Shown here piece by piece: positions 1 through 64,000 of a DNA stretch of 64,000 nucleotides. The stretch's first letter is position 1, and each line of letters begins with the position of its first letter. Made by a program: the position numbers and the translations under genes. The notes beneath the pieces are model-generated. The model saw only the letters and a program-made list of their open reading frames with translations, had not been told where the DNA came from and searched no databases. This DNA is from an uncultured Caulobacterales bacterium. Its GTDB lineage: Bacteria; Pseudomonadota; Alphaproteobacteria; Caulobacterales; Maricaulaceae. The stretch is from the NCBI GenBank assembly GCA_937929915.1, contig CALFUN010000019.1, positions 1 to 64,000 on the forward strand, written 5' to 3'.

Positions 1-24
1 AAAAATCCAAAATGAGGTTAGTTA

Positions 25-336
25 TTACCTTCTAGATGTTAAATAAAAATATGAAAATACTTTCCCTAAAAAATAACTAACCACAGCAACCAACAAAGCC
101 CACTGAACAATAGGCTCTAAATAATTAAAACACCAAACCCAGGGACTTATTAAATCTATTGAGTCAAAACTTACATCATCAACCTTTAAATTAATTGCCA
201 AATTTATAAACGGTGTAACTAACCCAAATGTGAATAAAATCCCTACAATAATACATCTATCAATAATAACAGTAAAATGACTAAAAAAACCAACTATAAA
301 GGTTAAGGGTATCATTAAAAACCATATCATTTCCAA
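25..336 (-). CDS. small hypothetical membrane protein
   Basis: I do not recognise this protein of about 103 residues. It has about three hydrophobic stretches (near residues 4-25, 28-50 and 75-95) and a short basic tail, so it should sit in the inner membrane. The longest frame begins at a TTG with an AGGAAGG-like ribosome site about 8 bases upstream; an ATG two codons later is an alternative. It lies at the downstream end of the toxin/immunity array and runs the same way, so an immunity role is conceivable, but nothing in the sequence proves it. Confidence 0.5.
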   Translation of the reverse strand: MEMIWFLMIPLTFIVGFFSHFTVIIDRCIIVGILFTFGLVTPFINLAINLKVDDVSFDSIDLISPWVWCFNYLEPIVQWALLVAVVSYFLGKVFSYFYLTSRR

Positions 337-374
337 TTAGATTACCTTCCTCGCCAAGAATTAGGATATGCAGG

Positions 375-450
375 TGTCCTTGCCACAACTATCTCCCTTT
401 CCATCAAAATTACTAAGTAAAAGATGGTCCAGTTTTAAGGGGCAAGGACA
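375..450. repeat. 76-bp element with 10-bp terminal inverted repeats
   Basis: TGTCCTTGCC at 375-384 is repeated inverted at 441-450. The inner sequence from about 400 to 450 is nearly the reverse complement of 13227-13275, the left end of the IS3-family element downstream. It therefore looks like an inverted solo IS end, or a small MITE-like derivative. Confidence 0.6.
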
Positions 451-468
451 GTCCCAAACGCGGAATGG

Positions 469-612
469 TTCACCAGCATACAACAGGCCCAGATCGTCAT
501 AAATATGTGACTCAAAGAGTATAATCATATCCGGCCACATCAATCTCTGAACATGCGACCGCCTATCCCAGAAACTTTACATCAAAATGGTACATAAAAA
601 AGGGGCTGGACA
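469..612 (+). mobile_element. 3'-end relic of an IS3-family element
   Basis: This stretch aligns with 14164-14302, the 3' end of transposase orfB plus the right terminal repeat of the decayed IS3 element. Both copies keep the segment encoding the C-terminal motif (…RPHQSLNMRPP…-like) and end in GGGGCTGGACA. The copy has many point changes and no reading frame, so it is dead. It lies immediately next to the toxin/immunity array, on the side opposite the larger IS copy and in the same orientation. Confidence 0.75.
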
Positions 613-621
613 GATACCATA

Positions 622-1227
622 TTAAAGTAATTGATCTTCATCGTCTCTTTTAAATGTTAGCAAATAAATTTTTCGCGGAACATTAATAAAGAGCATAATG
701 ATTCCTTTGATTTTCTGATAAAGAGATTCGTGCTTTATATAGTGCATAGCAAGTAAGTTTTTTGCCCCTATATGCCCTAATCCACTGGCTAAAACTAATT
801 TTTGCTTAGAAATGTTTAAGTTAACATCAACCCCAATCCCCTTATTATAATGCATAGCCAACCGAATTATAGCAGGAGCATATTTTAGTTCTTCAAGTTT
901 ACAGTATAAAGCTATAGCTTTGTCATATGACTCAATTTTAGAGTAATATGCCCCTAGGTTCAAATGAACACCATTGGGAACGCTAGGTTGTCGCGCAATC
1001 AGGTTTTCTAACATTTTGATAGCAAAGCCCTTATCTGCAGATATTAGTTCACCATTAAAATATAAGCGAGAAAGAGTGGTTATTGCCCCCATTTTTCCAT
1101 GAATAGCCCAATCAAAAATTTCTCCAAGGTTAAAAACTTTGCCTTCATAAGAATACCGCACATCCATGTGCAGAAGCTTATCAGATTCCAGTTTGCGACG
1201 GATCTTTAAATTCATAATTTGGTGCAA
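622..1227 (-). CDS. Sel1-like repeat protein, putative immunity protein
   Basis: A protein of about 200 residues with TPR/Sel1-like helical repeats. Segments resembling AIxxLxxLYxxG and AxxxLAxxYxxGxGV recur between residues 40 and 165, for example AIIRLAMHYNKGIGV. There is no signal peptide, so it is probably cytosolic. It starts 3 bases after the stop of the PT-HINT toxin tip upstream, the usual spacing of a toxin gene and its immunity gene. Sel1/TPR proteins are known among polymorphic-toxin immunity families. The immunity role is inferred from position and fold, and the exact family is not recognised. Confidence 0.6.
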   Translation of the reverse strand: MHQIMNLKIRRKLESDKLLHMDVRYSYEGKVFNLGEIFDWAIHGKMGAITTLSRLYFNGELISADKGFAIKMLENLIARQPSVPNGVHLNLGAYYSKIESYDKAIALYCKLEELKYAPAIIRLAMHYNKGIGVDVNLNISKQKLVLASGLGHIGAKNLLAMHYIKHESLYQKIKGIIMLFINVPRKIYLLTFKRDDEDQLL

Positions 1228-1230
1228 CTA

Positions 1231-1593
1231 TTATTTGTATTTCAGGCCGGTTACGCTAACAATCCATTGATTATATTCGTTAAGGCCTCCTTTAGGTGGA
1301 GAAGCACCCGAGTTAGAACCACAGCCAGTAGAAAGCTCTACTCTTTTTCTCATTCTATCATCATTGTCAGGTGAGTATCTTATTTCACCTGCATCAAAAT
1401 TGTATAATAATCCTAAACCAACAGCAAGATCTTTTCCCCATCCATTATGAACCAGAACCCCGTCTTCGCCAACAAAATAGGTGTGGAAGTCAGTGACATC
1501 GAGATTATAGGTCAGGTTTATCGGTACGTTGGGGTTAAATTTAACCGCGGTGACACGCAACGTGCCGCCATCATCTTCCGTAAATAAATCTAA
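1231..1593 (-). pseudogene. PT-HINT remnant with a C-terminal toxin tip (orphan cassette)
   Basis: The frame carries the end of a pretoxin-HINT domain (LTYNLDVTDFHTYFVGE…VLVHN), then about 70 residues beginning GWGKDLAVG, which would be the toxin tip. The HINT part starts abruptly at a TEDDGG motif near 1584, only a few codons after the stop of the upstream immunity gene. The longer in-frame ORF upstream merely overlaps that gene in another frame, so no native start is visible. The domain is a clear homologue of the copy at 2107-2622. Tip activity is unknown. It behaves as a displaced cassette that needs recombination with a full-length carrier to be delivered. Confidence 0.7.
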
Positions 1594-1598
1594 AATAC

Positions 1599-2105
1599 TT
1601 AATCGTGATAAGGATCGCATTGAGGCGAGTAAAAGTACACATTTCCATCGCCTCTCATTGAAATTGCAGATCCATCGGGTTGTTCCAAAACCCACAAAGG
1701 TTCAGTTTTCTCTATATTTGGGTCAAACTTAGTTAAATTGGCTTCATTATAACTCCAAAGCCGTAAAATAATATCCGCCTTTTCCCAAAGAAAAGTCAGC
1801 GCTCCATCATTTTCGACTTGTATAATTACATTGCCTCGTATTTTTCTCTGAGCAAAAAATTCATCAATTTTATCTATACCTCTTACATCATTTGATAATA
1901 AACATTTATTATCTTTTGAGAAAAAAGCCCAAGCGCCAAATTCAGAATTTAAATACCAAGCTTCATTTCTATTAGTATCTTTATTTATAGCCGACAAAAA
2001 TACATGAAATGCGGTGCAAACAGTTCGAGTAGCACGAATCAGATAAAAATCGTCAGCATTTGCGAGTAAATCTCGCATTTCTCGAATATTAATTTTCTGA
2101 CTCAT
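1599..2105 (-). CDS. hypothetical protein, putative immunity to the preceding PT-HINT tip
   Basis: A protein of 168 residues with no family I recognise, no signal peptide and no membrane segment. It contains aromatic-rich beta-type segments (EAWYLNSEFGAWAFF, VLEQPDGSAISMRGDGNVYFY). It starts 1 base past the stop of the PT-HINT toxin frame and is cut off downstream by the next HINT remnant. Gene size, solubility and position fit an immunity protein; this is inferred from context only. Confidence 0.6.
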   Translation of the reverse strand: MSQKINIREMRDLLANADDFYLIRATRTVCTAFHVFLSAINKDTNRNEAWYLNSEFGAWAFFSKDNKCLLSNDVRGIDKIDEFFAQRKIRGNVIIQVENDGALTFLWEKADIILRLWSYNEANLTKFDPNIEKTEPLWVLEQPDGSAISMRGDGNVYFYSPQCDPYHD

Positions 2106-2106
2106 A

Positions 2107-2622
2107 TCACCTTCTAAGAAATTCCGTTAACTCTTGGACAATATCTTTAAACTTAGCATCCTTAGGGAATGTTCCAGAAAATTCATCATGAATATGTTTA
2201 CGTAAGTTATTTTCTAACGGATCTCTATTAGCATTGTGGCACGCTTGCCTAAATCTTTTATTAGCAGACTGATTATGCTCAATACCATTTTTCCTGTTAT
2301 GCATCAACACCCTGTCTTCGCCAACAAAATAAGTGTGGAAGTCGGCGACGTGAAGGTTATAGATGAGGTTGATCGGCGCGTTTGGGTCAAATTTAGCGGC
2401 CATAATAATCAGCACGCCACCATCATCCTCGGTTAACTTATCTCCGACCGTCAGATGCCCCGCATGCACCCAGCCCCGCTCTGTGTGATGGAAGGGGTGG
2501 CTCGCCGTGACGGATAGACGGGTTTCAGAACCATCGGTTTCATCCTTAAGGATTAACATGCCCGTCGGGTCAAATTTGTTCACATAGGTATTTGTGACAC
2601 GTTTATAAGTAATCTCACCCGT
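2107..2622 (-). pseudogene. PT-HINT domain fragment with toxin tip (orphan cassette)
   Basis: The open frame begins inside a pretoxin HINT domain: TGEITYKRVTNTYV, then a SHPFHHTERGW-type histidine block, a DKL turn and the end motif YNLHVADFHTYFVGE…LMHN. HINT domains cleave proteins autoproteolytically and release the tip in polymorphic toxins. The following 62 residues (RKNGIEHNQSANKRF… to ELTEFLRR) are the presumed toxin, with RKHIHDEFSG as the most striking segment; I cannot name the family. There is an in-frame stop just upstream, only a GTG is available as a start, and the N-terminal half of the carrier is missing. It is therefore an orphan tip rather than a complete gene. Confidence 0.7.
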
Positions 2623-2632
2623 CTATTGGAGT

Positions 2633-3007
2633 TTATATAGTTGCTATTTTCAGAGCATGATCAATCGGAGAACGAGGTCCGATATACAACGGTTTAAAGC
2701 ACCCAAAGATACGAGTACCATATTTTACAGTTAATGTATCTCCTAAATTAATCCCATCTCGCATAAGATGAGGTGACAATGGAACAATCTCAGCAATACT
2801 AATTTCGCCCCGTTCCATCTCATCTCAACCAAATACATACATTACTCCCATTCTATTGGATTGCTGGTTACTTACAGGACAAACTTCCACACGTGTTTCC
2901 ATGATCTTTCCTGTCCATTTTAATTCAGGGTTTTCTTTAAACTCAAAAGTAAATATACCGAAATAAGCGTCACGCTCATCTCGTTCAACGAATGCTTTGT
3001 TGCTCAT
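2633..3007 (-). pseudogene. putative immunity gene split by an in-frame TGA
   Basis: Two ORFs of 60 and 61 residues lie in the same frame, separated only by TGA (2825-2827) and two codons (D-E) before the next ATG. Read through, they give one protein of about 124 residues: an N-terminal part with YFGIFTFEFKE and MGVMYVFG, then GEISIAEIVPL…LGDTLTVKYG. The pattern faintly resembles EF-Tu-like beta-barrel proteins. The first ATG overlaps the stop of the orphan Rhs tip (ATGA), as expected for an immunity partner. It could be a recent nonsense mutation, a sequencing error, or two real small genes. Confidence 0.5.
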
Positions 3008-3309
3008 TTTAATTGACCACCAAATCGAACACGATGTACATCATTTGCATGAATCCCTATTATTTCACCTTGTGATATATCCCCAAATAGCCCCTTTCTT
3101 ACCCTATCGTAAACCGATTTAGGAACAACACCTCTAACGATAACTTGCTTCCCACCGAAGAGGCCCGTAAAGTTTCCTTTCAATTCCTCCGCTTCCCTTT
3201 TTGTCCTCACAAATTGTTTTTCGAATGAGATGCTACTTCGTGGACTTATTACAAACCTGACTGTGCGTTGCAAATTCCCCGCGGCGAAGCCAATCGGGTA
3301 AATATGGCC
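3004..3309 (-). pseudogene. orphan Rhs C-terminal toxin tip
   Basis: The open frame starts after a TAG with IYPIGFAAG, which resembles the DPxGFA motif at the end of the Rhs core, followed by about 90 residues (LQRTVRFVISPRSS… to VRFGGQLK). The only start inside is a TTG at 3273. The Rhs core, secretion signal and shell repeats are absent, so this is a displaced tip of the kind found downstream of rhs genes. SVYDRVRKGLFGDIS and HANDVHRVRFGG look domain-like, but I do not recognise the toxin family. The next gene overlaps its stop by 4 bases. Confidence 0.55.
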
Positions 3310-3380
3310 TATTGCGCTATTGCATCAAAATTAAGCTTAAAGGTTTCCAAAAACAGTAAAGAAAAATAGCCTTGGAAATA

Positions 3381-3629
3381 TTAATCATTAGTGTCTGCCG
3401 AAAGCAAAAGTCCAATTTCACTATGTCTCCACTTAAGAATATTACCATATGACTGTAGCTCGCCCCTAACACACATCATATAGATTTTACTACCGGCTTC
3501 AAATTCTGAAAAGCCTTGAGTTAAAGCTCGTGCAACTACAAAAGCAATTTTCCTTTGATGTGGCGTAACTGTTTCCAATATTAAAGTTTCTAGCTGGTTT
3601 TCTTTATCTTTCGTAATAATTTCCTCCAC
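3381..3629 (-). CDS. small protein overlapping the rhs 3' end, putative immunity protein
   Basis: An 82-residue soluble protein whose GTG start lies 26 bases inside the end of the rhs gene, so the two are translationally coupled. The C-terminal half (RGELQSYGNILKWRHSEIGLL) resembles small DUF3658-type helical proteins, a weak resemblance from memory. Coupling to the toxin gene and small size make it the likely immunity partner of the active Rhs tip. No start codon other than GTG gives a longer product. Confidence 0.55.
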   Translation of the reverse strand: MEEIITKDKENQLETLILETVTPHQRKIAFVVARALTQGFSEFEAGSKIYMMCVRGELQSYGNILKWRHSEIGLLLSADTND

Positions 3630-6600
3630 ATCTCTCAGAAACTAACCCTCTAGCACATTCTCTTAACGAAGAATATCCACCTGTGACATTTGGCGCATCG
3701 GGGTTGTTCATTACGCGCTCACATTGTTCATACGCTTCTGCCCATTCTTCATCACAACCGTCATCATCATCTTTATCTGGATTACGAACACCTTGTCGAG
3801 TTACAATGACAGGCCGAGATTGTACTATAGGAGTGAATACAGCCTCTCCAATGCAAGCTCCGCCAGGCACTATGCCTTGAAACTCTCCAGTTCCTGCTCC
3901 TGAAATTATACTAGCTAAAGAAGTAAAACTTCTAGTGATCTCACATGCGATTTTGGTTAGAGCAGCTATGCGTTTAGGATCGACGGCTTGTTGATTTTGC
4001 GTTCCAGCAGATATAGCTGCTACTAACCCACTAGGATCAATATATTTGATAGGGTTATTCTCTACATATCTATATACATTGAGATCTCCTGATTTGAAAC
4101 ATATCGGGTCCTCTTGGATGAACCTGCCCGTGCTTGGGTCGTAATTGCGGGCGCGGTAATGGTATAGCTCGCTCGCCGCGTCCCATTCTCGGCCCGTAAA
4201 GCGGAAGGGCTGTTCGAAGGCTTCAAGCTCGGCGACCGGGCGGCCATAGCTGTCATAATCATAGGCATTGACAACATTTCCGGCCGCGTCCGTTAAAAAA
4301 CGAATGCTGCCTAGATGATCGGCGTGATAAGTATAGCGCGTATCAAACAGCCCTGCTCCGTCAAAGGTCTCAACCTGCAAAGGCTCATCGACATTGCCGC
4401 CATGGGTGTAACGACGCAAAATTTGGCTCGCACCCAGTATACCTTGCACCACATCAATCGTGCGGTCCGAGCCGTCATTGACAATACCGAGCCTGTCAAA
4501 ACTACCATCATTATCATTCGCCGTTTCTATGAGGCTGCGGCGGCCAAAGGCATCATAGCGGTAACGTTCTACGGGTAAGCCATTGCGGGCCACCGTGATA
4601 AGCTGATCCAGCGCATCATAGCCATAGTCCCAATCTGGCATCCCGCTTGGTGCGCCAGCCTTAGCGCGCTTGGCTGTGAGGTTGCCGTTGAGATCATAAA
4701 TATAGGTGTAAACATCATCAGAGGTCAGGCGGTTGGCTGGATCGGTCTGATGGTCATCTGATAATTGCGAGGACAAGCGATTGCCTTCGGAATCAAGCTC
4801 ATAAGCCTCGTTTTGATCGGGATTGCTTGGTGCGGAAACCTCGGTTAAGCGCTCTAGCTCGTCATAGCTATAAGCCTTAGTGCGAACAACCTCCCCGCGC
4901 TCGTCAATATTGCTTATATTACCGCGATCTGTGTAGCTATAATCAAAGTCGTTAAAGGCGAGCCCCGCGCTATCATGGACTTGCGAGGCCAACCGCCCCG
5001 TAGCGAGCTCATATTGGCGGATCATCTGCGTGACATTTGGCGCTATACGGCCAAGCACGCGCCCCGCGAGATCGTAATTGGTTTCAAAATTATCATTTTG
5101 CGGCGTGGTGATAACTGTCAGACGGTCAACCGGATCATAGGCATATGCGGTTGTGCCGCCAAAGCTATCCATCATCTGCGCGCGGCGATCCAGAGCATCA
5201 TAGCTGATAGTATGGACATTATTTAGAGTACCAGCTTCAAAAAGGTTCGATGTCGAGACCGATGATGTGCGGTTCTCTTGGTCGTATGTATACTCCAGTT
5301 CTGCGCCTGATGCGCCGTCTAATGTATCATTGGCGGCCAGCAGGTTATCGTATGGGTCATAGCTGTAAGCACGCGTGACAGCGCCGCCATTGACACTAGC
5401 CGTACTGACAAGCCCTGTCATGCGCGAAAGGCCGTCATAAGCGACGGAAATCACCACACCATCAGGCTTGGTCGCGCGCACACGATTATCACGCAGATCA
5501 TAGCCAAAAGTCCATGTTTCTTGATTTGGGTTGGTTCGGCTAATCGGACGATCAAGCTCATCATATGTAACAAAGGTGATATTTGCTCGGGCATCCGTAA
5601 TGGCTGTAATATTATCGCGCAGATCATAGGCAAATGCACGAAGCTGCCCTCTGGCATCAACCGAGCTAAGCATCCGGTTTACCGCATCATATTCAAACTC
5701 TGTCGTATCTCCAATAGCATCCGTCATACGGATGATATTGTTATCTGGGTCATATTCCATGACGGTCGCCCCCCTTGCGGGGTCATTAATAATCTCTAGG
5801 CGATCACGGCTGTCATAGCTACGAGTCTCAACAATATTGGTGGGGTCAGTTATAGAAACAATGTCATCATTACCATTATATACATAGCGCGTATTTCCGC
5901 CATCAGCCGCAGTTTCAATAATTTTACGATTGAGGCTATCGTAGCCTATCGTTGTTCGTCTTTCCTCATCCGTACCTACAGCTTCGATTTCAATCAAAAT
6001 ATTTCCTTCGGGCGAAAGTATAAGGCGCGTTGTAACATCACTTGGGTCTGTTATCGTTTCCAAACGTCCAAAGCTGTCATAGCTATAACGCGTAAGATTA
6101 CCATTTTTATCAGTCCCGCTCGTTTTCAAGCCTTGAGAGTTATAGGTATAAATTTCTTCGCCCCTTAATGGGTCAACCATACGGATCATATTCCCATTCG
6201 CATCATGCTCCATTATAATTTCGAAGCCATCTGCATCTACGCTGCGTATCAAGCGGGAAAATTGTGGTTCATATTCATAAATTTCTTCACGCTCAAGCGG
6301 CGTCCCTACGGCTTCGATCTTGCGTATAACATAGCCATTATCATCATATTCTAACTCAGTTCGAATGGCGCCTGAATCTGTAACTGAGCTTGGCATTACT
6401 GTAGCTACAACTAAATTATTCATATCACGCTCATATGTTGTTACACGGCCTATCGCATCCGTTTGCATTATTGGTGCCCCAAATTCATTGAGCCTCATCG
6501 AAAACTCATTGCCACGACCATCTATATAATTGTTAAGCCTCTCATCTGGGGAAAGCGGTTCTCTTGGAGTATCTATTGTTCCAAGGCTCTCAAGCCCTAG

Positions 6601-9600
6601 AGATTTAGCCACGCCAAGCGAGACATTTGTACCGTCAGGTAATTCTGCACCTGAATAGTCGCCTGTTGGTCCATAGTTATGCGTTGTTGTTAAGCCGCGC
6701 CTGTCTGTTTCTCTAATCAAGCGTTGATTATCATCATAATCAAACGTTTTCACTTCACCTTCAGGGTTTTCAATACGAATAAGAGCCCCCGTATCATCAT
6801 ATGCAAATAGACTTTCGCGCCCAGATGGATCTGTAATCGATGATAAATTCCTACCAATATAGGCGAAACGGGTTGTCAAACCCTCAGGGTCTATGATCTC
6901 ACTCACACGATCAGAGCTATCATAAACATAGCGTGTTTCGTTGCCATTACGATCAATCATGGAAGTTTGCAGTCCACGTGCGTCAAAAGTCAAACTTGTT
7001 CCGTCAGGATATCTGCGTTCAAATCCGCCCGCTTCATTGGACGTTAATGTTGAAAAATCCCCATTTACACTCTCAAACGTTGCAGAAATTCGTCTACCGT
7101 TGCCGAGATCGAAAGATTGAGGGCCAAAAGCCGCATTATCAAGTCCGACAACATCATTGCCTGAGCGATGCTCGGCTCTAAAACGGAAAACGCTGGCCTG
7201 CCCAAGAATTTCAGCAAATTCAGCCTCGGTAGGTGATCTATCTACAGTACCGTTTGCACGGCGAATAGCCCAACCAGAATCATGGGTGAACAACACTCTG
7301 AATCGAGTCCATGATGTACCCGGCATAAGTGAATTTGGAAAATCAAAAAAGAGAGTTCGATCTCCCGATATTGTTTCAATAACGACGTCATCTTCTACAT
7401 TCAAAATAGCATTTGTTAGATTATTTTGCTGCAAATCATAAGAAAACTCCCCACCAATAAATTCGGGCAGGCGCTCAACCAAACCATCTGGTGTGGTCCA
7501 GTATACCAAATCTCTGGCTAATATATCAGTCTCTTCAATATAACCGCCTGGATTACCTCCAGTTGGTTCAAACGTTATACCAACTGACGGATTGATTGTG
7601 CCCCACCCACCAAATCCATCCGAAAAATCTTCGGCGAAACTTTCAATAGGCGGAACGAATTGCAATGTTGAACCGTCAGGTTGAGAGATAGACACCCCAG
7701 TATCATTCACTCTTAGTCTTTGAATGCCGTCAATCATCCAGCCAGCGCCATAAGGGCTATTGCTCTCATCACTTACAGCAATAGTAGAATTAAGCGTAGC
7801 TGTTACTGCCGTGCAGTCATACTGAGCCGTAGATAAGAAACGATAAGGGTAAACGCCCGCACCTAAACCTTGACCACTGAAAATGGCTGTTTGATTAATA
7901 ACCTCGGCATCTCCAACGGAAATAAAATCATTAAAATCCGACGCATTACCTGAGACTTCCAACGAGGTTTGAAGCGTGGTTGGACGAGCTAATTCTGTAA
8001 ATCTTGCATCGGCTGATATCAAACTTACGGCATCAGCCGAACGGCTATTATAGATTAGACCCGTTGTCTCTCGTCTTCCTAAAAGTCCAAAGCTAGGCAA
8101 GCTATGTGATGTTCTATATGCACCTTCGCCTAAGAAAGAATTCGTAAAGTATTCAGTAGCCTGATCATCGGCAAGTTTGAGTTCATGAACACGCGGTGCA
8201 AATGCAATTGGTGCTCCGCCAACTATATTTTCAACCTGAGTTGAAATTCTACGCCCTGCCGCATCAACTTCACCAGTTCCAATTATTCTAAAACGGCCAT
8301 CAACAAAGGACCATACATCAACATTGGTACCTGGTGATAAGTTATCATAGTTTTCAACGGAGATTTCAATAGCGCGATTGAGCCGCAATGTTTTGGGACC
8401 TAATACAAAAAGCTGACACGGTACAATGTTCGGAGGCAAGCTTAGAGCTTCTTCTGGCCCTAATGCAGCCAAAGACACAATGTCGCCCTCTGCAATACCC
8501 TGTACGTCAAATCTACGCGTCTCATTTGGCGCCCAAACAGAAGTATCAAAATCTGAGAGGGGCTTCCATATATTCGCATCATCAGAATACTCTATTGAAA
8601 AACTTGTAGGCATTTGCTGCATAGCAAAATTATTATTCCATGCTGTCAAAGTCAGCCTATTTAAAGGCATGCTATTGCCCACGCCGAAGTCTACGGCTAA
8701 CCAGTCACCCTCGCCGCCCCTCGGACCAGCAGCCCAAGCTGTTGAACTATTATTATCAAATGCTTGTGCGCTCGAAAAATCGTTCCGGAAGGTAGAAGAT
8801 GCAGTAAATTCAATTGGGTCTTGACCGCTTCCAGTACTGAATACTGCTTCGCCTATAGACGTGCGTTCCGCTCTGTTAGGAATTTCATTTACGAATATTC
8901 GCCAATAACGAGCGCCAACATTTTCTTGTATGCTCTCGGCTGGAATACGAACGCGGACACCAAAGTCATTGTCACTTTCTAAAATTACATCTGTGTTCGC
9001 TTGGATTGTTTCAACCGCAGTAGCTGGCATTAATCTAATATCTGAAGAAGCTTGATTATTAACAGACTCAATAAGATTGACATTAAAAACTATAGGCACA
9101 AATCTTTGTTGACTATTGCTTGGCTCAATCCATATTTCAACTTGTCCAGGCGAAAGGTTACTAAGGGTGAAACGTCCCTCCATGTCGGTAATGGCAAAAG
9201 CTGAACCCCTTGATGAAACGCTTACACCTTGGACAGGCTCTCCGCTCACCCCATCAATCACACGCCCAGAGTAACTCGTAGTCAAATTATCATCATCAGA
9301 CTGCACGGTAATTGTAACACTTTGACTAGACAATAAAACACCATCAGATACTGAGAAGTTTAGTTCTATAAAGCTTGGTGTACGAGATTGTGGTGTAAAG
9401 TTGAACAATCCAGTCTGTTGATTTATAGAGGCTCCAGCGGGCAATGGAAATGGTGTTACCCTATATGTCAATGTATCGCCATCAACATCTGATCCTTTAA
9501 GTTGAATTGAGACATTCGTACCAACATCTACAGTTCTATCCTCAATCGGAGCTAGCACTGGGGGAGCATTTGCTTCTGTGATCAGTATAGACGTGGTTAC

Positions 9601-12600
9601 AGGTATAGAATTTTCAATACCGTCGAATACAGTTAAGGACAATATATAATTTCCGACGAGATCAGCCGTAAAAACTGGAGCAGCTGTTGAAGAGCTTGAT
9701 AATATCGCCGTCGAGCCTTGTGGGCTTTGTAAACTCCAAGAGTAGTTTAATGCATCCCCATCTGAATCAATAGAATTCTCACCACTAACTCGTATGATAT
9801 TACCAAGAAAACCGTCTGTATCGGCTGTAATTACAGCAATAGGTGCGCGATTTTGCGTTGTTATAATGACACTGTCAGCTTCACTATCTTGCACGCCATC
9901 ATTAACAATAAGGCTGAGTACATATTCACCTCTAACATCTGGTACAAATGTTGGATTAGCGGTTTCAAAGTCAGTTAGCGTCGTCTGACTTCCTTCGGGT
10001 CGATTTGTAAGAGACCAGTTATAGTTCAATGCGTCACCAGTAGGATGGAATGAGGCTGATCCATCTAGAATTACTTGCTGGCCAATAAATACAGATTGCC
10101 CTGAGCCTGCATCCGCAACAGGCACAACTCGCTCCAGCTCTAACGTAAATGTAACGGGCCACGAGTTGAGCTCACCATCGTTCACGACTAATTGTAAAAT
10201 ATAAATACCAACGAGATCAGGCGTCACCGAAACTATAGGGTTGCTTACTGTCGGCAAAGAAATGTCGCTACCCTGCGGCTTTGAAATTATTGCCCAATGA
10301 TAAGATAAAAGATCATTATTACCATCAAAAGATTGGTTCGCATCAAAATTTACTTCAGAACCTATGATTGGAACCTTAGAACCCAATTGAGCTATACGTG
10401 CAACAGGTCTCAAATTTCCTGTCGTAAGAACCGTTGTACTAAATGACGATGTCAGGCTTGGGTCAAGACCGTCAGTAACACCGAGCTGAACAAGTGCAAA
10501 ATTTGTTTCTGGTATTTCTGCCTCTACAGCAACACCTTCCCCTGTAAAGCTCGGCAATGCAACAGGGCCGCGCGCCAGCATACTATTAGCGACGACTGTT
10601 CCATGGACAATCGTACGGTTAACCAGGTGAGCGCGAGGCGCTAGGATGGTCCCATTAAACTGACGATCCAAGTATAAATCTGTAGCTTCATAAAAATTCC
10701 AGATAACTTTGCGTCTTAGGTCGTCATTGCCGACAGCCCCTACAAAATTACCTCTGTTAAAATCAATATCTTGTCCGCCAATATTAACAATAATACTTTC
10801 TGCGCCATTTGCATTGATTTCAATCTGTTGGACACGATCATTATTAAACAGTACATTTCCGTCTAAAAGTTCAAAAATTGCAACGCCGTTTGTATCAGGG
10901 TTTGCGTTCAAATGGGCAGGTCCGTTTTGCCCATTCGGGTTTGGAATATCAGCGATACTGTTACTCGGCAATGAGGCGAGCTGCGTAGATAAATTTATTA
11001 ACCCAGAACGCTCAGATGTAATATCAATATCCTCATCATTTATTAGTTGCCCGCCACCGTTGAGGTTCACATGTGTAGAGACTGCACCACCGTGTTGCAC
11101 ATTCCCGCCATTGTTAATATTTTTAGGCCCGCCAGTGATGTCACCGCCTACAATGACGGCGTCAATGTTTTGTCCTTGAGGAATTCGCGTTCCAAACGTT
11201 CCAGACGCCCCTAAAAGATCGCCTCCAATAAGAGCAGGGCCCCACGTATCAACATTTGTGTCCAAATCCTCAAACACAATAAGATTGTATTCGGCAAGTA
11301 AAGCAATTGTGGCTTCAGACTGTCTACGTAAGCGTTCTTGATCTTCAAGCGATTGAAAATCTATGCCTGTTGTAGCTCTGGATGAACCATCAAACACCCC
11401 ATCACCAGCAGATAAACCTAGTAAAGACCAATCATAAAGAATGTTAAAATTCGTTCCCTGGCTGCTCCTCGACATACCACCTTCAACGCTAGCTGTTTGA
11501 TTGTTAATCGCCCCATCAGCGCCTTCAATTGAGCTGCCACTTATCGCAACAGGAGAAATAAAATCTGAACTCAAAACAACAGTGTCATAATCCGTTTTGT
11601 TATGAGTATCAGTTACAGCTAATTGAATTACGTATAATTGGCCAGTATCGGGCGTAAAGCTAGTTATAGGGCCAGATACATTCTCTAACACAGAAGAACT
11701 CTCAGCGGGTTTTGACAATACTGACCATTTGTAAGTAAGCAAATCACCATTGATATCAGTGGATTGACTACCATCTAGTGTGACAGTTTGACCTAAAGTT
11801 ATTAACTGACTGCGTCCAGCATTTGCGACAGGCCCAATATTAAAATTTGGGTCACTTTCTGGACTCTGTGCGAGATTATCTGTTGGTGCAACGTAGACAT
11901 TTACGATATCAATAGAGCTTGCTCCATCTGAATCATCAACCTTGAGCTGAACCTCGAATTGTCCCGCAAGTTTCGGAATGAAAACAAAACGGCCATCCTC
12001 ATCTTCTAGCAATGTAGCCGCATCAGAGAAATTATCGACATCTGGTACATTCGGGCCTTGTGCATCAGATTGACATTGGGTTTCATAAATTACGCCGTCA
12101 ACACGTACGCCGCCCTTTTGTTGAAGAACTTGTAAGAAACGCGCTCCACCTGCAGGTACGGTAAAATCGTCATACCGCAAAACATTCGAATCGTAAGCTC
12201 CATAAACCGAACCACCTTCACCCACAGTTCCAAGGCTTGTGTAGGTTTCACCATCCGTAGATATAAGGATTTCTGCACGCGCCGATCTACTCCAAGCGGA
12301 GGATAAAACGATTTGAAGAATCTCACCTTCAGGGACCGAAACGGAAGCATTGCCAGTCAAATCCATGGTCACTGGGCCGAAATATGTTGTAGCACTTAAG
12401 TTTCCAGTCTCCACCGTCCCCTCAGCTAGCGGTACTCCAACTGCCAATTGCGGACTTTGTTGACCGCTAGTAGCGGAGACAGCATGGAAAACACCTTGGC
12501 TTTCCAATGTGTTTACAGGACATAACAAATTAATGGTCGTAGCCTCTTCGAGCTCATTAGGCTCATCACTCAAGAGAGAGTCAAAGGGTAAGTAAGATAA

Positions 12601-13146
12601 AATCGACCATTCAGCGGTCAATCTGTCTCCATTTGCATCATACGTACCCTGTGGATCGAATCTTACAGACTGCCCAAGTCTCGCGACGCGGTCTGCACCC
12701 CCCATGGCAACAGGAGGAATGTTACGCGTGGACAACAAAACTGTCTGCGCTGGTGAGCTTTTGCCATTTACATCTGCGACAATGAGTTCAACTCTATAAT
12801 CGCCATCAATATCTGGTAATAAGTCAGGTCGCGGTGTATTGGCATTATTTAACTCTGCGAGAGATCCATCAGGCTTTCGTATCAAAGTCCAATTATAGGA
12901 TAATGCAGCGCCTGCCGGAGAAATTGACCCAGTCCCATCCAGCGTAATGGCTGACCCCACCTCAATGACGCGCGCGTGACCAGGATTTGCGATCGGATTT
13001 TCGAACGCATAGCTTGGTAAAGCCTCATCACTCGCGTAAGCAAATATTCCCATTACTACTATTGTAATAAGCCCCAAAATACTTGCTAAAAAATAACGTT
13101 CTCTATTTTTAAAACCCAAGTAGTTCCCCTCACCCCTCTTAAGCAT
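3604..13146 (-). CDS. giant secreted Rhs/YD-repeat polymorphic toxin
   Basis: About 3180 residues. The ATG at 13146 is chosen over one 18 bases upstream because GGAGGGG sits directly before it. Order of parts: N-terminal signal anchor (about 15-40); PKD domains near 50-200; a choice-of-anchor-A-like domain near 570-870 between PKD repeats; further PKD repeats near 905-1200; an Ig-like domain; a carboxypeptidase-regulatory-like domain near 1300; a discoidin (F5/8C) domain near 1460-1560; NSPYGAGW entering the Rhs core; a laminin-B-like insert near 1840-2000; then many YD repeats to the core end (YRARNYDPSTGRF, DPSG, near 3040). A tail of about 145 residues follows, Cys-rich at its end (CDEEW, CERV, CARGL, ERCGG). 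There is no PAAR domain or VgrG, so Sec export to the surface is likely. Tail toxicity is inferred. Confidence 0.85.
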   Translation of the reverse strand: MLKRGEGNYLGFKNRERYFLASILGLITIVVMGIFAYASDEALPSYAFENPIANPGHARVIEVGSAITLDGTGSISPAGAALSYNWTLIRKPDGSLAELNNANTPRPDLLPDIDGDYRVELIVADVNGKSSPAQTVLLSTRNIPPVAMGGADRVARLGQSVRFDPQGTYDANGDRLTAEWSILSYLPFDSLLSDEPNELEEATTINLLCPVNTLESQGVFHAVSATSGQQSPQLAVGVPLAEGTVETGNLSATTYFGPVTMDLTGNASVSVPEGEILQIVLSSAWSRSARAEILISTDGETYTSLGTVGEGGSVYGAYDSNVLRYDDFTVPAGGARFLQVLQQKGGVRVDGVIYETQCQSDAQGPNVPDVDNFSDAATLLEDEDGRFVFIPKLAGQFEVQLKVDDSDGASSIDIVNVYVAPTDNLAQSPESDPNFNIGPVANAGRSQLITLGQTVTLDGSQSTDINGDLLTYKWSVLSKPAESSSVLENVSGPITSFTPDTGQLYVIQLAVTDTHNKTDYDTVVLSSDFISPVAISGSSIEGADGAINNQTASVEGGMSRSSQGTNFNILYDWSLLGLSAGDGVFDGSSRATTGIDFQSLEDQERLRRQSEATIALLAEYNLIVFEDLDTNVDTWGPALIGGDLLGASGTFGTRIPQGQNIDAVIVGGDITGGPKNINNGGNVQHGGAVSTHVNLNGGGQLINDEDIDITSERSGLINLSTQLASLPSNSIADIPNPNGQNGPAHLNANPDTNGVAIFELLDGNVLFNNDRVQQIEINANGAESIIVNIGGQDIDFNRGNFVGAVGNDDLRRKVIWNFYEATDLYLDRQFNGTILAPRAHLVNRTIVHGTVVANSMLARGPVALPSFTGEGVAVEAEIPETNFALVQLGVTDGLDPSLTSSFSTTVLTTGNLRPVARIAQLGSKVPIIGSEVNFDANQSFDGNNDLLSYHWAIISKPQGSDISLPTVSNPIVSVTPDLVGIYILQLVVNDGELNSWPVTFTLELERVVPVADAGSGQSVFIGQQVILDGSASFHPTGDALNYNWSLTNRPEGSQTTLTDFETANPTFVPDVRGEYVLSLIVNDGVQDSEADSVIITTQNRAPIAVITADTDGFLGNIIRVSGENSIDSDGDALNYSWSLQSPQGSTAILSSSSTAAPVFTADLVGNYILSLTVFDGIENSIPVTTSILITEANAPPVLAPIEDRTVDVGTNVSIQLKGSDVDGDTLTYRVTPFPLPAGASINQQTGLFNFTPQSRTPSFIELNFSVSDGVLLSSQSVTITVQSDDDNLTTSYSGRVIDGVSGEPVQGVSVSSRGSAFAITDMEGRFTLSNLSPGQVEIWIEPSNSQQRFVPIVFNVNLIESVNNQASSDIRLMPATAVETIQANTDVILESDNDFGVRVRIPAESIQENVGARYWRIFVNEIPNRAERTSIGEAVFSTGSGQDPIEFTASSTFRNDFSSAQAFDNNSSTAWAAGPRGGEGDWLAVDFGVGNSMPLNRLTLTAWNNNFAMQQMPTSFSIEYSDDANIWKPLSDFDTSVWAPNETRRFDVQGIAEGDIVSLAALGPEEALSLPPNIVPCQLFVLGPKTLRLNRAIEISVENYDNLSPGTNVDVWSFVDGRFRIIGTGEVDAAGRRISTQVENIVGGAPIAFAPRVHELKLADDQATEYFTNSFLGEGAYRTSHSLPSFGLLGRRETTGLIYNSRSADAVSLISADARFTELARPTTLQTSLEVSGNASDFNDFISVGDAEVINQTAIFSGQGLGAGVYPYRFLSTAQYDCTAVTATLNSTIAVSDESNSPYGAGWMIDGIQRLRVNDTGVSISQPDGSTLQFVPPIESFAEDFSDGFGGWGTINPSVGITFEPTGGNPGGYIEETDILARDLVYWTTPDGLVERLPEFIGGEFSYDLQQNNLTNAILNVEDDVVIETISGDRTLFFDFPNSLMPGTSWTRFRVLFTHDSGWAIRRANGTVDRSPTEAEFAEILGQASVFRFRAEHRSGNDVVGLDNAAFGPQSFDLGNGRRISATFESVNGDFSTLTSNEAGGFERRYPDGTSLTFDARGLQTSMIDRNGNETRYVYDSSDRVSEIIDPEGLTTRFAYIGRNLSSITDPSGRESLFAYDDTGALIRIENPEGEVKTFDYDDNQRLIRETDRRGLTTTHNYGPTGDYSGAELPDGTNVSLGVAKSLGLESLGTIDTPREPLSPDERLNNYIDGRGNEFSMRLNEFGAPIMQTDAIGRVTTYERDMNNLVVATVMPSSVTDSGAIRTELEYDDNGYVIRKIEAVGTPLEREEIYEYEPQFSRLIRSVDADGFEIIMEHDANGNMIRMVDPLRGEEIYTYNSQGLKTSGTDKNGNLTRYSYDSFGRLETITDPSDVTTRLILSPEGNILIEIEAVGTDEERRTTIGYDSLNRKIIETAADGGNTRYVYNGNDDIVSITDPTNIVETRSYDSRDRLEIINDPARGATVMEYDPDNNIIRMTDAIGDTTEFEYDAVNRMLSSVDARGQLRAFAYDLRDNITAITDARANITFVTYDELDRPISRTNPNQETWTFGYDLRDNRVRATKPDGVVISVAYDGLSRMTGLVSTASVNGGAVTRAYSYDPYDNLLAANDTLDGASGAELEYTYDQENRTSSVSTSNLFEAGTLNNVHTISYDALDRRAQMMDSFGGTTAYAYDPVDRLTVITTPQNDNFETNYDLAGRVLGRIAPNVTQMIRQYELATGRLASQVHDSAGLAFNDFDYSYTDRGNISNIDERGEVVRTKAYSYDELERLTEVSAPSNPDQNEAYELDSEGNRLSSQLSDDHQTDPANRLTSDDVYTYIYDLNGNLTAKRAKAGAPSGMPDWDYGYDALDQLITVARNGLPVERYRYDAFGRRSLIETANDNDGSFDRLGIVNDGSDRTIDVVQGILGASQILRRYTHGGNVDEPLQVETFDGAGLFDTRYTYHADHLGSIRFLTDAAGNVVNAYDYDSYGRPVAELEAFEQPFRFTGREWDAASELYHYRARNYDPSTGRFIQEDPICFKSGDLNVYRYVENNPIKYIDPSGLVAAISAGTQNQQAVDPKRIAALTKIACEITRSFTSLASIISGAGTGEFQGIVPGGACIGEAVFTPIVQSRPVIVTRQGVRNPDKDDDDGCDEEWAEAYEQCERVMNNPDAPNVTGGYSSLRECARGLVSERCGGNYYER

Positions 13147-13226
13147 ATCCCCTCCGCAAATCATTAATACGCAATGGTTATTTCAGGTTGCAAAATAAAA
13201 CAAATAAAAAATATAAATATTTCGAT

Positions 13227-14302
13227 TGTCCTTGCCCCTTAAAACTGGACCATCTTTTAGTTAGTAATTTGATGGAACGGAATTAGGTTATACCGCAAGG
13301 GTAGGCTTCGCTCTGTCGAGGACATGAAGCCGCCGCGCGAAGCGAAGAGAGACGGTATAATGCGGATGAGGATGTTATTCGGCTGTTGCGTCAGATTGCA
13401 CCCAAGGGCATAATAAAAGTTGAGACGACCTCTGGCGCAAGTGTACCAGAGGCTTGTCGATCGGCTGGTGGTGAGCGGCGCACTTGTCATGTTATTGGGA
13501 TTACACGGAGCAGCTTCCGGTATCAGTCAGCGTCTAAAGATGACGAATAGGAGCTTCGTCTAGCTTTAATCAGGCTAGCAAAGAAGTATGGGCGCTATGG
13601 CTACCGTAAGATAGCGGCTCTTCTGCGCATAGAAGGCTGGTCGGTCAATCATATATGAGGGACCGTGGCCCCAGCGGGGCCACGTAAGCCCAATTGGGTT
13701 GAACGCATATGGCGTGAGGAAGGTCTACAGCTTCCCAAGCGCCACAAGAAACGTAGGCGGCTCTATCACAAGGATAGTTCTGTCATACGTCTGCAGCCAC
13801 TTCACCAAAACCATATATGGAGCGTCGACTTTGTTACGACAAGCTGAGCTCCGTACGACCATACAAAATACTGACTGTGCTGGATGAATATACGCGCCGC
13901 GCCTTATGCGTTGAGGCGCTGCCCAAGATGGGCTCGGCAGACGTGTTGGAAGCGCTGTACGGGCTTCTCCTTAAACACGGAAAGCCAGACTATATAAGGT
14001 CTGATAATGGCTCCGAGTTCATTACAGCCGCTCTCCAGCTCTGGCTACGCAAGGTCGGCATCAAGCCGATACAGATCTATCCAGAGTCGCCCTGGGAGAA
14101 CGGCTACAATGAACGTATCAATAATACTTTACGAAATGAAGTTCTAAATACAGAATAGTTCACATCCATCAAACAGGCCTAAGCTGTCATCAATATGTGG
14201 CTAAAAGAGTACAATCATATCAGACCGCATCAGTCCTTGAACATGCGCCCGCCAATTCCAAAAACCTTACATCAAACTGGTACATGAAATGGGGGCTGGA
14301 CA
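13227..14302 (+). mobile_element. decayed IS3-family insertion sequence
   Basis: The ends are TGTCCTTGCCCC and GGGGGCTGGACA, imperfect inverted repeats sharing TGTCC and GCCCC. Inside are pieces of orfB in several frames: KYGRYGYRKIAALLRIEGW, VERIWREEGLQLP, WSVDF (first Asp), DNGSEF (second Asp), PWENGYNE (catalytic Glu) and a RPHQSLNM-type end. A TAG, a short palindromic insertion at 13664-13684, a frameshift after WSVDFVTT and a stop after RNEVLNTE break the gene. orfA is not recognisable and the element is shorter than usual. It sits just upstream of the rhs promoter region. Confidence 0.85.
13664..13684. repeat. perfect 9-bp inverted repeat inserted in the dead transposase
   Basis: CGTGGCCCC, a 3-base AGC loop, and GGGGCCACG. 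It interrupts the orfB reading frame between SVNH and VERIW, where related transposases have only a couple of residues, so some 40 bases appear to have been inserted. It is much more GC-rich than its surroundings. It could be a REP-like or MITE-like insertion. Confidence 0.55.
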
Positions 14303-14505
14303 GTGAGACAATTAATTTTGACGGTTTTGAAATATTCCACTGCACTGTGAACCTCTAGAATGTTTCACAATTGTTCTTTTTTCTATGACGTATTTGCACA
14401 GCCATGAGGGCATTACCTCTATTACTGTTGATAATCAATTTAGCTCTAATTCTTGGTTAAAATTTTCATTATTACGATTGATTGTGATAATGATAGTTCC
14501 CGAGT

Positions 14506-14982
14506 TTAAGTATTTATTTGGTTATTAATGGCTGATACAGATGTTATTGTTTCATTGCCAAAATGAGTGATCTTATCCCCCTCTAACAACCCGAAGTCTT
14601 GCAGGGATAATGTTGACCTCTTTTCTGATACAGTCAGATATTTAAGTCCATTATCTTGAGTGTCGTAAATAGGCGTAAGAATCATATGGCTTAAAGCAAT
14701 GTCATCTGGAAATGTTATATTTTCAAATAACATTACTTTGGTTGCATTTGGCTTTATAGTTTTGACTACCGAGACGGGAGATAGGCTGGGTTCAGAAACG
14801 GCTGTGTCCTGCTTTACTTCATTTTCTGTAGTTTCTTCCAATTCATCTTCCAGAGAAATTCGTTTAGGATTACTCGGCATAGCCGGATTGTTATCAGTGT
14901 GTGAATTGAGGAATTTTAAACTTCCAAGTAACAAGGCCGTTGAAAGAACAATCAAAATTGCAGTAAGTTTTGTGCTTTTCAT
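14506..14982 (-). CDS. membrane-anchored PDZ-like protein (possible GspC-type)
   Basis: 158 residues: an N-terminal membrane anchor (residues 6-26), an acidic linker (about 40-70), then a beta-rich segment ending in FGLLEGDKITHFGNETITS. That ending matches the GL-x-xGD-x-I-x-x-x-G-x-x-(I/L)-x-(S/D) signature of PDZ domains such as the GspC C-terminus. The protein ends soon after this motif, so the PDZ domain may be truncated. It lies 50 bases downstream of a broken S1 protease on the same strand, a sensible partner for a periplasmic substrate-handling protein. The GspC link is tentative; no other type II secretion gene is near. Confidence 0.45.
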   Translation of the reverse strand: MKSTKLTAILIVLSTALLLGSLKFLNSHTDNNPAMPSNPKRISLEDELEETTENEVKQDTAVSEPSLSPVSVVKTIKPNATKVMLFENITFPDDIALSHMILTPIYDTQDNGLKYLTVSEKRSTLSLQDFGLLEGDKITHFGNETITSVSAINNQINT

Positions 14983-15032
14983 TACAAAAATATTAGAAAG
15001 GATTATCTCTTCCTAGTTTCTCAGGTTGCCAA

Positions 15033-15669
15033 TTATGAACAAAGGAATGGAAATTCATCACAAAGCCCAAAACTGCCGGGCTGCCTTAAAACTTGAATAT
15101 TAAGATTTGAAAATCGGTCTACAGATGTGAACAATAGTGATCCATTAAGAGATGCGCGGTAGCCTACAATTGTTCCAATTGCTGAAAGCCCAATATCGCC
15201 CTGAAACTCAAAATCAAAGACAGGTCCCCCGCTATCGCCTACATCTGTCCAATCTGTAGGAGTTGTGGCATTGGGAAGTATAGTTGGCTGTTCCACTTAT
15301 GAGTCCTTGATAGTTTCCGCATTGCAGTTGGTTAGTAGTTCTTCCAATGGCGCATATAAAGTCTCCAATACCTAAAAGAGATTGAAGTGTTGTATCATAA
15401 ACGGGTAAAAATGTTCCTCGTACAACATTAGTCAAGCTAACTTCTGCGTCATAACGCTCATTTGCTCTAATCATCCATTGAAGGTCGGTCTGTGGAAAAG
15501 GGATAGAGGTTTGTGAAAATGGGTCTGACTCTGCCTGAAGTGTATGTGACCGACCATTAACTCTTATGCCTTGATTAAGGCAGTGACCGGCAGTTGTTAC
15601 TCCTTTTATCCCGTGGCTGTGTGAAAACGATATTTTGTGGTATAGTTGTCCGACGTCATCGCCTATGTC
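15033..15669 (-). pseudogene. frameshifted trypsin-like (S1) serine protease
   Basis: The catalytic triad can be read across two frames. GVTTAGHCLN gives the histidine, FPQTDLQWMI the likely aspartate, and DVGDSGGPVFDF the nucleophilic serine with its oxyanion loop. After CGNYQGLI the frame breaks: one extra base near 15297 shifts into VEQPTILPN. Upstream the frame closes at a TGA before DIGDDVGQL, and no start or signal peptide is present, so the 5' end is also lost. The TAGHC/GDSGGP spacing fits streptogrisin-like extracellular proteases. A single sequencing error could explain the frameshift but not the missing N-terminus. Confidence 0.7.
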
Positions 15670-15745
15670 TCAGATTTAAGTCTAGGCTAAGAAAGGCTTT
15701 TCGCTCATCTTGTATCTCATGGAGAGAATGATGAGACCAAATAAA

Positions 15746-16015
15746 TCAACGCATGGCGAGCGCATCGTTAGCTTCCGTAACAGCTTCACTCGTAGACGCT
15801 TTCCCATCTTTCCTTATACCGCCCCACCCAACATACATCTGCGAATGTGTTTTCTTGTGCGCAACTGGATGAATACAAATTGCTATGGCGTCTTCGTGAG
15901 AGACTGGATTGCCTTTGACCCCAGGAAAACGACTCATCAGATCGGGACGAACGTGATGAGCATCCCCATTACAGCCCTCTTTTATATCTTTATAAGAGCC
16001 AATCGGATTGGGCAA
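15746..16015 (-). pseudogene. second, truncated copy of the HNH-type effector nuclease
   Basis: About 80 residues nearly identical to the middle of the nuclease encoded at 17115-17711, covering GDAHHVRPDLMSRFPG, AIAICIHPVAHKKTH and YVGWGGIRKDGKAS. The nucleotide sequences of the two copies are also very close. The N-terminal 75 residues and the C-terminal tail are missing. The frame runs back into the 3' end of the immunity gene without a convincing start (TTG at best). It is a duplicated or displaced nuclease tip, and no immunity gene follows it directly. Confidence 0.7.
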
Positions 16016-16023
16016 TAGCCCTC

Positions 16024-17118
16024 TTATTTCACCCCTTTAAAGTCGCGCTCTAATATCTCTGGCGGAATAGGAATATGCGTCCACTCATCCTCTCCGTCCC
16101 AAATATAAATGCCGTGATTATAGTCGACATAGACCATCTCATCGCCAAAGGCTTGAATTTTCAGCGGTAAAGGCGCGCCCTTTTTCTTACCTAAATTGGG
16201 TTTGATGGGAACCGTCTCACCGTGGAAAGACTCCTCATAAGGGATGAATTCAACCAAACCGTCACGGGTCCCAAGAATATAACGCTCCCCAAACTTGCAG
16301 ATTGAAACTATGCCTTCATCCGTTTCGCCGACCTCATCAAAGCCGTCTTTGGCATTGCCCATAAGAAGTAAGCCGTCGGCTGTGCCAATCCATACCTTAT
16401 CAGCTGATTCAATAAAACAGGCCTCTATGACAACTTCGGGAACGCCGACATCTTCCCATTCACTTCCGTCCCAGTGAAAGCAACACCCTTCATCTTCGGG
16501 AAGTGGGGCGAAATAGATTTTTTCAGCAGCGGCAATTGCGGCTTCATCTCCAGATTCTAGAGCCCGTACATAAGCCATGTGCTCACGCCCTCTCTTAGCT
16601 GAGTCTCTTTTAGGCACAGACTCGCCAAAGATATAAATTGACTCAGTACTTTGCCCATTAATTAAATAAAAGTGCAATAATCCTGACCCTATATTCTCTC
16701 CAAATTCGTCTGAATTTAATAACGTCCAATCGTCATCGCCCAGACGCTTGAAAAGCTGTTGATTATATCCTACTGCATAGAGCGTTCCACCCGCATTTGT
16801 CATATCCATGATATAGCCCCGCCCTTTGGCATGAGGCGCATCAAGACCCGCACCTTTGATGATTTCCTGAGACATAGCCTTATCCTCAGAAAAGAAAAAT
16901 ACCTTGCCTTCATTGCCGAGCGCAGTCATATCCGTAGCGCTTATTTGGCAAAGCGCATTGACGTTGGTCGAAATATCTTCACGCGTCCATGGCGGGCTTT
17001 GTTCGTTATTATAGCGCAATATAATCGTATTTGGATTTTCCTCATTATGGGCATGCAAGGCCAAATAGAATTGGTTCGACGAAACAATACAAGTCGCGCG
17101 AATTTTATTATCTGTCAT
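16024..17118 (-). CDS. beta-propeller-like protein, putative immunity to the nuclease effector
   Basis: 364 residues without a signal peptide. Several repeated blades are visible, with the pattern (hydrophobic)-W-x-G/D-G-L: DKVWIGTADGLLLMG, GERYILGTRDGLVEFI, GIYIWDGEDEWTHI, GCCFHWDGSEWEDVG. This suggests a six- or seven-bladed propeller. Its ATG overlaps the stop of the nuclease gene (ATGA), so the two are made together, as expected for an effector and its cytosolic inhibitor. Propeller immunity proteins are known for some T6SS effectors; the assignment rests on context and repeats. Confidence 0.65.
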   Translation of the reverse strand: MTDNKIRATCIVSSNQFYLALHAHNEENPNTIILRYNNEQSPPWTREDISTNVNALCQISATDMTALGNEGKVFFFSEDKAMSQEIIKGAGLDAPHAKGRGYIMDMTNAGGTLYAVGYNQQLFKRLGDDDWTLLNSDEFGENIGSGLLHFYLINGQSTESIYIFGESVPKRDSAKRGREHMAYVRALESGDEAAIAAAEKIYFAPLPEDEGCCFHWDGSEWEDVGVPEVVIEACFIESADKVWIGTADGLLLMGNAKDGFDEVGETDEGIVSICKFGERYILGTRDGLVEFIPYEESFHGETVPIKPNLGKKKGAPLPLKIQAFGDEMVYVDYNHGIYIWDGEDEWTHIPIPPEILERDFKGVK

Positions 17119-17711
17119 TTGATCTTCCTAGTTGTCGCACGGACTGTCGTATTTTTATATAATCCACTTTTTGTATCTTGTCGGACAGACAGTTTTATAG
17201 ACTTCTCAATACAGGTTTGGCTAGGGTTGGTTTTCTTACTGCCTTTTTTCTTCTGTCCACCTTGCTTCCTAAGAGCATCATTAGCCTCTGCTACTGCTTC
17301 ACTCGTAGACGCTTTCCCATCTTTCCTTATACCGCCCCACCCAACATACATCTGCGAATGTGTTTTCTTGTGCGCAATCGGATGGATACATATCGCGATG
17401 GCGTCGTCATGAGAGACCGGATTACCTTTGACGCCGGGAAAACGACTCATCAAATCGGGACGAACGTGATGAGCATCCCCATTACAGCCGTCTTTTATAT
17501 CTTTATAAGGGCCGATGAGACAGTCTGGCTCATTGGGTATCCCTTGGCATGTCTTGCATCCTGCGGCAAAGTTTTGATCAACCAAGCCGTTTTTATTGAC
17601 ATTATCGATACGCTTTTTCAGCTTCCCGCTATAGTTTCCTTTGCCGTCGATATTATCTAATCGTGTTTTTAAAAGGTCTTTTTGCTTTGGCGACCAATCA
17701 TCATATCCCAT
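17115..17711 (-). CDS. HNH/AHH-type nuclease, T6SS cargo effector
   Basis: 198 residues. The N-terminal half is Lys-rich (WSPKQKDLLKTRLDNIDGKG) with a Cys pair (CKTCQG). The central domain has GDAHHVRP and, about 35 residues on, CIHPIAHKKTH. This arrangement of paired histidines and a later H-x3-H matches metal-dependent HNH/AHH-superfamily nuclease toxins. A basic tail follows. Its ATG overlaps by 1 base (TAATG) the stop of the DUF4123 adaptor gene, and its stop overlaps the immunity start. DUF4123 proteins load cargo effectors onto VgrG, so delivery by a type VI system encoded elsewhere is likely. Catalysis is inferred from the motif. Confidence 0.7.
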   Translation of the reverse strand: MGYDDWSPKQKDLLKTRLDNIDGKGNYSGKLKKRIDNVNKNGLVDQNFAAGCKTCQGIPNEPDCLIGPYKDIKDGCNGDAHHVRPDLMSRFPGVKGNPVSHDDAIAICIHPIAHKKTHSQMYVGWGGIRKDGKASTSEAVAEANDALRKQGGQKKKGSKKTNPSQTCIEKSIKLSVRQDTKSGLYKNTTVRATTRKIK

Positions 17712-18694
17712 TATACGACCTCATCTATATCGACATGGTTTAACTCGGCAATTTTTTGCCCGAGGTCAATCATGGTTTGGTCCGGTTTGACGGAATACTG
17801 AAAATGCTTTTGCACCTTTGGGTGGGTGAGCGATTTACCTTGGGTTTTCAGGGCGAAATATGTCCATAATTCCACGCCGAGTGCAGACGTAATACCGATG
17901 TCAGCGGCGGCCAATTGCGACTTTTCAACCATTCTATAAAGGCGGCCTTGATCGATATTGGCTGTTTTTTCGGGCAAAGCGTCTTTCATGGCAATCATCA
18001 CATTAAACCGCAGCACTTCCACCCGCCGCGCCTCTATCCGCTCCATTGTCCGCTCTGACAGTGCCATCCTGTGTTTAGCATTATAAGGCCCGCCGGGATT
18101 GTTGAACATCATGACCTCTTCGCCCATGCCCCATTCGGCGTCTGGCGCGGCGATGACGGCACTGGCTGGGCCGAAGAACCTAGGCAGGCGGTGTAAGCCG
18201 AGCTCTGGGATGACTTGCGCGATGACATTGGCATCGGCATGGCGAAATAAAACCTGTTGGTGGGTCGCCGTATTCCCGTGGGTTTCTCCCTCGGGATCGA
18301 GCGGATCTGGCATAGGCGGTGTGTCTGCGTCGCGCGGGATCATGACGTTATTAATCGTGCGCAGATGCCGGAAGAGCGTCTTTGGCTCCCCAGAGTAAAC
18401 CCAAAACACAGCTGCGGAGGGGGCGTCTATAACCTCGTCGAGCAAGGCCTCTATGCGCTGCGCTGGCGTCAGGTTATTCTCCCAATAATCCCAACGGTCA
18501 AACCGCACAAATTGCGGGGCTGTCTTGGCAACCTCTCGGCCTTCGCTCCCCATATCAAGATAAAGCGGCTTGTGCTTAAAATCATGGTCAAACAACAGAC
18601 TCGGCAAATCATCAAACTTCGCACCGTCCAGCACTGCGTAAAGCGGGGCCGAGGCCTCCGATAATTTTACTTTCAATAAGTCTTTATCCGGCAA
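17711..18694 (-). CDS. DUF4123-domain T6SS adaptor/chaperone (Tap/TEC-like)
   Basis: 327 residues. The N-terminal half has the DUF4123 layout: LYAVLDGAKFDDLPSLL, then KPLYLDMG, AAVFWVYSGEPKTLFRHLRTIN and a QQVLFRHADANVIAQVIPEL segment. A helical C-terminal domain follows (about 200-327). DUF4123 proteins bind an effector and hand it to a cognate VgrG tip. The start must be the TTG, since an in-frame TGA lies four codons upstream. It is the first gene of a three-gene overlapping operon with the nuclease and its immunity protein. No vgrG, hcp or sheath gene is in the window. Confidence 0.75.
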   Translation of the reverse strand: MPDKDLLKVKLSEASAPLYAVLDGAKFDDLPSLLFDHDFKHKPLYLDMGSEGREVAKTAPQFVRFDRWDYWENNLTPAQRIEALLDEVIDAPSAAVFWVYSGEPKTLFRHLRTINNVMIPRDADTPPMPDPLDPEGETHGNTATHQQVLFRHADANVIAQVIPELGLHRLPRFFGPASAVIAAPDAEWGMGEEVMMFNNPGGPYNAKHRMALSERTMERIEARRVEVLRFNVMIAMKDALPEKTANIDQGRLYRMVEKSQLAAADIGITSALGVELWTYFALKTQGKSLTHPKVQKHFQYSVKPDQTMIDLGQKIAELNHVDIDEVV

Positions 18695-18787
18695 AGCTCT
18701 GTCTCATATTTCTGTCTAAGGGCTTACTTACAGTAATAACACCGCATTTGAAAAACCTATAAACCTTTCACGTGAAGAGGGCTACCC

Positions 18788-19120
18788 TCAATGCGAAAAC
18801 AGGTTATTTTCTCGGTCTCTTTTAACAATATCGCCAATGGTATTTTTACTGATCCCTCGATCACGAGCAATCCAGCGATAGCTCTGCCTCTCGTCCACGG
18901 CCTTGAGAACCTTTGGCGCAAACTTGTCAGACTTAGGCCGTTGTCCCAGTTGGCGGCCGAGTTTCTTACCGCGTGCTTTAGCGGCAGCAAGGCCGGATTT
19001 GACCCGCTCACTCAACAGATCACGCTCAAACTGTGCAATGCCTGCCAACAATGTCGCCATCATTCGTCCATGCGGCGTTGATAGCTCAAATGTCATCCCG
19101 CTCATAGCGACAACAGACAT
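18788..19120 (-). pseudogene. C-terminal fragment of a serine resolvase/invertase
   Basis: The frame begins in the middle of the resolvase catalytic domain (LSTPHGRMMATLLAGIAQFER). It continues through the long helix E (RDLLSERVKSGLAAAKARG) into a helix-turn-helix DNA-binding domain (YRWIARDRGISKNTIGDIVKR). The first part, with the nucleophilic serine and the arginine cluster, is absent, and upstream sequence does not restore it in any frame I read. It is the remains of a Tn3-type resolvase or invertase at the edge of the accessory island. Confidence 0.8.
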
Positions 19121-19277
19121 GACATCAACATATGGACGCCTTGCTGGATGATAAAATCAACAAGAAACTGACACGGTTCATCTGGCTTCGGCAATTCGAT
19201 GCTGGGAAGAATTCAGCCGACGTTATGGACTTGCTTTACTAAAGTGGAGAGTGTTTCCTATAATTTAGGAGATACAT

Positions 19278-19553
19278 ATGACAGGTCACCGACAGATATT
19301 CACTAAAGAGTTTCGGCATGAAGCCGTTCGTTTAAGCCGAGAGAGCGGCCGCACGGTTCGCGAGATTGCCGATAATTTAGGCGTGGCGTCATCCACGCTT
19401 TCGCGATGGCGCCGAGAGCAAGCTGACGAATTTCCGCCACCTCCACCAGATGATCCACAGAAAGAGTTGGCCCGTTTGAGGCGGGAGAATGAGATTTTGC
19501 GGCATGAGCGCGACCTGTTAAAAAAGGCAACTGCCGTTCATTTTTTAAAATAG
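19278..19553 (+). CDS. IS3-family transposase OrfA (orfB missing)
   Basis: 91 residues: an HTH domain (residues 5-45, EAVRLSRESGRTVREIA, STLSRWRRE) and a leucine-zipper segment (ELARLRRENEILRHERDLLKKA). Both are standard for IS3 OrfA, which binds the IS ends and fuses with OrfB by programmed -1 frameshifting. An A6G run at the LLKKA codons could be the slippery site. No OrfB sequence follows; the downstream 365 bases do not match a transposase. A ribosome site (AGGAG) precedes the ATG. The element is incomplete and unrelated to the IS3 copy at 13.2-14.3 kb. Confidence 0.8.
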   Translation: MTGHRQIFTKEFRHEAVRLSRESGRTVREIADNLGVASSTLSRWRREQADEFPPPPPDDPQKELARLRRENEILRHERDLLKKATAVHFLK

Positions 19554-19918
19554 GCGTATTTTTTTAACTTTCTCATATGTCGATAAAACATTAAACTATG
19601 TGTATGACGAGTATGTATTCACCTCTTATAGGCCATAAGGTCGCGGCGTATAAGGCAATTATATGTCCAAACGTCACAAAAAGTCTAAAATGACATTGAG
19701 CGCTTTGAGTGACATAGAGAATAATGACAGTGTCTTTAATTATGATTTGTCTATATAAAGCACCTAAAAGCAAACCCCAAAAAGCCACCAGAAACGAGAG
19801 AGTTTTAAACGCGCATATTATAACAATTGAGCATTCATCTTGAGGTATAAATTAGCTTACACTCACTTCAATTCAGCACGAAAAGTAATTCCCAATCATA
19901 TAAGGCTTTAAACCTAAA
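19554..19918. other. intergenic stretch without a recognisable gene
   Basis: I see no coding frame, RNA gene or repeat here. It is AT-rich and forms the boundary between the IS orfA fragment and the envelope gene cluster. The missing transposase orfB is not present in any frame. Confidence 0.6.
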
Positions 19919-20689
19919 CTAACATGTCCAATTTACGGGGCAGCGTGATTGAATATATTGCGGTTGCACCGTGACAGGTACGTGCATATAGGCTGGCCGT
20001 TGTACATAATGTGAGCGCTGTACATATTGCACTTGCGGCGCGGCTTGAGCGTAGATAGGACGCTGCACGGGCGCCGTGCGGTAATAAGGCGCATTTCCGT
20101 AATTTTGCGGCGCATAATAAGGCGCATTTTGATGAGGATTTGCATAAGCCGCTGTTTGCTGCGCGCCGGGATAGGTGTTTCTATGGCTGCCGACAAGCAA
20201 TGTACCAAGTTCTCCAAAGGCCATACTCACACCAAGGCCAGGGCCGCGTTTGCCGATACCGACACTCGCGGCTGGACCAAAACCGAATAGCTTTGTACTC
20301 GCACCAAGGCCTAATCCGCCGCCAGATAATCCACCCTCCACCGCTGCGCCAGTATTGGCAATGCCGCCAGATGCACGTACGCCAAGGCCATTACGGCCCA
20401 AGCCGCTATCCAGCGAGGCGCCTAATGGGCCAACACCCACATTGGCACCCTGCCCTATACCATTTAATCCCAGTCCAGCCCCGACCCCAGCGCCAAGCTG
20501 CCCAACGCCGAAACCAACATTTGGATTAAACCCTTGACCTCTTAGGCCTAAATCTAATCCCGCACCACCCGGCTGATGTCCATAGCTTTGGTGACTTGGC
20601 GTTGGATTATAATATTGCGCCGCCGCTTCGCTCGTCAGCAAAGCCAGAGTAGATAGCGCGATGAAAGACGACTTTAAAAGATAAGACAT
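19919..20689 (-). CDS. exported Gly-rich repeat protein
   Basis: About 256 residues from the second ATG, which has a better spaced GGA ribosome site than the ATG four codons upstream. A signal peptide (LLKSSFIALSTLALL…AAAQ) is followed by a Gly/Leu/Asn-rich region (about 40-170) built of degenerate GLGxNGxG / VGVGPLGASL units, then a Tyr/Pro/Gln-rich tail (QNYGNAPYY, YVQRSHYVQRP) ending in two cysteines. The composition suggests a secreted structural or surface protein. I do not recognise a family. It stands alone on the minus strand downstream of pbpC. Confidence 0.6.
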   Translation of the reverse strand: MSYLLKSSFIALSTLALLTSEAAAQYYNPTPSHQSYGHQPGGAGLDLGLRGQGFNPNVGFGVGQLGAGVGAGLGLNGIGQGANVGVGPLGASLDSGLGRNGLGVRASGGIANTGAAVEGGLSGGGLGLGASTKLFGFGPAASVGIGKRGPGLGVSMAFGELGTLLVGSHRNTYPGAQQTAAYANPHQNAPYYAPQNYGNAPYYRTAPVQRPIYAQAAPQVQYVQRSHYVQRPAYMHVPVTVQPQYIQSRCPVNWTC

Positions 20690-20789
20690 ATAAAATTCCA
20701 TTTCCTTTATATTTTAATCACAGCAGTCGCATTTCAACGAGGTAATTCGCCTGACAAGCGAGTCTATATCGACATTCAATGCTCTGGCT

Positions 20790-23039
20790 CTATTTTACCA
20801 AAAATGTCACAGGTTTTAACGCTGCAAGCATTTTAGAGCCGTCCATGACTTTAGCAGATACCTCATATTGCCCCTTTTGAACAGGCCAATTATAAACCCC
20901 GCCTTGACGTTTGAGTGACTGACCATCAATCGTCCAAACAACTTGATGCTTTTCCGACACGCCTTGAATGAAAAATTCAAAGGCCTGATCTTTGGATGGT
21001 ATGCGCGGATCATAGGCAATATGTAGCCCGTTGACAGGACGCTGCATTATAAACGCCGTTTCCTCAAATATATCCAAATTTGGCGCAAGGGGTTGCCTAT
21101 TAGGCAGGTCATTTGTCAATTTCGTATTCGGCGCAAACCACTCAGTATACGTCTCGCAACTATCCGTTTTTGTCTTTATCGTCACGGCAGCGCCGTTAAC
21201 ACACAGGTCTTGTCTGGATAATTTCGTGTCCAGAATTAACGGCCTTGTATCTTTATGCTGGTTAAGCTGCGAAAATATACTGCGTAGTAATAAAGCTGGC
21301 CCAGTAGAGCCTGTAATACCATCCGTTGGTGTTTGGTCTAAATTTCCCATCCATATACCGACCGTGTATTGATGATTAAACCCAACCGCCCAGCTATCTC
21401 TATAATCACTTGAGGTGCCTGTTTTGACAGCCGTTTGCACGGGGAAATTTAAGATACTATACTCACCAAACTCTAACCTGCGAGCTTTTGGGTCAGACAA
21501 AATATTTCCCATAAGCGAGGCAATTTCTGATGGCATAACACGGCGTCTTGAGCGGTTTTGCTCCGTAGGCATTGCTATTAAGTCTCCAAACACGCCTTGA
21601 TTGGCAATGGCGGCATAAGCCTGCACCAACTCGTACAAGCTGACTTCCCCGTTGCCTAAGGCAATACCATCGCCGTAAAAATTAGGATGCGCGGTTAGGC
21701 TCGTAAAGCCAAGCGTATCTAAATAGGTCAAATAATTATCACCACCCACATGCTGCAATGCTTTTAAGGCGGGAATGTTTAAAGAATTTCCTAAAGCTTG
21801 CCGAAGTGTTACGGGGCCATAAAATTGGCGGCTGTAATTTTGATAGCTATGCAAGCCATGGCCAACAGATTCGATAAAGGGGGCATCATCAATTATGCTC
21901 GCAGCCGTCCAGCCTCTTTGCAAAGCCAGACTATATAGAAAGGGCTTGAGCGCAGAGCCCGGCTGTCGCGGCGTTGTAACGGCATCAATAAATCGTCCAG
22001 GGGTTGCCGCGTTCTCAGCACCACCAACGGCCCATGTCAGAATTTTACCCGTTTTATGCTCAACAATTAAAACGGCCCCGTTTTTAACATGTTTTGTATC
22101 CAGATCGCGCAATCTTGTATCGAGCATATTTTGAATGCTAGATTGCAAATTGGCATCAAGATAAGTTTTGACTTTGCCATAAGCTTGACGCCTTTGCGGC
22201 ATATCAGACACAGGCAAGTCTTTGACATAACTCACGAAGTCTCTTGCAAAAATATTTAGACTTGGCGCTTCAAGCGTTAAGGTTTCGCCCAACATCCTGT
22301 CTTTATCCTTGTGCGTAATATAGCCCTGACGGGCCATAAGCGCGGCTAATCGGTCAATACGTCCTTCTACACGCGATATATCTTTCCACAAATCCATACG
22401 TCCCGGCGCGCGCACTAAAACGGCCAGTGCGAGCATTTCTTTGCGGCTAAGGGTCGAAAGATCACGATTAAAATAGTAATTCGCCGCTTGCGCAACGCCG
22501 CGCCGATTGGCGGCATAGGGAATTTGATTTAGGTAAAATTCGAAAATTTCATCTTTGGTAAATTTATTTTCCAGATTTACGGCATCAAAGCCTTCAAGCC
22601 AGCGCGACCCAATCGTTCTTGGTCTTGGGTGGATCATACGGATGGTTTGTTCCGACATCGTGCTTGCCCCGCGCACAGCCCGCAATGATTTAATATTGGT
22701 AACTAGGGCTGCGGCTCTGGCTCGCCAATCTGGCCCGTTATGCTTATAGAAGCGTTTATCTTCGGATAGAATGAATGCGGTTTTTAAAAATTCTGGGATG
22801 TCATGTAAATCCACTTGGTCATGCACGTTCCACGCATTTTGATACGTCACATTTAATGGCTGCTCACGGCTATCCAAGACTTGAATATGCGCTGCGCTTG
22901 ACGTTATGTTCCTTAATGATTGCGGCACGGGCTTTAAGTGATTTATTGTCACAAGGTACAGCACGGTAAAGCCGAGCGCGATAAGGCCGCATACAATAAG
23001 GAATATATACCGCGCGTGATATTTGAACGCTGCTAACAT
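20790..23039 (-). CDS. pbpC: penicillin-binding protein 1C
   Basis: 749 residues. An N-terminal membrane anchor (12-33) precedes a GT51 glycosyltransferase domain, with its catalytic glutamate in SEDKRFYKH (about 92) and GASTMSEQ. The transpeptidase has SALK (about 363), the SxN motif in GNSLNIP, and KTGTS (about 541). A BiPBP_C beta domain closes the protein (about 665-749). It polymerises and may cross-link peptidoglycan in the periplasm. The start ATG overlaps the stop of the alpha-2-macroglobulin gene (TAATG), the classic pair seen in many proteobacteria. All three penicillin-binding motifs are intact. Confidence 0.95.
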   Translation of the reverse strand: MLAAFKYHARYIFLIVCGLIALGFTVLYLVTINHLKPVPQSLRNITSSAAHIQVLDSREQPLNVTYQNAWNVHDQVDLHDIPEFLKTAFILSEDKRFYKHNGPDWRARAAALVTNIKSLRAVRGASTMSEQTIRMIHPRPRTIGSRWLEGFDAVNLENKFTKDEIFEFYLNQIPYAANRRGVAQAANYYFNRDLSTLSRKEMLALAVLVRAPGRMDLWKDISRVEGRIDRLAALMARQGYITHKDKDRMLGETLTLEAPSLNIFARDFVSYVKDLPVSDMPQRRQAYGKVKTYLDANLQSSIQNMLDTRLRDLDTKHVKNGAVLIVEHKTGKILTWAVGGAENAATPGRFIDAVTTPRQPGSALKPFLYSLALQRGWTAASIIDDAPFIESVGHGLHSYQNYSRQFYGPVTLRQALGNSLNIPALKALQHVGGDNYLTYLDTLGFTSLTAHPNFYGDGIALGNGEVSLYELVQAYAAIANQGVFGDLIAMPTEQNRSRRRVMPSEIASLMGNILSDPKARRLEFGEYSILNFPVQTAVKTGTSSDYRDSWAVGFNHQYTVGIWMGNLDQTPTDGITGSTGPALLLRSIFSQLNQHKDTRPLILDTKLSRQDLCVNGAAVTIKTKTDSCETYTEWFAPNTKLTNDLPNRQPLAPNLDIFEETAFIMQRPVNGLHIAYDPRIPSKDQAFEFFIQGVSEKHQVVWTIDGQSLKRQGGVYNWPVQKGQYEVSAKVMDGSKMLAALKPVTFLVK

Positions 23040-26000
23040 TATGGCTGCCCAACGCTGCCATTGACATGTAATGTTCGGGGCAAGCCTTTACCGTAAACAT
23101 CTGGGTCATAGCTTTCTTCGGCATGAATAGGCAGCTGCGTAAACTCGCCTTCGGCTATGGCTTGAGCCGTATATGAGAGAACATAATTTCCAGCGGGTAA
23201 GTAATCTGAATAGAAACGCGCGGCATCATGGCGCAATTCTTTATGGTGGAAACTCCAGCGCGAAACATTGTAATATCCCCAATCGGTAAAGTTAAACCAC
23301 CAAGAGCCTGCTGAAGCTTTAAATTGACCTTTATCTGCATCGACAATGGACGCGGTTGCCAAATCTCGATTAACAGGTTCTAACCCGCCTGGAATCGGGT
23401 CATCAACGACAACAAAATTTCTTGCTACTGGGAGCGATACAAAAATATCAACCCGCACGAGATCGCCGCGTTTTATTTTAGACGGATTATCAAGCAAGAC
23501 CCATTCATCGCCGCGCATGACGCTCAATTCTTTACGAATATCTATCCCAGCATTTTGCGTTTGCGCCGCTATATCTAAAGGCGCGTAATGCATGCGTGTG
23601 GCATAATAAAGCTGGCCTTGTCCTGTACGAGAAATATTGACTGTACGGCGCATGCCAACATCTGTCTTTGTAATAGGTTTGGATAGAGTGACTTGCGGGT
23701 CTTTAAGCGCGCTGAATTTGGCTTGCCCTATCGCGGTTCCGTCAATATCCACCGACACAGTGAGGTCTGGCGTGGTTGCCTCGTAAATCCGCGCATAATC
23801 AATCAGGCCATTCATACAGAATATATTTTCTTGGGTGTTTTCCCAATGGTCACGCTTGCCGCGGGTTTGGGTGATTGTCCGTGTGAGTTTGAAGGGTATA
23901 TCACCAATAAGGTCTTTGTCTTTACCGCTTTGTGACATCACCGAGAATGTTGACAAAATGGCGCAATTTGCGCGCATAGGCGTTGCAAGAATGCGCGCAT
24001 ATCCATCATCTAACTCTTCATTAAATGAGAATTTCCCGCCTGATTGAAATGAAGCCGCAAGTATGGATTCAGTAATAGCCGCTTGTAATTCATCCGCGCC
24101 GTCAACATTCATCGCCGCTTGGAGATAATGCGCTTTGCCAAACAAATCCATATAACCAAGCTCTGACCTGTAGCGTTCCAAATCTTCCGCCGAAATTACG
24201 CCATGCTCCGAGAGCGCCGCTAGGGCCACAGCCCGCACGGATGATGACATGCCGCGTGAGTAAAATGTTGGTACAACATTTTTCTTTAAAAGCCTGCCCA
24301 GATAGCTATGTAGATTCGCTTCAACCGTCTCTGGTACGTCATACCCGCTATCTCGCAGCCAATTAAATGCTAGGGCCGTGTAAGCGCTCAGATAAGGGCT
24401 AACATACTCATCCTGCGTGCGGTAATAGGCCATGCCGCCATTAGGGGCTTGGTAGTTTGACGCTTGCTTTAATATATCTTGCGGCAAGGTTTCGCTTGCC
24501 TTCCATGTAAAATCCTCAGGCATATAAGCTTTGAGGTTTTGGTAATGGGACGCCATAACGCCGCGAGTGAGTTTAGACTCCCAGCTTGTATAGCTATAAT
24601 CGCGAATATATGTAAAAGCGCCTTCGACATTCCCAATCACCGATGGGGATAATACAACACTGACTTGGCCTGTATCTGTATGGATATTTTCAGGGAATAA
24701 AAGCGCCTCTGTTACAGTGCTATCTGTTGTCATTGCGTAATTTGCCGCAACATCTAATGAGCGGCGTTTGTTTACAGGCAAGATATGGGTTACTCCATCG
24801 CTGTCGATTTTATCACTCGCCGAGACAATGAAATCAATACGGCCATTGGGCGCGTTTTTATCCTGAGGCAATATAGCTGCATTTACCGGCATATAGACAG
24901 TTTTACGCTTAAATGGTTTGAGCCGAATAGTTGTTTCATAAGTGCATTTTATCGCAGGCCGCAGATCATCATCATCGCTGCAAGCTTTGCCCTTCTTAAG
25001 CGGGCCTCTTGCCGAAATATTGACGGTAATTTTTCGGGTTTTGTCCGTGCGGTTCATCACATTAAAGCCCGCCTTGAACCTATCACCTTCCATAACTTGA
25101 TTGGGCATAACAGGCCGCACTTCTGTCGGGCGGTTGACTTTGAAATTCACATCTCCCAGCCCCATGCGGTCAGACGGCGTAACAGCAAAGGCTAGCACAC
25201 GCCAGCCCGTCAGATTATCTGGCACGGTGAATTCAAGCTCTGCATCTCCGTTTTCATCTGCGATAACGGACGGGTTCCAATAGCTGACATATTTAAATAG
25301 CGAACGAACACTAAAATCAGCACCGCCATCCCCGCCAGGATTAGCGCCCTTCTTTTCAAATTTTTGACGCCCTAAAAGCCGTGTAAGCAGACTAAAATTT
25401 CGAACATCTAACCCGTCTAAATCATAAAATCCTTCATAAGGGTCAAAATATGAAGCGCCGCCTTGAATTAAATCCAGCACAGCTTCGTCCAAAACTACAA
25501 CTGCCATTTCAATGGGTTCCGTCTTATCTTTAAATTTAGGCTCCGCATGCAGATTTAATTTCACGACATCGCGCGGTTTATATATTGGCGCATCCGTTAC
25601 CGCTGTGACATCAATTTTTTTATAGGGATCTTTGACGTTGACTTGGATATAGCCTGTTTTAAAAGACGGTTTACCCAAATCAACTTGTCCATATTCTGGC
25701 AGCGGGCTATCCACACGCGGCGACATTGCTGTCACAGAGAGATAAAATCCTGGCATCATGTCTTTGGTGACTTCAAATTCGATGACGGGCGTGCTGCTAC
25801 CCAGCGGCTGCACCCATGACTTTAATACACCATAACGTTCAATCGATATAAGCGCCTGAGCCTTTTCATAAGGATTTTTGATTAAATATCGCGCCGTATC
25901 GCCAATATTATAATTGGTTGCTTCGGCTATAATTTGCAAAGAATTATCATTAGGTTCTTCCCAAATAACACGCCCTTTACCCGCAACCCATATAGGTAAC

Positions 26001-29000
26001 ACGCTAGAGTGCTTACGGTTTTTGCTATCTGTTATAGTGGCTGTAATTTTGTAGTTGCCCGGCTTTTTCGGAGTAAACCCGCAGATTTGCACAGATGTTT
26101 TTGATGTACCTTCACAGCTACCCACTACATCCCATGTTCTGATAAAATTGGTGACATAGCTATTTCCTGCGCCTTTTACCTTAGCGCTTTTCACCGTTAG
26201 ATATTCGATTTTCAGATCAACATCTGATCCTGCGGCAGGCACGCCGCGCTCATCCACAACAATATATTCTATATCAGCAGGTTTATCTGCATCGTAAATC
26301 CATTGCCGTGCATTAAGCCCCACCAAGCGATCAACGCCCATATATTTAGCCCGGCCGGACGCCGCAATATATTTACCGCGATCATCGCGCACAGCACTTT
26401 CAACTGTCAGATAGCCGTGAATAGATTTGATTTTTGATAAATCTATATCATGTGATCTCTCCCCGTTATCATCCACAAGGTCAATTTGGCTAAATATCGT
26501 ATAGGGCCGCCGAGACACATGCGATTCATTGGAAAATTTAAATCCAGCTGCAACAGGATGGTGAGATGAAAAAGGCGATGGCCGAAACGTTCCTGTGACC
26601 CGTATTTCTGCGTCTATATATGGCCCGCCAGAATGTAAGCGCGATTGAGTCTCAACTGTCAAAACATCTTCTGGCTGGAATAAATCACTATTGAGGCTAT
26701 TTGTGACTTTAAACGGCGATGGTGTAAAATCGCTCACTAAAACCCGCATGGGCGTCCAAACATAATCCTTTGTAAAATCTGCCTTAAGCTGAAATTGATA
26801 CCAGCCAATAGGCGCCGTTTCAGGAATTGTAAATTCACCGTGCAGCCCGCCAAATTCGGATAAGGTAATATCCTTAACTTCATGGGCAATTTTGCCTGTA
26901 GGATCGATGATTTCGAGCTGATATGTCCCTTTTGGCGCGGCTATATAAGTTTCATTATTTTGATCTCGGACATAGATTTTATATTGGATTGTCCCGCCAG
27001 CGCGGTAAACGCCTTGCGCTGTTGTACCCCAACTATCTATATGACCATATTTTTTTTCTGGGCGTTCCCAAATTGTATAATTAGACACACGATAAGCATT
27101 TAGAGCAAATCTATTATCAAGCGGCATAAGGCTCATTTCATCGTCTTTGTCAACCCGTATGAATAACCGCTCGCAATTATCTGTATTGCACCATTTTAAT
27201 AGATCGTTTTTCGGGTCTAAATCCTCCAAACCTTTTAACATGACCTGCCCTGTAGAATCGCTCACAGCTTGGTCGAGTACCTCAACATCGCTTGAAATTT
27301 GGCTGATATAGTCTTTATAAATTTGTACCTTTGCCCCCGGCACAGGCAATCCCGTTTTCAGATCAACCACCCAGACAAGCGTATTATAATGCCCTGCTTT
27401 AACATGAATTTGATAAGGGCTAACAACGGCGAATAACCTGCGTGAATTTGCATGTTTATCAACATCTGGCTGTGTCGATAGATAGCCATAAACTGCACCG
27501 CTAGCTCCGCCAAGCATATCGCGAACCTTCATCGGCATAGCAAATTGTACATCTTTGGCCGTTCCAATATTATTCAGCTTTGATGTTTGATCCGTTTTAC
27601 GGCCTGCTTGCGTCAGGGCGGTATAGTTTAACTCAGCTTCATCTAAATTTGTTACATATAAAGGAACATCAGAATCCACACCTTGTTCTAACACAGCTGT
27701 TGTGTGAATGAGTTCAAAATTTGGCAAACGATGATCTGTGAAAAAATTAAGATTAACAGAAGTTTTTAATCGGCGTCCAAATTCATCCTCAATCGCAGCT
27801 ATAGCATTTGCGGAATTATCTTCGCTTTCATTACGATCTTTATTCGATAATTTTAAATTATAACTATGCGCGGCCTTAAGACGCTCTGGCAACGTTATGT
27901 CATAAGTTTGGTTAAGCCTATGCGGGCGGCGCAAAAATGAGTAATCATAACGGTTCTCCCATGGATTATAATCTTTACGCCCGCCATTTAGCGGCGGTGT
28001 AATTTGGGCATTTACCTCAATTTGAGAGCTTAAGACAGGCGCAGAAAAAGATAAACTAACGGCTCTAAGCGGATTACATTTTTCAATGTTTTTCGTATTT
28101 TCTGGTGTAATTAAAAGGCGTTCTCTTTCATTCGATACGCATTTAACACCTAAAAATTCAAAGTCTGGAAAGGTATAAAAATTTACGGCTACCCTATCTT
28201 CAATTCCGTTTTCTGACCCCATAGCCGAGACAATGCCAGGCTTAACCTTAAGATCAATATTACTGTTAAGCGGCAGTGGTTTTTTAGGCGACACTAACCA
28301 CACACGCCGCGCTTCTTGTCCTGTATTTTTTTGCCCTTTGAAGGTTTGAAGCTCATCGTCAGCCATTTGCCCCGCGCCATCTTGCGGCCCAAAATCAAGG
28401 ATGTAACTCTCCCCGGGGGCTGTTATGTAACGCGGCGTTTCGCGGCTATCTAAATCGGGTTTAACGGATATTTGGGTTGTTATTTTAACGCCTGCCACAT
28501 CTTCACTCGCATATTCAAATGCAACAAATTTTTCGACAGACGCCTTAGAGACAGCGTGGTTAAACACGACTTGAATGACGGGAGAGCCTGGCCCTTCCCA
28601 TGTTCGAAACCGAGTAGACCGAATAATGGGTCGCTGGGTGATAAAACTGGCTTTATAAGCTTTTTCAATAATAGCGCCGTCCTGAGCTTGAATGCCGGGC
28701 TCCATGATGATTTTATACTCAGTGGCTTCGCGCGGTGTATCCTTATCGCTGAGTTGACACGCCAAAGCACTTGTATTGAGCCAACGCCATTCGCACTTTA
28801 ACTCAGGTGAAATGTGAACAGGAATATCTTTCTTATCACGGGTCATACGGCCAATCGGAACAACGGCTCGGTTAAATTGAAACACAATTTGGCGCGGAGG
28901 CGTTATATCTTCTCCGCTTGGCGTTACACGGTTTATCCGAAGGAGGCCACCCTGCCCCAAAATGACTGGGCTCTGGCCCGGTTTTAATGCAGCGCTGCGC

Positions 29001-29110
29001 ACCGCCTTTTCTGCGTTTGTTATATCACCTAGAAATTGCCCTATAAAGACACCAAGAGCGCCACATAAGATTATCAAGAAAAATAGCGACAGCCCTCTGA
29101 TATATTTCAT
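23039..29110 (-). CDS. bacterial alpha-2-macroglobulin (YfhM-like), apparently without thioester
   Basis: 2023 residues: an N-terminal signal anchor (about 5-27) without a clear lipobox, then many macroglobulin beta domains. These include the region with GYLSTQPDV, a carboxypeptidase-like segment (GLPVPGAKVQIY), the A2M domain (SYWNPSVIADENGDAELEF, LTGWRVLAFAV) and an alpha-toroid. The protein traps proteases and, coupled to PBP1C, is thought to protect the envelope. Where thioester forms have Cys-x-Glu-Gln (as in DYPYGCxEQ), this one reads DYSYTSWESKLTRG near residue 1507, so both thioester residues are replaced. It would act by a non-covalent mechanism. It ends in TAATG with pbpC. Confidence 0.9.
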   Translation of the reverse strand: MKYIRGLSLFFLIILCGALGVFIGQFLGDITNAEKAVRSAALKPGQSPVILGQGGLLRINRVTPSGEDITPPRQIVFQFNRAVVPIGRMTRDKKDIPVHISPELKCEWRWLNTSALACQLSDKDTPREATEYKIIMEPGIQAQDGAIIEKAYKASFITQRPIIRSTRFRTWEGPGSPVIQVVFNHAVSKASVEKFVAFEYASEDVAGVKITTQISVKPDLDSRETPRYITAPGESYILDFGPQDGAGQMADDELQTFKGQKNTGQEARRVWLVSPKKPLPLNSNIDLKVKPGIVSAMGSENGIEDRVAVNFYTFPDFEFLGVKCVSNERERLLITPENTKNIEKCNPLRAVSLSFSAPVLSSQIEVNAQITPPLNGGRKDYNPWENRYDYSFLRRPHRLNQTYDITLPERLKAAHSYNLKLSNKDRNESEDNSANAIAAIEDEFGRRLKTSVNLNFFTDHRLPNFELIHTTAVLEQGVDSDVPLYVTNLDEAELNYTALTQAGRKTDQTSKLNNIGTAKDVQFAMPMKVRDMLGGASGAVYGYLSTQPDVDKHANSRRLFAVVSPYQIHVKAGHYNTLVWVVDLKTGLPVPGAKVQIYKDYISQISSDVEVLDQAVSDSTGQVMLKGLEDLDPKNDLLKWCNTDNCERLFIRVDKDDEMSLMPLDNRFALNAYRVSNYTIWERPEKKYGHIDSWGTTAQGVYRAGGTIQYKIYVRDQNNETYIAAPKGTYQLEIIDPTGKIAHEVKDITLSEFGGLHGEFTIPETAPIGWYQFQLKADFTKDYVWTPMRVLVSDFTPSPFKVTNSLNSDLFQPEDVLTVETQSRLHSGGPYIDAEIRVTGTFRPSPFSSHHPVAAGFKFSNESHVSRRPYTIFSQIDLVDDNGERSHDIDLSKIKSIHGYLTVESAVRDDRGKYIAASGRAKYMGVDRLVGLNARQWIYDADKPADIEYIVVDERGVPAAGSDVDLKIEYLTVKSAKVKGAGNSYVTNFIRTWDVVGSCEGTSKTSVQICGFTPKKPGNYKITATITDSKNRKHSSVLPIWVAGKGRVIWEEPNDNSLQIIAEATNYNIGDTARYLIKNPYEKAQALISIERYGVLKSWVQPLGSSTPVIEFEVTKDMMPGFYLSVTAMSPRVDSPLPEYGQVDLGKPSFKTGYIQVNVKDPYKKIDVTAVTDAPIYKPRDVVKLNLHAEPKFKDKTEPIEMAVVVLDEAVLDLIQGGASYFDPYEGFYDLDGLDVRNFSLLTRLLGRQKFEKKGANPGGDGGADFSVRSLFKYVSYWNPSVIADENGDAELEFTVPDNLTGWRVLAFAVTPSDRMGLGDVNFKVNRPTEVRPVMPNQVMEGDRFKAGFNVMNRTDKTRKITVNISARGPLKKGKACSDDDDLRPAIKCTYETTIRLKPFKRKTVYMPVNAAILPQDKNAPNGRIDFIVSASDKIDSDGVTHILPVNKRRSLDVAANYAMTTDSTVTEALLFPENIHTDTGQVSVVLSPSVIGNVEGAFTYIRDYSYTSWESKLTRGVMASHYQNLKAYMPEDFTWKASETLPQDILKQASNYQAPNGGMAYYRTQDEYVSPYLSAYTALAFNWLRDSGYDVPETVEANLHSYLGRLLKKNVVPTFYSRGMSSSVRAVALAALSEHGVISAEDLERYRSELGYMDLFGKAHYLQAAMNVDGADELQAAITESILAASFQSGGKFSFNEELDDGYARILATPMRANCAILSTFSVMSQSGKDKDLIGDIPFKLTRTITQTRGKRDHWENTQENIFCMNGLIDYARIYEATTPDLTVSVDIDGTAIGQAKFSALKDPQVTLSKPITKTDVGMRRTVNISRTGQGQLYYATRMHYAPLDIAAQTQNAGIDIRKELSVMRGDEWVLLDNPSKIKRGDLVRVDIFVSLPVARNFVVVDDPIPGGLEPVNRDLATASIVDADKGQFKASAGSWWFNFTDWGYYNVSRWSFHHKELRHDAARFYSDYLPAGNYVLSYTAQAIAEGEFTQLPIHAEESYDPDVYGKGLPRTLHVNGSVGQP

Positions 29111-29251
29111 GATGCGATTCTCCCTATGTGACGTTACTTCATGTATTAGATATTGAAAATGTTAAAAGCGTGACCCGTTTTGCCTTTGTTTGGGCTGGAT
29201 TATGGCGGGATTGGGGCTTGCGTTCTGCCGCGCACCCCTTATGCAGCGCGC

Positions 29252-30835
29252 ATGTTATCCATTACTGATCTTGATTACGCTGTCCAAGGGCGTCCTTTGT
29301 TTAGAAAAGCCAATGCGCAGATCGCAGCTGGATGGAAAGTAGGCTTAATTGGGCGCAATGGGACTGGGAAATCCACCTTGCTTCGGCTTATCCGCGAGGA
29401 AATTGAAAGTCCAATGCGTGATGCCTCTATCAAACTTAATAAAAACGCACGGCTTGGCTGGGTCGCGCAAGAGGTTGATGCTTCGGATGAAACCATCATG
29501 GAAGTAGTTCTGGCCGCAGACCAAGATCGCCATCGTTTGATGAAGCAATCTGAAACGGAAACAGACCCTGACAAGCTTGGCGAGATATATGAACGCCTCA
29601 CCGATATGGATGCGTGGAATGCTGATACGCGCGCCGCTATCGTCCTTATGGGCCTTGGGTTTACACCAGATGATTTTCACCGCGCGACGAAAGAGTTTTC
29701 GGGCGGCTGGCGAATGCGCGCAGCCATTGCTGGCGTACTTGTCTCTGAACCTGATGTGCTTTTACTCGATGAACCGACCAACTATCTTGACCTTGAAGGC
29801 GCGACTTGGCTTGAAGGCTATATTCGCAAATACCCTCATACTGTCATTATGGTGAGCCATGACCGCGAACTTCTCAATCGTTCCGTGACACATACACTTG
29901 CCCTTGAGCATCAAACCCTGACGATAACGCCCGGGGGTTATGATGATTGGATGACATTGCGCGCCGCTAAAATAGCCCAGCTTACTGCGCAAAAAGCCAA
30001 ACAAGACGCAGATAAAGCCCATCTTCAAGCCTTTGTGGATCGCTTCAAAGCCAAAGCCTCCAAAGCTCGCCAAGCACAATCACGCGTAAAAATGCTTGAA
30101 AAAATGCAGGATATTGCAATTCCGATCGCAGAGCGCACTACGCCTTTTTCCTTTCCTGCCCCCAAAGGCAAGCTCGCACCGCCCATGCTGCAATTAGAAA
30201 ATGCAGAGCTAGGGTATGGCGTGGATGCAAAAATTCTATCAGGTGTCAATTTACGATTAGACCCTGATGACCGTGTGGCCATTGTCGGGGCAAATGGGCA
30301 AGGCAAAACAACTTTAGTGAAATCCATCGCCGAGCGTCTGCCGCTTATGTCTGGTGAGCGTAAAGCCCCAATGAGCCTGCGTATTGGCTATTTCTCTCAA
30401 GACCAACTTGATGAGCTTACTGCGGGCGAAACCGTATTAGATCATGTCGCGCAAAAATTAGAAAAAGGCACACCGCAGCACAAAGCCCGCGGCGCGGCGG
30501 CGCAAATGGGATTTTCTCATGAGAAGGTCGAAACCAAGGTTGAGAAATTATCAGGCGGAGAAAAAGTACGCCTTTTGCTCGGCTTAATGTCGATTGATAA
30601 ACCGCATGTCCTTATCCTTGATGAGCCGACATCGCATTTGGATATTGATAGCCGCGAAGCCCTTATCTATGCGCTCAATGATTTTCCGGGCGCAGTTTTG
30701 CTCATCACCCATGATGTTTATTTGGCCGAAGCTACAGCCGATCAATTATGGCTCGTCAATAATGGCCGCGCGAAACGCTATGATGGGGATTTACGCGATT
30801 ATAAGAAATTGGTCATGCAGGCTGATCGCGCTTAG
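29252..30835 (+). CDS. ABC-F family ATPase (Uup/YheS-like)
   Basis: About 527 residues from the ATG at MLSITDLDY; the longer frame adds 24 non-conserved residues. Two ABC cassettes are seen: Walker A GRNGTGKST with signature FSGGWRMR and Walker B LLLDEPTNYLD, then GANGQGKTT, LSGGEKVR and LILDEPTSHLD. The linker between them (about 225-300) is Lys/Gln-rich and helical, like the P-site tRNA interaction motif. There are no membrane segments, as usual for ABC-F proteins, which act on ribosomes. It is transcribed divergently from the alpha-2-macroglobulin gene. Its stop overlaps the 3' end of the convergent Gfo/Idh gene by 4 bases. Confidence 0.9.
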   Translation: MLSITDLDYAVQGRPLFRKANAQIAAGWKVGLIGRNGTGKSTLLRLIREEIESPMRDASIKLNKNARLGWVAQEVDASDETIMEVVLAADQDRHRLMKQSETETDPDKLGEIYERLTDMDAWNADTRAAIVLMGLGFTPDDFHRATKEFSGGWRMRAAIAGVLVSEPDVLLLDEPTNYLDLEGATWLEGYIRKYPHTVIMVSHDRELLNRSVTHTLALEHQTLTITPGGYDDWMTLRAAKIAQLTAQKAKQDADKAHLQAFVDRFKAKASKARQAQSRVKMLEKMQDIAIPIAERTTPFSFPAPKGKLAPPMLQLENAELGYGVDAKILSGVNLRLDPDDRVAIVGANGQGKTTLVKSIAERLPLMSGERKAPMSLRIGYFSQDQLDELTAGETVLDHVAQKLEKGTPQHKARGAAAQMGFSHEKVETKVEKLSGGEKVRLLLGLMSIDKPHVLILDEPTSHLDIDSREALIYALNDFPGAVLLITHDVYLAEATADQLWLVNNGRAKRYDGDLRDYKKLVMQADRA

Positions 30836-31917
30836 AAATGGATAACACGGTTTTCTAGCGCAGCTTGTTGCGCGGCAAGTCCCATTTTTACAGCCATTTT
30901 CCCGTCATCTGTCGTAACCTCGACTTGGCCGTGTCCCTGCACGACTTTTAAAAACTTTTCATGCTGATAAAAGGTCGAGCCATGATGATCGCCTGCCATA
31001 AGCAAATCATGATCAATCACAACATCTGTCGTCACAGGGCGTTTAGGTGTGCGCGGAGCTATGGTGATTTGAGAATTAGGCGGAGGCCCAATATCAGTTG
31101 GCCAAAATCTATGCGGGCCTGGCATACGGCACTCTATTTTCCCAGCTGGCCCAACTGCACTAATCTCTTCATTCCATAATGTCCCATCGGCAAACATACA
31201 CAGCTCTAGCATAGCCCGCGCGCCATTTTCAAAATCAAATATGACATAACCCCCGTCCCAAATATCAGGCGTTTGGCCGTTATAGACCTCATCTAGATGA
31301 TTGACGATTTGGCCCGCACTGGCGCTTACACGGATTGGATTTGACTGTGTGATAAACCGCATCAAATCGAAAAAATGGCAACATTTTTCAACAAGCGTTC
31401 CGCCTGTATTTTTATTAAAACGGTTCCAGTCACCAACTTTTGGTAAAAACGGAATACGGTGTTCCTTAATGGTTAGCATCTTCACCCCGCCCGTCACTGC
31501 ATCAGCCTGCGCCGCCATTTGCGCGATAGGCGGCATATAACGATATTCCATAGCCACCCAGATTGGGGCTGTGTGAGACTCTATCATATGCGTAAGCCGC
31601 GCCTCTTGCATTGGGTTAGTGTAGAGGGGCTTTTCACATAATATTGGCAAATTACAATGCATGGAAATCTCTTCAAGATTGTCAACATGTAGATAATTTG
31701 GGCTGACGACAACCAAAGCATCCAGCTCTGGTAGGCTCGCGAGTTCTTTGATAGAGCTGCAAATCTGCGCGCCATTAGCACGATGCGCCGCGCCTTTGGC
31801 AAGGCTGTCTATAGGGTCATAAACCGCATAAACAGCAGCACCATCCAAGAGGTTGAGATTGTTAATATGCTCAAGCCCCATCATACCACAGCCAATAATG
31901 CCGTATTTTTTTGTCAT
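30832..31917 (-). CDS. Gfo/Idh/MocA-family NAD(P)-dependent sugar enzyme
   Basis: 361 residues. The N-terminal Rossmann fold shows GIIGCGMMGLEH, and the EKP motif (CEKPLYTN) near residue 95 is diagnostic of the family. The C-terminal alpha/beta domain has NTGGTLVEKCCHFFDLMRF, the usual substrate and histidine region. Family members oxidise or rearrange sugars; GH188 members hydrolyse sulfoquinovosides using NAD+. It is divergent to the SsuD-like monooxygenase/reductase pair and lies 9 bases after the GntR regulator stop on the same strand. Together these suggest a sugar-sulfonate pathway, but the substrate is not provable here. Confidence 0.85.
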   Translation of the reverse strand: MTKKYGIIGCGMMGLEHINNLNLLDGAAVYAVYDPIDSLAKGAAHRANGAQICSSIKELASLPELDALVVVSPNYLHVDNLEEISMHCNLPILCEKPLYTNPMQEARLTHMIESHTAPIWVAMEYRYMPPIAQMAAQADAVTGGVKMLTIKEHRIPFLPKVGDWNRFNKNTGGTLVEKCCHFFDLMRFITQSNPIRVSASAGQIVNHLDEVYNGQTPDIWDGGYVIFDFENGARAMLELCMFADGTLWNEEISAVGPAGKIECRMPGPHRFWPTDIGPPPNSQITIAPRTPKRPVTTDVVIDHDLLMAGDHHGSTFYQHEKFLKVVQGHGQVEVTTDDGKMAVKMGLAAQQAALENRVIHF

Positions 31918-31926
31918 ATTTCCAAC

Positions 31927-32649
31927 CTAACGCCTATTCACGTAATGACAGATATGCGGATTGAACCACGTTTTAGAAAACTCAGCAGGATCGCCCCATT
32001 GATCCCATGCGATACGCTCAATATAGCCTGCCATATCCTTAGCGGACAGTCCAAAGTCTTTAGGCGTCCAATCCGGCATTTGCGCGCAACTGACCTTATC
32101 TTCCATCCGAGATATAATTAAGTTCAGAGAGCTTTGGTAATAGCTATATAAAGACTCGCTCATATCAAATATATTCAGATTTCTTGCAAAACGCTCATCT
32201 AGCCATATCTGCTCTAATGCACTGACTTGGCCATCTAAGTACCGCAAGCGTGTGATACAATGCGCGATTTTAGAGCCGCCAAAATGAGGCGCGTCAACGG
32301 GCTTGTTTTTTAAATCAATGCGAAGAATTTTCGCCGTTGGTAGCCCCCCGCCTTTTAACAGTTCTAACCGAAAAAGCCTGTAAATGCTTTCAACTGTGGT
32401 TTTAGCACGGATGTAATTACCTGAGCCTTGTATGCGCTCAAGCAAGCCTCTTTCTTCCAAAATCCCTAATGCCTTTCGCAGTGTCCCAATGGCAACGCCA
32501 TAATCTTGTGCCATTTGTCTTTCCGTTGGCAAGCGCGCGCCATCGGTTAAAATACCCGCCGAAATTTCGCGGATAAGGGCTTCGCTAATTTGCAAGCTTT
32601 TGGGGAGTTTTCTGGGTTGTTTCATAGATACAATAAATAATTGATACAT
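31927..32649 (-). CDS. GntR-family transcriptional regulator (HutC/UTRA type)
   Basis: 240 residues. A winged HTH comes first (SLQISEALIREISAG, RLPTERQMAQDYGV, TLRKALGILEERGLLER), then a UTRA ligand-binding domain from about residue 90 (ISRMEDKVSCAQ, YIERIAWDQWG). An ATG eight codons downstream (MKQPRKLPK) may be the true start; neither has a clear ribosome site. It is encoded divergently from the monooxygenase and co-directionally with the Gfo/Idh gene, so it probably controls both from the shared 89-bp intergenic region. UTRA regulators usually respond to small metabolites such as sugars. Confidence 0.88.
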   Translation of the reverse strand: MYQLFIVSMKQPRKLPKSLQISEALIREISAGILTDGARLPTERQMAQDYGVAIGTLRKALGILEERGLLERIQGSGNYIRAKTTVESIYRLFRLELLKGGGLPTAKILRIDLKNKPVDAPHFGGSKIAHCITRLRYLDGQVSALEQIWLDERFARNLNIFDMSESLYSYYQSSLNLIISRMEDKVSCAQMPDWTPKDFGLSAKDMAGYIERIAWDQWGDPAEFSKTWFNPHICHYVNRR

Positions 32650-32657
32650 GATTGATA
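32640..32657. promoter_or_regulatory. direct repeat ATTGATA, candidate regulator site
   Basis: ATTGATA occurs at 32640-32646 and 32651-32657, 11 bases apart (one helical turn). They lie at the GntR gene start, in the divergent region serving both operons. This would suit autoregulation, but the motif is short and AT-rich. Confidence 0.25.
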
Positions 32658-32738
32658 TAGTTAATTTGCTGTGATAGGCAAGTTATAAATTTCACCCTCC
32701 AATCATACAGCTACTCACATATCTAAAAAGTTATCCAT

Positions 32739-33896
32739 ATGAGCCTAGTCCCCATCACGTCAGAAGATCTTAAAGCGCCAGAAGTTTCATGGTTCTCCGC
32801 TTTATGCTCTGATGATTATCAGTTTTTAGGTGTCCCGCAAAATGATCTAAAATCAAGTTGGGAGCATTGCAGCAGTATTTTATTAGAAGCGGAAAAACAA
32901 GGTTTTCGGAATATCTTATGCCCGTCATCTTATCAGGTCGGGCAAGATACATTAAGCTTTGTGGCAGGCTGCGCGCCTTTGACAAAAACAATTAACATGC
33001 TTGCAGCTGTGCGCTGCGGTGAAATGCAGCCCATCATGCTCGCCCGGACATTAGCCACGCTTGACCACATGTTAAAGGGCCGCTTAACGGTGAATATCAT
33101 TAGCTCTGATTTTCCTGGCGAAAAAGCAGATAGCGCTTATCGTTATAAACGCTCGCGCGAAGTTGTGGCGATTTTAAAGCAAGCTTGGACACAAGATGTC
33201 ATCAATTTTGAAGGACAGATATATAATTTCAAAGATGTGCCAACGGCGCCGGCCAAACCATATCAACACAATGGCGGACCGCTGCTATATTTTGGCGGCT
33301 ATTCCCCGCCGGCTTTAGAGTTATGCGGGGAGCATTGCGATGTATATTTGATGTGGCCAGAGCCTAAAGCCCAAATCGCAGAGCGTATGAAAGCCGTAAA
33401 TGCTGCGGCACAAAAATTTGACCGCACATTAGATTACGGCTTTCGCGCCCACGTCATTGTCCGTGACACAGAACAAGAAGCCCGAGAATATGCAGAATAT
33501 ATTGTCAGTAAACTCGATGATGAATATGGCAAAGTCATCCGTGAGCGCGCTCATGATAGCTCTAGCCTTGGCGTGGCTCATCAAGCCCGTGCCCGCGAAC
33601 TTGCTGACAAATTTGGTTATGTTGAACGACATTTATGGACAGGCATAGGTCGTGCGCGGTCGGGCTGCGGGGCAGCCATTATAGGCTCTACAGATCAAGT
33701 CATGTCCGAAATCGAATCTTATATGAAACTCGGCATTCGATCGTTTATTTTTTCTGGCTACCCGCATGTAGATGAATGTCGACATTTCGGGTCTCGGGTT
33801 TTAAAGGACCTTAAAACCTCGTCTTTGCCGCATATTTATGGCCGTGTGCCCGCAGAGACGCCCGATACACCCTTAGCCAATGGAAACAGAATATAA
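32739..33896 (+). CDS. SsuD-like FMNH2-dependent monooxygenase (bacterial luciferase family)
   Basis: 385 residues with the SsuD/SfnG-type luciferase-like barrel. Diagnostic segments are LAAVRCGEMQPIMLARTLATLDH, GRLTVNIISSDFPGEKADS, LLYFGGYSPPALELC, RAHVIVRDTEQEA, LWTGIGRARSGCGAAIIGS and FIFSGYPHVDECR. Such enzymes use FMNH2 and O2 to cleave C-S bonds of sulfonates; SmoC does this on sulfoquinovose. The gene overlaps the next by 1 base (TAATG), so its product and the aldo/keto reductase are made together. No flavin reductase is encoded nearby; it would have to be supplied from elsewhere. Confidence 0.88.
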   Translation: MSLVPITSEDLKAPEVSWFSALCSDDYQFLGVPQNDLKSSWEHCSSILLEAEKQGFRNILCPSSYQVGQDTLSFVAGCAPLTKTINMLAAVRCGEMQPIMLARTLATLDHMLKGRLTVNIISSDFPGEKADSAYRYKRSREVVAILKQAWTQDVINFEGQIYNFKDVPTAPAKPYQHNGGPLLYFGGYSPPALELCGEHCDVYLMWPEPKAQIAERMKAVNAAAQKFDRTLDYGFRAHVIVRDTEQEAREYAEYIVSKLDDEYGKVIRERAHDSSSLGVAHQARARELADKFGYVERHLWTGIGRARSGCGAAIIGSTDQVMSEIESYMKLGIRSFIFSGYPHVDECRHFGSRVLKDLKTSSLPHIYGRVPAETPDTPLANGNRI

Positions 33897-34789
33897 TGCT
33901 CCGTATAGACCTTGCTCCAACTTTAAATATTTCTCGCCTTGTTTACGGTATGTGGCGGCTGGGCGACGATAACGATACATCACCGTCCCATGTTCAGGCT
34001 AAAATAGAAGCTTGTCTGGAGCAAGGCATCACGACCTTAGACCAAGCCGATATTTATGGCGGTTATGAAGCAGAAGACATTTTAGGTAAGAGTTTTAAGG
34101 CCGCCCCTCACCTCAAAGATAAAGTCGAGATTATCACCAAATGCGGTATCATTGCACCTACGGGCCGTCATGCCGATAAGCGCGTTAAACATTATGATAC
34201 ATCACGCCAGCATATCACAGCTTCCGTCGAAGCCTCTTTGAGATTGATGAATATAGAGCAAATCGACCTTTTGCTCATTCACCGTCCTGACCCATTTATA
34301 GATCATAACGAAACAGGTGCATGTTTAGACGACTTGATTTCATCGGGTAAAATCAAAGCGGCAGGTGTGTCTAACTTTAAACCTTACGACATGACTTTAC
34401 TAGCCTCTGCCATGTCAAGCCCATTAGTGACCAATCAAATCGAGATGAGCCTGACATCCAATGAGAGTTTTATCAATGGCGACATTGCGTTCTTACAAGA
34501 AAACAAGATTGCCCCAATGGCGTGGTCACCTTTGGGCGGTGGATCCATATTTAGCGATAAAAACTCAGCTTTGATGCAGCGTATTTCACAACTCGCCAGT
34601 GCAAATAATGTCGATGAAGCTGCGGTTTGTGTGGCTTGGTTGCTCGCACATCCCGCTAATATCATTCCAGTATTAGGGACAAATTCTCTTGCGCGCATTC
34701 AAACCATTTCAAAGGCTTTAGACATCACCATAGACCGCCAAACTTGGTTCGAGCTTTACAATACAGCCAATGGATATGATGTCCCTTAA
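33896..34789 (+). CDS. aldo/keto reductase
   Basis: 297 residues of an NAD(P)H-dependent (beta/alpha)8 barrel. The tetrad is visible: Asp and Tyr in TLDQADIYGGYEAE, Lys in IITKCG, His in LLIHRPDP. Conserved GVSNF, NQIEMS and MAWSPLGGG follow. It resembles the YdhF type (SRLVYGMWRL). Translation is coupled to the monooxygenase. In the sulfo-SMO pathway an aldo/keto reductase (SmoB) reduces the 6-oxo-glucose made by the monooxygenase; that role is proposed from neighbourhood only. Confidence 0.88.
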   Translation: MLRIDLAPTLNISRLVYGMWRLGDDNDTSPSHVQAKIEACLEQGITTLDQADIYGGYEAEDILGKSFKAAPHLKDKVEIITKCGIIAPTGRHADKRVKHYDTSRQHITASVEASLRLMNIEQIDLLLIHRPDPFIDHNETGACLDDLISSGKIKAAGVSNFKPYDMTLLASAMSSPLVTNQIEMSLTSNESFINGDIAFLQENKIAPMAWSPLGGGSIFSDKNSALMQRISQLASANNVDEAAVCVAWLLAHPANIIPVLGTNSLARIQTISKALDITIDRQTWFELYNTANGYDVP

Positions 34790-34835
34790 GACGCATTTGG
34801 CTTGCTTTGCACAGCAGGCCTTATAAACTGTGTTT

Positions 34836-35642
34836 ATGGCTGATTTATCAAACCTTATTGCGCATCGTTTTCGAGGGTTTACAACTTATGAAAACTCCCT
34901 TGAAGGCCTGCATGCTGCGTTAGATTTCGGTGTCAAACAAATTGAATTTGATATTCGGGTTACAAAATGCGGTACACCGCTTATCTATCACGACGAATAT
35001 GCACTGGATAAGAACGGAAATTTACATCACCTCAAAGACGTTAAAGCCAGTGCGTTAAAAACGCTAGGCGGTGTATTTTCGCATATGCCAAGCGCTGAAG
35101 CGCTTTTCGCGGCTATCGCGGCCCATGCCAATCAAGATGTAAAAATTCTGATTGATATGAAAGATGCAGGCTTTGAAGATATGCTCTATGCGCTCGTGCG
35201 GGCTAATCACCTTGAAGACCGCGCTCTATGGGTGTCATGGTTGCCTGAAACACTCTACGCCATTCATGATCTTGACCCAAAGGCCAAGCTTTGCCTGTCT
35301 CATTGGTGCGCGGAGCCAACGGATAAAGATAAGCGTATCCATCAGGTCTTCACAGCGCAAGATGGTCACATTGCGCGCCCAAAGCGCAGATATGTGCATG
35401 GTGAGCGATCAGGCTGGCACGTCAGCGGCGGGGTGCAAGGTGACCTGCGACAAATTTTAACGTCTGTGTGCATACCGCAGGCTATGGCGACACGCGCGCT
35501 TGTTGATGATTATCATAAAGATAACATCGCCGTTTCAGCCTTCTCCTATGTTGAGTGGGCGCATATAAATCGTCATCAAAGCGAGTTTAACATCGATGAC
35601 TATTTCATTGATAGTCAATCTGTTTTTAATGAAATCACTTAA
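34836..35642 (+). CDS. glycerophosphodiester phosphodiesterase family protein
   Basis: 268 residues from the ATG (the frame opens six bases earlier at GTG). GDPD motifs are present: AHRFRG with catalytic His and Arg, [21 protein letters not shown] with the metal-binding acid and second His, and ILIDMKD. No signal peptide is seen, so it acts in the cytosol. It would release glycerol-3-phosphate from deacylated phospholipids. It follows the aldo/keto reductase by about 45 bases and may be co-transcribed. Its stop overlaps that of the convergent yacG by 4 bases. Confidence 0.85.
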
Positions 35643-35833
35643 AATTCATCATCCGTAACATCACTTGGGCGCTCATCGGTGGGAATGGCGTAACTCCCCT
35701 TTAGCCAACGCCCTAAATCTACATCTGCACAGCGTTTAGAGCAAAATGGCTTAAATTTATCGGCCTTTAAGACGCGTTTACATATCGTACAACACTCACG
35801 CGGGATCTTGCTATTATCTGTCTGCGCTAACAT
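35639..35833 (-). CDS. yacG: YacG-type zinc-binding protein
   Basis: About 64 residues from the ATG at [11 protein letters not shown]; an upstream in-frame start would run far into the RNase gene. The four zinc ligands are CTIC and FCSKRC, followed by [13 protein letters not shown], diagnostic of YacG, an inhibitor of DNA gyrase in E. coli. The start lies about 20 bases inside the 3' end of the RNase E/G gene, as in other alphaproteobacteria. It is the last gene of the murA-to-yacG cluster. Confidence 0.9.
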
Positions 35834-36830
35834 TAACGGCCTCCCCAAGTGTGATGTCAAAGCGCGCGCCAATACGATTTGTGAGTTCCGCGCGCCAATC
35901 AAATTTAACCGATTTCAGCCAATCCAAAATATCTTGCGGTACATGCAAGGTAAGCTTCGCGCCCGCATTCACGCCGCCTTCGCGCTCTAAGCGGCGAAGT
36001 GCGCGCAAGGCACGCGTTTCTAAAGTTGGACTCCCGTAACGGTCATTTAAGCGAGCATCCAAGGGTAAATCATCCATACTGCGTGTCATTTCAACACAGC
36101 CAAAGCGTGATATAGGCGCAATTTTGACAAAGGCAGGGTCATTCGCAAACACATTTTCAAGATTTCGCAAAAGCGATGTGCGTTGTTTGGGTTGCCGTAA
36201 ATTTGGAAAATCTATGACAACTAATCCGCCCAATCCGCGCAGACGTAATTGCGACGCAATCAGCTGCGCGGCAGCGATTGCGCTATTAAGCGGAGTTGCA
36301 GCTTCGCCCTTATCCACGTCAATCGCGAGCAAGGCTTGGGTTTGATCAAATGTCACAGACCCGCCGCCTTTCACAGCGATTTGGCGCTCTACAGCATCAT
36401 CAAGTGATGAAACTGATGTGTTTTCAAAACTTATATTAGGGTATTTTAAGGTTAAATATTCTCTTAAGTCATGTCGTTTCACAGCGCCAATTTTATCGCG
36501 GCTTGCCTCGCCGACATAGCTCAAATTTGGCCCCTTTGTCCCAATCGCGGCGCGCGAGATTTCGACATCCAGCAATAAGCCTTCTGTTAATTGCGGTAAT
36601 GTTTTGCGTGAAGAAAATTTCAGCAATCCTGCTGGGCCTGATCCTATATCAACAAATGCCCCCGCGACGGACGGATCTATCGCTGTTACACGCCCTGTAA
36701 ATATATCCCGCGAGCGCGGCGGCGCGGTTTCAATATGGCGGCGTAAATGAAACTCCACAAGATGACGGCCTTCATAAATAGCGGCGCGGGTTTCCCCTAT
36801 GGCATCTTCAATGACAGCTCTGCGTTTCAT
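35814..36830 (-). CDS. ribonuclease E/G family protein
   Basis: 338 residues. An S1-type RNA-binding segment (about 38-105, [20 protein letters not shown]) is followed by the RNase E/G catalytic core. The metal-binding aspartates lie in [11 protein letters not shown] and [15 protein letters not shown], with the conserved FGCVEMTR. It is much shorter than RNase E because it lacks the scaffold tail. This compact form is standard between maf and yacG in alphaproteobacteria. The ATG overlaps the maf stop by 4 bases (ATGA). Confidence 0.88.
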
Positions 36831-37396
36831 AGCTCAACACCCGCGGCGTGTAAGAGGTTGCGAGTTTCATAAACAGGCAATCCAACAACCCCCGTATAAG
36901 ACCCTGAAATATGGTGGATAAATGCCCCTGCGCGGCCTTGAATCCCGTAACCGCCCGCTTTGCCGTTCCACTCACCACTCTCCAAATATTGTGTGATTTC
37001 GCGCTCACTTAAGCGTTTCATCTTAAGCCGTGTTTCCGAAAGCCGAGACCGCAAAATACCATTCGCGTCAATGACTGCCACGCCCGTAAAGACACGGTGA
37101 GAGCGTCCCGATAATAACCGCAAGCAAGTCTCGGCTGAAGCTCTATCTTCGGTTTTGGGCAATATCCTGCGGCCAACGCCAACGACTGTATCGGATGCGA
37201 GAATTATCTGCCCGCTATGCGTCTGCGCAACTTTCGCGGCTTTTTCGCAAGATAAGCGCAGAGCATGCGGGCCAGGCAATTCACCTGTAATCGGATCTTC
37301 AAGAATATCGGCTGGGATAATTTGTGACGGTATCAGCCCAATTTGAGCGAGTAAATCACGTCTGCGAGGACTGGCGCTGGCCAAAATAAATGACAC
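36827..37396 (-). CDS. maf: Maf-family nucleotide pyrophosphatase
   Basis: 189 residues. The N-terminal signature ILASASPRRRDLL is followed by a central ILASDTVVGVG with the catalytic Asp, LSGRSHRVFTGVAV, and the C-terminal GKAGGYGIQGRAGAFI. Maf proteins hydrolyse non-canonical or modified NTPs and influence septation. It lies 15 bases downstream of infA and overlaps the RNase gene. Confidence 0.93.
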   Translation of the reverse strand: MSFILASASPRRRDLLAQIGLIPSQIIPADILEDPITGELPGPHALRLSCEKAAKVAQTHSGQIILASDTVVGVGRRILPKTEDRASAETCLRLLSGRSHRVFTGVAVIDANGILRSRLSETRLKMKRLSEREITQYLESGEWNGKAGGYGIQGRAGAFIHHISGSYTGVVGLPVYETRNLLHAAGVEL

Positions 37397-37410
37397 GGCG
37401 CAACGGCCTC

Positions 37411-37629
37411 TTATTTAAAGCGATATGTAATCCGACCTTTAGTCAGATCATAAGGTGTCATCTCAACAGTGACGCGATCACCTGCCAAAACCCGAATACG
37501 GTTTTTACGCATACGGCCAGCTGTATGAGCGATGATTTCATGGTCATTGACCAATTTTACACGGAATGTTGCATTCGGTAGAAGTTCAACCACTTCACCT
37601 TCAAATTCCAATAATTCTTCTTTAGCCAA
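37411..37629 (-). CDS. infA: translation initiation factor IF-1
   Basis: 72 residues, full length, of the S1-like OB fold: [19 protein letters not shown], then [24 protein letters not shown] and [12 protein letters not shown]. It binds the ribosomal A site during initiation. Its position between the LMW phosphatase-like gene and maf is the standard alphaproteobacterial arrangement. Confidence 0.97.
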
Positions 37630-37700
37630 ATCGATTCCTTTTAGGCAACTTTATGTTTCTGCGTTTATATAAGGGCTTTTACGGCTATTTAAAGGGTTTA

Positions 37701-38135
37701 TTACGCTTCAACAAAGGTTCGGCGCAGTCGTGCGTCAATATTATCACGGATTGCACGATAATTATTCAGCATAGCTCTGACATCTAGCGACCCTTCGCCC
37801 GGATCAACAACAGGCCAGAAGTCGATGACCGTATCTGGCACCTCCCCAAAAACGGATTGAACAGCGGCATAAGCGTCTTTGGTAAATGCAATCACATGAT
37901 CGAATTTCGTCGTTTGAAAATCGGCGAGCATAACAGGTTTATGCTCGCTCATATCCACACCTGTCTCGCGCATGACAGTGACCATAAAGTCATTCACATC
38001 CCCCAAATGTAAGCCGCAAGACCGAATGTCGCCAATATGCGGAAAGGCTTTACGCATAAGGCCTTCCGCCATAGGGGATCGCACAGAATTTAACTGGCAA
38101 ACAAATAGGATAGATTGCGGCACTGCATATGTCAT
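37701..38135 (-). CDS. low-molecular-weight protein-tyrosine-phosphatase family protein
   Basis: 144 residues. The N-terminal P-loop ILFVCQLNSVRSPMAEGLM has the C-x5-R-S signature of LMW phosphatases and ArsC-type reductases. The later acid loop FWPVVDPGEG supplies the general acid. It is found in this position between UPF0262 and infA in many alphaproteobacteria; the substrate is unknown. The ATG overlaps the stop of the UPF0262 gene (ATGA). Confidence 0.88.
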   Translation of the reverse strand: MTYAVPQSILFVCQLNSVRSPMAEGLMRKAFPHIGDIRSCGLHLGDVNDFMVTVMRETGVDMSEHKPVMLADFQTTKFDHVIAFTKDAYAAVQSVFGEVPDTVIDFWPVVDPGEGSLDVRAMLNNYRAIRDNIDARLRRTFVEA

Positions 38136-38635
38136 TTGGGCCGCCGATGCAGCGAACAGATAAGTGTAAAAAAGCGCCTCGAAGTATTAAATCCCATCTC
38201 AACTTGATTGCGCAAACTGTCCGATAAAAGGCGCGAGCCTTCATTATGCAGCCCTCTACGGCCCATATCAATCGCTTCAATTTGCGCAGAGGTCGCAGTG
38301 CGGATCGCATTGTGATAATTCTCGCAAATCATAAAATAATCTTTGATAATTCGCCGAAAAGGCACGAGCGAAATTTGAAACTGACCTCGATCTGCGCCAT
38401 TACTACGCGTGACATCAAAGATCAGGCGCTGCCCGTCTTTAAGGCTTAATCTGACCACATAAGGCCCAGAATCGCTATCCTCGACACGAAACGCATTGTC
38501 TTCGAGTAAGTCAAATATGGCAACGCGGCGTTCATGTTGCATCTCAATCGAGGTAATCGGCAAGCTCTCAGAATCGATATGTAATTCAGAGATAAAATGC
38601 TCTGCATCTCCAACGATGTTTTCATCATCTCTCAT
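38132..38635 (-). CDS. UPF0262 family protein
   Basis: 167 residues with the family's conserved EHERRVAIFDLLE-like segment, GPYVVRLSLKDGQRLIFDV and the C-terminal RIIKDYFMICENYHNAIRTA and DMGRRGLHNEGSRLL. Function is unknown; the family is largely restricted to alphaproteobacteria. It overlaps DUF2948 upstream and the phosphatase gene downstream by 4 bases each. In many relatives hisD stands between DUF2948 and UPF0262; here it is absent. Confidence 0.88.
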   Translation of the reverse strand: MRDDENIVGDAEHFISELHIDSESLPITSIEMQHERRVAIFDLLEDNAFRVEDSDSGPYVVRLSLKDGQRLIFDVTRSNGADRGQFQISLVPFRRIIKDYFMICENYHNAIRTATSAQIEAIDMGRRGLHNEGSRLLSDSLRNQVEMGFNTSRRFFTLICSLHRRPK

Positions 38636-39051
38636 ATATCGTGAGATGGCCGCGCTTGAGTTACCCGCGTATTATCCGTATCGGCAAGAATGACGTCAAT
38701 CGCTTCAATTGTCACTCTCAACACACCGCCGCCAGCAAATAACAGATTTAGATGCCCCGAAATAGCATCCGTTCGCTCAAACTCAATATTCAGAATAATG
38801 GCGAAAGCATCTGGGTTATCACGATTAATGCCGCGGCTTTGTACAGTCAGCACGCCGTCAATTCGCAAACCTGCTTCAACGCGCATGGATTTATCTTGTG
38901 TTTCATGCGCGTAACGGCTCATGCGAAGGGTCAAAGCCCGCGCGGTTTTGTCAAAATGGATACCGCCAATATTTACAATCGCATCCTGCACCGCCGCCGA
39001 AATTACGGCAAGATCATCAGCATCAGCAGCTATCAATTTTAATTTATGCAT
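38632..39051 (-). CDS. DUF2948 family protein
   Basis: About 139 residues from the ATG at MHKLKLIAADADDLAVISAAVQDA, the family's usual start; an upstream start would overlap murA. Conserved are DAIVNIGGIHFDKTARALTLRMSRY and the C-terminal GGGVLRVTIEAIDVILAD. Function unknown. It lies 16 bases after murA and overlaps UPF0262 by 4 bases. Confidence 0.88.
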   Translation of the reverse strand: MHKLKLIAADADDLAVISAAVQDAIVNIGGIHFDKTARALTLRMSRYAHETQDKSMRVEAGLRIDGVLTVQSRGINRDNPDAFAIILNIEFERTDAISGHLNLLFAGGGVLRVTIEAIDVILADTDNTRVTQARPSHDI

Positions 39052-39067
39052 CAACCCGTCTTTAATC

Positions 39068-40330
39068 CTATTCCGCTTCGCGCCGAATGCGCGCACCGCA
39101 TTGTCCAAGCTTAACTTCTATATGCTCGAAGCCGCGGTCAAGATGATAAACACGGCCAATATGAGTCTCGCCGCGCGCAGCTAGTCCTGCATTAATCAAA
39201 GAAGCAGAGGCTCGCAAGTCCGTAGCCATAACGGGGGCTGCGCGAAATTCTTTCACTCCGCGCACAATCGCCTCGCGGCCTGTCACGGTAATATCTGCTC
39301 CCATACGTGATAATTCTGGACAGTGCATAAAACGGTTTTCAAAAATATTTTCACGAATGATTGATACGCCATCTGCTAGACACATAAATGCCATAAATTG
39401 CGCCTGTAAGTCTGTTGGAAACCCCGGGTAAGCCATTGTATCAACATCAACAGGTTTTGGTCGTCCGCCGCCGCGTTCAATCAGAACCGTTGTCTCATCC
39501 AAACTAACCTTAGCGCCCGCTTGCGCGATTAACGGCCAAAGCGCACCTAAATGATCAGAGCGGATATTCGTTAGCCGCACAGAGCCACCGGCTGTTGCCG
39601 CCGCCAGCGCATATGTGCCAGCTTCGATACGGTCAGGAACGACATGATGGGTCACGCCGCAAAGCGATGATACGCCCTCAATATGCACCTCAGAACGCCC
39701 TGCCCCTGTAATTTTTGCGCCCATAGCATTAAGACATTCAGCCAAATCAATAATTTCAGGCTCACGCGCAGCATTATACAGCACCGTCTCACCTTTGGCC
39801 AAAACAGCTGCCAGCATTGTGTGTTCTGTCGCCCCAACACTAACAAATGGAAATGTAATTTCCGCGCCTGTTAATCCGTTTTTGGCAGCCGCGTTGACAT
39901 AGCCTTCATCGAGCTGAATATCAGCGCCTAAGGCCTGCAAAGCTTTAAGGTGTAAGTCCACAGGCCGTGCGCCAATCGCACAGCCGCCGGGCAGCGAGAC
40001 TTTAGCCTCACCCGTACGCGCCAATAATGGCCCCAACACATTAAATGTTGCCCGCATTTTTCGAACAAGATCATATGGCGCGGTTGTCCCGCTTAATTTT
40101 GCGGCATGTAGCTTCATTTCAGAGCCTGCGCCGTGGTCGACCTCAACGCCCATATGCTTCAAAAGCTGCCCCATAGAGCGCGTATCACGCAAACGTGGCA
40201 TATTTTTCAATACGATAGGCTGATCCGTTAATAAAGTCACAGCCATAAGTTTAATCGCTGAGTTTTTTGCGCCGCTAATCGCGATTTCCCCATTGAGCGG
40301 AAACCCGCCTTCTATGACTATTTTGTCCAT
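39068..40330 (-). CDS. murA: UDP-N-acetylglucosamine 1-carboxyvinyltransferase
   Basis: 420 residues, full length. It transfers enolpyruvate to UDP-GlcNAc, the first committed step of peptidoglycan synthesis. The substrate Lys-Asn pair (ISGAKNSAIK) and the catalytic Cys in LPGGCAIGARPVDLH (about residue 117, target of fosfomycin) are present, with PDRIEAGTY and YPGFPTDLQAQ further on. The ribosome site and start codon are tandemly duplicated (40321-40358), so there are two candidate ATGs; only the proximal one opens the murA frame. Confidence 0.96.
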   Translation of the reverse strand: MDKIVIEGGFPLNGEIAISGAKNSAIKLMAVTLLTDQPIVLKNMPRLRDTRSMGQLLKHMGVEVDHGAGSEMKLHAAKLSGTTAPYDLVRKMRATFNVLGPLLARTGEAKVSLPGGCAIGARPVDLHLKALQALGADIQLDEGYVNAAAKNGLTGAEITFPFVSVGATEHTMLAAVLAKGETVLYNAAREPEIIDLAECLNAMGAKITGAGRSEVHIEGVSSLCGVTHHVVPDRIEAGTYALAAATAGGSVRLTNIRSDHLGALWPLIAQAGAKVSLDETTVLIERGGGRPKPVDVDTMAYPGFPTDLQAQFMAFMCLADGVSIIRENIFENRFMHCPELSRMGADITVTGREAIVRGVKEFRAAPVMATDLRASASLINAGLAARGETHIGRVYHLDRGFEHIEVKLGQCGARIRREAE

Positions 40331-40358
40331 AATTATACCTTTTGTCCATAATTATACC
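40321..40358 (-). repeat. 19-bp tandem duplication of the murA initiation region
   Basis: Two exact 19-base copies stand head to tail. On the minus strand each contains AAGG, TATAAT and ATGGACAA. The distal ATG (40347-40349) is out of frame with murA and opens a 24-codon ORF ending at 40275, inside murA. Each copy also holds a canonical TATAAT hexamer. Confidence 0.9.
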
Positions 40359-40403
40359 TTAAGCTTCAGAATCACTGAATCATCAACGTTACTCATGGCA
40401 TAT

Positions 40404-40553
40404 TCACGGCGAAGATGGGGTGTTTTTTTGACTGGAATTTAAATTTGCTTTCAGACGCTTTGTTGCTGCCTTGCGACGGCGTAAATTGGCCCGTAATTGC
40501 TCGGCCAAACGTTCTTCGCGGGTCATTCTTTTTGGGTCATCAGGTTTTGGCAT
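40404..40553 (-). CDS. small basic conserved protein upstream of murA
   Basis: 49 residues from the ATG at MPKPDDPKRMTREERLAEQL; the longer frame upstream looks non-coding. It is highly charged (RANLRRRKAATKRLKANL) and probably helical. Similar short proteins beginning MPKPDDP occur in alphaproteobacterial genomes near murA, from memory. Function unknown. Confidence 0.6.
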   Translation of the reverse strand: MPKPDDPKRMTREERLAEQLRANLRRRKAATKRLKANLNSSQKNTPSSP

Positions 40554-40826
40554 AATGAATAGATTACGCCACTGACACCGCAATTCAAGCTTTATCTTAA
40601 CGCCGACCCAAAGCCGATATTTCGCAAAACTAAGCTCGTATTTATACATTTACATTCACTCGCATAGCATGTTTTTTGTAACAATATGCAACAAAAAGAG
40701 ACATCACAAAATCAGTAAACCCCCTCACTGTTTATTGAATAATCGGATTAAAACGTCATATGCGTTTTATAAGAAAAATAGCTATGTAATGGATAAATTT
40801 TTAGCCTTTAACGGTGCCACGACTAT

Positions 40827-41291
40827 ATGATTATGACCCAATTTATACGCACAGCTTTTATCGCCGCCGCCATGAGTTTTGCAGCTGCCACTGCAAATGC
40901 TCAGCTAAGTACATCTGCAGGGACTCTGCAATGCGGCAAATCTATTTACGGGGCATGGGTCACGCATGAAGGCACAACCGTTATCAATATTCGAGACTGC
41001 GAAAATGCCGAAATATGCGGCGAACTTGTCAAATTTTCAGGTGATGCGGAATATAATGATCAAAATCCAGCTCCAGTAACAGCATCTAGAGATTCTGGCC
41101 CGCGTATTCTGAGCGAATTTCGAGCCAAATCTGATAATAAATTCAAAGGCCGTATCTTTAATCCCCGTAATGGTAAAACTTATAAATCCAGTATCAAAGT
41201 CTCTAAAATGGGGGATTTAAAAGTTAAAGGCTGTATTGGCCCAATATGCGAAACAAAAATCTGGAGCCGTCCAAAAGTTTGCCAATATTAA
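40827..41291 (+). CDS. DUF2147 family exported protein
   Basis: 154 residues. A signal peptide (FIRTAFIAAAMSFAAATANAQ) precedes the DUF2147 domain: IYGAWVTHEGTTVINIRDCE, CGELVKF, then LSEFRAKSDNKFKGRIFNPRNGKTY, KVKGCIGPIC and W. The paired cysteines suggest disulfides. It is probably periplasmic; the family is often tied to fatty-acid or envelope genes but its function is unknown. It is followed at once by a hairpin terminator and the convergent tRNA-Thr. Confidence 0.85.
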   Translation: MIMTQFIRTAFIAAAMSFAAATANAQLSTSAGTLQCGKSIYGAWVTHEGTTVINIRDCENAEICGELVKFSGDAEYNDQNPAPVTASRDSGPRILSEFRAKSDNKFKGRIFNPRNGKTYKSSIKVSKMGDLKVKGCIGPICETKIWSRPKVCQY

Positions 41292-41309
41292 TTCTTAGGA
41301 ATTAATTTT
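41287..41309 (+). terminator. AT-rich hairpin after the DUF2147 gene
   Basis: ATTAATTC, loop TTAG, GAATTAAT, then TTT: a perfect 8-bp stem overlapping the stop codon. The stem is weak (AT-rich), so termination may be partial. Confidence 0.4.
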
Positions 41310-41319
41310 AAGGCTTTCA

Positions 41320-41394
41320 TGGTGCCGCGAGGGAGAATTGAACTCCCGACCTCATCATTACCAATGATGCGCTCTACCACTGAGCTACCGCGGC
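41320..41394 (-). tRNA. tRNA-Thr (anticodon GGT)
   Basis: Folds as a cloverleaf on the minus strand. The acceptor stem GCCGCGG pairs with TCGCGGC, followed by discriminator A and encoded CCA. The D arm is GCTC…GAGC. The anticodon arm CATCA/TGATG holds the loop TTGGTAA (anticodon GGT, reading ACC). The T arm GGGAG/CTCCC carries TTCAATT. Length is 75 bases. Confidence 0.95.
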
Positions 41395-41565
41395 CAATAA
41401 ATTACGTGTTCGCTAAATACAGTAAATGCAAAATGGCGCAACATATTTAGCGACCCATTTGCCTTAAAAACTGTCTAAAGCCTTTAATTAAAAACAAAAT
41501 CTTAATCAGTCCGTCATAAGTTCATAGCAATTCTTTAGAGATTCTTGTTACTTCGTGAGCTATCC

Positions 41566-43578
41566 ATGATTGATTTAAACATACAAGAGACTGACAAAGC
41601 AGCGTCCTATGCATGGCTTGACCAGTTAAGCATGATGAATCGCCAAATATTCATGGTCGCCAATAAAGATTTGAATATTGAATTTATCAGTAAATACACG
41701 CTTGAATTTTTAGAAATTGAGTATGACTTAACTGAAATTACCTCGCCCCTGCCCTATAAAAGCGTTCTAACACATCTTGCGCAGCAAGGTTATTTTGGAG
41801 ATGGGAATGTTTTTGAAATCGTTGAACGTTTGGTCACTCAAAACGAAGCGCAGCTTAACGCATCGCCCTTAACCCTAGAAGAAATCAATCTGATTACCCC
41901 TTCTGGCCGCCATATTCACGTCAGACAAATGGTCACAACAGATGAGCGTTTATTACTCGTTGGTGATGACATCACTCAAGAACACATCGAAAGTCACGCC
42001 CTTGAGCTTGCCTTAAGCAGCAGCCAATCTGGATATGGCATTTACAATCATGAAAGCCGAAAATTTGTCGTTTATGGTGATGCCCTGCGGGATCATTTTA
42101 ATATAAACACATCTGAGAACCTATCTTTAAGAGACGCAGCTAAACTTATCCATCCTGACGATTTTTCAAAATTCGAAGCCACTTGGAGATATAACCTAAA
42201 AAACAAAACGACATGGCAAATTACATCTCGCGGTATTAATAATGAAGGGCGCTCTATCTGGCTTAAAACGCATTTTACTCCGCAATTTTCTAATGATGGC
42301 ATGTTAACAAGCGTCATTTGTTTTTTTACAGATGTCACCAATACAATTCGCATTCAAAATGAGCTTCGCCAAGTCACGAAACGTACGCAAGATACATTAA
42401 AGGCGAAAAATGATTTTATTAGCCGGCTCTCTCATGAAATGCGCACGCCTATGAACGCGGTTATTGGAATCGCAGATGCTCTCATTCATCATCATAATGA
42501 CCCAGCCATACAGCCAAAACTTGAGCTAATTCAAACTTCGGCGGAGAAAATCGTCCATATTCTTGATGAAACATTACAACATGCGAAACTTGAAGAACAC
42601 AAGGTTGAATTAAACCCTCGCCTATCCTCTCCGCGCAAATGTGTAGAAAATTTGTGTCAGCTTTGGGAAGAAAAAGCCGCTACGAGTAAAATTGAACTCA
42701 CCTATCAAATTGATGACAATGTCCCCAATCAGATAAATTTTGATGACTTTAGGTTTGAGCAATGTTTGAATAATCTTTTATCCAACGCCATTAAATTCAC
42801 CTCTGGCGGAGAGATAAAAGTCATCCAAACCATTGTAGAGAAGGCCAATCAATCATACCTTATTACGGCTGTGAAAGATAATGGCATCGGCATGACGCCC
42901 GCTCAACAAGACAATATCTTTGAAGCTTTCACCCAAGCGGATAAATCCATTTCTGGCCGGTTTGGCGGCACAGGGCTTGGCATGAGCATCACCAAGAACA
43001 TTATAGAGCTGATGGGCGGGCGTATAAGTCTTAACTCCGCCCCTGGCAAAGGGTCTATGTTCGCCCTTAGCCTGCCGATTAAAAATTCAATCTCACACTC
43101 AGCAAATCAATCTATCAATCGTAGTTTGGTCGACACACTTTTGGAAGAAAATAAACCCGAACCTTCAAAATATAAAAATTTGAATATTCTAATTGTTGAT
43201 GACAATCCAACTAATCATCTTGTTACCAAATCTTTGCTCGACACACTTGTCGGCAATATAGTGACAGCCAATAATGGCGTACAAGCCATCCAAGCTTTAG
43301 AAGCACAAGACTTTGATCTTGTCCTTATGGATATTCACATGCCCATTATGGACGGGATTGAAGCCACATTAGCCATTCGGAGCTGCGATGAAGTTTTTGC
43401 AAATATCCCGATTATCGCCCTCACCGCGGATCCGCAATATCAACAAAAACGGCTTTGTAAAAATATTGGCATGAATGGCGCTTTGGCCAAACCTGTGAAA
43501 TTAGTCGATGTATTAAACGAAATAGACAAAATTCTTGAAACGCGACAAACGGCGCAGCAATTTGCACAGATAGCTTAA
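41566..43578 (+). CDS. hybrid histidine kinase with PAS domains and receiver
   Basis: About 670 residues from the ATG; a TTG seven codons upstream is less likely. Two PAS-like sensor regions lie near 15-130 and 140-265. HisKA carries the phosphorylated His in [13 protein letters not shown] (about 295). The HATPase has [19 protein letters not shown] (N box), DNGIGM and [12 protein letters not shown] (G boxes). A receiver follows, [10 protein letters not shown] with phospho-acceptor Asp in [13 protein letters not shown] (about 590). There is no membrane segment, so it is a soluble, cytosolic sensor. No response regulator or Hpt protein is adjacent. Confidence 0.92.
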
Positions 43579-43819
43579 TTTTATAATCTTTTAAACGATG
43601 ATTATATGTGTTTGGTCAGCCATACTTCACGGCCTAATTTAATATAATAGACCAATAACAAAATGGTGTTACGCGCGAGCTTCGTCATTTGTTGAAAATA
43701 CATGAATTACATGGTATGGTTTATATAAGATGTGTTGAAATATAAAGCCAAAGGCCAAACCACAGTAACAATCCAAATTTTAATTAAATCAAAAATAAAT
43801 CCTTTAAGAGGCAGATCGT

Positions 43820-45019
43820 ATGATTATAGCTCGCAAAACGTCTTCATCAAAATTATTTTGGGGAGGATTATGCGCGGTACTCTTAACAAGCACATCTCCT
43901 CTAAACGCCTTTGCAAAGGACACGATTGCGATACACACTTCAGATATGGCTGTAGATGTTACACCGAATAATACAGCACAAAGCAGTCAAGATATAACGG
44001 CCTCATTTAAACCCAACCCAATAATTTCCACGCAATTAGATTTTGACATTTGGAGCAAATGGTTAAACGCGAATGTTTTCTATATGGGCCCAAGTATTCG
44101 CCGCAAAGCAGCTCCAGCATCCGTTGAAACAGGCAGTCGTGTGAATTCAAACCATAGCTCTCCCTATCGTTACGAGGGAAACAAAGTGCTTTATGGAACC
44201 CTGCGGCCAAATCAAAAGAAATTTCTCAAACTTTATCAAAAAGATCTTGAGACCTTATCGACACAAACAGACATCACGCATTTATCCCGCAATGATCAAC
44301 TCGCTTATTGGTTTAATTTACATAATGTGACTTTGATCAATTTGATTGCAGATAATCACCCTGTAAAATTCCCTGATAGAATAGAACCTATTAAAGGTCA
44401 GGACATGCAGCTTCATGATGCTAAGGTTTTACGCGTCGCTGGAAAATCACTGTCACTGCGCGATATTCGCGAAAAAATTGTCTATCAACATTGGCAAGAC
44501 CCTATCGTCATATATGGCTTTCATGATGGAAGTTTAGGCGGTCCGAATATTGCAATCCAAGCTTATGACAGACATGTTGTAAATCAGCTTTTAACTCGCA
44601 ATGCCGAAGAATTTACAAATTCATTTCGCGGCTATAAACGCGGTAAAATTTCGCCCATATATAAAAACGTCTCCCAATTCTTTTTTCCAGCTGGACACAA
44701 AGACATACGCCCGCATTTACAACGGTTCATGCGTCCAGAAGTTTTCAAAGACTTATCGTCTTATAACACACTTAAATGGCATAAACCGATAAGAGATATT
44801 GCAGATTTATCTGGCGGGCATACTGGCGGTTCCGCAAGAGCTGTCCAGATTTCAGGAGAAGGTATAACGGGTGTGCCCCAATATTTAATTGAGTTTAAAT
44901 TCGCTCAGGCAAGAAATTTTGCAATCGCAAAAAAGCGAGGTTGGCTACCTAATGGCAACGTGATTATAGAAGATATAGACACGATTGACCCCGACTTTGC
45001 ACCCATCGAAGTCGATTAA
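43820..45019 (+). CDS. DUF547 family exported protein
   Basis: 399 residues with an N-terminal signal segment (LFWGGLCAVLLTSTSPLNAFA). DUF547 spans about 140-265: QLAYWFNLHNVTLINLI, then VAGKSLSLRDIREKIV, DPIVIYGFHDGSLGGPNI. DUF547 is related to transglutaminase/peptidase-like folds but is uncharacterised. The product is likely periplasmic. It stands 240 bases after the hybrid kinase; I saw no strong promoter or terminator in that gap. It is convergent with the YajQ-family gene, with a 2-base gap. Confidence 0.8.
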   Translation: MIIARKTSSSKLFWGGLCAVLLTSTSPLNAFAKDTIAIHTSDMAVDVTPNNTAQSSQDITASFKPNPIISTQLDFDIWSKWLNANVFYMGPSIRRKAAPASVETGSRVNSNHSSPYRYEGNKVLYGTLRPNQKKFLKLYQKDLETLSTQTDITHLSRNDQLAYWFNLHNVTLINLIADNHPVKFPDRIEPIKGQDMQLHDAKVLRVAGKSLSLRDIREKIVYQHWQDPIVIYGFHDGSLGGPNIAIQAYDRHVVNQLLTRNAEEFTNSFRGYKRGKISPIYKNVSQFFFPAGHKDIRPHLQRFMRPEVFKDLSSYNTLKWHKPIRDIADLSGGHTGGSARAVQISGEGITGVPQYLIEFKFAQARNFAIAKKRGWLPNGNVIIEDIDTIDPDFAPIEVD

Positions 45020-45021
45020 CA

Positions 45022-45507
45022 TTAATCTCGAAAGTTTTTAAATTGAACGGGCTGCTCAAGCCCCATATCTTTGACAAATTGCATCACCGCTTGCAGATCA
45101 TCGCGTTTCTTACCAGAAACCCGTAATTCTTCACCTTGTATAGCGACTTGCACTTTCATCTTTGCGCCTTTTATATCTTTAACAATTTTCTTTGCCATCT
45201 CTTTATCAATGCCTTCTTTGACAAGAATATTTTGGCGTATTGTCATGCCCGTCGCGGGTTCAGTTTTTTGATAATCAAGCTGCCCTGGCTCTATTCCGCG
45301 TTTATGTAATTGCCCGCGCAGAATTTCATGCACTTGTTTGAGCTTAAGCTCATCATCGGCAATAACAAGAATAGAGCCGTCCTTAGCTTCGACATTAGAT
45401 TTAGACCCCTTAAAATCATAACGCACAGAAATTTCGCGCATGACATTTTGCACCGCGTTTTCAACTTCGGATATATTAACGTCTGAAACAATATCAAAAC
45501 TCGGCAT
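45022..45507 (-). CDS. YajQ-family nucleotide-binding protein
   Basis: 161 residues, the full length of UPF0234/YajQ. MPSFDIVSDVNISEVENAVQ at the start, IRYDFKGSKSNVEAKDGS-like and VQVAIQGEELRVSGKKRDDLQAVM at the end are diagnostic. The family binds nucleotides and, in Xanthomonas, cyclic di-GMP. A good ribosome site (AGGAGGAG) precedes the ATG. Confidence 0.93.
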   Translation of the reverse strand: MPSFDIVSDVNISEVENAVQNVMREISVRYDFKGSKSNVEAKDGSILVIADDELKLKQVHEILRGQLHKRGIEPGQLDYQKTEPATGMTIRQNILVKEGIDKEMAKKIVKDIKGAKMKVQVAIQGEELRVSGKKRDDLQAVMQFVKDMGLEQPVQFKNFRD

Positions 45508-45574
45508 AAGCTCCTCCTTTTTAGATGTTGTTTATGCCCCTTATAGCAGGCTATCGAATGATTTATGAGTGCAA

Positions 45575-46819
45575 TTACACTTGGGTATTTGTGTATGCTC
45601 TTAGCTCTTTACGCGCCACTTGCATACGATGAACAGCGTCTGGGCCATCTGCAAAGCGCAAAGTTCTCATGCCTGCATACATTGACGCGAGCGGCGTGTC
45701 TTGAGAGATACCCGTCCCGCCATACATTTGCATCGCTTCGTCAATAACCTTAAGGGCCATATTTGGCGCAGCGACTTTGATTTGTGAAATCCACGGCGCA
45801 GCCGCGCGCGCATCGCCTTGATCCATCATCCATGCAGCCTTGAGGCATAAAAGGCGCGCTTGCTCAATCGCAATACGGCACTCGGCAATAATATCGTAAT
45901 TCTGTCCAAGTTTCGCAAGCGGGCGGCCAAAGGCTGTACGGCTTAATGAACGCTCACACATCAATTTTAAGGCACGTTCGGCCTGCCCGACCGCGCGCAT
46001 GCAATGATGGATACGGCCAGGCCCAAGACGGCCTTGAGACACTTCAAAACCGCGCCCCTCTCCGATAAGCAGCGCATCAGCAGGTACACGGACATTTTCA
46101 AACCGCATATGTAAATGCCCGTGAGGTGCATCATCATTCCCAAAAACTTGCATAGCCCGAACTTTGGTAATGCCGGGTAAATCGGCGGGCACAACATACA
46201 TGGAATGTTGATTATGGCGCGGGACATCTCCGCCGCGCGGCGCGGTGCGAGCCATGAGAATATAGACCTTACAGCGCGGATCCCCTGCGCCCGATGACCA
46301 ATATTTCTCACCATTAAACACCCACTCATCGCCATCTTTAACTGCAGAAAACTCCAGATTTGTTGCATCTGACGAAGCAACATCTGGCTCTGTCATTAAA
46401 AAGGCCGAGCGAATTTCGCCCTCTAAAAGCGGCTTAAGCCATTTATCTTTATGCGCTTGAGTACCGTAACGCTCCAGCACTTCCATGTTCCCTGTATCAG
46501 GGGCGGAGCAGTTAAAAATCTCTGGCCCAAGCATACAATAGCCCATCTCTTCGGCTAGATAAGCATATTCAACTGTCGATAATCCATAGCCGCGCTCTGA
46601 ATCTGTGAGCCAGAAATTCCAAAGACCGCGCTCCCGCGCTTTGGCTTTGAGCGTTTCGCGAATTTCTGTTTGACGATCTGTAAATACAAAGCGGTCGCCC
46701 GCCTTGCCGACCTCGGCGTGATATTCGGCGTCTGCGGCTATAATTTCGGTCTGCATCATATCACGCACAGCTTCGACCAAAGGCCGAACGCGCTCACTCA
46801 TACCTAAATCCATTGTCAT
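45575..46819 (-). CDS. acyl-CoA dehydrogenase (ACAD10/11-like)
   Basis: 414 residues from the ATG with GAGGGAT upstream; a longer frame reads into the preceding gene. Acyl-CoA dehydrogenase parts include FLMTEPDVASSDATNLEF (FAD/substrate site), GEKYWSSGAGDPRC, RIHHCMRAVGQAERAL and IDEAMQMYGGTGIS near the C-terminus. It is the last gene of a four-gene minus-strand operon, after an APH-like kinase. That pairing mirrors ACAD11 (fused in mammals) and LvaA/LvaC in Pseudomonas, which dispose of 4-hydroxyacyl-CoAs. Confidence 0.9.
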   Translation of the reverse strand: MTMDLGMSERVRPLVEAVRDMMQTEIIAADAEYHAEVGKAGDRFVFTDRQTEIRETLKAKARERGLWNFWLTDSERGYGLSTVEYAYLAEEMGYCMLGPEIFNCSAPDTGNMEVLERYGTQAHKDKWLKPLLEGEIRSAFLMTEPDVASSDATNLEFSAVKDGDEWVFNGEKYWSSGAGDPRCKVYILMARTAPRGGDVPRHNQHSMYVVPADLPGITKVRAMQVFGNDDAPHGHLHMRFENVRVPADALLIGEGRGFEVSQGRLGPGRIHHCMRAVGQAERALKLMCERSLSRTAFGRPLAKLGQNYDIIAECRIAIEQARLLCLKAAWMMDQGDARAAAPWISQIKVAAPNMALKVIDEAMQMYGGTGISQDTPLASMYAGMRTLRFADGPDAVHRMQVARKELRAYTNTQV

Positions 46820-46829
46820 AATATCCCTC

Positions 46830-47912
46830 TTAAAGCTTACCTGTTTGTATTTTAAAACGTGCCAACTGGCCCAAACCATTCGTCATCATGCCATATGTTT
46901 TAAAGCGCGTATCTTGTGTGAAGCCGCCTTTATAACGCGCGTAAATTTGCTGAATAATAACAGCCAAACGCCATATGCCATAGACATAATAAAATTGAAA
47001 ATTAGATACATCTGCGCCTGTTCGGGCCGCATAATAGTTTAAAATATCCTGCCGGCGCATCATGCCTTTGGCTGCGCTAGGCTGGCGCATCATCATTTGC
47101 ATACCCGCAGGATCATCCGCTTCAATCCAATATGAAAGCGTATTGCCCAAATCCATAAGCGGATCGCCAAGGGCGGAGATTTCCCAATCTAAAACTGCAT
47201 CAATGTGTGTCGGTTGCTTCGGGTTTAAAATGCAATTATCAATGCGGTAATCGCCGTGCAGAACTGATATGCCTGTTTCCGTTTTTGGCATATTGTCGAC
47301 AAGCCATTGCTGTACATCCTCAAATTTTTCAACATCATCCGTCCAGCTTTTAACATAACGGCGATTCCACCCCGTGATTTGCCTCTCAACATAACCCTCT
47401 GGCCTTCCGAAATCTGATAAGCCCGCCGCTGCGTAATCGACATTATGTAAATCGACGAGCTTTTGGAAAAATGTCTCGCATAGCTCGCGAGTTTCGCCCT
47501 GCCCCCACTGCCAATCTCTTGGAATATCTTTATGGATGATATGGCCCTCGACCTTATCCATAACATAAAACTCAGCACCAATAAGGCTCTCATCATCTGT
47601 GTAAAACAGCACATCAGGGACAGCGCTAAAGACAGGTTTCAAATCTCGCATAATACGATATTCACGAAACATATCATGGCCTGACTTAGGCTTTTTGCCA
47701 AAGGGCGGACGGCGCAGAACAAGCGAGCGTGTTTCATATTCCAAAGCGTAAGTCAGATTTGACGCTCCGCTTGGATATTGCTTCACGGCAGGCGTGCCTT
47801 GCAGGCCGTCAATAGCCTCTTTTAAAGCTCTATCGACAGCCTCAATATTTAGGCCCTCGCCTTTACGAATATCAATCGTTGGATTGCCGCCTTGCTCTGC
47901 TTGTACGCCCAT
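46830..47912 (-). CDS. APH-like kinase (LvaA / ACAD11 N-terminal type)
   Basis: 360 residues. The kinase-like fold shows an N-terminal lobe with YPSGASNLTYAL and SLVLRRPPFG, the catalytic loop SVLHGDYRIDNCI and the metal site VLDWEISALGDPLMDLGN, both intact. Though annotated as aminoglycoside phosphotransferases, family members next to acyl-CoA dehydrogenases phosphorylate hydroxyacyl-CoAs. The start overlaps the SDR stop by 1 base (TAATG) and the dehydrogenase begins 10 bases later. The substrate is inferred from context. Confidence 0.88.
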   Translation of the reverse strand: MGVQAEQGGNPTIDIRKGEGLNIEAVDRALKEAIDGLQGTPAVKQYPSGASNLTYALEYETRSLVLRRPPFGKKPKSGHDMFREYRIMRDLKPVFSAVPDVLFYTDDESLIGAEFYVMDKVEGHIIHKDIPRDWQWGQGETRELCETFFQKLVDLHNVDYAAAGLSDFGRPEGYVERQITGWNRRYVKSWTDDVEKFEDVQQWLVDNMPKTETGISVLHGDYRIDNCILNPKQPTHIDAVLDWEISALGDPLMDLGNTLSYWIEADDPAGMQMMMRQPSAAKGMMRRQDILNYYAARTGADVSNFQFYYVYGIWRLAVIIQQIYARYKGGFTQDTRFKTYGMMTNGLGQLARFKIQTGKL

Positions 47913-48670
47913 TAAATGATCGCACCGCCGTCAACAACCATCTTTTGTCCTGTATAATAACTCGCCTCGTCGGACACCATATAAAGAACCGCGCCAACCA
48001 TTTCTTCGGGCTGTGCCATACGTTTAATCGCAAGGTTCATTTTCATATATAAATCCATCGCGGGGTTATCTTTTAGAGCAGAGGCGAGTTTTGTGTCAGT
48101 AAAACCCGGAAGAAGTGCATTGACGCGAACGCCATGCTGTGAATATTCCTTAGCCAAACCCTGTGTCATTGCGATAAGAGCGGATTTACTCATTCCATAA
48201 ATTACGCGGTGTTCAGCAGGTTGCAAGCCATCAATGGAGGCAACATTTACAACAGAGCCTCCGCCATCAGCTTTGAGCATAGCAAAAGCTTTGGTTGTTA
48301 GAAAATATGGGCCGCGCGTATTGACCTCAATCGTTTTGTCAAAGGCTTGCGGGCTTGCCTCATGGGCTGGGCCATAATGTGGGCTGGTTGCGCCATTATT
48401 AATAAGAATATCCAAACGTCCATAGTCTTTCTCTATCATGGATAAAACTGTGTCATGATCAGATAGCTCGCCAAGATGAAGTTGCGCGGAGACAGCTTTG
48501 CCGCCATTTTCGCGGATGGCCTCTGCCACTTTTTCGCAATCGGCTTGCTTGCGGCTCGAACAGATAACGGTTGCTCCGTGCTGGGCCAAACCATGCGCAA
48601 TCGCTTCGCCAATACCGCGGCTTGCCCCTGCAATTAAAGCCACTTTTCCTGTCAAATCAAACCGTGTCAT
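47912..48670 (-). CDS. SDR-family oxidoreductase
   Basis: 252 residues of a classical short-chain dehydrogenase: GASRGIGEAIA (NAD(P) site), NNGA, a catalytic Ser before the Y-x-x-x-K (YGMSK) and the C-terminal VDGGAII. It probably oxidises or reduces a hydroxyacyl intermediate in the fatty-acid operon. The start is 4 bases after the preceding SDR gene and the stop overlaps the kinase start. Confidence 0.9.
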   Translation of the reverse strand: MTRFDLTGKVALIAGASRGIGEAIAHGLAQHGATVICSSRKQADCEKVAEAIRENGGKAVSAQLHLGELSDHDTVLSMIEKDYGRLDILINNGATSPHYGPAHEASPQAFDKTIEVNTRGPYFLTTKAFAMLKADGGGSVVNVASIDGLQPAEHRVIYGMSKSALIAMTQGLAKEYSQHGVRVNALLPGFTDTKLASALKDNPAMDLYMKMNLAIKRMAQPEEMVGAVLYMVSDEASYYTGQKMVVDGGAII

Positions 48671-48674
48671 AGCT

Positions 48675-49463
48675 TTATCCTTCTTCTTTTATGGGCAAAT
48701 GTTCACTACCCATTTTTTGTTTTAACTTGTTCAAACCCGCAATATAGGCTTGATGATCCATAGCGCGAGCTTTGAAGTATTCGCTAACAATCGGGTGAGA
48801 TAGCACTAAAAACTGATCATCTTGCATAGATGCGAGTAGAGCCTTTGCGACATCTTCAGGCTCCAATAAACCATCACGGCTATTTTCTGCCATGGCAAAG
48901 CCTTTAGTCATATTTGTACGAATATATTGTGGACAGATACAATGGGCGCGAATCCCGTGATCCCAATGCCGAATAGCAATAGACTCGGCCAAACTCACCG
49001 CGGCATGTTTCGTTGCGCTGTAAGATGTGCTGCCGATTTGATTTAGCAATCCAGCCGCCGAGGCTGTCACGACAAAACGACCAGAACCGCGTTTTTTCCA
49101 TGCAGGTAATAAGGCGCGCGCCGCATAAACGCTGCTCATAACATTAACCTGCCAGCTCATATCCCAGGCATCATTACTCGCATCCGCCGCATGTTTCGGA
49201 TCGCCATAACCAACACCTGCATTTGAAACGAATACATCAATCGGGCCATGAGCGGCGTCTGCATCTTTGATAAAAGCTTGCACAGCCGCTTCGTCTGTCA
49301 CATCACAAGCAAAAGCCGCTGCGCCAATATCAGAAGCGGTTTGCTTGGGGGCTTTTATATCACTGATGGCAACTTTGGCGCCTTGAGCGACAAACATTTG
49401 TGCGATAGCGCGTCCAATACCGCCGCTAGACCCTGTGATTGCAATGGATTTGTTTTCGAACAT
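48675..49463 (-). CDS. SDR-family oxidoreductase
   Basis: 262 residues: GSSGGIGRAIAQMF, SNAGVGY, TASAAGLLNQIGS with the catalytic Ser, and YSATK. The C-terminus lacks the usual VDGG ending and has a helical, Lys-rich tail (KARAMDHQAYIAGLNKLKQK), as in the subfamily that includes several 3-hydroxyacyl and retinol-like dehydrogenases. First gene of the four-gene operon, divergent from the DUF3667 gene with about 105 bases between. Confidence 0.9.
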   Translation of the reverse strand: MFENKSIAITGSSGGIGRAIAQMFVAQGAKVAISDIKAPKQTASDIGAAAFACDVTDEAAVQAFIKDADAAHGPIDVFVSNAGVGYGDPKHAADASNDAWDMSWQVNVMSSVYAARALLPAWKKRGSGRFVVTASAAGLLNQIGSTSYSATKHAAVSLAESIAIRHWDHGIRAHCICPQYIRTNMTKGFAMAENSRDGLLEPEDVAKALLASMQDDQFLVLSHPIVSEYFKARAMDHQAYIAGLNKLKQKMGSEHLPIKEEG

Positions 49464-49568
49464 TATATCACCTTATATTCTTCATTCTATGCTGCAAGTC
49501 TTTCAATTATTTTTCAGCTATTTTCATTGCATAGAGCCTGTGCCATATTGCATGTAGGGAGCAATTTT

Positions 49569-50852
49569 ATGGAAACAGATACAGATTTGAGCTTAGGACA
49601 AGAGTCTCTTCTGGATAATGACACTGTCCCCAATGCCAATCAGAGCCTCTATTGTTTTTCATGCGAAACGCCTATGCAAGGTTTGTATTGCGGTGCGTGC
49701 GGGCAAAAAAATGATAATTACCGGCGATCATTATCAAGTCTTGGGATAGAGCTTTTTACATCCCTGACCGCTATTGAAGGCCGTATCTGGCGCACATGGG
49801 GGGCGCTTTTATTTAAACCTGGGAAAGTGGCTCGGCAATTTGCGGATGGACGCCGCACGCATTGGAGTTCTCCTATTCGTGTGTTCCTTGCTATGAGCTT
49901 AATCTTATTTAGCTATATTGCCATCACAAAAACACAAATCATCAGCGCTGATATAAATATTAGACCTAAAAAAGGCATTGAAACGCCCCTTAGCCAATTA
50001 ACGCCGTCAGACTTGGTTATGTCAGGCGGTTTGCATATGTTTGAGACGCAAAAACAAATTGATACGCGTAATGAAAATCGTAATTTTGATCTTATCGATA
50101 TTTTATTAGAACAAAACTTCGATGAATATGATTTAGATCTTACACCTGAAGGCATAAGCTTTACGAAACCTGGCGAAACCGCAGATGGTATAAGAGGCTC
50201 TGTTAAAACCATAACAGACCTAAGTGAAGCGGCAGATGAGCTTGAAAAAATTATAGAAAAAGAAGGCCAGACGAATGAAAACGCCTCTATTCTTGCAGAT
50301 ATTATTGAGGAGCTTAATAAGTCTGAAAAATCTGATGACGACAATGACGCAACCACGGCAGAGACAGAAATACCTAACTTACGCATAAACAATAAAGATG
50401 TAAGTGCAGAGCAAGGGCGAGAATCTCTTAAAAAGTTCATTCGCAATCCATCGCGCTTTAACAACGAGATTTCTAAATTCCTCCCGCGGGTCATGTTTCT
50501 TATGATGCCCTTAACGATGTTAATTGGCGCCATGTTTATTCGCGGACGCGGCAATGCTTTACTATATGACCATCTTGTACATACAGCTTATATTCATTCC
50601 GTTTTGTTCTTTTTATTACTTGTCGGCTTAATTTTGGGCCGTATAGCTTGGCTGCCGGGCGGGTTGATTACGGTGAGTATAATTGGGTATCTCATCATAT
50701 ATTTACCCTTAAGTTTGCGAACCATGTTTCATCGAGGCTGGTTTAAAACCATTTGGGCAAGTTATGGTGTCGCAAGCCTCTATAGTTTTTTCATGTTTTT
50801 TATTCTGATTTTTTTAGTTTCGCGCGGCTTCATAGCTCAATTTGGCAGTTAA
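49569..50852 (+). CDS. DUF3667 family membrane protein
   Basis: About 427 residues from the ATG with GGGAGCAA upstream; the longer frame overlaps the divergent SDR. The N-terminus has a zinc-ribbon-like pair (CFSC, CGACGQK) typical of DUF3667. A membrane segment (about 103-123) is followed by an acidic, coiled linker (about 165-300). The C-terminal part has several helices in the membrane (FLPRVMFLMMPLTMLIGAMF, then about 340-427). Function unknown. Confidence 0.8.
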   Translation: METDTDLSLGQESLLDNDTVPNANQSLYCFSCETPMQGLYCGACGQKNDNYRRSLSSLGIELFTSLTAIEGRIWRTWGALLFKPGKVARQFADGRRTHWSSPIRVFLAMSLILFSYIAITKTQIISADINIRPKKGIETPLSQLTPSDLVMSGGLHMFETQKQIDTRNENRNFDLIDILLEQNFDEYDLDLTPEGISFTKPGETADGIRGSVKTITDLSEAADELEKIIEKEGQTNENASILADIIEELNKSEKSDDDNDATTAETEIPNLRINNKDVSAEQGRESLKKFIRNPSRFNNEISKFLPRVMFLMMPLTMLIGAMFIRGRGNALLYDHLVHTAYIHSVLFFLLLVGLILGRIAWLPGGLITVSIIGYLIIYLPLSLRTMFHRGWFKTIWASYGVASLYSFFMFFILIFLVSRGFIAQFGS

Positions 50853-50855
50853 TAT

Positions 50856-51323
50856 CTAGATTTGAGGTTTAGGCGCACGGTCCCCAAACCACCAAAGCGT
50901 TGCCGCTGTTGCGGCGAAAACGGCCGCTTCCACAATCGCGCCATTTTGTGTGCGCGCAAATATCCACCCTGTTATCAACCACAATAAAAGCGTTAAAACA
51001 GGCCGTACCAAGCGCAAAATATTGATGACCCATTGCGCCGCCTGCCCTATGGCTGCATCAGCCTGTATGGAGGCTTCTAATCCTGCCCAAGACCCAGCTT
51101 GAGCGGCCAAGGCCAATTCCATTTCAGTTTCCTGCGCTTTTGCCTGCATGTTAAGCTCATGTAGCTTATATTCATGCACCCAGCGATGCTGTTCTTGTTT
51201 GAAGGTTTGTTTGCGCTCAAAATACGCTGCGACGCGGCCCAGAGCTGTGCCTGCAATACCAAATAAGCCGCCTGCAGCCGCTTCAAAGCCGAGAGAAAAA
51301 GGGAGCGTTAAAGGGTCTGCCAT
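50856..51323 (-). CDS. phage-like membrane protein (holin-type candidate)
   Basis: 155 residues: an amphipathic N-terminus (FEAAAGGLFGIAGTALGRVAAYFE), a charged helix (about 35-90), and two close membrane segments (LVRPVLTLLLWLITGWIFA and AAVFAATAATLWWF). This layout occurs in phage and gene-transfer-agent structural or lysis proteins. Its start overlaps the end of the M15 peptidase gene by 16 bases. The holin role is inferred from the partner, not from a family match. Confidence 0.55.
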   Translation of the reverse strand: MADPLTLPFSLGFEAAAGGLFGIAGTALGRVAAYFERKQTFKQEQHRWVHEYKLHELNMQAKAQETEMELALAAQAGSWAGLEASIQADAAIGQAAQWVINILRLVRPVLTLLLWLITGWIFARTQNGAIVEAAVFAATAATLWWFGDRAPKPQI

Positions 51324-51760
51324 AATGTTTTCGCTTTCAGGTCACCATACCAATATCGCTTAGGGCCAAGATCAATATGAAGAAAAGTTTGGTAATAGCC
51401 AAAACCTGTAAACCCAGCTGCTTTGCAGGCTTGGGCCAAATTATGACGCTCATGCCCGACTAGAGATATATCTACAGCTAGGCGTAGATGTTGCGAGAGC
51501 GGCGCGCCGCCAACATGGGCATTATGCAAAGCGCAACGATGCGCCGACAATATGTGGAACGCCCGCCCGCTTATGTTACGGGCGTTTTGCAGTCTCTCCA
51601 TGAAGTCTGACCAGTAAAACATCTGGCCGCAATGACGACATGACATTTCAACCTGAGAGAAATTGCGCCATGGCCAATATGATAACTCTTGGCCTGTTTG
51701 AATATGTACCAGTCTTTCCACACCAATAGATTGACGCAGATATTCAAAGCGTGGAAACAA
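51308..51760 (-). CDS. M15-family peptidase (D-Ala-D-Ala carboxypeptidase/endolysin-like)
   Basis: Up to 150 residues. An N-terminal WRNFSQVEMSCRHCGQ resembles the start of peptidase M15_3 proteins. ILSAHRCALHNAHVGGAPLSQHLRLAVDIS gives the first zinc His and Asp, and FLHIDLG the second His. It would cut peptidoglycan cross-bridges or stem peptides. The only start covering the whole domain is TTG at 51760, directly beside a terminator; GTG at 51721 is an alternative. No secretion signal is visible, so it may need the adjacent membrane protein to reach the wall. Confidence 0.75.
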   Translation of the reverse strand: MFPRFEYLRQSIGVERLVHIQTGQELSYWPWRNFSQVEMSCRHCGQMFYWSDFMERLQNARNISGRAFHILSAHRCALHNAHVGGAPLSQHLRLAVDISLVGHERHNLAQACKAAGFTGFGYYQTFLHIDLGPKRYWYGDLKAKTLWQTL

Positions 51761-51800
51761 AAAAAAACCCGCCTAAAAGCTTAAGCTCTAAGACGGGTTT
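51758..51800 (-). terminator. Rho-independent terminator downstream of the HhH/DUF2853 gene
   Basis: On the minus strand AAACCCGTCTTAGAGC, loop TTAA, GCTTTTAGGCGGGTTT, then a run of T. The long stem has one mismatch and two G-T wobbles. It ends transcription about 45 bases after the DUF2853-fusion gene. Confidence 0.85.
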
Positions 51801-51845
51801 AATGATTATATCATCGCGGATTAAACCGCAAATTCGTCAATAAAC

Positions 51846-53087
51846 TTATTTAAATTGACCTAATTTACGTGTTTTCTTCGCACCAAGATAATAGAATGTA
51901 ACACGGTTTTTAAAGCGTTCAGCTTTCATGTCTTGGCAAATTTCTTTGACAAGATCTAACTGTCCAGATGTTTTACCAAGTTTCTTTGTTACGAAACCAT
52001 TTGCAACGCGCCGTAGCTCCGCCTCATCAGAACAGGCGACTAATGACCCATCGCGCGTACGTAGAGCGACACCACAATATTTGACGATGCCTTCAACCAC
52101 TGCTTTATTCGCTTTTGGGTCATATTTTCTGACATTATCAAGATATTTTTGCATCTTCACGTCTGCCTCTGACGGCTTGGCTTTTTTAGCCGCGCCAGCT
52201 TTTGGTCCAGGCTTCTTACGCGGCTTACCATCTGCGGTTAAAGCGCTACGTTTCATGCCAGGCTTAGGCCCAGGCTTCTTTTTACCTGTCGTTGCTGCAG
52301 CTGGTTTTGTTCCTTTTTTAGCAAAACCTTTGGCTTGCTTAACCCATTCATCACGTGCGATGCGGCCCGGGATGGAATCGATAACCCCTTCAACCATTTT
52401 TACATCAGCAGCTTTCCAAGCGCCTATTTGACGGAAATAATAAATACCTTTTCCATTCAAATCTTTTTCAAATTTTGGCCCGATACCCTTAATGAGTTTG
52501 AGATCATCTGGTGTTCCATCTGTTGGCCCGTCCGTGTAGAGAACTTTAGGCGCTTTAGCTTTTGCAGGCACTTTCTTAGGTGCAGCTTTTTTAGCAGCTA
52601 CCTTCTTGGGCGCGGCTTTCTTGGCAACGGCCTTTTTAGGCGTGGCTGTTTTAGCTTTAGGCGCATCGGCTAAACGGCCTTCAAGATATTTAACACGTGC
52701 AGCCAAATAACGATTACGCCATTCCAATGCATAATTTTCATCATCAGAGGCCCCGCCATCATCTGCAGATGCCGCTGGAGCCGCATTGGCTGACATCGCT
52801 GCTGCGCCAGCTGTTGCTGCAGCCGCGCCAGCCGCAGCCGCCGCTAATTTCCCTTTAAGGTCAGAGACTTCACTATCACGCGTAGATACACGGCCCTCAA
52901 GCTCTTGGACGCGTGCGCGCAGGCCATCCGCCTCCGCACGTAATGCACCTTCTCCTTCTACGGATAAATCCCCTACGGTTTTCTTACCACGGAAAAATAG
53001 CCAACCGAGTAAAAACCCAAGCAATGCCATAACAAACATCGGAATGATTGTGACAGAGCTAATCCATGCAATTCCATTTTCTAACAT
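51846..53087 (-). CDS. membrane protein with coiled coil, Ala/Lys/Pro repeats, HhH and DUF2853
   Basis: About 413 residues from the ATG at MLENGIAWISS; the upstream frame runs into the OmpA gene. Parts: a membrane segment (about 10-32), coiled coil (about 45-85), Ala-rich linker, Lys/Ala/Pro repeats (KKAAPKKVAAKKAAPKK), a helix-hairpin-helix of DUF4332 type (DDLKLIKGIGPKFEKDLNGKG, about 195-245), another Lys/Pro-rich linker (KKPGPKPGMK), then DUF2853 (about 320-413: LDNVRKYDPKAN, IVKYCGVALRTRDGSLVACSD). The combination suggests a membrane-anchored nucleic-acid-binding or scaffold protein. It follows the OmpA gene by 16 bases and ends at a strong terminator. Confidence 0.8.
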   Translation of the reverse strand: MLENGIAWISSVTIIPMFVMALLGFLLGWLFFRGKKTVGDLSVEGEGALRAEADGLRARVQELEGRVSTRDSEVSDLKGKLAAAAAGAAAATAGAAAMSANAAPAASADDGGASDDENYALEWRNRYLAARVKYLEGRLADAPKAKTATPKKAVAKKAAPKKVAAKKAAPKKVPAKAKAPKVLYTDGPTDGTPDDLKLIKGIGPKFEKDLNGKGIYYFRQIGAWKAADVKMVEGVIDSIPGRIARDEWVKQAKGFAKKGTKPAAATTGKKKPGPKPGMKRSALTADGKPRKKPGPKAGAAKKAKPSEADVKMQKYLDNVRKYDPKANKAVVEGIVKYCGVALRTRDGSLVACSDEAELRRVANGFVTKKLGKTSGQLDLVKEICQDMKAERFKNRVTFYYLGAKKTRKLGQFK

Positions 53088-53103
53088 AATTAATGTCCTT
53101 CCT

Positions 53104-54189
53104 TTATTGGGACTGTGTAACTGTAAATTCAATACGGCGATTACTCGCTCGGCCCGATGGCGTATCATTTGACGCTACGGGTTGCGTCTCACCAAAACCG
53201 CGCGCTGTTAAACGATTCGTGTCGACGTTATTATCTCTTAGATAAATCACGACAGCATCGGCACGCAACTTTGATAATCTTTGATTTGCGGCATCATCCC
53301 CGACATCATCGGTATGTCCTTCGACCAAGATACGAAATGATGCGCATTGATTAGCCGCAGAGGCCAAATTGTTCAAAAGGTCAAAACTCTCTGCTCCTGT
53401 AATATTAGCCTTCCCTGTTTCAAAGAGAACATTTTTACCGCTTTTCAAATCATCAAATAAAGATTGGCAGACAACTTCAGAATTTACCTGTCCAACATTT
53501 TGAGCGGCAATTCCGTCAACAGAAATATTAGCTGCAAAATCATAGTCCCCGGGCATATTCAAAGCAGAGTCATTAATACGGTCTCGAATAGATGCATCAT
53601 CAGCACTTCCGCTGATAAAATTATTATTATCTTCTAATACAAACCGCCCTGTTTTAAGAAGAGCTAGTTGTTCCATGTCCATTTCAACAATTTGGCTCCA
53701 AGAATCGTTAGGTTTGCCATTTGCAACAGTAATATTCACATCTTTCAAATTTGTACCAAAAAGTGATTTCGCCTTTGCTGTAACCTTGTCCTTTGTAGCC
53801 GTACTGCTAACGAAGCCAATTAATTCAACGCTGCCATCTGCATTTTTCTGGCCTGAAAATGTGAAGGGTGATTGAGTCGGCAGTTTTTCAAACTCAAGCT
53901 CATTTTTCACTTCATGCCACGTAACATCTTTGCCTTTGCAAAATGGGCATTTCGTATTTTTTGCAAGATTAACAACATCTGTGACAGCCGCTTCATTTGG
54001 CGCGGTACCTGTGAGTGTTGCAACATTGCCAGACATCTTTACTTTCGCAAAGCTTGAATAGCCTGCATCACTAAGCTCACTTTGAATCGCTTGCTCCATT
54101 TTTGTTATTTTACCAGGCCCTGTAAAAACCCCCCACAAAACTGTAATAATGAGAAGTATTAATACCCCCAGAATCCCCCTTGACTTCAT
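53104..54189 (-). CDS. OmpA-family peptidoglycan-binding protein with BON-like repeats
   Basis: About 361 residues from the ATG at MKSRGILG. A membrane anchor (5-23) precedes two BON-like repeats (about 30-75 and 105-150), the first followed by a CPFC motif. The OmpA_C domain (about 245-361) has LFETGKANI, ILVEGHTDDVGDDAANQRLS, ARGFGETQPVASNDT and a GRASNRRIEF ending. The domain binds diaminopimelate in peptidoglycan. The architecture resembles ArfA/OmpA-like envelope proteins. First gene of a pair with the HhH/DUF2853 protein. Confidence 0.85.
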   Translation of the reverse strand: MKSRGILGVLILLIITVLWGVFTGPGKITKMEQAIQSELSDAGYSSFAKVKMSGNVATLTGTAPNEAAVTDVVNLAKNTKCPFCKGKDVTWHEVKNELEFEKLPTQSPFTFSGQKNADGSVELIGFVSSTATKDKVTAKAKSLFGTNLKDVNITVANGKPNDSWSQIVEMDMEQLALLKTGRFVLEDNNNFISGSADDASIRDRINDSALNMPGDYDFAANISVDGIAAQNVGQVNSEVVCQSLFDDLKSGKNVLFETGKANITGAESFDLLNNLASAANQCASFRILVEGHTDDVGDDAANQRLSKLRADAVVIYLRDNNVDTNRLTARGFGETQPVASNDTPSGRASNRRIEFTVTQSQ

Positions 54190-54296
54190 GATATGTCTCC
54201 AAAATTGATGTGCCGTAAAAAAAGTCCCACGCAATCTTTAAACCACACTGCGCCATGATGCAACGTAATTGAGATAATTAATTATGCGAGCTTCGC

Positions 54297-54342
54297 GTCA
54301 TAAAGACATATGCAATTAAGTCATAAAGACATATGCAATTAA
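54297..54342. repeat. two tandem 23-bp copies
   Basis: GTCATAAAGACATATGCAAT plus TAA stands twice in a row without a mismatch, between the OmpA promoter region and the end of the nitronate monooxygenase gene. Confidence 0.9.
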
Positions 54343-54356
54343 ATAGAGTAAAAGCC

Positions 54357-55328
54357 TTATCGCGTCACACGAGAATTTAACCGCTCCAAGGCGTCGTCAT
54401 ATTCAGCTTGCATCTGTTTAACAATATCAGCAACAGGCGGCGCGCTATGTACGCTCCCTACGCCTTGCCCTGCGCCCCAAATATCTTTCCAAGCCTTTGC
54501 ATCTGTATTTCCGCCTGACCCAAAATTCATTGATGTCTTATCAGCTTCGGGCAGATTATCAGGATCCATACCAGCCTTTTCGATAGACCCGCGTAGATAA
54601 TTTCCATGCACCCCTGTAAATAAGGATGAATAGACAATGTCAGCCCCAGCAGAATCAACAATTTCTTGTTTGTAATCATCACCTGCATTGGCTTCTTCAG
54701 CTGCAATAAAGCGTGTCCCTATATAGGCCATATCCGCGCCTATGGCTAAAGCCCCTGCTACAGCTCCGCCTGTTGCGATTGACCCTGACAATAAAAGCGG
54801 CCCATCAAAAAATTCACGAATTTCAGGAATAAGCGCAAAAGGCGATAGGCGTCCTGCATGCCCGCCGGCTCCTGTACAAACAGCGATAATGCCATCTGCC
54901 CCCATAGAAAGCGCTTTCTTCGTATGCCGAATATTAATCACATCATGCAAAATGATACCGCCATAAGAATGCGTTGCGTCATAAATATCTTGATTGGCCT
55001 GCAGACTTGTAATGATAATCGGCACTTCATGTTTAACGCAAACCTCCATATCTTCTTGGAGGCGATTATTAGATGGATGACAAATCTGATTGACTCCAAA
55101 AGGTGCCACAACTTTATCGGGGTTGGCTTTTTGATACTCTTCCAGTTCAAGCTTGATACGTACAATCCATTTCTCAAGCGTCCCTGACGGCCGTGCATTT
55201 AACGCAGGAAACGTACCAACAATACCTGCCTTACACTGCGCAATAACAAGCTCTGGGCCTGAAACAATAAACATAGGTGACCCAATGACGGGTAAAGGCA
55301 GACCTTGAAGAATTGGAGGGAGTGACAT
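54357..55328 (-). CDS. nitronate monooxygenase family protein
   Basis: 323 residues of the FMN-dependent 2-nitropropane dioxygenase barrel: LPVIGSPMFIVSGPELVIAQCKAG, GADGIIAVCTGAGGHAG (phosphate/FMN site and catalytic-His loop), LLLSGSIATGGAVAGALAIGADM and IGTRFIAAEEA. It oxidises alkyl nitronates; cytosolic. It lies 15 bases downstream of the minus-strand M28 peptidase stop and may be co-transcribed with it. Confidence 0.9.
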   Translation of the reverse strand: MSLPPILQGLPLPVIGSPMFIVSGPELVIAQCKAGIVGTFPALNARPSGTLEKWIVRIKLELEEYQKANPDKVVAPFGVNQICHPSNNRLQEDMEVCVKHEVPIIITSLQANQDIYDATHSYGGIILHDVINIRHTKKALSMGADGIIAVCTGAGGHAGRLSPFALIPEIREFFDGPLLLSGSIATGGAVAGALAIGADMAYIGTRFIAAEEANAGDDYKQEIVDSAGADIVYSSLFTGVHGNYLRGSIEKAGMDPDNLPEADKTSMNFGSGGNTDAKAWKDIWGAGQGVGSVHSAPPVADIVKQMQAEYDDALERLNSRVTR

Positions 55329-55342
55329 ATATTTTCTATTTC

Positions 55343-56764
55343 CTATTTGAAATTTTCATCAGTATTCGCGGCAATCCAAGCCATAGTCGCGAAGGCCGCA
55401 ACATTCTCCGCCATATCTTCAGGTTTTATTTTATCAAATGTATCATCAGGCGTGTGGTGCAAATCAAAGTAATCAATACCGTTTTGCTGGAATCGCATCA
55501 CGGGTACGCCTTCATCATGCATTGGCCCAATATCTGGCCCGCCATTTGTATCTATATCCGCTTTAAACGGCAGACCTACCGCTGCTGCCATTTGCGCGAT
55601 AACATCCTGCCCAGAGCCAACACCTTGGTGAACTTCATAAGGCGCGCCTGCGCCAAAATCTGATTCTGTGGCAAGAATATGTTTATCAAGTTCAGCTTTA
55701 TGTTGTTCGGCATAAGCTCGCCCGCCAAGCAAGCCGACTTCTTCCGCGCCAAATGCGACAACTCGGATTGTACGCTTAGGCTTCAAACCTGCCTCTAAAA
55801 TAACTTGCGCCGCGCCGGCCGAGATACCAATGCCCGCGCCATCATCAATCGCGCCAGTGCCAAGATCCCAACTATCAAGATGTCCGCCAATTAAAACAAT
55901 CTCATCTGGGCTTTCTGTGCCGATGATTTCGCCAATGACATTGCCTGAAGGTTTTACCCCTGTGCTGCGCGGGGTTAGCGTCAAATTCATTTCAACCTTT
56001 TGGCCAGTTTGCAATATACGTTCAAGTTGATCTGCATCTGGCGCAGATAAAGCGCCAATCGGTATAGGTTTGACATCCTCTGCATAGCGCATCTGGCCTG
56101 TATGCGGGAACCGATGGCTATCTGTCCCAACGGAGCGAATAACAACAGCGAGTGCGCCGCGCTTGCCAGCTTCTGTTGCGCCGCTGCGGCGCTTACGGTT
56201 GGCCGGGCCATATCCCGCCCCGTCAGGTGCTTTTTTCATAAGCCCCGAAATAAACACAATCTTACCCTCAAGGCCGCCAGCTGGCGCAGCTTCTAAGGCT
56301 TCAAAACTCTCGAAATAAGCCACTTGTGCTTTGATACCTTGCGCAGGCGTTGCAACAGAGCCGCCCAATGAGGTGATAACCATATTTTGCGGGTAAGGTG
56401 CAGTAATTTGCGCTGTCTCTACGCCGCGCTCCCACCCTGGAATGGAAAATGGCTCCACGCGTACATTTTCAAGGCCAATCGCTTTAAACTTTGCTATCGC
56501 CCAATCACGCGCGCGAGCTTCGGCAGGCGTTCCCGCAAGACGCGCGCCAATCTCCGTCGTCAACGATTCTGTAATATCATAGCCATGCGTACCGTCTCGG
56601 CTTGTGGTGATAAGCGTCTTAAGCTCTGGTGAAAGATCGACATTCAAGCTCGCAACTTTAGCCTGCCCTGTATTAACAACTTTTTGAGCATCTGATTGTG
56701 AACAAGCTGTGGCAAAACCCAAGGCTGATAAAGCCAAAACTGAAGCTGTAAGGAAACTGCGCAT
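55343..56764 (-). CDS. M28-family metallopeptidase, exported
   Basis: 473 residues from the ATG at MRSFLTASVL, followed by a signal/lipoprotein-type segment ending LGFATAC; a longer frame has no coding character. A PA-like insert spans about 130-240. The zinc ligands of M28 are present: LIGGHLDSWDLG, AIDDGAGI, AFGAEEVGLLGG (catalytic Glu), ATESDFGAG and FDLHHTPDDTF. It should act on peptides in the periplasm. Divergent from the second M28 gene. Confidence 0.88.
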   Translation of the reverse strand: MRSFLTASVLALSALGFATACSQSDAQKVVNTGQAKVASLNVDLSPELKTLITTSRDGTHGYDITESLTTEIGARLAGTPAEARARDWAIAKFKAIGLENVRVEPFSIPGWERGVETAQITAPYPQNMVITSLGGSVATPAQGIKAQVAYFESFEALEAAPAGGLEGKIVFISGLMKKAPDGAGYGPANRKRRSGATEAGKRGALAVVIRSVGTDSHRFPHTGQMRYAEDVKPIPIGALSAPDADQLERILQTGQKVEMNLTLTPRSTGVKPSGNVIGEIIGTESPDEIVLIGGHLDSWDLGTGAIDDGAGIGISAGAAQVILEAGLKPKRTIRVVAFGAEEVGLLGGRAYAEQHKAELDKHILATESDFGAGAPYEVHQGVGSGQDVIAQMAAAVGLPFKADIDTNGGPDIGPMHDEGVPVMRFQQNGIDYFDLHHTPDDTFDKIKPEDMAENVAAFATMAWIAANTDENFK

Positions 56765-56917
56765 AAATCCTCCTGTGTACGAAACCAGATTCGCACTTTT
56801 CATTAATCATCTGATGTGGTTGAACAGAACAGGACGCAGAAACGCAAGAGACAATTCTGCATAATAAGCATATATTACGACTTAAATTCACATTTAAGTA
56901 CCAATCTGGGGGATAAA

Positions 56918-58582
56918 ATGAAATCTATCAATTATTTACTGGCAATTTTGCTTGTGAGTGGCGCATCATTGACGGCGTGCCAACCCAGCGAAATCGCTCC
57001 AAAAGTCGTCAATGAGTCAGACCTTATTTCTAAAGCAGATTTAGGTCGCCGCATAGAACGCCTCGCCTCAGACGAATTTGAAGGCCGCGCCCCAAGCACC
57101 AAAGGCGGACAAATGGCAAGCCAATATATTGCGGATGAAATGAAAGCTGCGGGCCTAGAGCCAATGGGCGCGAATGAGACTTACTTCCAAAAAGTCGAAC
57201 TGACCGAAGCTACAGCTTTGCCAAGCTCCAATCTTTCTATCTCTAAAGATGGCACCAATCTCATCACAGCCGACCAGTCAACCAATGTCGTTTATTGGAG
57301 CAAGCGCCTTGATAACACAATCAACGTCGAAGATAGCGATGTTGTCTTTGTCGGTTATGGTGTTGTGGCCCCTGAATATGGCTGGGATGATTATGCTGGC
57401 GTCGATGTCAAAGGTAAAACCGTTATTATCCTTGTTAACGACCCTGGTTTTGCGACCAAAGACGAAGCTTTGTTCAAGGGTAATTCAATGACCTATTATG
57501 GCCGCTGGACATATAAATATGAAGAAGCGGGCCGCCAAGGCGCAGCTGCGGCGATCATTGTTCACCAAACAGAGCCTGCAAGCTATGGCTGGAATGTTGT
57601 ATCAGGCTCTTGGACGGGGGCGCAATATGACCTTGTTCGCCCTGACCGGGGTGCATCACGTGTGGGTATTGAAGGCTGGGTGCATCTGGATGCCGCGCGC
57701 GAGCTTTTCGAAGGCTACGATATGGCGGCAGAATTCACCAAAGCCGCCACAGCTGATTTTAAACCCTTCACAATGGAGGGTTTGAAAGTCAACGCAACTC
57801 TAAATCAAGAGGTTAAGACAACAACCTCTCGTAATGTGGCTGGCGCGATTACAGGCACAACACGCCCTGATGAATATGTACTTTATATGGCCCATTGGGA
57901 TCATCTCGGGAAAAATGAAAACCTTGATGGCCCTGACAAAATTTACAATGGCGCGGTCGATAATGCCTCTGGCACGGCGGCTATTATTGAAATTGCCGAA
58001 GCCTTTAAAATGAAAGGCGCGCCAGAACGTTCGGCCATTTTTGTGGCTGTAACAGCTGAAGAAAGCGGCTTATTAGGCTCGGCTTATTATTCCGAAGCTC
58101 CGCTCGTACCTCTGTCGCAAACCGTGGCAGGCATTAATATTGACGCTATGCTGCCCCTTGGCGAAACCAAAGATATTAAGGTTATTGGTTACGGCGCATC
58201 AGAGCTTGAAGATCGCTTGAAAATTGAAACGGATAAGCGCGGCATGTATATTGTGCCTGACGACAAACCCGAGGCAGGTTATTATTACCGCTCTGACCAT
58301 ATCAGTCTTGCGAAAAAAGGTGTGCCAATGCTCTATGCAGACCCAGGAAATGACCACATTACAAATGGGCTGACATATGGCGAAGACTTTGCCAAAGAAT
58401 ATACAGCAGAGCGTTATCACAAACCCGCAGATGAATATGATAATAGCTGGGATTTATCAGGCATAGAGCAGTCCACTCACCTGCTCTTTGATCTCGGCTA
58501 TAATCTTGCTAACTCATCTGATTGGCCAAATTGGTATGAAGGTACAGAGTTTCGCGCATTACGAGACGCGATGCGTCCATAA
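56918..58582 (+). CDS. M28-family metallopeptidase with PA domain, lipoprotein
   Basis: 554 residues from the ATG with GGGGGAT upstream. A lipobox (SGASLTAC) marks a lipoprotein. A PA domain (about 115-275, VVFVGYGVVAPEYGWDDYAG) is inserted before the catalytic core: MAHWDHLG, VDNASGTAA, VTAEESGLLGS, NIDAML and YRSDHISLAKKG. This is the form found in aminopeptidases with a PA domain. Its stop overlaps the first glycosyltransferase start (TAATG). Confidence 0.9.
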   Translation: MKSINYLLAILLVSGASLTACQPSEIAPKVVNESDLISKADLGRRIERLASDEFEGRAPSTKGGQMASQYIADEMKAAGLEPMGANETYFQKVELTEATALPSSNLSISKDGTNLITADQSTNVVYWSKRLDNTINVEDSDVVFVGYGVVAPEYGWDDYAGVDVKGKTVIILVNDPGFATKDEALFKGNSMTYYGRWTYKYEEAGRQGAAAAIIVHQTEPASYGWNVVSGSWTGAQYDLVRPDRGASRVGIEGWVHLDAARELFEGYDMAAEFTKAATADFKPFTMEGLKVNATLNQEVKTTTSRNVAGAITGTTRPDEYVLYMAHWDHLGKNENLDGPDKIYNGAVDNASGTAAIIEIAEAFKMKGAPERSAIFVAVTAEESGLLGSAYYSEAPLVPLSQTVAGINIDAMLPLGETKDIKVIGYGASELEDRLKIETDKRGMYIVPDDKPEAGYYYRSDHISLAKKGVPMLYADPGNDHITNGLTYGEDFAKEYTAERYHKPADEYDNSWDLSGIEQSTHLLFDLGYNLANSSDWPNWYEGTEFRALRDAMRP

Positions 58583-59313
58583 TGCAAACTATTATCTGTA
58601 TGAAATGGGGTACGCGTTATGGGGCCGAATTTGTCAATCGGCTCTATAGTGCCATACAGCGCAATACAGACCGCAAAACACGTCTTGTCTGCTTTACAGA
58701 TGACAGCTCTGGCATAAACCCTCTCGTGCAATGCGAGCCTATTCCAGAGATAAACCTCCCTCCTGAGCTAATCCATACGCCTTGGCGTAAATTGACGATG
58801 TGGGCCTCTCCGCTGGCTGATTTGAAGGGTGATGTTCTCTTCCTCGATCTTGATCTCGTTATCACAGGCAGTCTTGACCCATTATTTGATTATGAAGCGG
58901 GCCGGTTTTGTGTGATCCGAAATTGGACACAACCCAATAGCCAAATCGGCAATACCTCCTGCTTTCGGTTTCCTATTGGTAAATATAGCCATATCTATGA
59001 TGACATACAAACAAACCCCGATGAGATTTTAAAAAAATATCGAATTGAGCAAGTCTATATTTCCCGCGAAATCGACGATATGGTATTTTGGCCCCCATTA
59101 TGGTGTGCCAGTTTTAAGCACACATTACTGCCGCGCTGGCCGATAAATTTTTTTAAAACTCCGCCCTTGCCAAAAGATACCCGTATTGTTGCCTTCACGG
59201 GCAAACCAGACCAAGATGAAGCCTTGATTGGACACTGGCCCGTCAAATCTTGGTATAAGAAGGTTTATAAACATGTCAGGCCAACGCCTTGGATTGCAGA
59301 GCATTGGCAGTGA
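58582..59313 (+). CDS. putative glycosyltransferase with DxD motif
   Basis: 243 residues; no signal peptide. LVCFTDDSSG, WRKLTMWASP and DVLFLDLDLVITGSLDPLF are GT8-like: the DLDLV motif would bind the metal and nucleotide sugar. DEALIGHWPVKSW is near the end. It is probably a cytosolic surface-glycan transferase. The gene is translationally coupled to the M28 peptidase before it and overlaps the next transferase by 41 bases. Confidence 0.7.
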   Translation: MQTIICMKWGTRYGAEFVNRLYSAIQRNTDRKTRLVCFTDDSSGINPLVQCEPIPEINLPPELIHTPWRKLTMWASPLADLKGDVLFLDLDLVITGSLDPLFDYEAGRFCVIRNWTQPNSQIGNTSCFRFPIGKYSHIYDDIQTNPDEILKKYRIEQVYISREIDDMVFWPPLWCASFKHTLLPRWPINFFKTPPLPKDTRIVAFTGKPDQDEALIGHWPVKSWYKKVYKHVRPTPWIAEHWQ

Positions 59314-60145
59314 GGCGGCAGTGAGCAAAGTAAGGCCAACTATTGGCATGGGCATATTGAGTTGGCGCGGCGCTAAAAGCCTTGATTATGCCCTGAAATC
59401 CTATGCATACGAGGCGCTATTTTCATATTTTGATGCTTGTGCGATTATCTTGCCTGAACCTGACACCGCAGTTAAGCAGGCCGCAAGTCAGCATCCTCTC
59501 GACATATATGAGCTTACGCAAAATATTGGCATCGCTGGCGGGATGAAAACTATCGCGCAAAAATTGACGACTGATTATGTTCTATTTCTTGAAAATGACT
59601 GCCCGCTTATTGAAAGCGCAGATGAGGCTCGCAGGCAAATAGATATGGCTTTGAATGTTTTAGATACAGATGTAGCGATTATGGCCCGCCTTCGAAGTCG
59701 CCGCTTGCCCGGGGAGCATTTCACGACATTAGAAAAATATCGACGCTATTGGCAGAATGGCACCTTACCAAAACTTCGCCGCATGCTACGGCCTGCCAAA
59801 GCAAAACGCCTCTCTGGTACAGCTATATATGCATCACAAGCTCCTGCGGAGAAACACCCCCAAAGCATTCAAATCTATACAGGTGACCCAAGCGGGACGA
59901 GCTATCTTGTAAACTCAAATGTTATGCCTTGGACCAATCAATCGATTTTAATAAAACGCGAGATATTTTTGGAAGTCATTCTTCCTTATGTCGAGAGCTG
60001 CCCTTTGCGCCGCCCTGTTAACGGGTTTCACAATATCGAAATCGCTCTTAACCAATCCGATTTTTGGGTAAAGTCAGGGTATAAAATTTTTTGCCCAAAG
60101 GGGCTGTTTACTCATAAACGTCTTGAATATCGCGGATATGCGTGA
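59273..60145 (+). CDS. glycosyltransferase-like protein (GT2-type)
   Basis: About 290 residues from the ATG at MSGQRLGLQS, inside the end of the preceding gene. A Rossmann-like start (IGMGILSWRGAKSLDYALKSY), NIGIAGGMKTIAQKLTTDYVLFLENDCPL with an acidic END motif, and a C-terminal segment with FHNIEIALNQSDFW. This fits a GT-A glycosyltransferase. It overlaps the next gene by 4 bases (GTGA). Confidence 0.65.
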   Translation: MSGQRLGLQSIGSEAAVSKVRPTIGMGILSWRGAKSLDYALKSYAYEALFSYFDACAIILPEPDTAVKQAASQHPLDIYELTQNIGIAGGMKTIAQKLTTDYVLFLENDCPLIESADEARRQIDMALNVLDTDVAIMARLRSRRLPGEHFTTLEKYRRYWQNGTLPKLRRMLRPAKAKRLSGTAIYASQAPAEKHPQSIQIYTGDPSGTSYLVNSNVMPWTNQSILIKREIFLEVILPYVESCPLRRPVNGFHNIEIALNQSDFWVKSGYKIFCPKGLFTHKRLEYRGYA

Positions 60146-61224
60146 GCCATATCATGAAGGTTAAATTTCTCGCCAAGACCTCACCTGAGCAAGACATCAA
60201 GCTATGGACCTCGCTATTCCCAAATGGCGATACCAATATTGGCAGCGTTGAATTTACTTTCGATATAAATGCGCGCGATTATGATTGGCTTGTTGTTTAT
60301 GAAGGTTTACCGCCGCTCAGTGATGAGAAGAAAATCAACCGTGTAGAGACGCTCGCTTGCGCGCGTGAAAATACAATTTTGATTACAACTGAACCTGCGT
60401 CCATACGTATAGACGGGCCACATTTTATGAAACAATTTGGACATGTCTTAACCAATAAATCGCCTTTGCTAATTAACCACCCTCATCAGATTCAACAAAC
60501 GCCGCCTTTGCGCTGGTTTTATGGTCGCCCTATGGGAGACAATCAGGAAAATTATATCACTTATGATACACTTCTAGCCCAAGCACCGCCCATCAAGACA
60601 AAAGACATCTCCACAGTATGTAGCACGAAACAAATGCCGCATACGGTTCATGCCAAACGGTATGAATTTATCACGGAATTAGCCAAACATATGCCCGACC
60701 TTGATGTCTATGGTCATGGTATTAATCCAATAAATGATAAGTCAGACGCAATGGATAATTACCGCTATCACATTGCCATAGAGAATCATATTGAAGCGGG
60801 TCACTGGACAGAAAAATTAGCCGATAGTTTTTTGGCCTATTGCCTACCGTTTTATTTTGGCGATCCCGATTATGCTCGTATATTTCCAAAACATGCCGTC
60901 ATACCGATTAATATCTATAATTTAGATGAGGTTAAAACCATTATTCGTAGTGCAATATCTCAAAAAGCTTACGAAAAACGTCTCCCTGACATTAAAAAAG
61001 CGCGGCAAATTATACTCTCAGAACACAATCTTGTGACACAGTTAACAAAACTCATAACGGCTAAGACAGTCGTGCTGCCCTGCAAAACGCCTAGCTTTAT
61101 CTATGGTAGACATATATTTCGCAAAAAATTCCCACTACATGCGGCTTCTGACGCTTTATTTCGCATGAAAATGCGTAAACACCCCAAGGCCTCACCGCTG
61201 CAATTTGGCTCACGTGTGAGTTAA
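60142..61224 (+). CDS. GT10 (fucosyltransferase-like) glycosyltransferase
   Basis: About 360 residues; GTG start overlapping the previous stop, or ATG four codons later. The GT10 core is clear near residues 185-260: LDVYGHGINPI, YRYHIAIENHIEAGHWTEKLADSFLAYCLPFYFGDPDY. The TEK motif and the G-D segment bind the nucleotide. Family members add fucose or related sugars to surface glycans. A Lys/Arg-rich C-terminus (KMRKHPKAS) could be a membrane-associating tail. Last gene of the peptidase/transferase operon. Confidence 0.8.
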   Translation: MSHIMKVKFLAKTSPEQDIKLWTSLFPNGDTNIGSVEFTFDINARDYDWLVVYEGLPPLSDEKKINRVETLACARENTILITTEPASIRIDGPHFMKQFGHVLTNKSPLLINHPHQIQQTPPLRWFYGRPMGDNQENYITYDTLLAQAPPIKTKDISTVCSTKQMPHTVHAKRYEFITELAKHMPDLDVYGHGINPINDKSDAMDNYRYHIAIENHIEAGHWTEKLADSFLAYCLPFYFGDPDYARIFPKHAVIPINIYNLDEVKTIIRSAISQKAYEKRLPDIKKARQIILSEHNLVTQLTKLITAKTVVLPCKTPSFIYGRHIFRKKFPLHAASDALFRMKMRKHPKASPLQFGSRVS

Positions 61225-61254
61225 TTGCATTTTCGCCGTTTACGGGAAATTATT

Positions 61255-61272
61255 AGGTCTATAGATAGACCT
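61255..61272. promoter_or_regulatory. 8-bp inverted repeat upstream of the M1 peptidase
   Basis: AGGTCTAT, AG, ATAGACCT: a perfect palindrome 43 bases before the ATG, without a T-run, so it looks more like an operator or a stabilising hairpin than a terminator. Confidence 0.35.
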
Positions 61273-61315
61273 CTGATTATAAGAGCAAGCATAATTATAA
61301 TATTGGGAGATATAG

Positions 61316-63931
61316 ATGTCCGACATCACGAAAGCCGTGAAACTAGCCGTTATTAGCACCGTTGGCGCGATGGGAGCTTTAGTTCTTGGCGCAGAAGCCT
61401 TCGCGAATGATGCAAATAATAACACAACAACGGCGGATGGCCCTGCGGGTAGCGCAGGCGATGCTGTCAAACATTTCCGTCAACTTGGCACGGAACTGCC
61501 GACTCCAAATATTTACCGCAATGGCGCTGGCGCGCCCGGGCCAGGTTATTGGCAACAACAAGCCAATTACAAGATTGACGCAACGCTTGACGAAAAAAAG
61601 CGCCGCATTTCGGCTGAAGCGGATATTGAATATGTTAACAACTCTCCTGATCCGCTAAATTATATCTGGCTTGCCCTAGATCAAAACCGTTTTAAAGACG
61701 GCTCTATTGCGCGCGTATCTGCTACAGCCGCCGCCGCAGGTTCTCGCCGCGGAGATGGCACAGCTAGCTCAGACCGCTACACATTTGGCGCATTGGTTTA
61801 TGAACAAGCCCAAGAAGATCGCGAATATGGTTTTGAGTTTAAAGCGATCACGGACGGCGAAGGCAATGCTTTGCCTTACACAATCAATGACACCATGTTG
61901 CGGATTGACCTGCCAGAGCCGCTCGCCCCTGATGAGCGCATCGACATTCAAGTGGACTGGGATCACAATATTATCGACGAAGTCGCTGTTGGTGGCCGCG
62001 GCGGGTATGAGTATTTCCCCGAAGAAGATAATTACATCTTTGGTATGGCCCAATGGTTCCCTCGTTTGGCCGCTTACACCGATTATACAGGCTGGCAGAA
62101 CAAGCAGTTCTTGGGCCGAGGTGAGTTTACGCTCGAATTTGGTGATTACGAAGTCAATCTTACTGTGCCTGCTGACCATGTCGTTGCCGCGACAGGTGTT
62201 TTGCAAAATCAAGATGAGATTTTAACCGCAGAACAAAAAAGACGCATGGATAGCGCAAATACAAAAGCGCCCGTTTATATCGTCACGCCTGAAGAGGCCG
62301 AGGAAAACGAAAAATCCAAAGCTCGCGGGACAAAAACTTGGGAGTTCAAAGCCGATAATGTGCGTGATTTTGCATGGTCAAGCTCGCGTAAATATATCTG
62401 GGACGCAATGTTGTTTGAACAAGATGATGAAAACAACCCCGTCGTAACAGCCATGAGCTTCTTCCCAAAAGAAGCGGATCCAATTTGGTCACAATATTCG
62501 ACACAAGCCGTTGTTCATACAATGGAAGTCTATAATAAATTTGCCTTTAATTACCCATATCCAACCGCGCAATCTGTGAACTCATGGGAACGCGGCGGTA
62601 TGGAATATCCGATGATTACCTTTAACGGATACCGTCCCAATGAAGATGAAAAATCTGGTGAAATTGTCTATTCGCGCAATACGAAATATGGACTCATTGG
62701 CGTAATCATCCATGAAATTGGGCATATTTACTTCCCAATGACAGTGAATTCAGATGAACGCCGCTGGACGTGGATGGATGAAGGCCTCAATAGCTTCCTT
62801 GAATATATGGCGGAATATGAATGGGAAGAAAATTTCCCAATTAGCGGCGGACAGCAAAACCCGCTCGACGTTATTCCGAACTATATGCAAAGCCGCAACC
62901 AAGTGCCAATCATGACACAATCTGATAGTGTTCTACAATTTGGGCCTAATGCTTATTCTAAACCTGCTGCCTCACTCATTGTTCTGCGCGAAACGGTTAT
63001 GGGCCGTGAGTTATTTGACTTTGCTTTCCGCGAATATGCAAATCGTTGGAAATTCAAACGCCCAACACCGGCTGATTTCTTCCGTACGATGGAAGATGCC
63101 TCCGCAGTTGATCTGGATTGGTTCTGGAGAGGTTGGTATTTTGGCACAGATCACGTTGATATTGCCGTGACATCTGCGCGTGAATATCAGATTTCCACTA
63201 AAAACCCTGTTATTGAAAAAGACTTTGACCGCGAGGAAGATGCGCAAAATCGTCCAGAAAACATTACCCAGCGCCGTAACCGCGAAGAAGGTATCAAACT
63301 GCGCATTGACCGTTTTAATGATCTAGAAGATTTCTATAATGAAAATGACAAATTTACTGTCACAAATAAAGATAGAAATGCTTTCACGTCTTTCTTAGAC
63401 GGGCTTGATGAAGATGAGCGCAAAACTTATGAGCGTGCAATGAAAGACGGTAAATATCTTTATTTCGTTGATTTCGAAAATATTGGTGGTTTGATCTCGC
63501 CTCTGCCTGTGACCATGGAATATGAAAATGGCCGCACAGAAGAGGTTATGATTCCAGCCGAGATTTGGAGACGCAACGCAAATAAAGTCACAAAGCTTTT
63601 CACAAGCGATCGCCGTATTGTTTCATTTAAGCTCGATGAAGCTCATCAAACAGCGGATGCGGATTTCTCTAACAATATGTTCCCGCCTGAAATTTCAAGC
63701 AGCCGTATTGATTTGTTCAAATCCAATTTCACACGTAGAAGTATGATGGCTGATATGCTTGTCGAGTTGAAAAAAGACGGAAAAACAGGCAAAGATAGCG
63801 CGAAAAAAGACGATAAAGAATTACCTTTATCTCGGTCTGAAGAACGTAAATCTAAGCGCGGTAATAAGTCATCTGATAAAGAAAAGCGCACTTTACGTAA
63901 AACGCTCGAAAGAATGCTTGATCGCGATTAA
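61316..63931 (+). CDS. M1-family metallopeptidase, exported
   Basis: 871 residues, with GGGAG before the ATG. A signal segment (about 8-32, AVISTVGAMGALVLGAEAFA) precedes an N-terminal beta domain. The gluzincin motif HEIGHIYFP…WMDEGLNSFLEYMAEYEW gives the two zinc histidines, the catalytic glutamate and the third ligand. The preceding WERGGMEYPMI is the usual GxMEN-like substrate site, altered here to GGMEYP. A Lys/Arg/Ser-rich tail (about 815-871) is unusual. It likely acts on peptides in the periplasm or outside. Confidence 0.88.
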   Translation: MSDITKAVKLAVISTVGAMGALVLGAEAFANDANNNTTTADGPAGSAGDAVKHFRQLGTELPTPNIYRNGAGAPGPGYWQQQANYKIDATLDEKKRRISAEADIEYVNNSPDPLNYIWLALDQNRFKDGSIARVSATAAAAGSRRGDGTASSDRYTFGALVYEQAQEDREYGFEFKAITDGEGNALPYTINDTMLRIDLPEPLAPDERIDIQVDWDHNIIDEVAVGGRGGYEYFPEEDNYIFGMAQWFPRLAAYTDYTGWQNKQFLGRGEFTLEFGDYEVNLTVPADHVVAATGVLQNQDEILTAEQKRRMDSANTKAPVYIVTPEEAEENEKSKARGTKTWEFKADNVRDFAWSSSRKYIWDAMLFEQDDENNPVVTAMSFFPKEADPIWSQYSTQAVVHTMEVYNKFAFNYPYPTAQSVNSWERGGMEYPMITFNGYRPNEDEKSGEIVYSRNTKYGLIGVIIHEIGHIYFPMTVNSDERRWTWMDEGLNSFLEYMAEYEWEENFPISGGQQNPLDVIPNYMQSRNQVPIMTQSDSVLQFGPNAYSKPAASLIVLRETVMGRELFDFAFREYANRWKFKRPTPADFFRTMEDASAVDLDWFWRGWYFGTDHVDIAVTSAREYQISTKNPVIEKDFDREEDAQNRPENITQRRNREEGIKLRIDRFNDLEDFYNENDKFTVTNKDRNAFTSFLDGLDEDERKTYERAMKDGKYLYFVDFENIGGLISPLPVTMEYENGRTEEVMIPAEIWRRNANKVTKLFTSDRRIVSFKLDEAHQTADADFSNNMFPPEISSSRIDLFKSNFTRRSMMADMLVELKKDGKTGKDSAKKDDKELPLSRSEERKSKRGNKSSDKEKRTLRKTLERMLDRD

Positions 63932-63949
63932 TCGTAAGAAAGCTATTTT

Positions 63950-64000
63950 ATGCCAATAATGACTTTCACAAAACGAGATTTCCTCGCAGCAACCGCTGCG
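63950..64000 (+). CDS. 5' end of an exported protein (truncated by the window)
   Basis: The frame reads MPIMTFTKRDFLAATAA, a start like a Tat or Sec signal (KRDFLAATAA, with KR instead of the usual RR). A second ATG three codons in is an alternative. The function cannot be seen. Confidence 0.5.
   Translation, partial: MPIMTFTKRDFLAATAA

What the first reader, a model, noticed from the sequence alone, without database searches (positions are those of the whole stretch)
30832..35642. Possible sulfoquinovose (sulfo-SMO-type) catabolic locus using a Gfo/Idh-type glycosidase
Seen: SsuD-like monooxygenase coupled to an aldo/keto reductase, divergent from a GntR/UTRA regulator and a Gfo/Idh/MocA protein. 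Known: in the sulfo-SMO pathway SmoC (SsuD-like) cleaves the C-S bond of sulfoquinovose and SmoB (aldo/keto reductase) reduces the product; GH188 sulfoquinovosidases are NAD+-dependent Gfo/Idh-fold enzymes. Inference: this gene set could release and desulfurise sulfoquinovose from plant or algal sulfolipid; the glycerophosphodiesterase fits lipid scavenging. No flavin reductase or transporter is in the window.
Basis: partly seen in the sequence, partly recalled or inferred. Interest (0 to 1): 0.6.

Follow-up and report, generated by a model that had tools for sequence, protein, structure and literature searches.

The report
Sulfoquinovose-degrading gene cluster, oxygen-dependent type

Summary
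Observation confirmed, reading largely right. Genes 30832-34789 form a sulfo-SMO cluster with a GH188-type sulfoquinovosidase. The monooxygenase is closest to 7oh2/7olf, titled as sulfoquinovose-desulfurizing monooxygenases (75/70% identity; SsuD and MsuD near 30%). The aldo/keto reductase is closest to 7bby/7bbz/7bc1 (61-65%). The Gfo/Idh protein is 48% identical to SqgA 8qc2 and keeps eight of nine published active-site residues at the expected offset (the ninth maps one residue off, onto a conserved Glu). The divergent order GH188-GntR / SmoC-SmoB recurs in 71 of 77 testable relatives; a conserved block lies upstream of smoC in 79 of 82 regions. Corrections: the glycerophosphodiesterase is a genus core gene, not part of the set; the regulator probably starts 24 bp downstream. 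No PF01613 flavin reductase was found in the 91.7%-complete genome, so the FMNH2 source is unknown. In the window's family, 12 of 12 genomes with GH188 but no SmoC have a TauD-type dioxygenase next to or within 1.3 kb of it, and two SmoC genomes without detected SmoB hold the dioxygenase clusters' reductase. That suggests interchangeable modules, the most novel part. Overall: a new member of a known kind.

The parts
30832..31917 (-). sqgA-like gene: GH188-type NAD+-dependent sulfoquinovosidase (Gfo/Idh fold), 361 aa
   Evidence: 8zn9 470 bits, SqgA 8qc2/8qc3 347/345 bits, inositol dehydrogenase 61 bits; K96, Y125, R154, L158, K160, E177, H181, H311 match listed SqgA residues; E152 lies one position from the listed Glu163
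31927..32625 (-). GntR/UTRA regulator; start revised from 32649 to 32625
   Evidence: PF00392, PF07702; the conserved upstream block covers the ATG at 32649. The start revision is inference
32639..32656 (+). Conserved upstream box AATTGATACATGATTGAT (consensus AATTGATACACTATTGAT), candidate regulator operator
   Evidence: 2 mismatches in the window and its only site with up to 4 mismatches in the 64 kb; 79 of 82 upstream regions have 3 or fewer; 1640 single-base shuffles never had fewer than 5
32652..32682 (+). Candidate smoC promoter: TTGATA, 17-base spacer, TAGGCAAG
   Evidence: TTGATN-N17-TA in 77 of 79 regions, GCAAG in 71 of 79. The promoter role is inferred from spacing only
32739..33896 (+). 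smoC: FMNH2-dependent sulfoquinovose monooxygenase, 385 aa
   Evidence: 7oh2 75% and 7olf 70% identity; tree apart from SsuD/SfnG
33896..34789 (+). smoB: NADPH-dependent aldo/keto reductase (6-dehydroglucose to glucose), 297 aa
   Evidence: 7bby/7bbz/7bc1 (Agrobacterium; 7bc1 with NADPH and glucose) 61-65% identity, next group (E. coli YdhF type) 38-39%

Best explanation
The locus is a sulfo-SMO sulfoquinovose (SQ) catabolic cluster with a GH188-type sulfoquinovosidase as its entry enzyme. Imported SQ glycosides such as SQ-glycerol are cleaved by the GH188 enzyme, using NAD+ transiently to oxidise C3. SmoC, with FMNH2 and O2, cleaves the C-S bond of SQ to sulfite and 6-dehydroglucose. SmoB reduces 6-dehydroglucose to glucose with NADPH. 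The GntR/UTRA protein binds the conserved block between the two transcripts and probably represses them until an SQ-related effector binds. FMNH2 comes from an unidentified reductase encoded elsewhere, and uptake is by an unlinked transporter. Shown here: gene order, orthology, kept GH188 residues, conserved upstream block, no PF01613 match in the assembly. Inferred: all enzyme activities, the regulator's site and direction, flux to glucose.
For: Nearest solved relatives of the monooxygenase and the reductase are SQ-pathway enzymes by sequence and by structure comparison with entry titles (that the reductase entries are SmoB is recalled, the titles say Agrobacterium aldo-keto reductase, one with NADPH and glucose). 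GH188-type orthology and active-site residues. Tree placement. Same four-gene divergent order in 71 of 77 loci, and a flavin reductase gene after smoB in 66 of 70 with 6 kb downstream. Annotated Ruegeria plasmid copy: Gfo/Idh, GntR / LLM, AKR, flavin reductase, TRAP transporter. Kaur et al. 2023 (PMC10755693, parts 1-3 of 4 read) report near-universal GH188 in sulfo-SMO clusters of marine Roseobacter bacteria. Conserved upstream block in 79 of 82 regions.
Against: No PF01613 flavin reductase in G000, although the control rings in 13 of 14 genomes; the assembly is 91.7% complete, so a missed gene is possible. The one PF03358 protein (G000:C7:229503) looks like an azo/chromate reductase, not SsuE/MsuE. 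The two PF06808 (TRAP) matches of G000 lie on another contig, and its SSS proteins are at most 38% identical to the SMO-linked one. SmoC was found in only 5 of 137 family genomes at E 1e-100. Nothing was assayed.
Confidence: 0.9

Rival explanations
1. The monooxygenase is an SsuD/MsuD-type alkanesulfonate or methanesulfonate enzyme for sulfur supply, the reductase removes the resulting aldehyde, and the Gfo/Idh protein is an ordinary sugar or inositol dehydrogenase.
For: Same LLM superfamily; TIGR03565 (SsuD) is the best NCBIfam model; one PDB chain of the SQ enzyme is itself named methanesulfonate sulfonatase.
Against: SsuD score 221 against a cut-off of 518; 75/70% identity to the SQ monooxygenases against about 30% to MsuD and E. 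coli SsuD; tree; the GH188 and SmoB neighbours also point to SQ by orthology.
Confidence: 0.04
2. The genes work on SQ, but mainly to obtain sulfur (sulfite) when sulfur is scarce, not to grow on the carbon.
For: No importer seen in the cluster; PF03601 (next to GH188 in G046) had no match in G000 (PF01925 was not searched); two relatives have SmoC without a detected SmoB.
Against: SmoB, which makes the carbon usable, is kept and overlaps smoC in the window; a GntR/UTRA regulator with a conserved upstream site is kept; sulfate is plentiful in seawater (general knowledge; the window's habitat is not known).
Confidence: 0.15
3. The cluster is a partly decayed remnant: without its flavin reductase and transporter it no longer works.
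For: PF01613 was found in none of G000, G046, G047 and G002, and the cluster lacks the TRAP genes found in 45 of 70 relatives with 6 kb downstream.
Against: All four ORFs are intact and the GH188 residues and upstream block are kept. The single-contig, 99% complete G046 also lacks PF01613 yet keeps the cluster with an SSS symporter and a PF03601 gene. Clusters without their own reductase are known, e.g. N. aromaticivorans (PMC9594981 passages).
Confidence: 0.06

Closest known systems
Sulfo-SMO clusters with GH188 of Roseobacter-clade bacteria (Kaur et al. 2023, PMC10755693; compared here with Ruegeria sp. AD91A NZ_CP031947.1)
   Same: GH188-type gene and GntR divergent from smoC-smoB; 57% (GH188) and 79% (SmoC) identity to Ruegeria sp. 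AD91A; same upstream block in Roseobacter loci.
   Different: The window lacks the flavin reductase gene and the TRAP transporter genes that follow smoB there.
Agrobacterium/Rhizobium sulfo-SMO pathway (structures 7oh2, 7olf, 7bby/7bbz/7bc1)
   Same: SmoC 70-75%, SmoB 61-65% identity to the solved enzymes.
   Different: That the Agrobacterium cluster uses a GH31 glycosidase and an ABC importer is recalled, not checked here. The window has a GH188-type enzyme and no linked importer found.
GH188 SqgA of Flavobacterium and Arthrobacter (8qc2, 8qc3)
   Same: 48% identity to 8qc2; eight of nine published residues at one constant offset, the ninth one residue off.
   Different: The Arthrobacter enzyme was found in a sulfo-EMP cluster (PMC10755693); here the partner is SmoC.
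Sulfo-SDO pathway (Fe/2-oxoglutarate SQ dioxygenase SqoD)
   Same: In 12 of 12 family genomes with GH188 but no SmoC, a TauD-family gene lies next to or within 1.3 kb of GH188.
   Different: Not in the window's cluster. No SqoD sequence was at hand, so identity of these dioxygenases with SqoD is untested. PMC13372026 describes sulfo-SDO as characteristic of Gammaproteobacteria (passage); PMC10755693 reports GH188 in sulfo-SDO clusters.

Membership tests
sulfo-SMO (sulfo-ASMO) SQ pathway | SQ monooxygenase SmoC/SquD ortholog | tested here: met
   7oh2/7olf 75/70% identity, Z 48.3/47.6 against 38.6 for the next; tree
sulfo-SMO (sulfo-ASMO) SQ pathway | 6-dehydroglucose reductase SmoB/SquF clustered with SmoC (PMC13372026 designates genomes with both SmoB and SmoC as sulfo-SMO-positive) | tested here: met
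   7bby/7bbz/7bc1 61-65% identity; shares base 33896 with smoC
sulfo-SMO (sulfo-ASMO) SQ pathway | Usual but not required: flavin reductase SmoA (PF01613) in the cluster | tested here: not met
   No PF01613 in G000, control 13 of 14. Exceptions are described (PMC9594981), so membership is not withdrawn
sulfo-SMO (sulfo-ASMO) SQ pathway | Sulfite and glucose formed from SQ | not testable with these tools
   Needs enzyme assay or growth test
GH188 sulfoquinovosidase | Closer to SqgA than to other Gfo/Idh dehydrogenases | tested here: met
   347/345 bits to SqgA against 61 bits to inositol dehydrogenase. CAZy's own model was not available
GH188 sulfoquinovosidase | Sulfonate site R166, L170, K172 and catalytic K107, Y136, E189, H193, H321 of SqgA | tested here: met
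   All eight match and are identical in 33 of 33 aligned GH188-type rows
GH188 sulfoquinovosidase | Glu163 of ArSqgA | tested here: inconclusive
   At the same offset position 163 is V in the solved chain and K in the window; the next position (164) is E in both and in 33 of 33 rows; probably a numbering difference
GH188 sulfoquinovosidase | Hydrolysis of SQ glycosides with NAD+ | not testable with these tools
   Needs assay
SsuD alkanesulfonate monooxygenase (TIGR03565) | NCBIfam cut-off 518.2 bits | tested here: not met
   221.1 bits
SfnG dimethylsulfone monooxygenase (TIGR04021) | NCBIfam cut-off 382.95 bits | tested here: not met
   143.4 bits
Inositol 2-dehydrogenase IolG (TIGR04380) | NCBIfam cut-off 355 bits | tested here: not met
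   105.5 bits
sulfo-SDO pathway | TauD-family dioxygenase next to the GH188 gene | tested here: not met
   In the window GH188 is flanked by the ABC-F and GntR genes, then smoC. Whether a TauD-family gene lies elsewhere in G000 was not searched

The most novel reading that the evidence does not exclude
Within one alphaproteobacterial family, SQ use is assembled from interchangeable modules around a GH188-type enzyme. C-S cleavage is done either by flavin-dependent SmoC or by a TauD-type dioxygenase, and the aldehyde is reduced either by SmoB or by a second reductase (AKR2). Hybrids exist. Genus g9 pairs an SMO-type GH188 with the dioxygenase and AKR2. The Hellea MAG G047 (65% complete) and G002 pair GH188 and SmoC with AKR2, with no SmoB or PF01613 match and without a GntR gene or the upstream block at the locus; G047 keeps AKR2 in a stretch colinear with a congener's GH188-dioxygenase locus, minus that pair. 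SmoC in the PF01613-less genomes runs on another FMNH2 source.
Probability: 0.5. Interest if true: 0.55.

Novelty: new member of a known kind. Interest (0 to 1): 0.4.

Why it matters
[quoted passage not shown] This places a glycosidase-to-glucose core in a lineage (relatives of Hellea and Robiginitomaculum; one member of Robiginitomaculaceae, Algimonas porphyrae, came from a red alga according to the abstract start seen) for which I found no SQ report in the held library. It also offers a conserved upstream block as a search handle, and a natural set of relatives in which monooxygenase and dioxygenase versions of the same pathway can be compared. The missing PF01613 reductase in a single-contig relative genome makes 'which reductase feeds SmoC' a concrete question.

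Tried and rejected
GDPD as a lipid-scavenging part: rejected, 0 of 80 SmoC loci (tblastn E 1e-15) and 17 of 18 genus genomes. Empty-site test with the neighbouring ABC-F gene: ten congener stretches fetched, several short or with little upstream sequence; none of the ten other window genes tested was found in them (E 1e-8), so no gain/loss inference. PF03358 as FMNH2 source: the single hit resembles azo/chromate reductases; unproven either way. The PF06808 (TRAP) proteins in G000 lie on another contig; their substrate was not studied. SSS proteins of G000 are at most 38% identical to the SMO-linked symporter. No inverted repeat passed my filter in the window's intergenic piece. The GH188 tree does not settle whether the SMO-linked GH188 of the family form one clade without g9 (AU p 0.22), while a single clade of the ten dioxygenase-linked GH188 in the tree is rejected at p 0.017; that group was named after seeing the data. 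Structure prediction was done for SmoC and SmoB only; the SmoC model has weak loops (residues 23-28, 30-37, 65-67, 266-294).
Full report
OBSERVATION. smoC ends and smoB begins at base 33896. The window is contig C19:1-64000 of an unnamed 2.49 Mb genome (G000) in 39 contigs, 91.7% complete, whose only PF00296 (luciferase-family) match at E 0.001 is the one in the locus.

IDENTITY OF THE MONOOXYGENASE. By sequence the best solved chains are 7oh2 (698 bits) and 7olf (676 bits), and the next is 7jv3 (183 bits). A model built from 18 rows (mean pLDDT 78.8) aligns best to the same two entries (Z 48.3 and 47.6; 75 and 70% identity), whose titles name oxidative desulfurization of sulfoquinovose; MsuD and E. 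coli SsuD follow at Z 36 to 39 and about 30% identity. NCBIfam SsuD and SfnG cut-offs are missed by a wide margin, though SsuD is the best-scoring model. In a 38-row tree the window protein sits inside the group of 30 SmoC-locus proteins (support 94/92), apart from three SsuD and two SfnG rows, and inside a starred set of four with G046, the Hellea MAG (L003) and an uncultured Caulobacterales MAG (L002) (99/98). Some outgroup branches are very long, so deep order is unsure. Among 625 plasmid records with a match at E 1e-20, 11 are 60-80% identical and 614 below 60%; of the 60 rows listed as a spread, those annotated ssuD are at 29 to 35% identity.

IDENTITY OF THE REDUCTASE AND THE GFO/IDH PROTEIN. 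The reductase is nearest to 7bby/7bbz (431 bits; next 232). Its model (pLDDT 89.1) matches 7bbz, 7bc1 (ternary complex with NADPH and glucose) and 7bby at 61-65% identity, with E. coli YdhF types at 38-39%. That these entries are SmoB is recalled; the titles give Agrobacterium aldo-keto reductase. The Gfo/Idh protein matches 8zn9 (470 bits; its function I did not establish) and SqgA 8qc2/8qc3 (347 and 345 bits) against 61 bits for inositol dehydrogenase. PMC10755693 names 8QC2/8QC8 as FlSqgA and 8QC3/8QC5/8QC6 as ArSqgA. It lists nine ArSqgA residues. On the alignment eight map with one constant offset: K107, Y136, R166, L170, K172, E189, H193 and H321 are kept as K96, Y125, R154, L158, K160, E177, H181 and H311 (the ArSqgA alignment shows the same). 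The ninth, Glu163, falls on V in the solved chain and K in the window; the next position is E in both. These eight and that E are identical in 33 of 33 aligned GH188-type rows.

CONSERVED ARCHITECTURE. Of 77 loci with enough flank, 71 have GH188 and GntR divergent from SmoC and SmoB; the six exceptions are L002, L003, L004, L019, L029 and L053. Of 70 loci with at least 6 kb downstream, 66 have a PF01613-type flavin reductase after SmoB and 45 have a TRAP gene in the stretch (families of example proteins). Four loci with over 4 kb downstream have no SmoA-like hit: L002, L003, L017 and L053. A Ruegeria plasmid shows the full set with annotation.

UPSTREAM BLOCK. Comparing 82 regions upstream of SmoC (window, 80 loci, G046) shows AATTGATACACTATTGAT with at most 3 mismatches in 79; 1640 single-base shuffles of the regions never had fewer than 5. 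The consensus was read from some of the same regions, and shuffles keep neither dinucleotides nor relatedness. The window has it at 32639-32656 with 2 mismatches, its only site with up to 4 in 64 kb. TTGATN-N17-TA is present in 77 of the 79, and GCAAG in 71. The three regions without the block are L002 and L003, which also show no GntR hit, and L017. I infer an operator overlapping the smoC promoter, and a regulator start at 32625.

WHAT IS MISSING. PF01613 had no match in G000, in the single-contig G046, in G047 (65% complete) or in G002; G101 has two, one just after smoB, and the Henriciella MAG genome G137 has one, on another contig than its SmoC. Literature already notes clusters without their own reductase (PMC9594981 passages). 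The single PF03358 protein of G000 resembles azo/chromate reductases. In G046 the cluster is SSS symporter-SmoB-SmoC divergent from GntR-GH188-PF03601 protein, with a TonB-dependent receptor, a beta-lactamase-family protein and an alpha/beta hydrolase beyond it and a sugar transporter on the other side. The Henriciella MAG has the same symporter (72% identical) right after SmoC, and its SmoB on another contig. The best copy of that symporter in G000 is 38% identical. PF03601 had no match in G000.

GDPD. 17 of 18 genus genomes have a homolog, 52-59% identical in the congeners, although only 3 of the 18 carry SmoC. It is a core neighbour, not part of the set.

WIDER FAMILY. SmoC was found in 5 of 137 family genomes at E 1e-100 and GH188 at E up to 1e-60 in 16. 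G101, whose SmoC contig is only 3.3 kb, has SmoC but no GH188 hit. The 12 genomes with GH188 and no SmoC are G014, G019, G032, G035, G038, G040, G045, G057, G059, G100, G102 and G103. In 12 of 12 a TauD-family gene (60-77% identical to the G032 copy, or that copy itself) lies next to GH188 or, in G102, about 1.3 kb away (Pfam of the G032 copy). An AKR2-type reductase lies nearby in 9 of those 12 (not seen in the stretches of G100, G102, G103; G040 has a fragment at its contig end). Full-length AKR2 copies are 29 to 33% identical to SmoB. G002 and G047, which have SmoC but no SmoB match, carry AKR2 (54 and 61% to the G032 copy), whereas G000, G046 and G101 gave only their SmoB match at E 1e-30. 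In G047, AKR2 sits in a stretch colinear with the G059 locus but without the GH188-TauD pair. In the GH188 tree the four g9 proteins group with the four SMO-linked family proteins and the Henriciella one (100/99 for nine rows), apart from the six other dioxygenase-linked ones (100/100); one clade of all ten dioxygenase-linked rows is rejected at p 0.017. G019 and G102 were not in the tree. This suggests module exchange; the dioxygenases' activity is not shown.

TAXONOMY. G047, G002 and G101 share contig lengths with L003 (Hellea sp. MAG), L002 (uncultured Caulobacterales) and L010 (Robiginitomaculum MAG); G047 has the window's genus code. So the window belongs to the genus of that Hellea MAG; this is inference.

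LITERATURE. PMC10755693: parts 1-3 of 4 read. PMC11465081: part 1 of 2 read. PMC13372026, PMC12890257 and PMC9594981: passages only. Searches joining sulfoquinovose with Hyphomonadaceae gave 0 papers; with Caulobacterales, 1 deep-sea sediment survey, seen as a listing only; and in the joint search with Maricaulales, Robiginitomaculum, Hellea and Henriciella, none of the 13 listed papers held the word sulfoquinovose. The library lacks most subscription papers and also the sulfo-SMO, Roseobacter and SqoD originals I asked for. PMC13372026 already reports sulfo-SMO clusters well outside Roseobacter and rhizobia (Actinomycetota, Spirochaetota), so a new host lineage is a modest novelty.

VERDICT. 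A well-preserved core of a known pathway in a lineage without a found report, with an interesting family-wide pattern of swapped parts.

Noticed in passing
L184, L189-L199 (G014, G019, G032, G035, G038, G040, G045, G057, G059, G100, G102, G103): GH188-type gene next to or near a TauD-family dioxygenase gene, in 9 of 12 with an AKR2 reductase: candidate sulfo-SDO clusters in Alphaproteobacteria, in 12 of 12 family genomes with GH188 but no SmoC.
   Followed up: partly
L103:2034-4264 (G047) against L192:7144-11345 (G059): Colinear loci; G047 keeps the GST-like and AKR2 genes but lacks the GH188-TauD pair, while its GH188-SmoC pair lies on another contig.
   Followed up: partly
L090:16015-17118 and L053:2350-3420: Alpha/beta hydrolases, 43% identical, near both symporter-bearing clusters; their N-terminal ends look like lipoprotein signals by eye. 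Candidate sulfolipase that strips SQDG, untested.
   Followed up: partly
L090:5330-6952 and L053:11320-13026: SSS symporter (the G046 copy is over the NCBIfam PRK10484 cut-off) next to SmoB or SmoC in two lineages: candidate SQ or SQ-glycerol importer.
   Followed up: partly
L125:6489-9563 (Emticicia oligotrophica plasmid): A SmoC-like monooxygenase (52% identity) directly followed by a sodium/solute symporter in a Bacteroidota plasmid.
   Followed up: no
L017: Relative with the four genes but no SmoA-like hit and a poor upstream block (5 mismatches).
   Followed up: no
window:23039-29110: A 2023-aa ORF on the minus strand, by recall like a bacterial alpha-2-macroglobulin; no family search was run.
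   Followed up: no
L200:1235-6678 (G000:C7): Large outer-membrane-receptor-like ORF (by eye) and an SSS symporter close together elsewhere in the window's genome, a possible uptake locus of unknown substrate.
   Followed up: no
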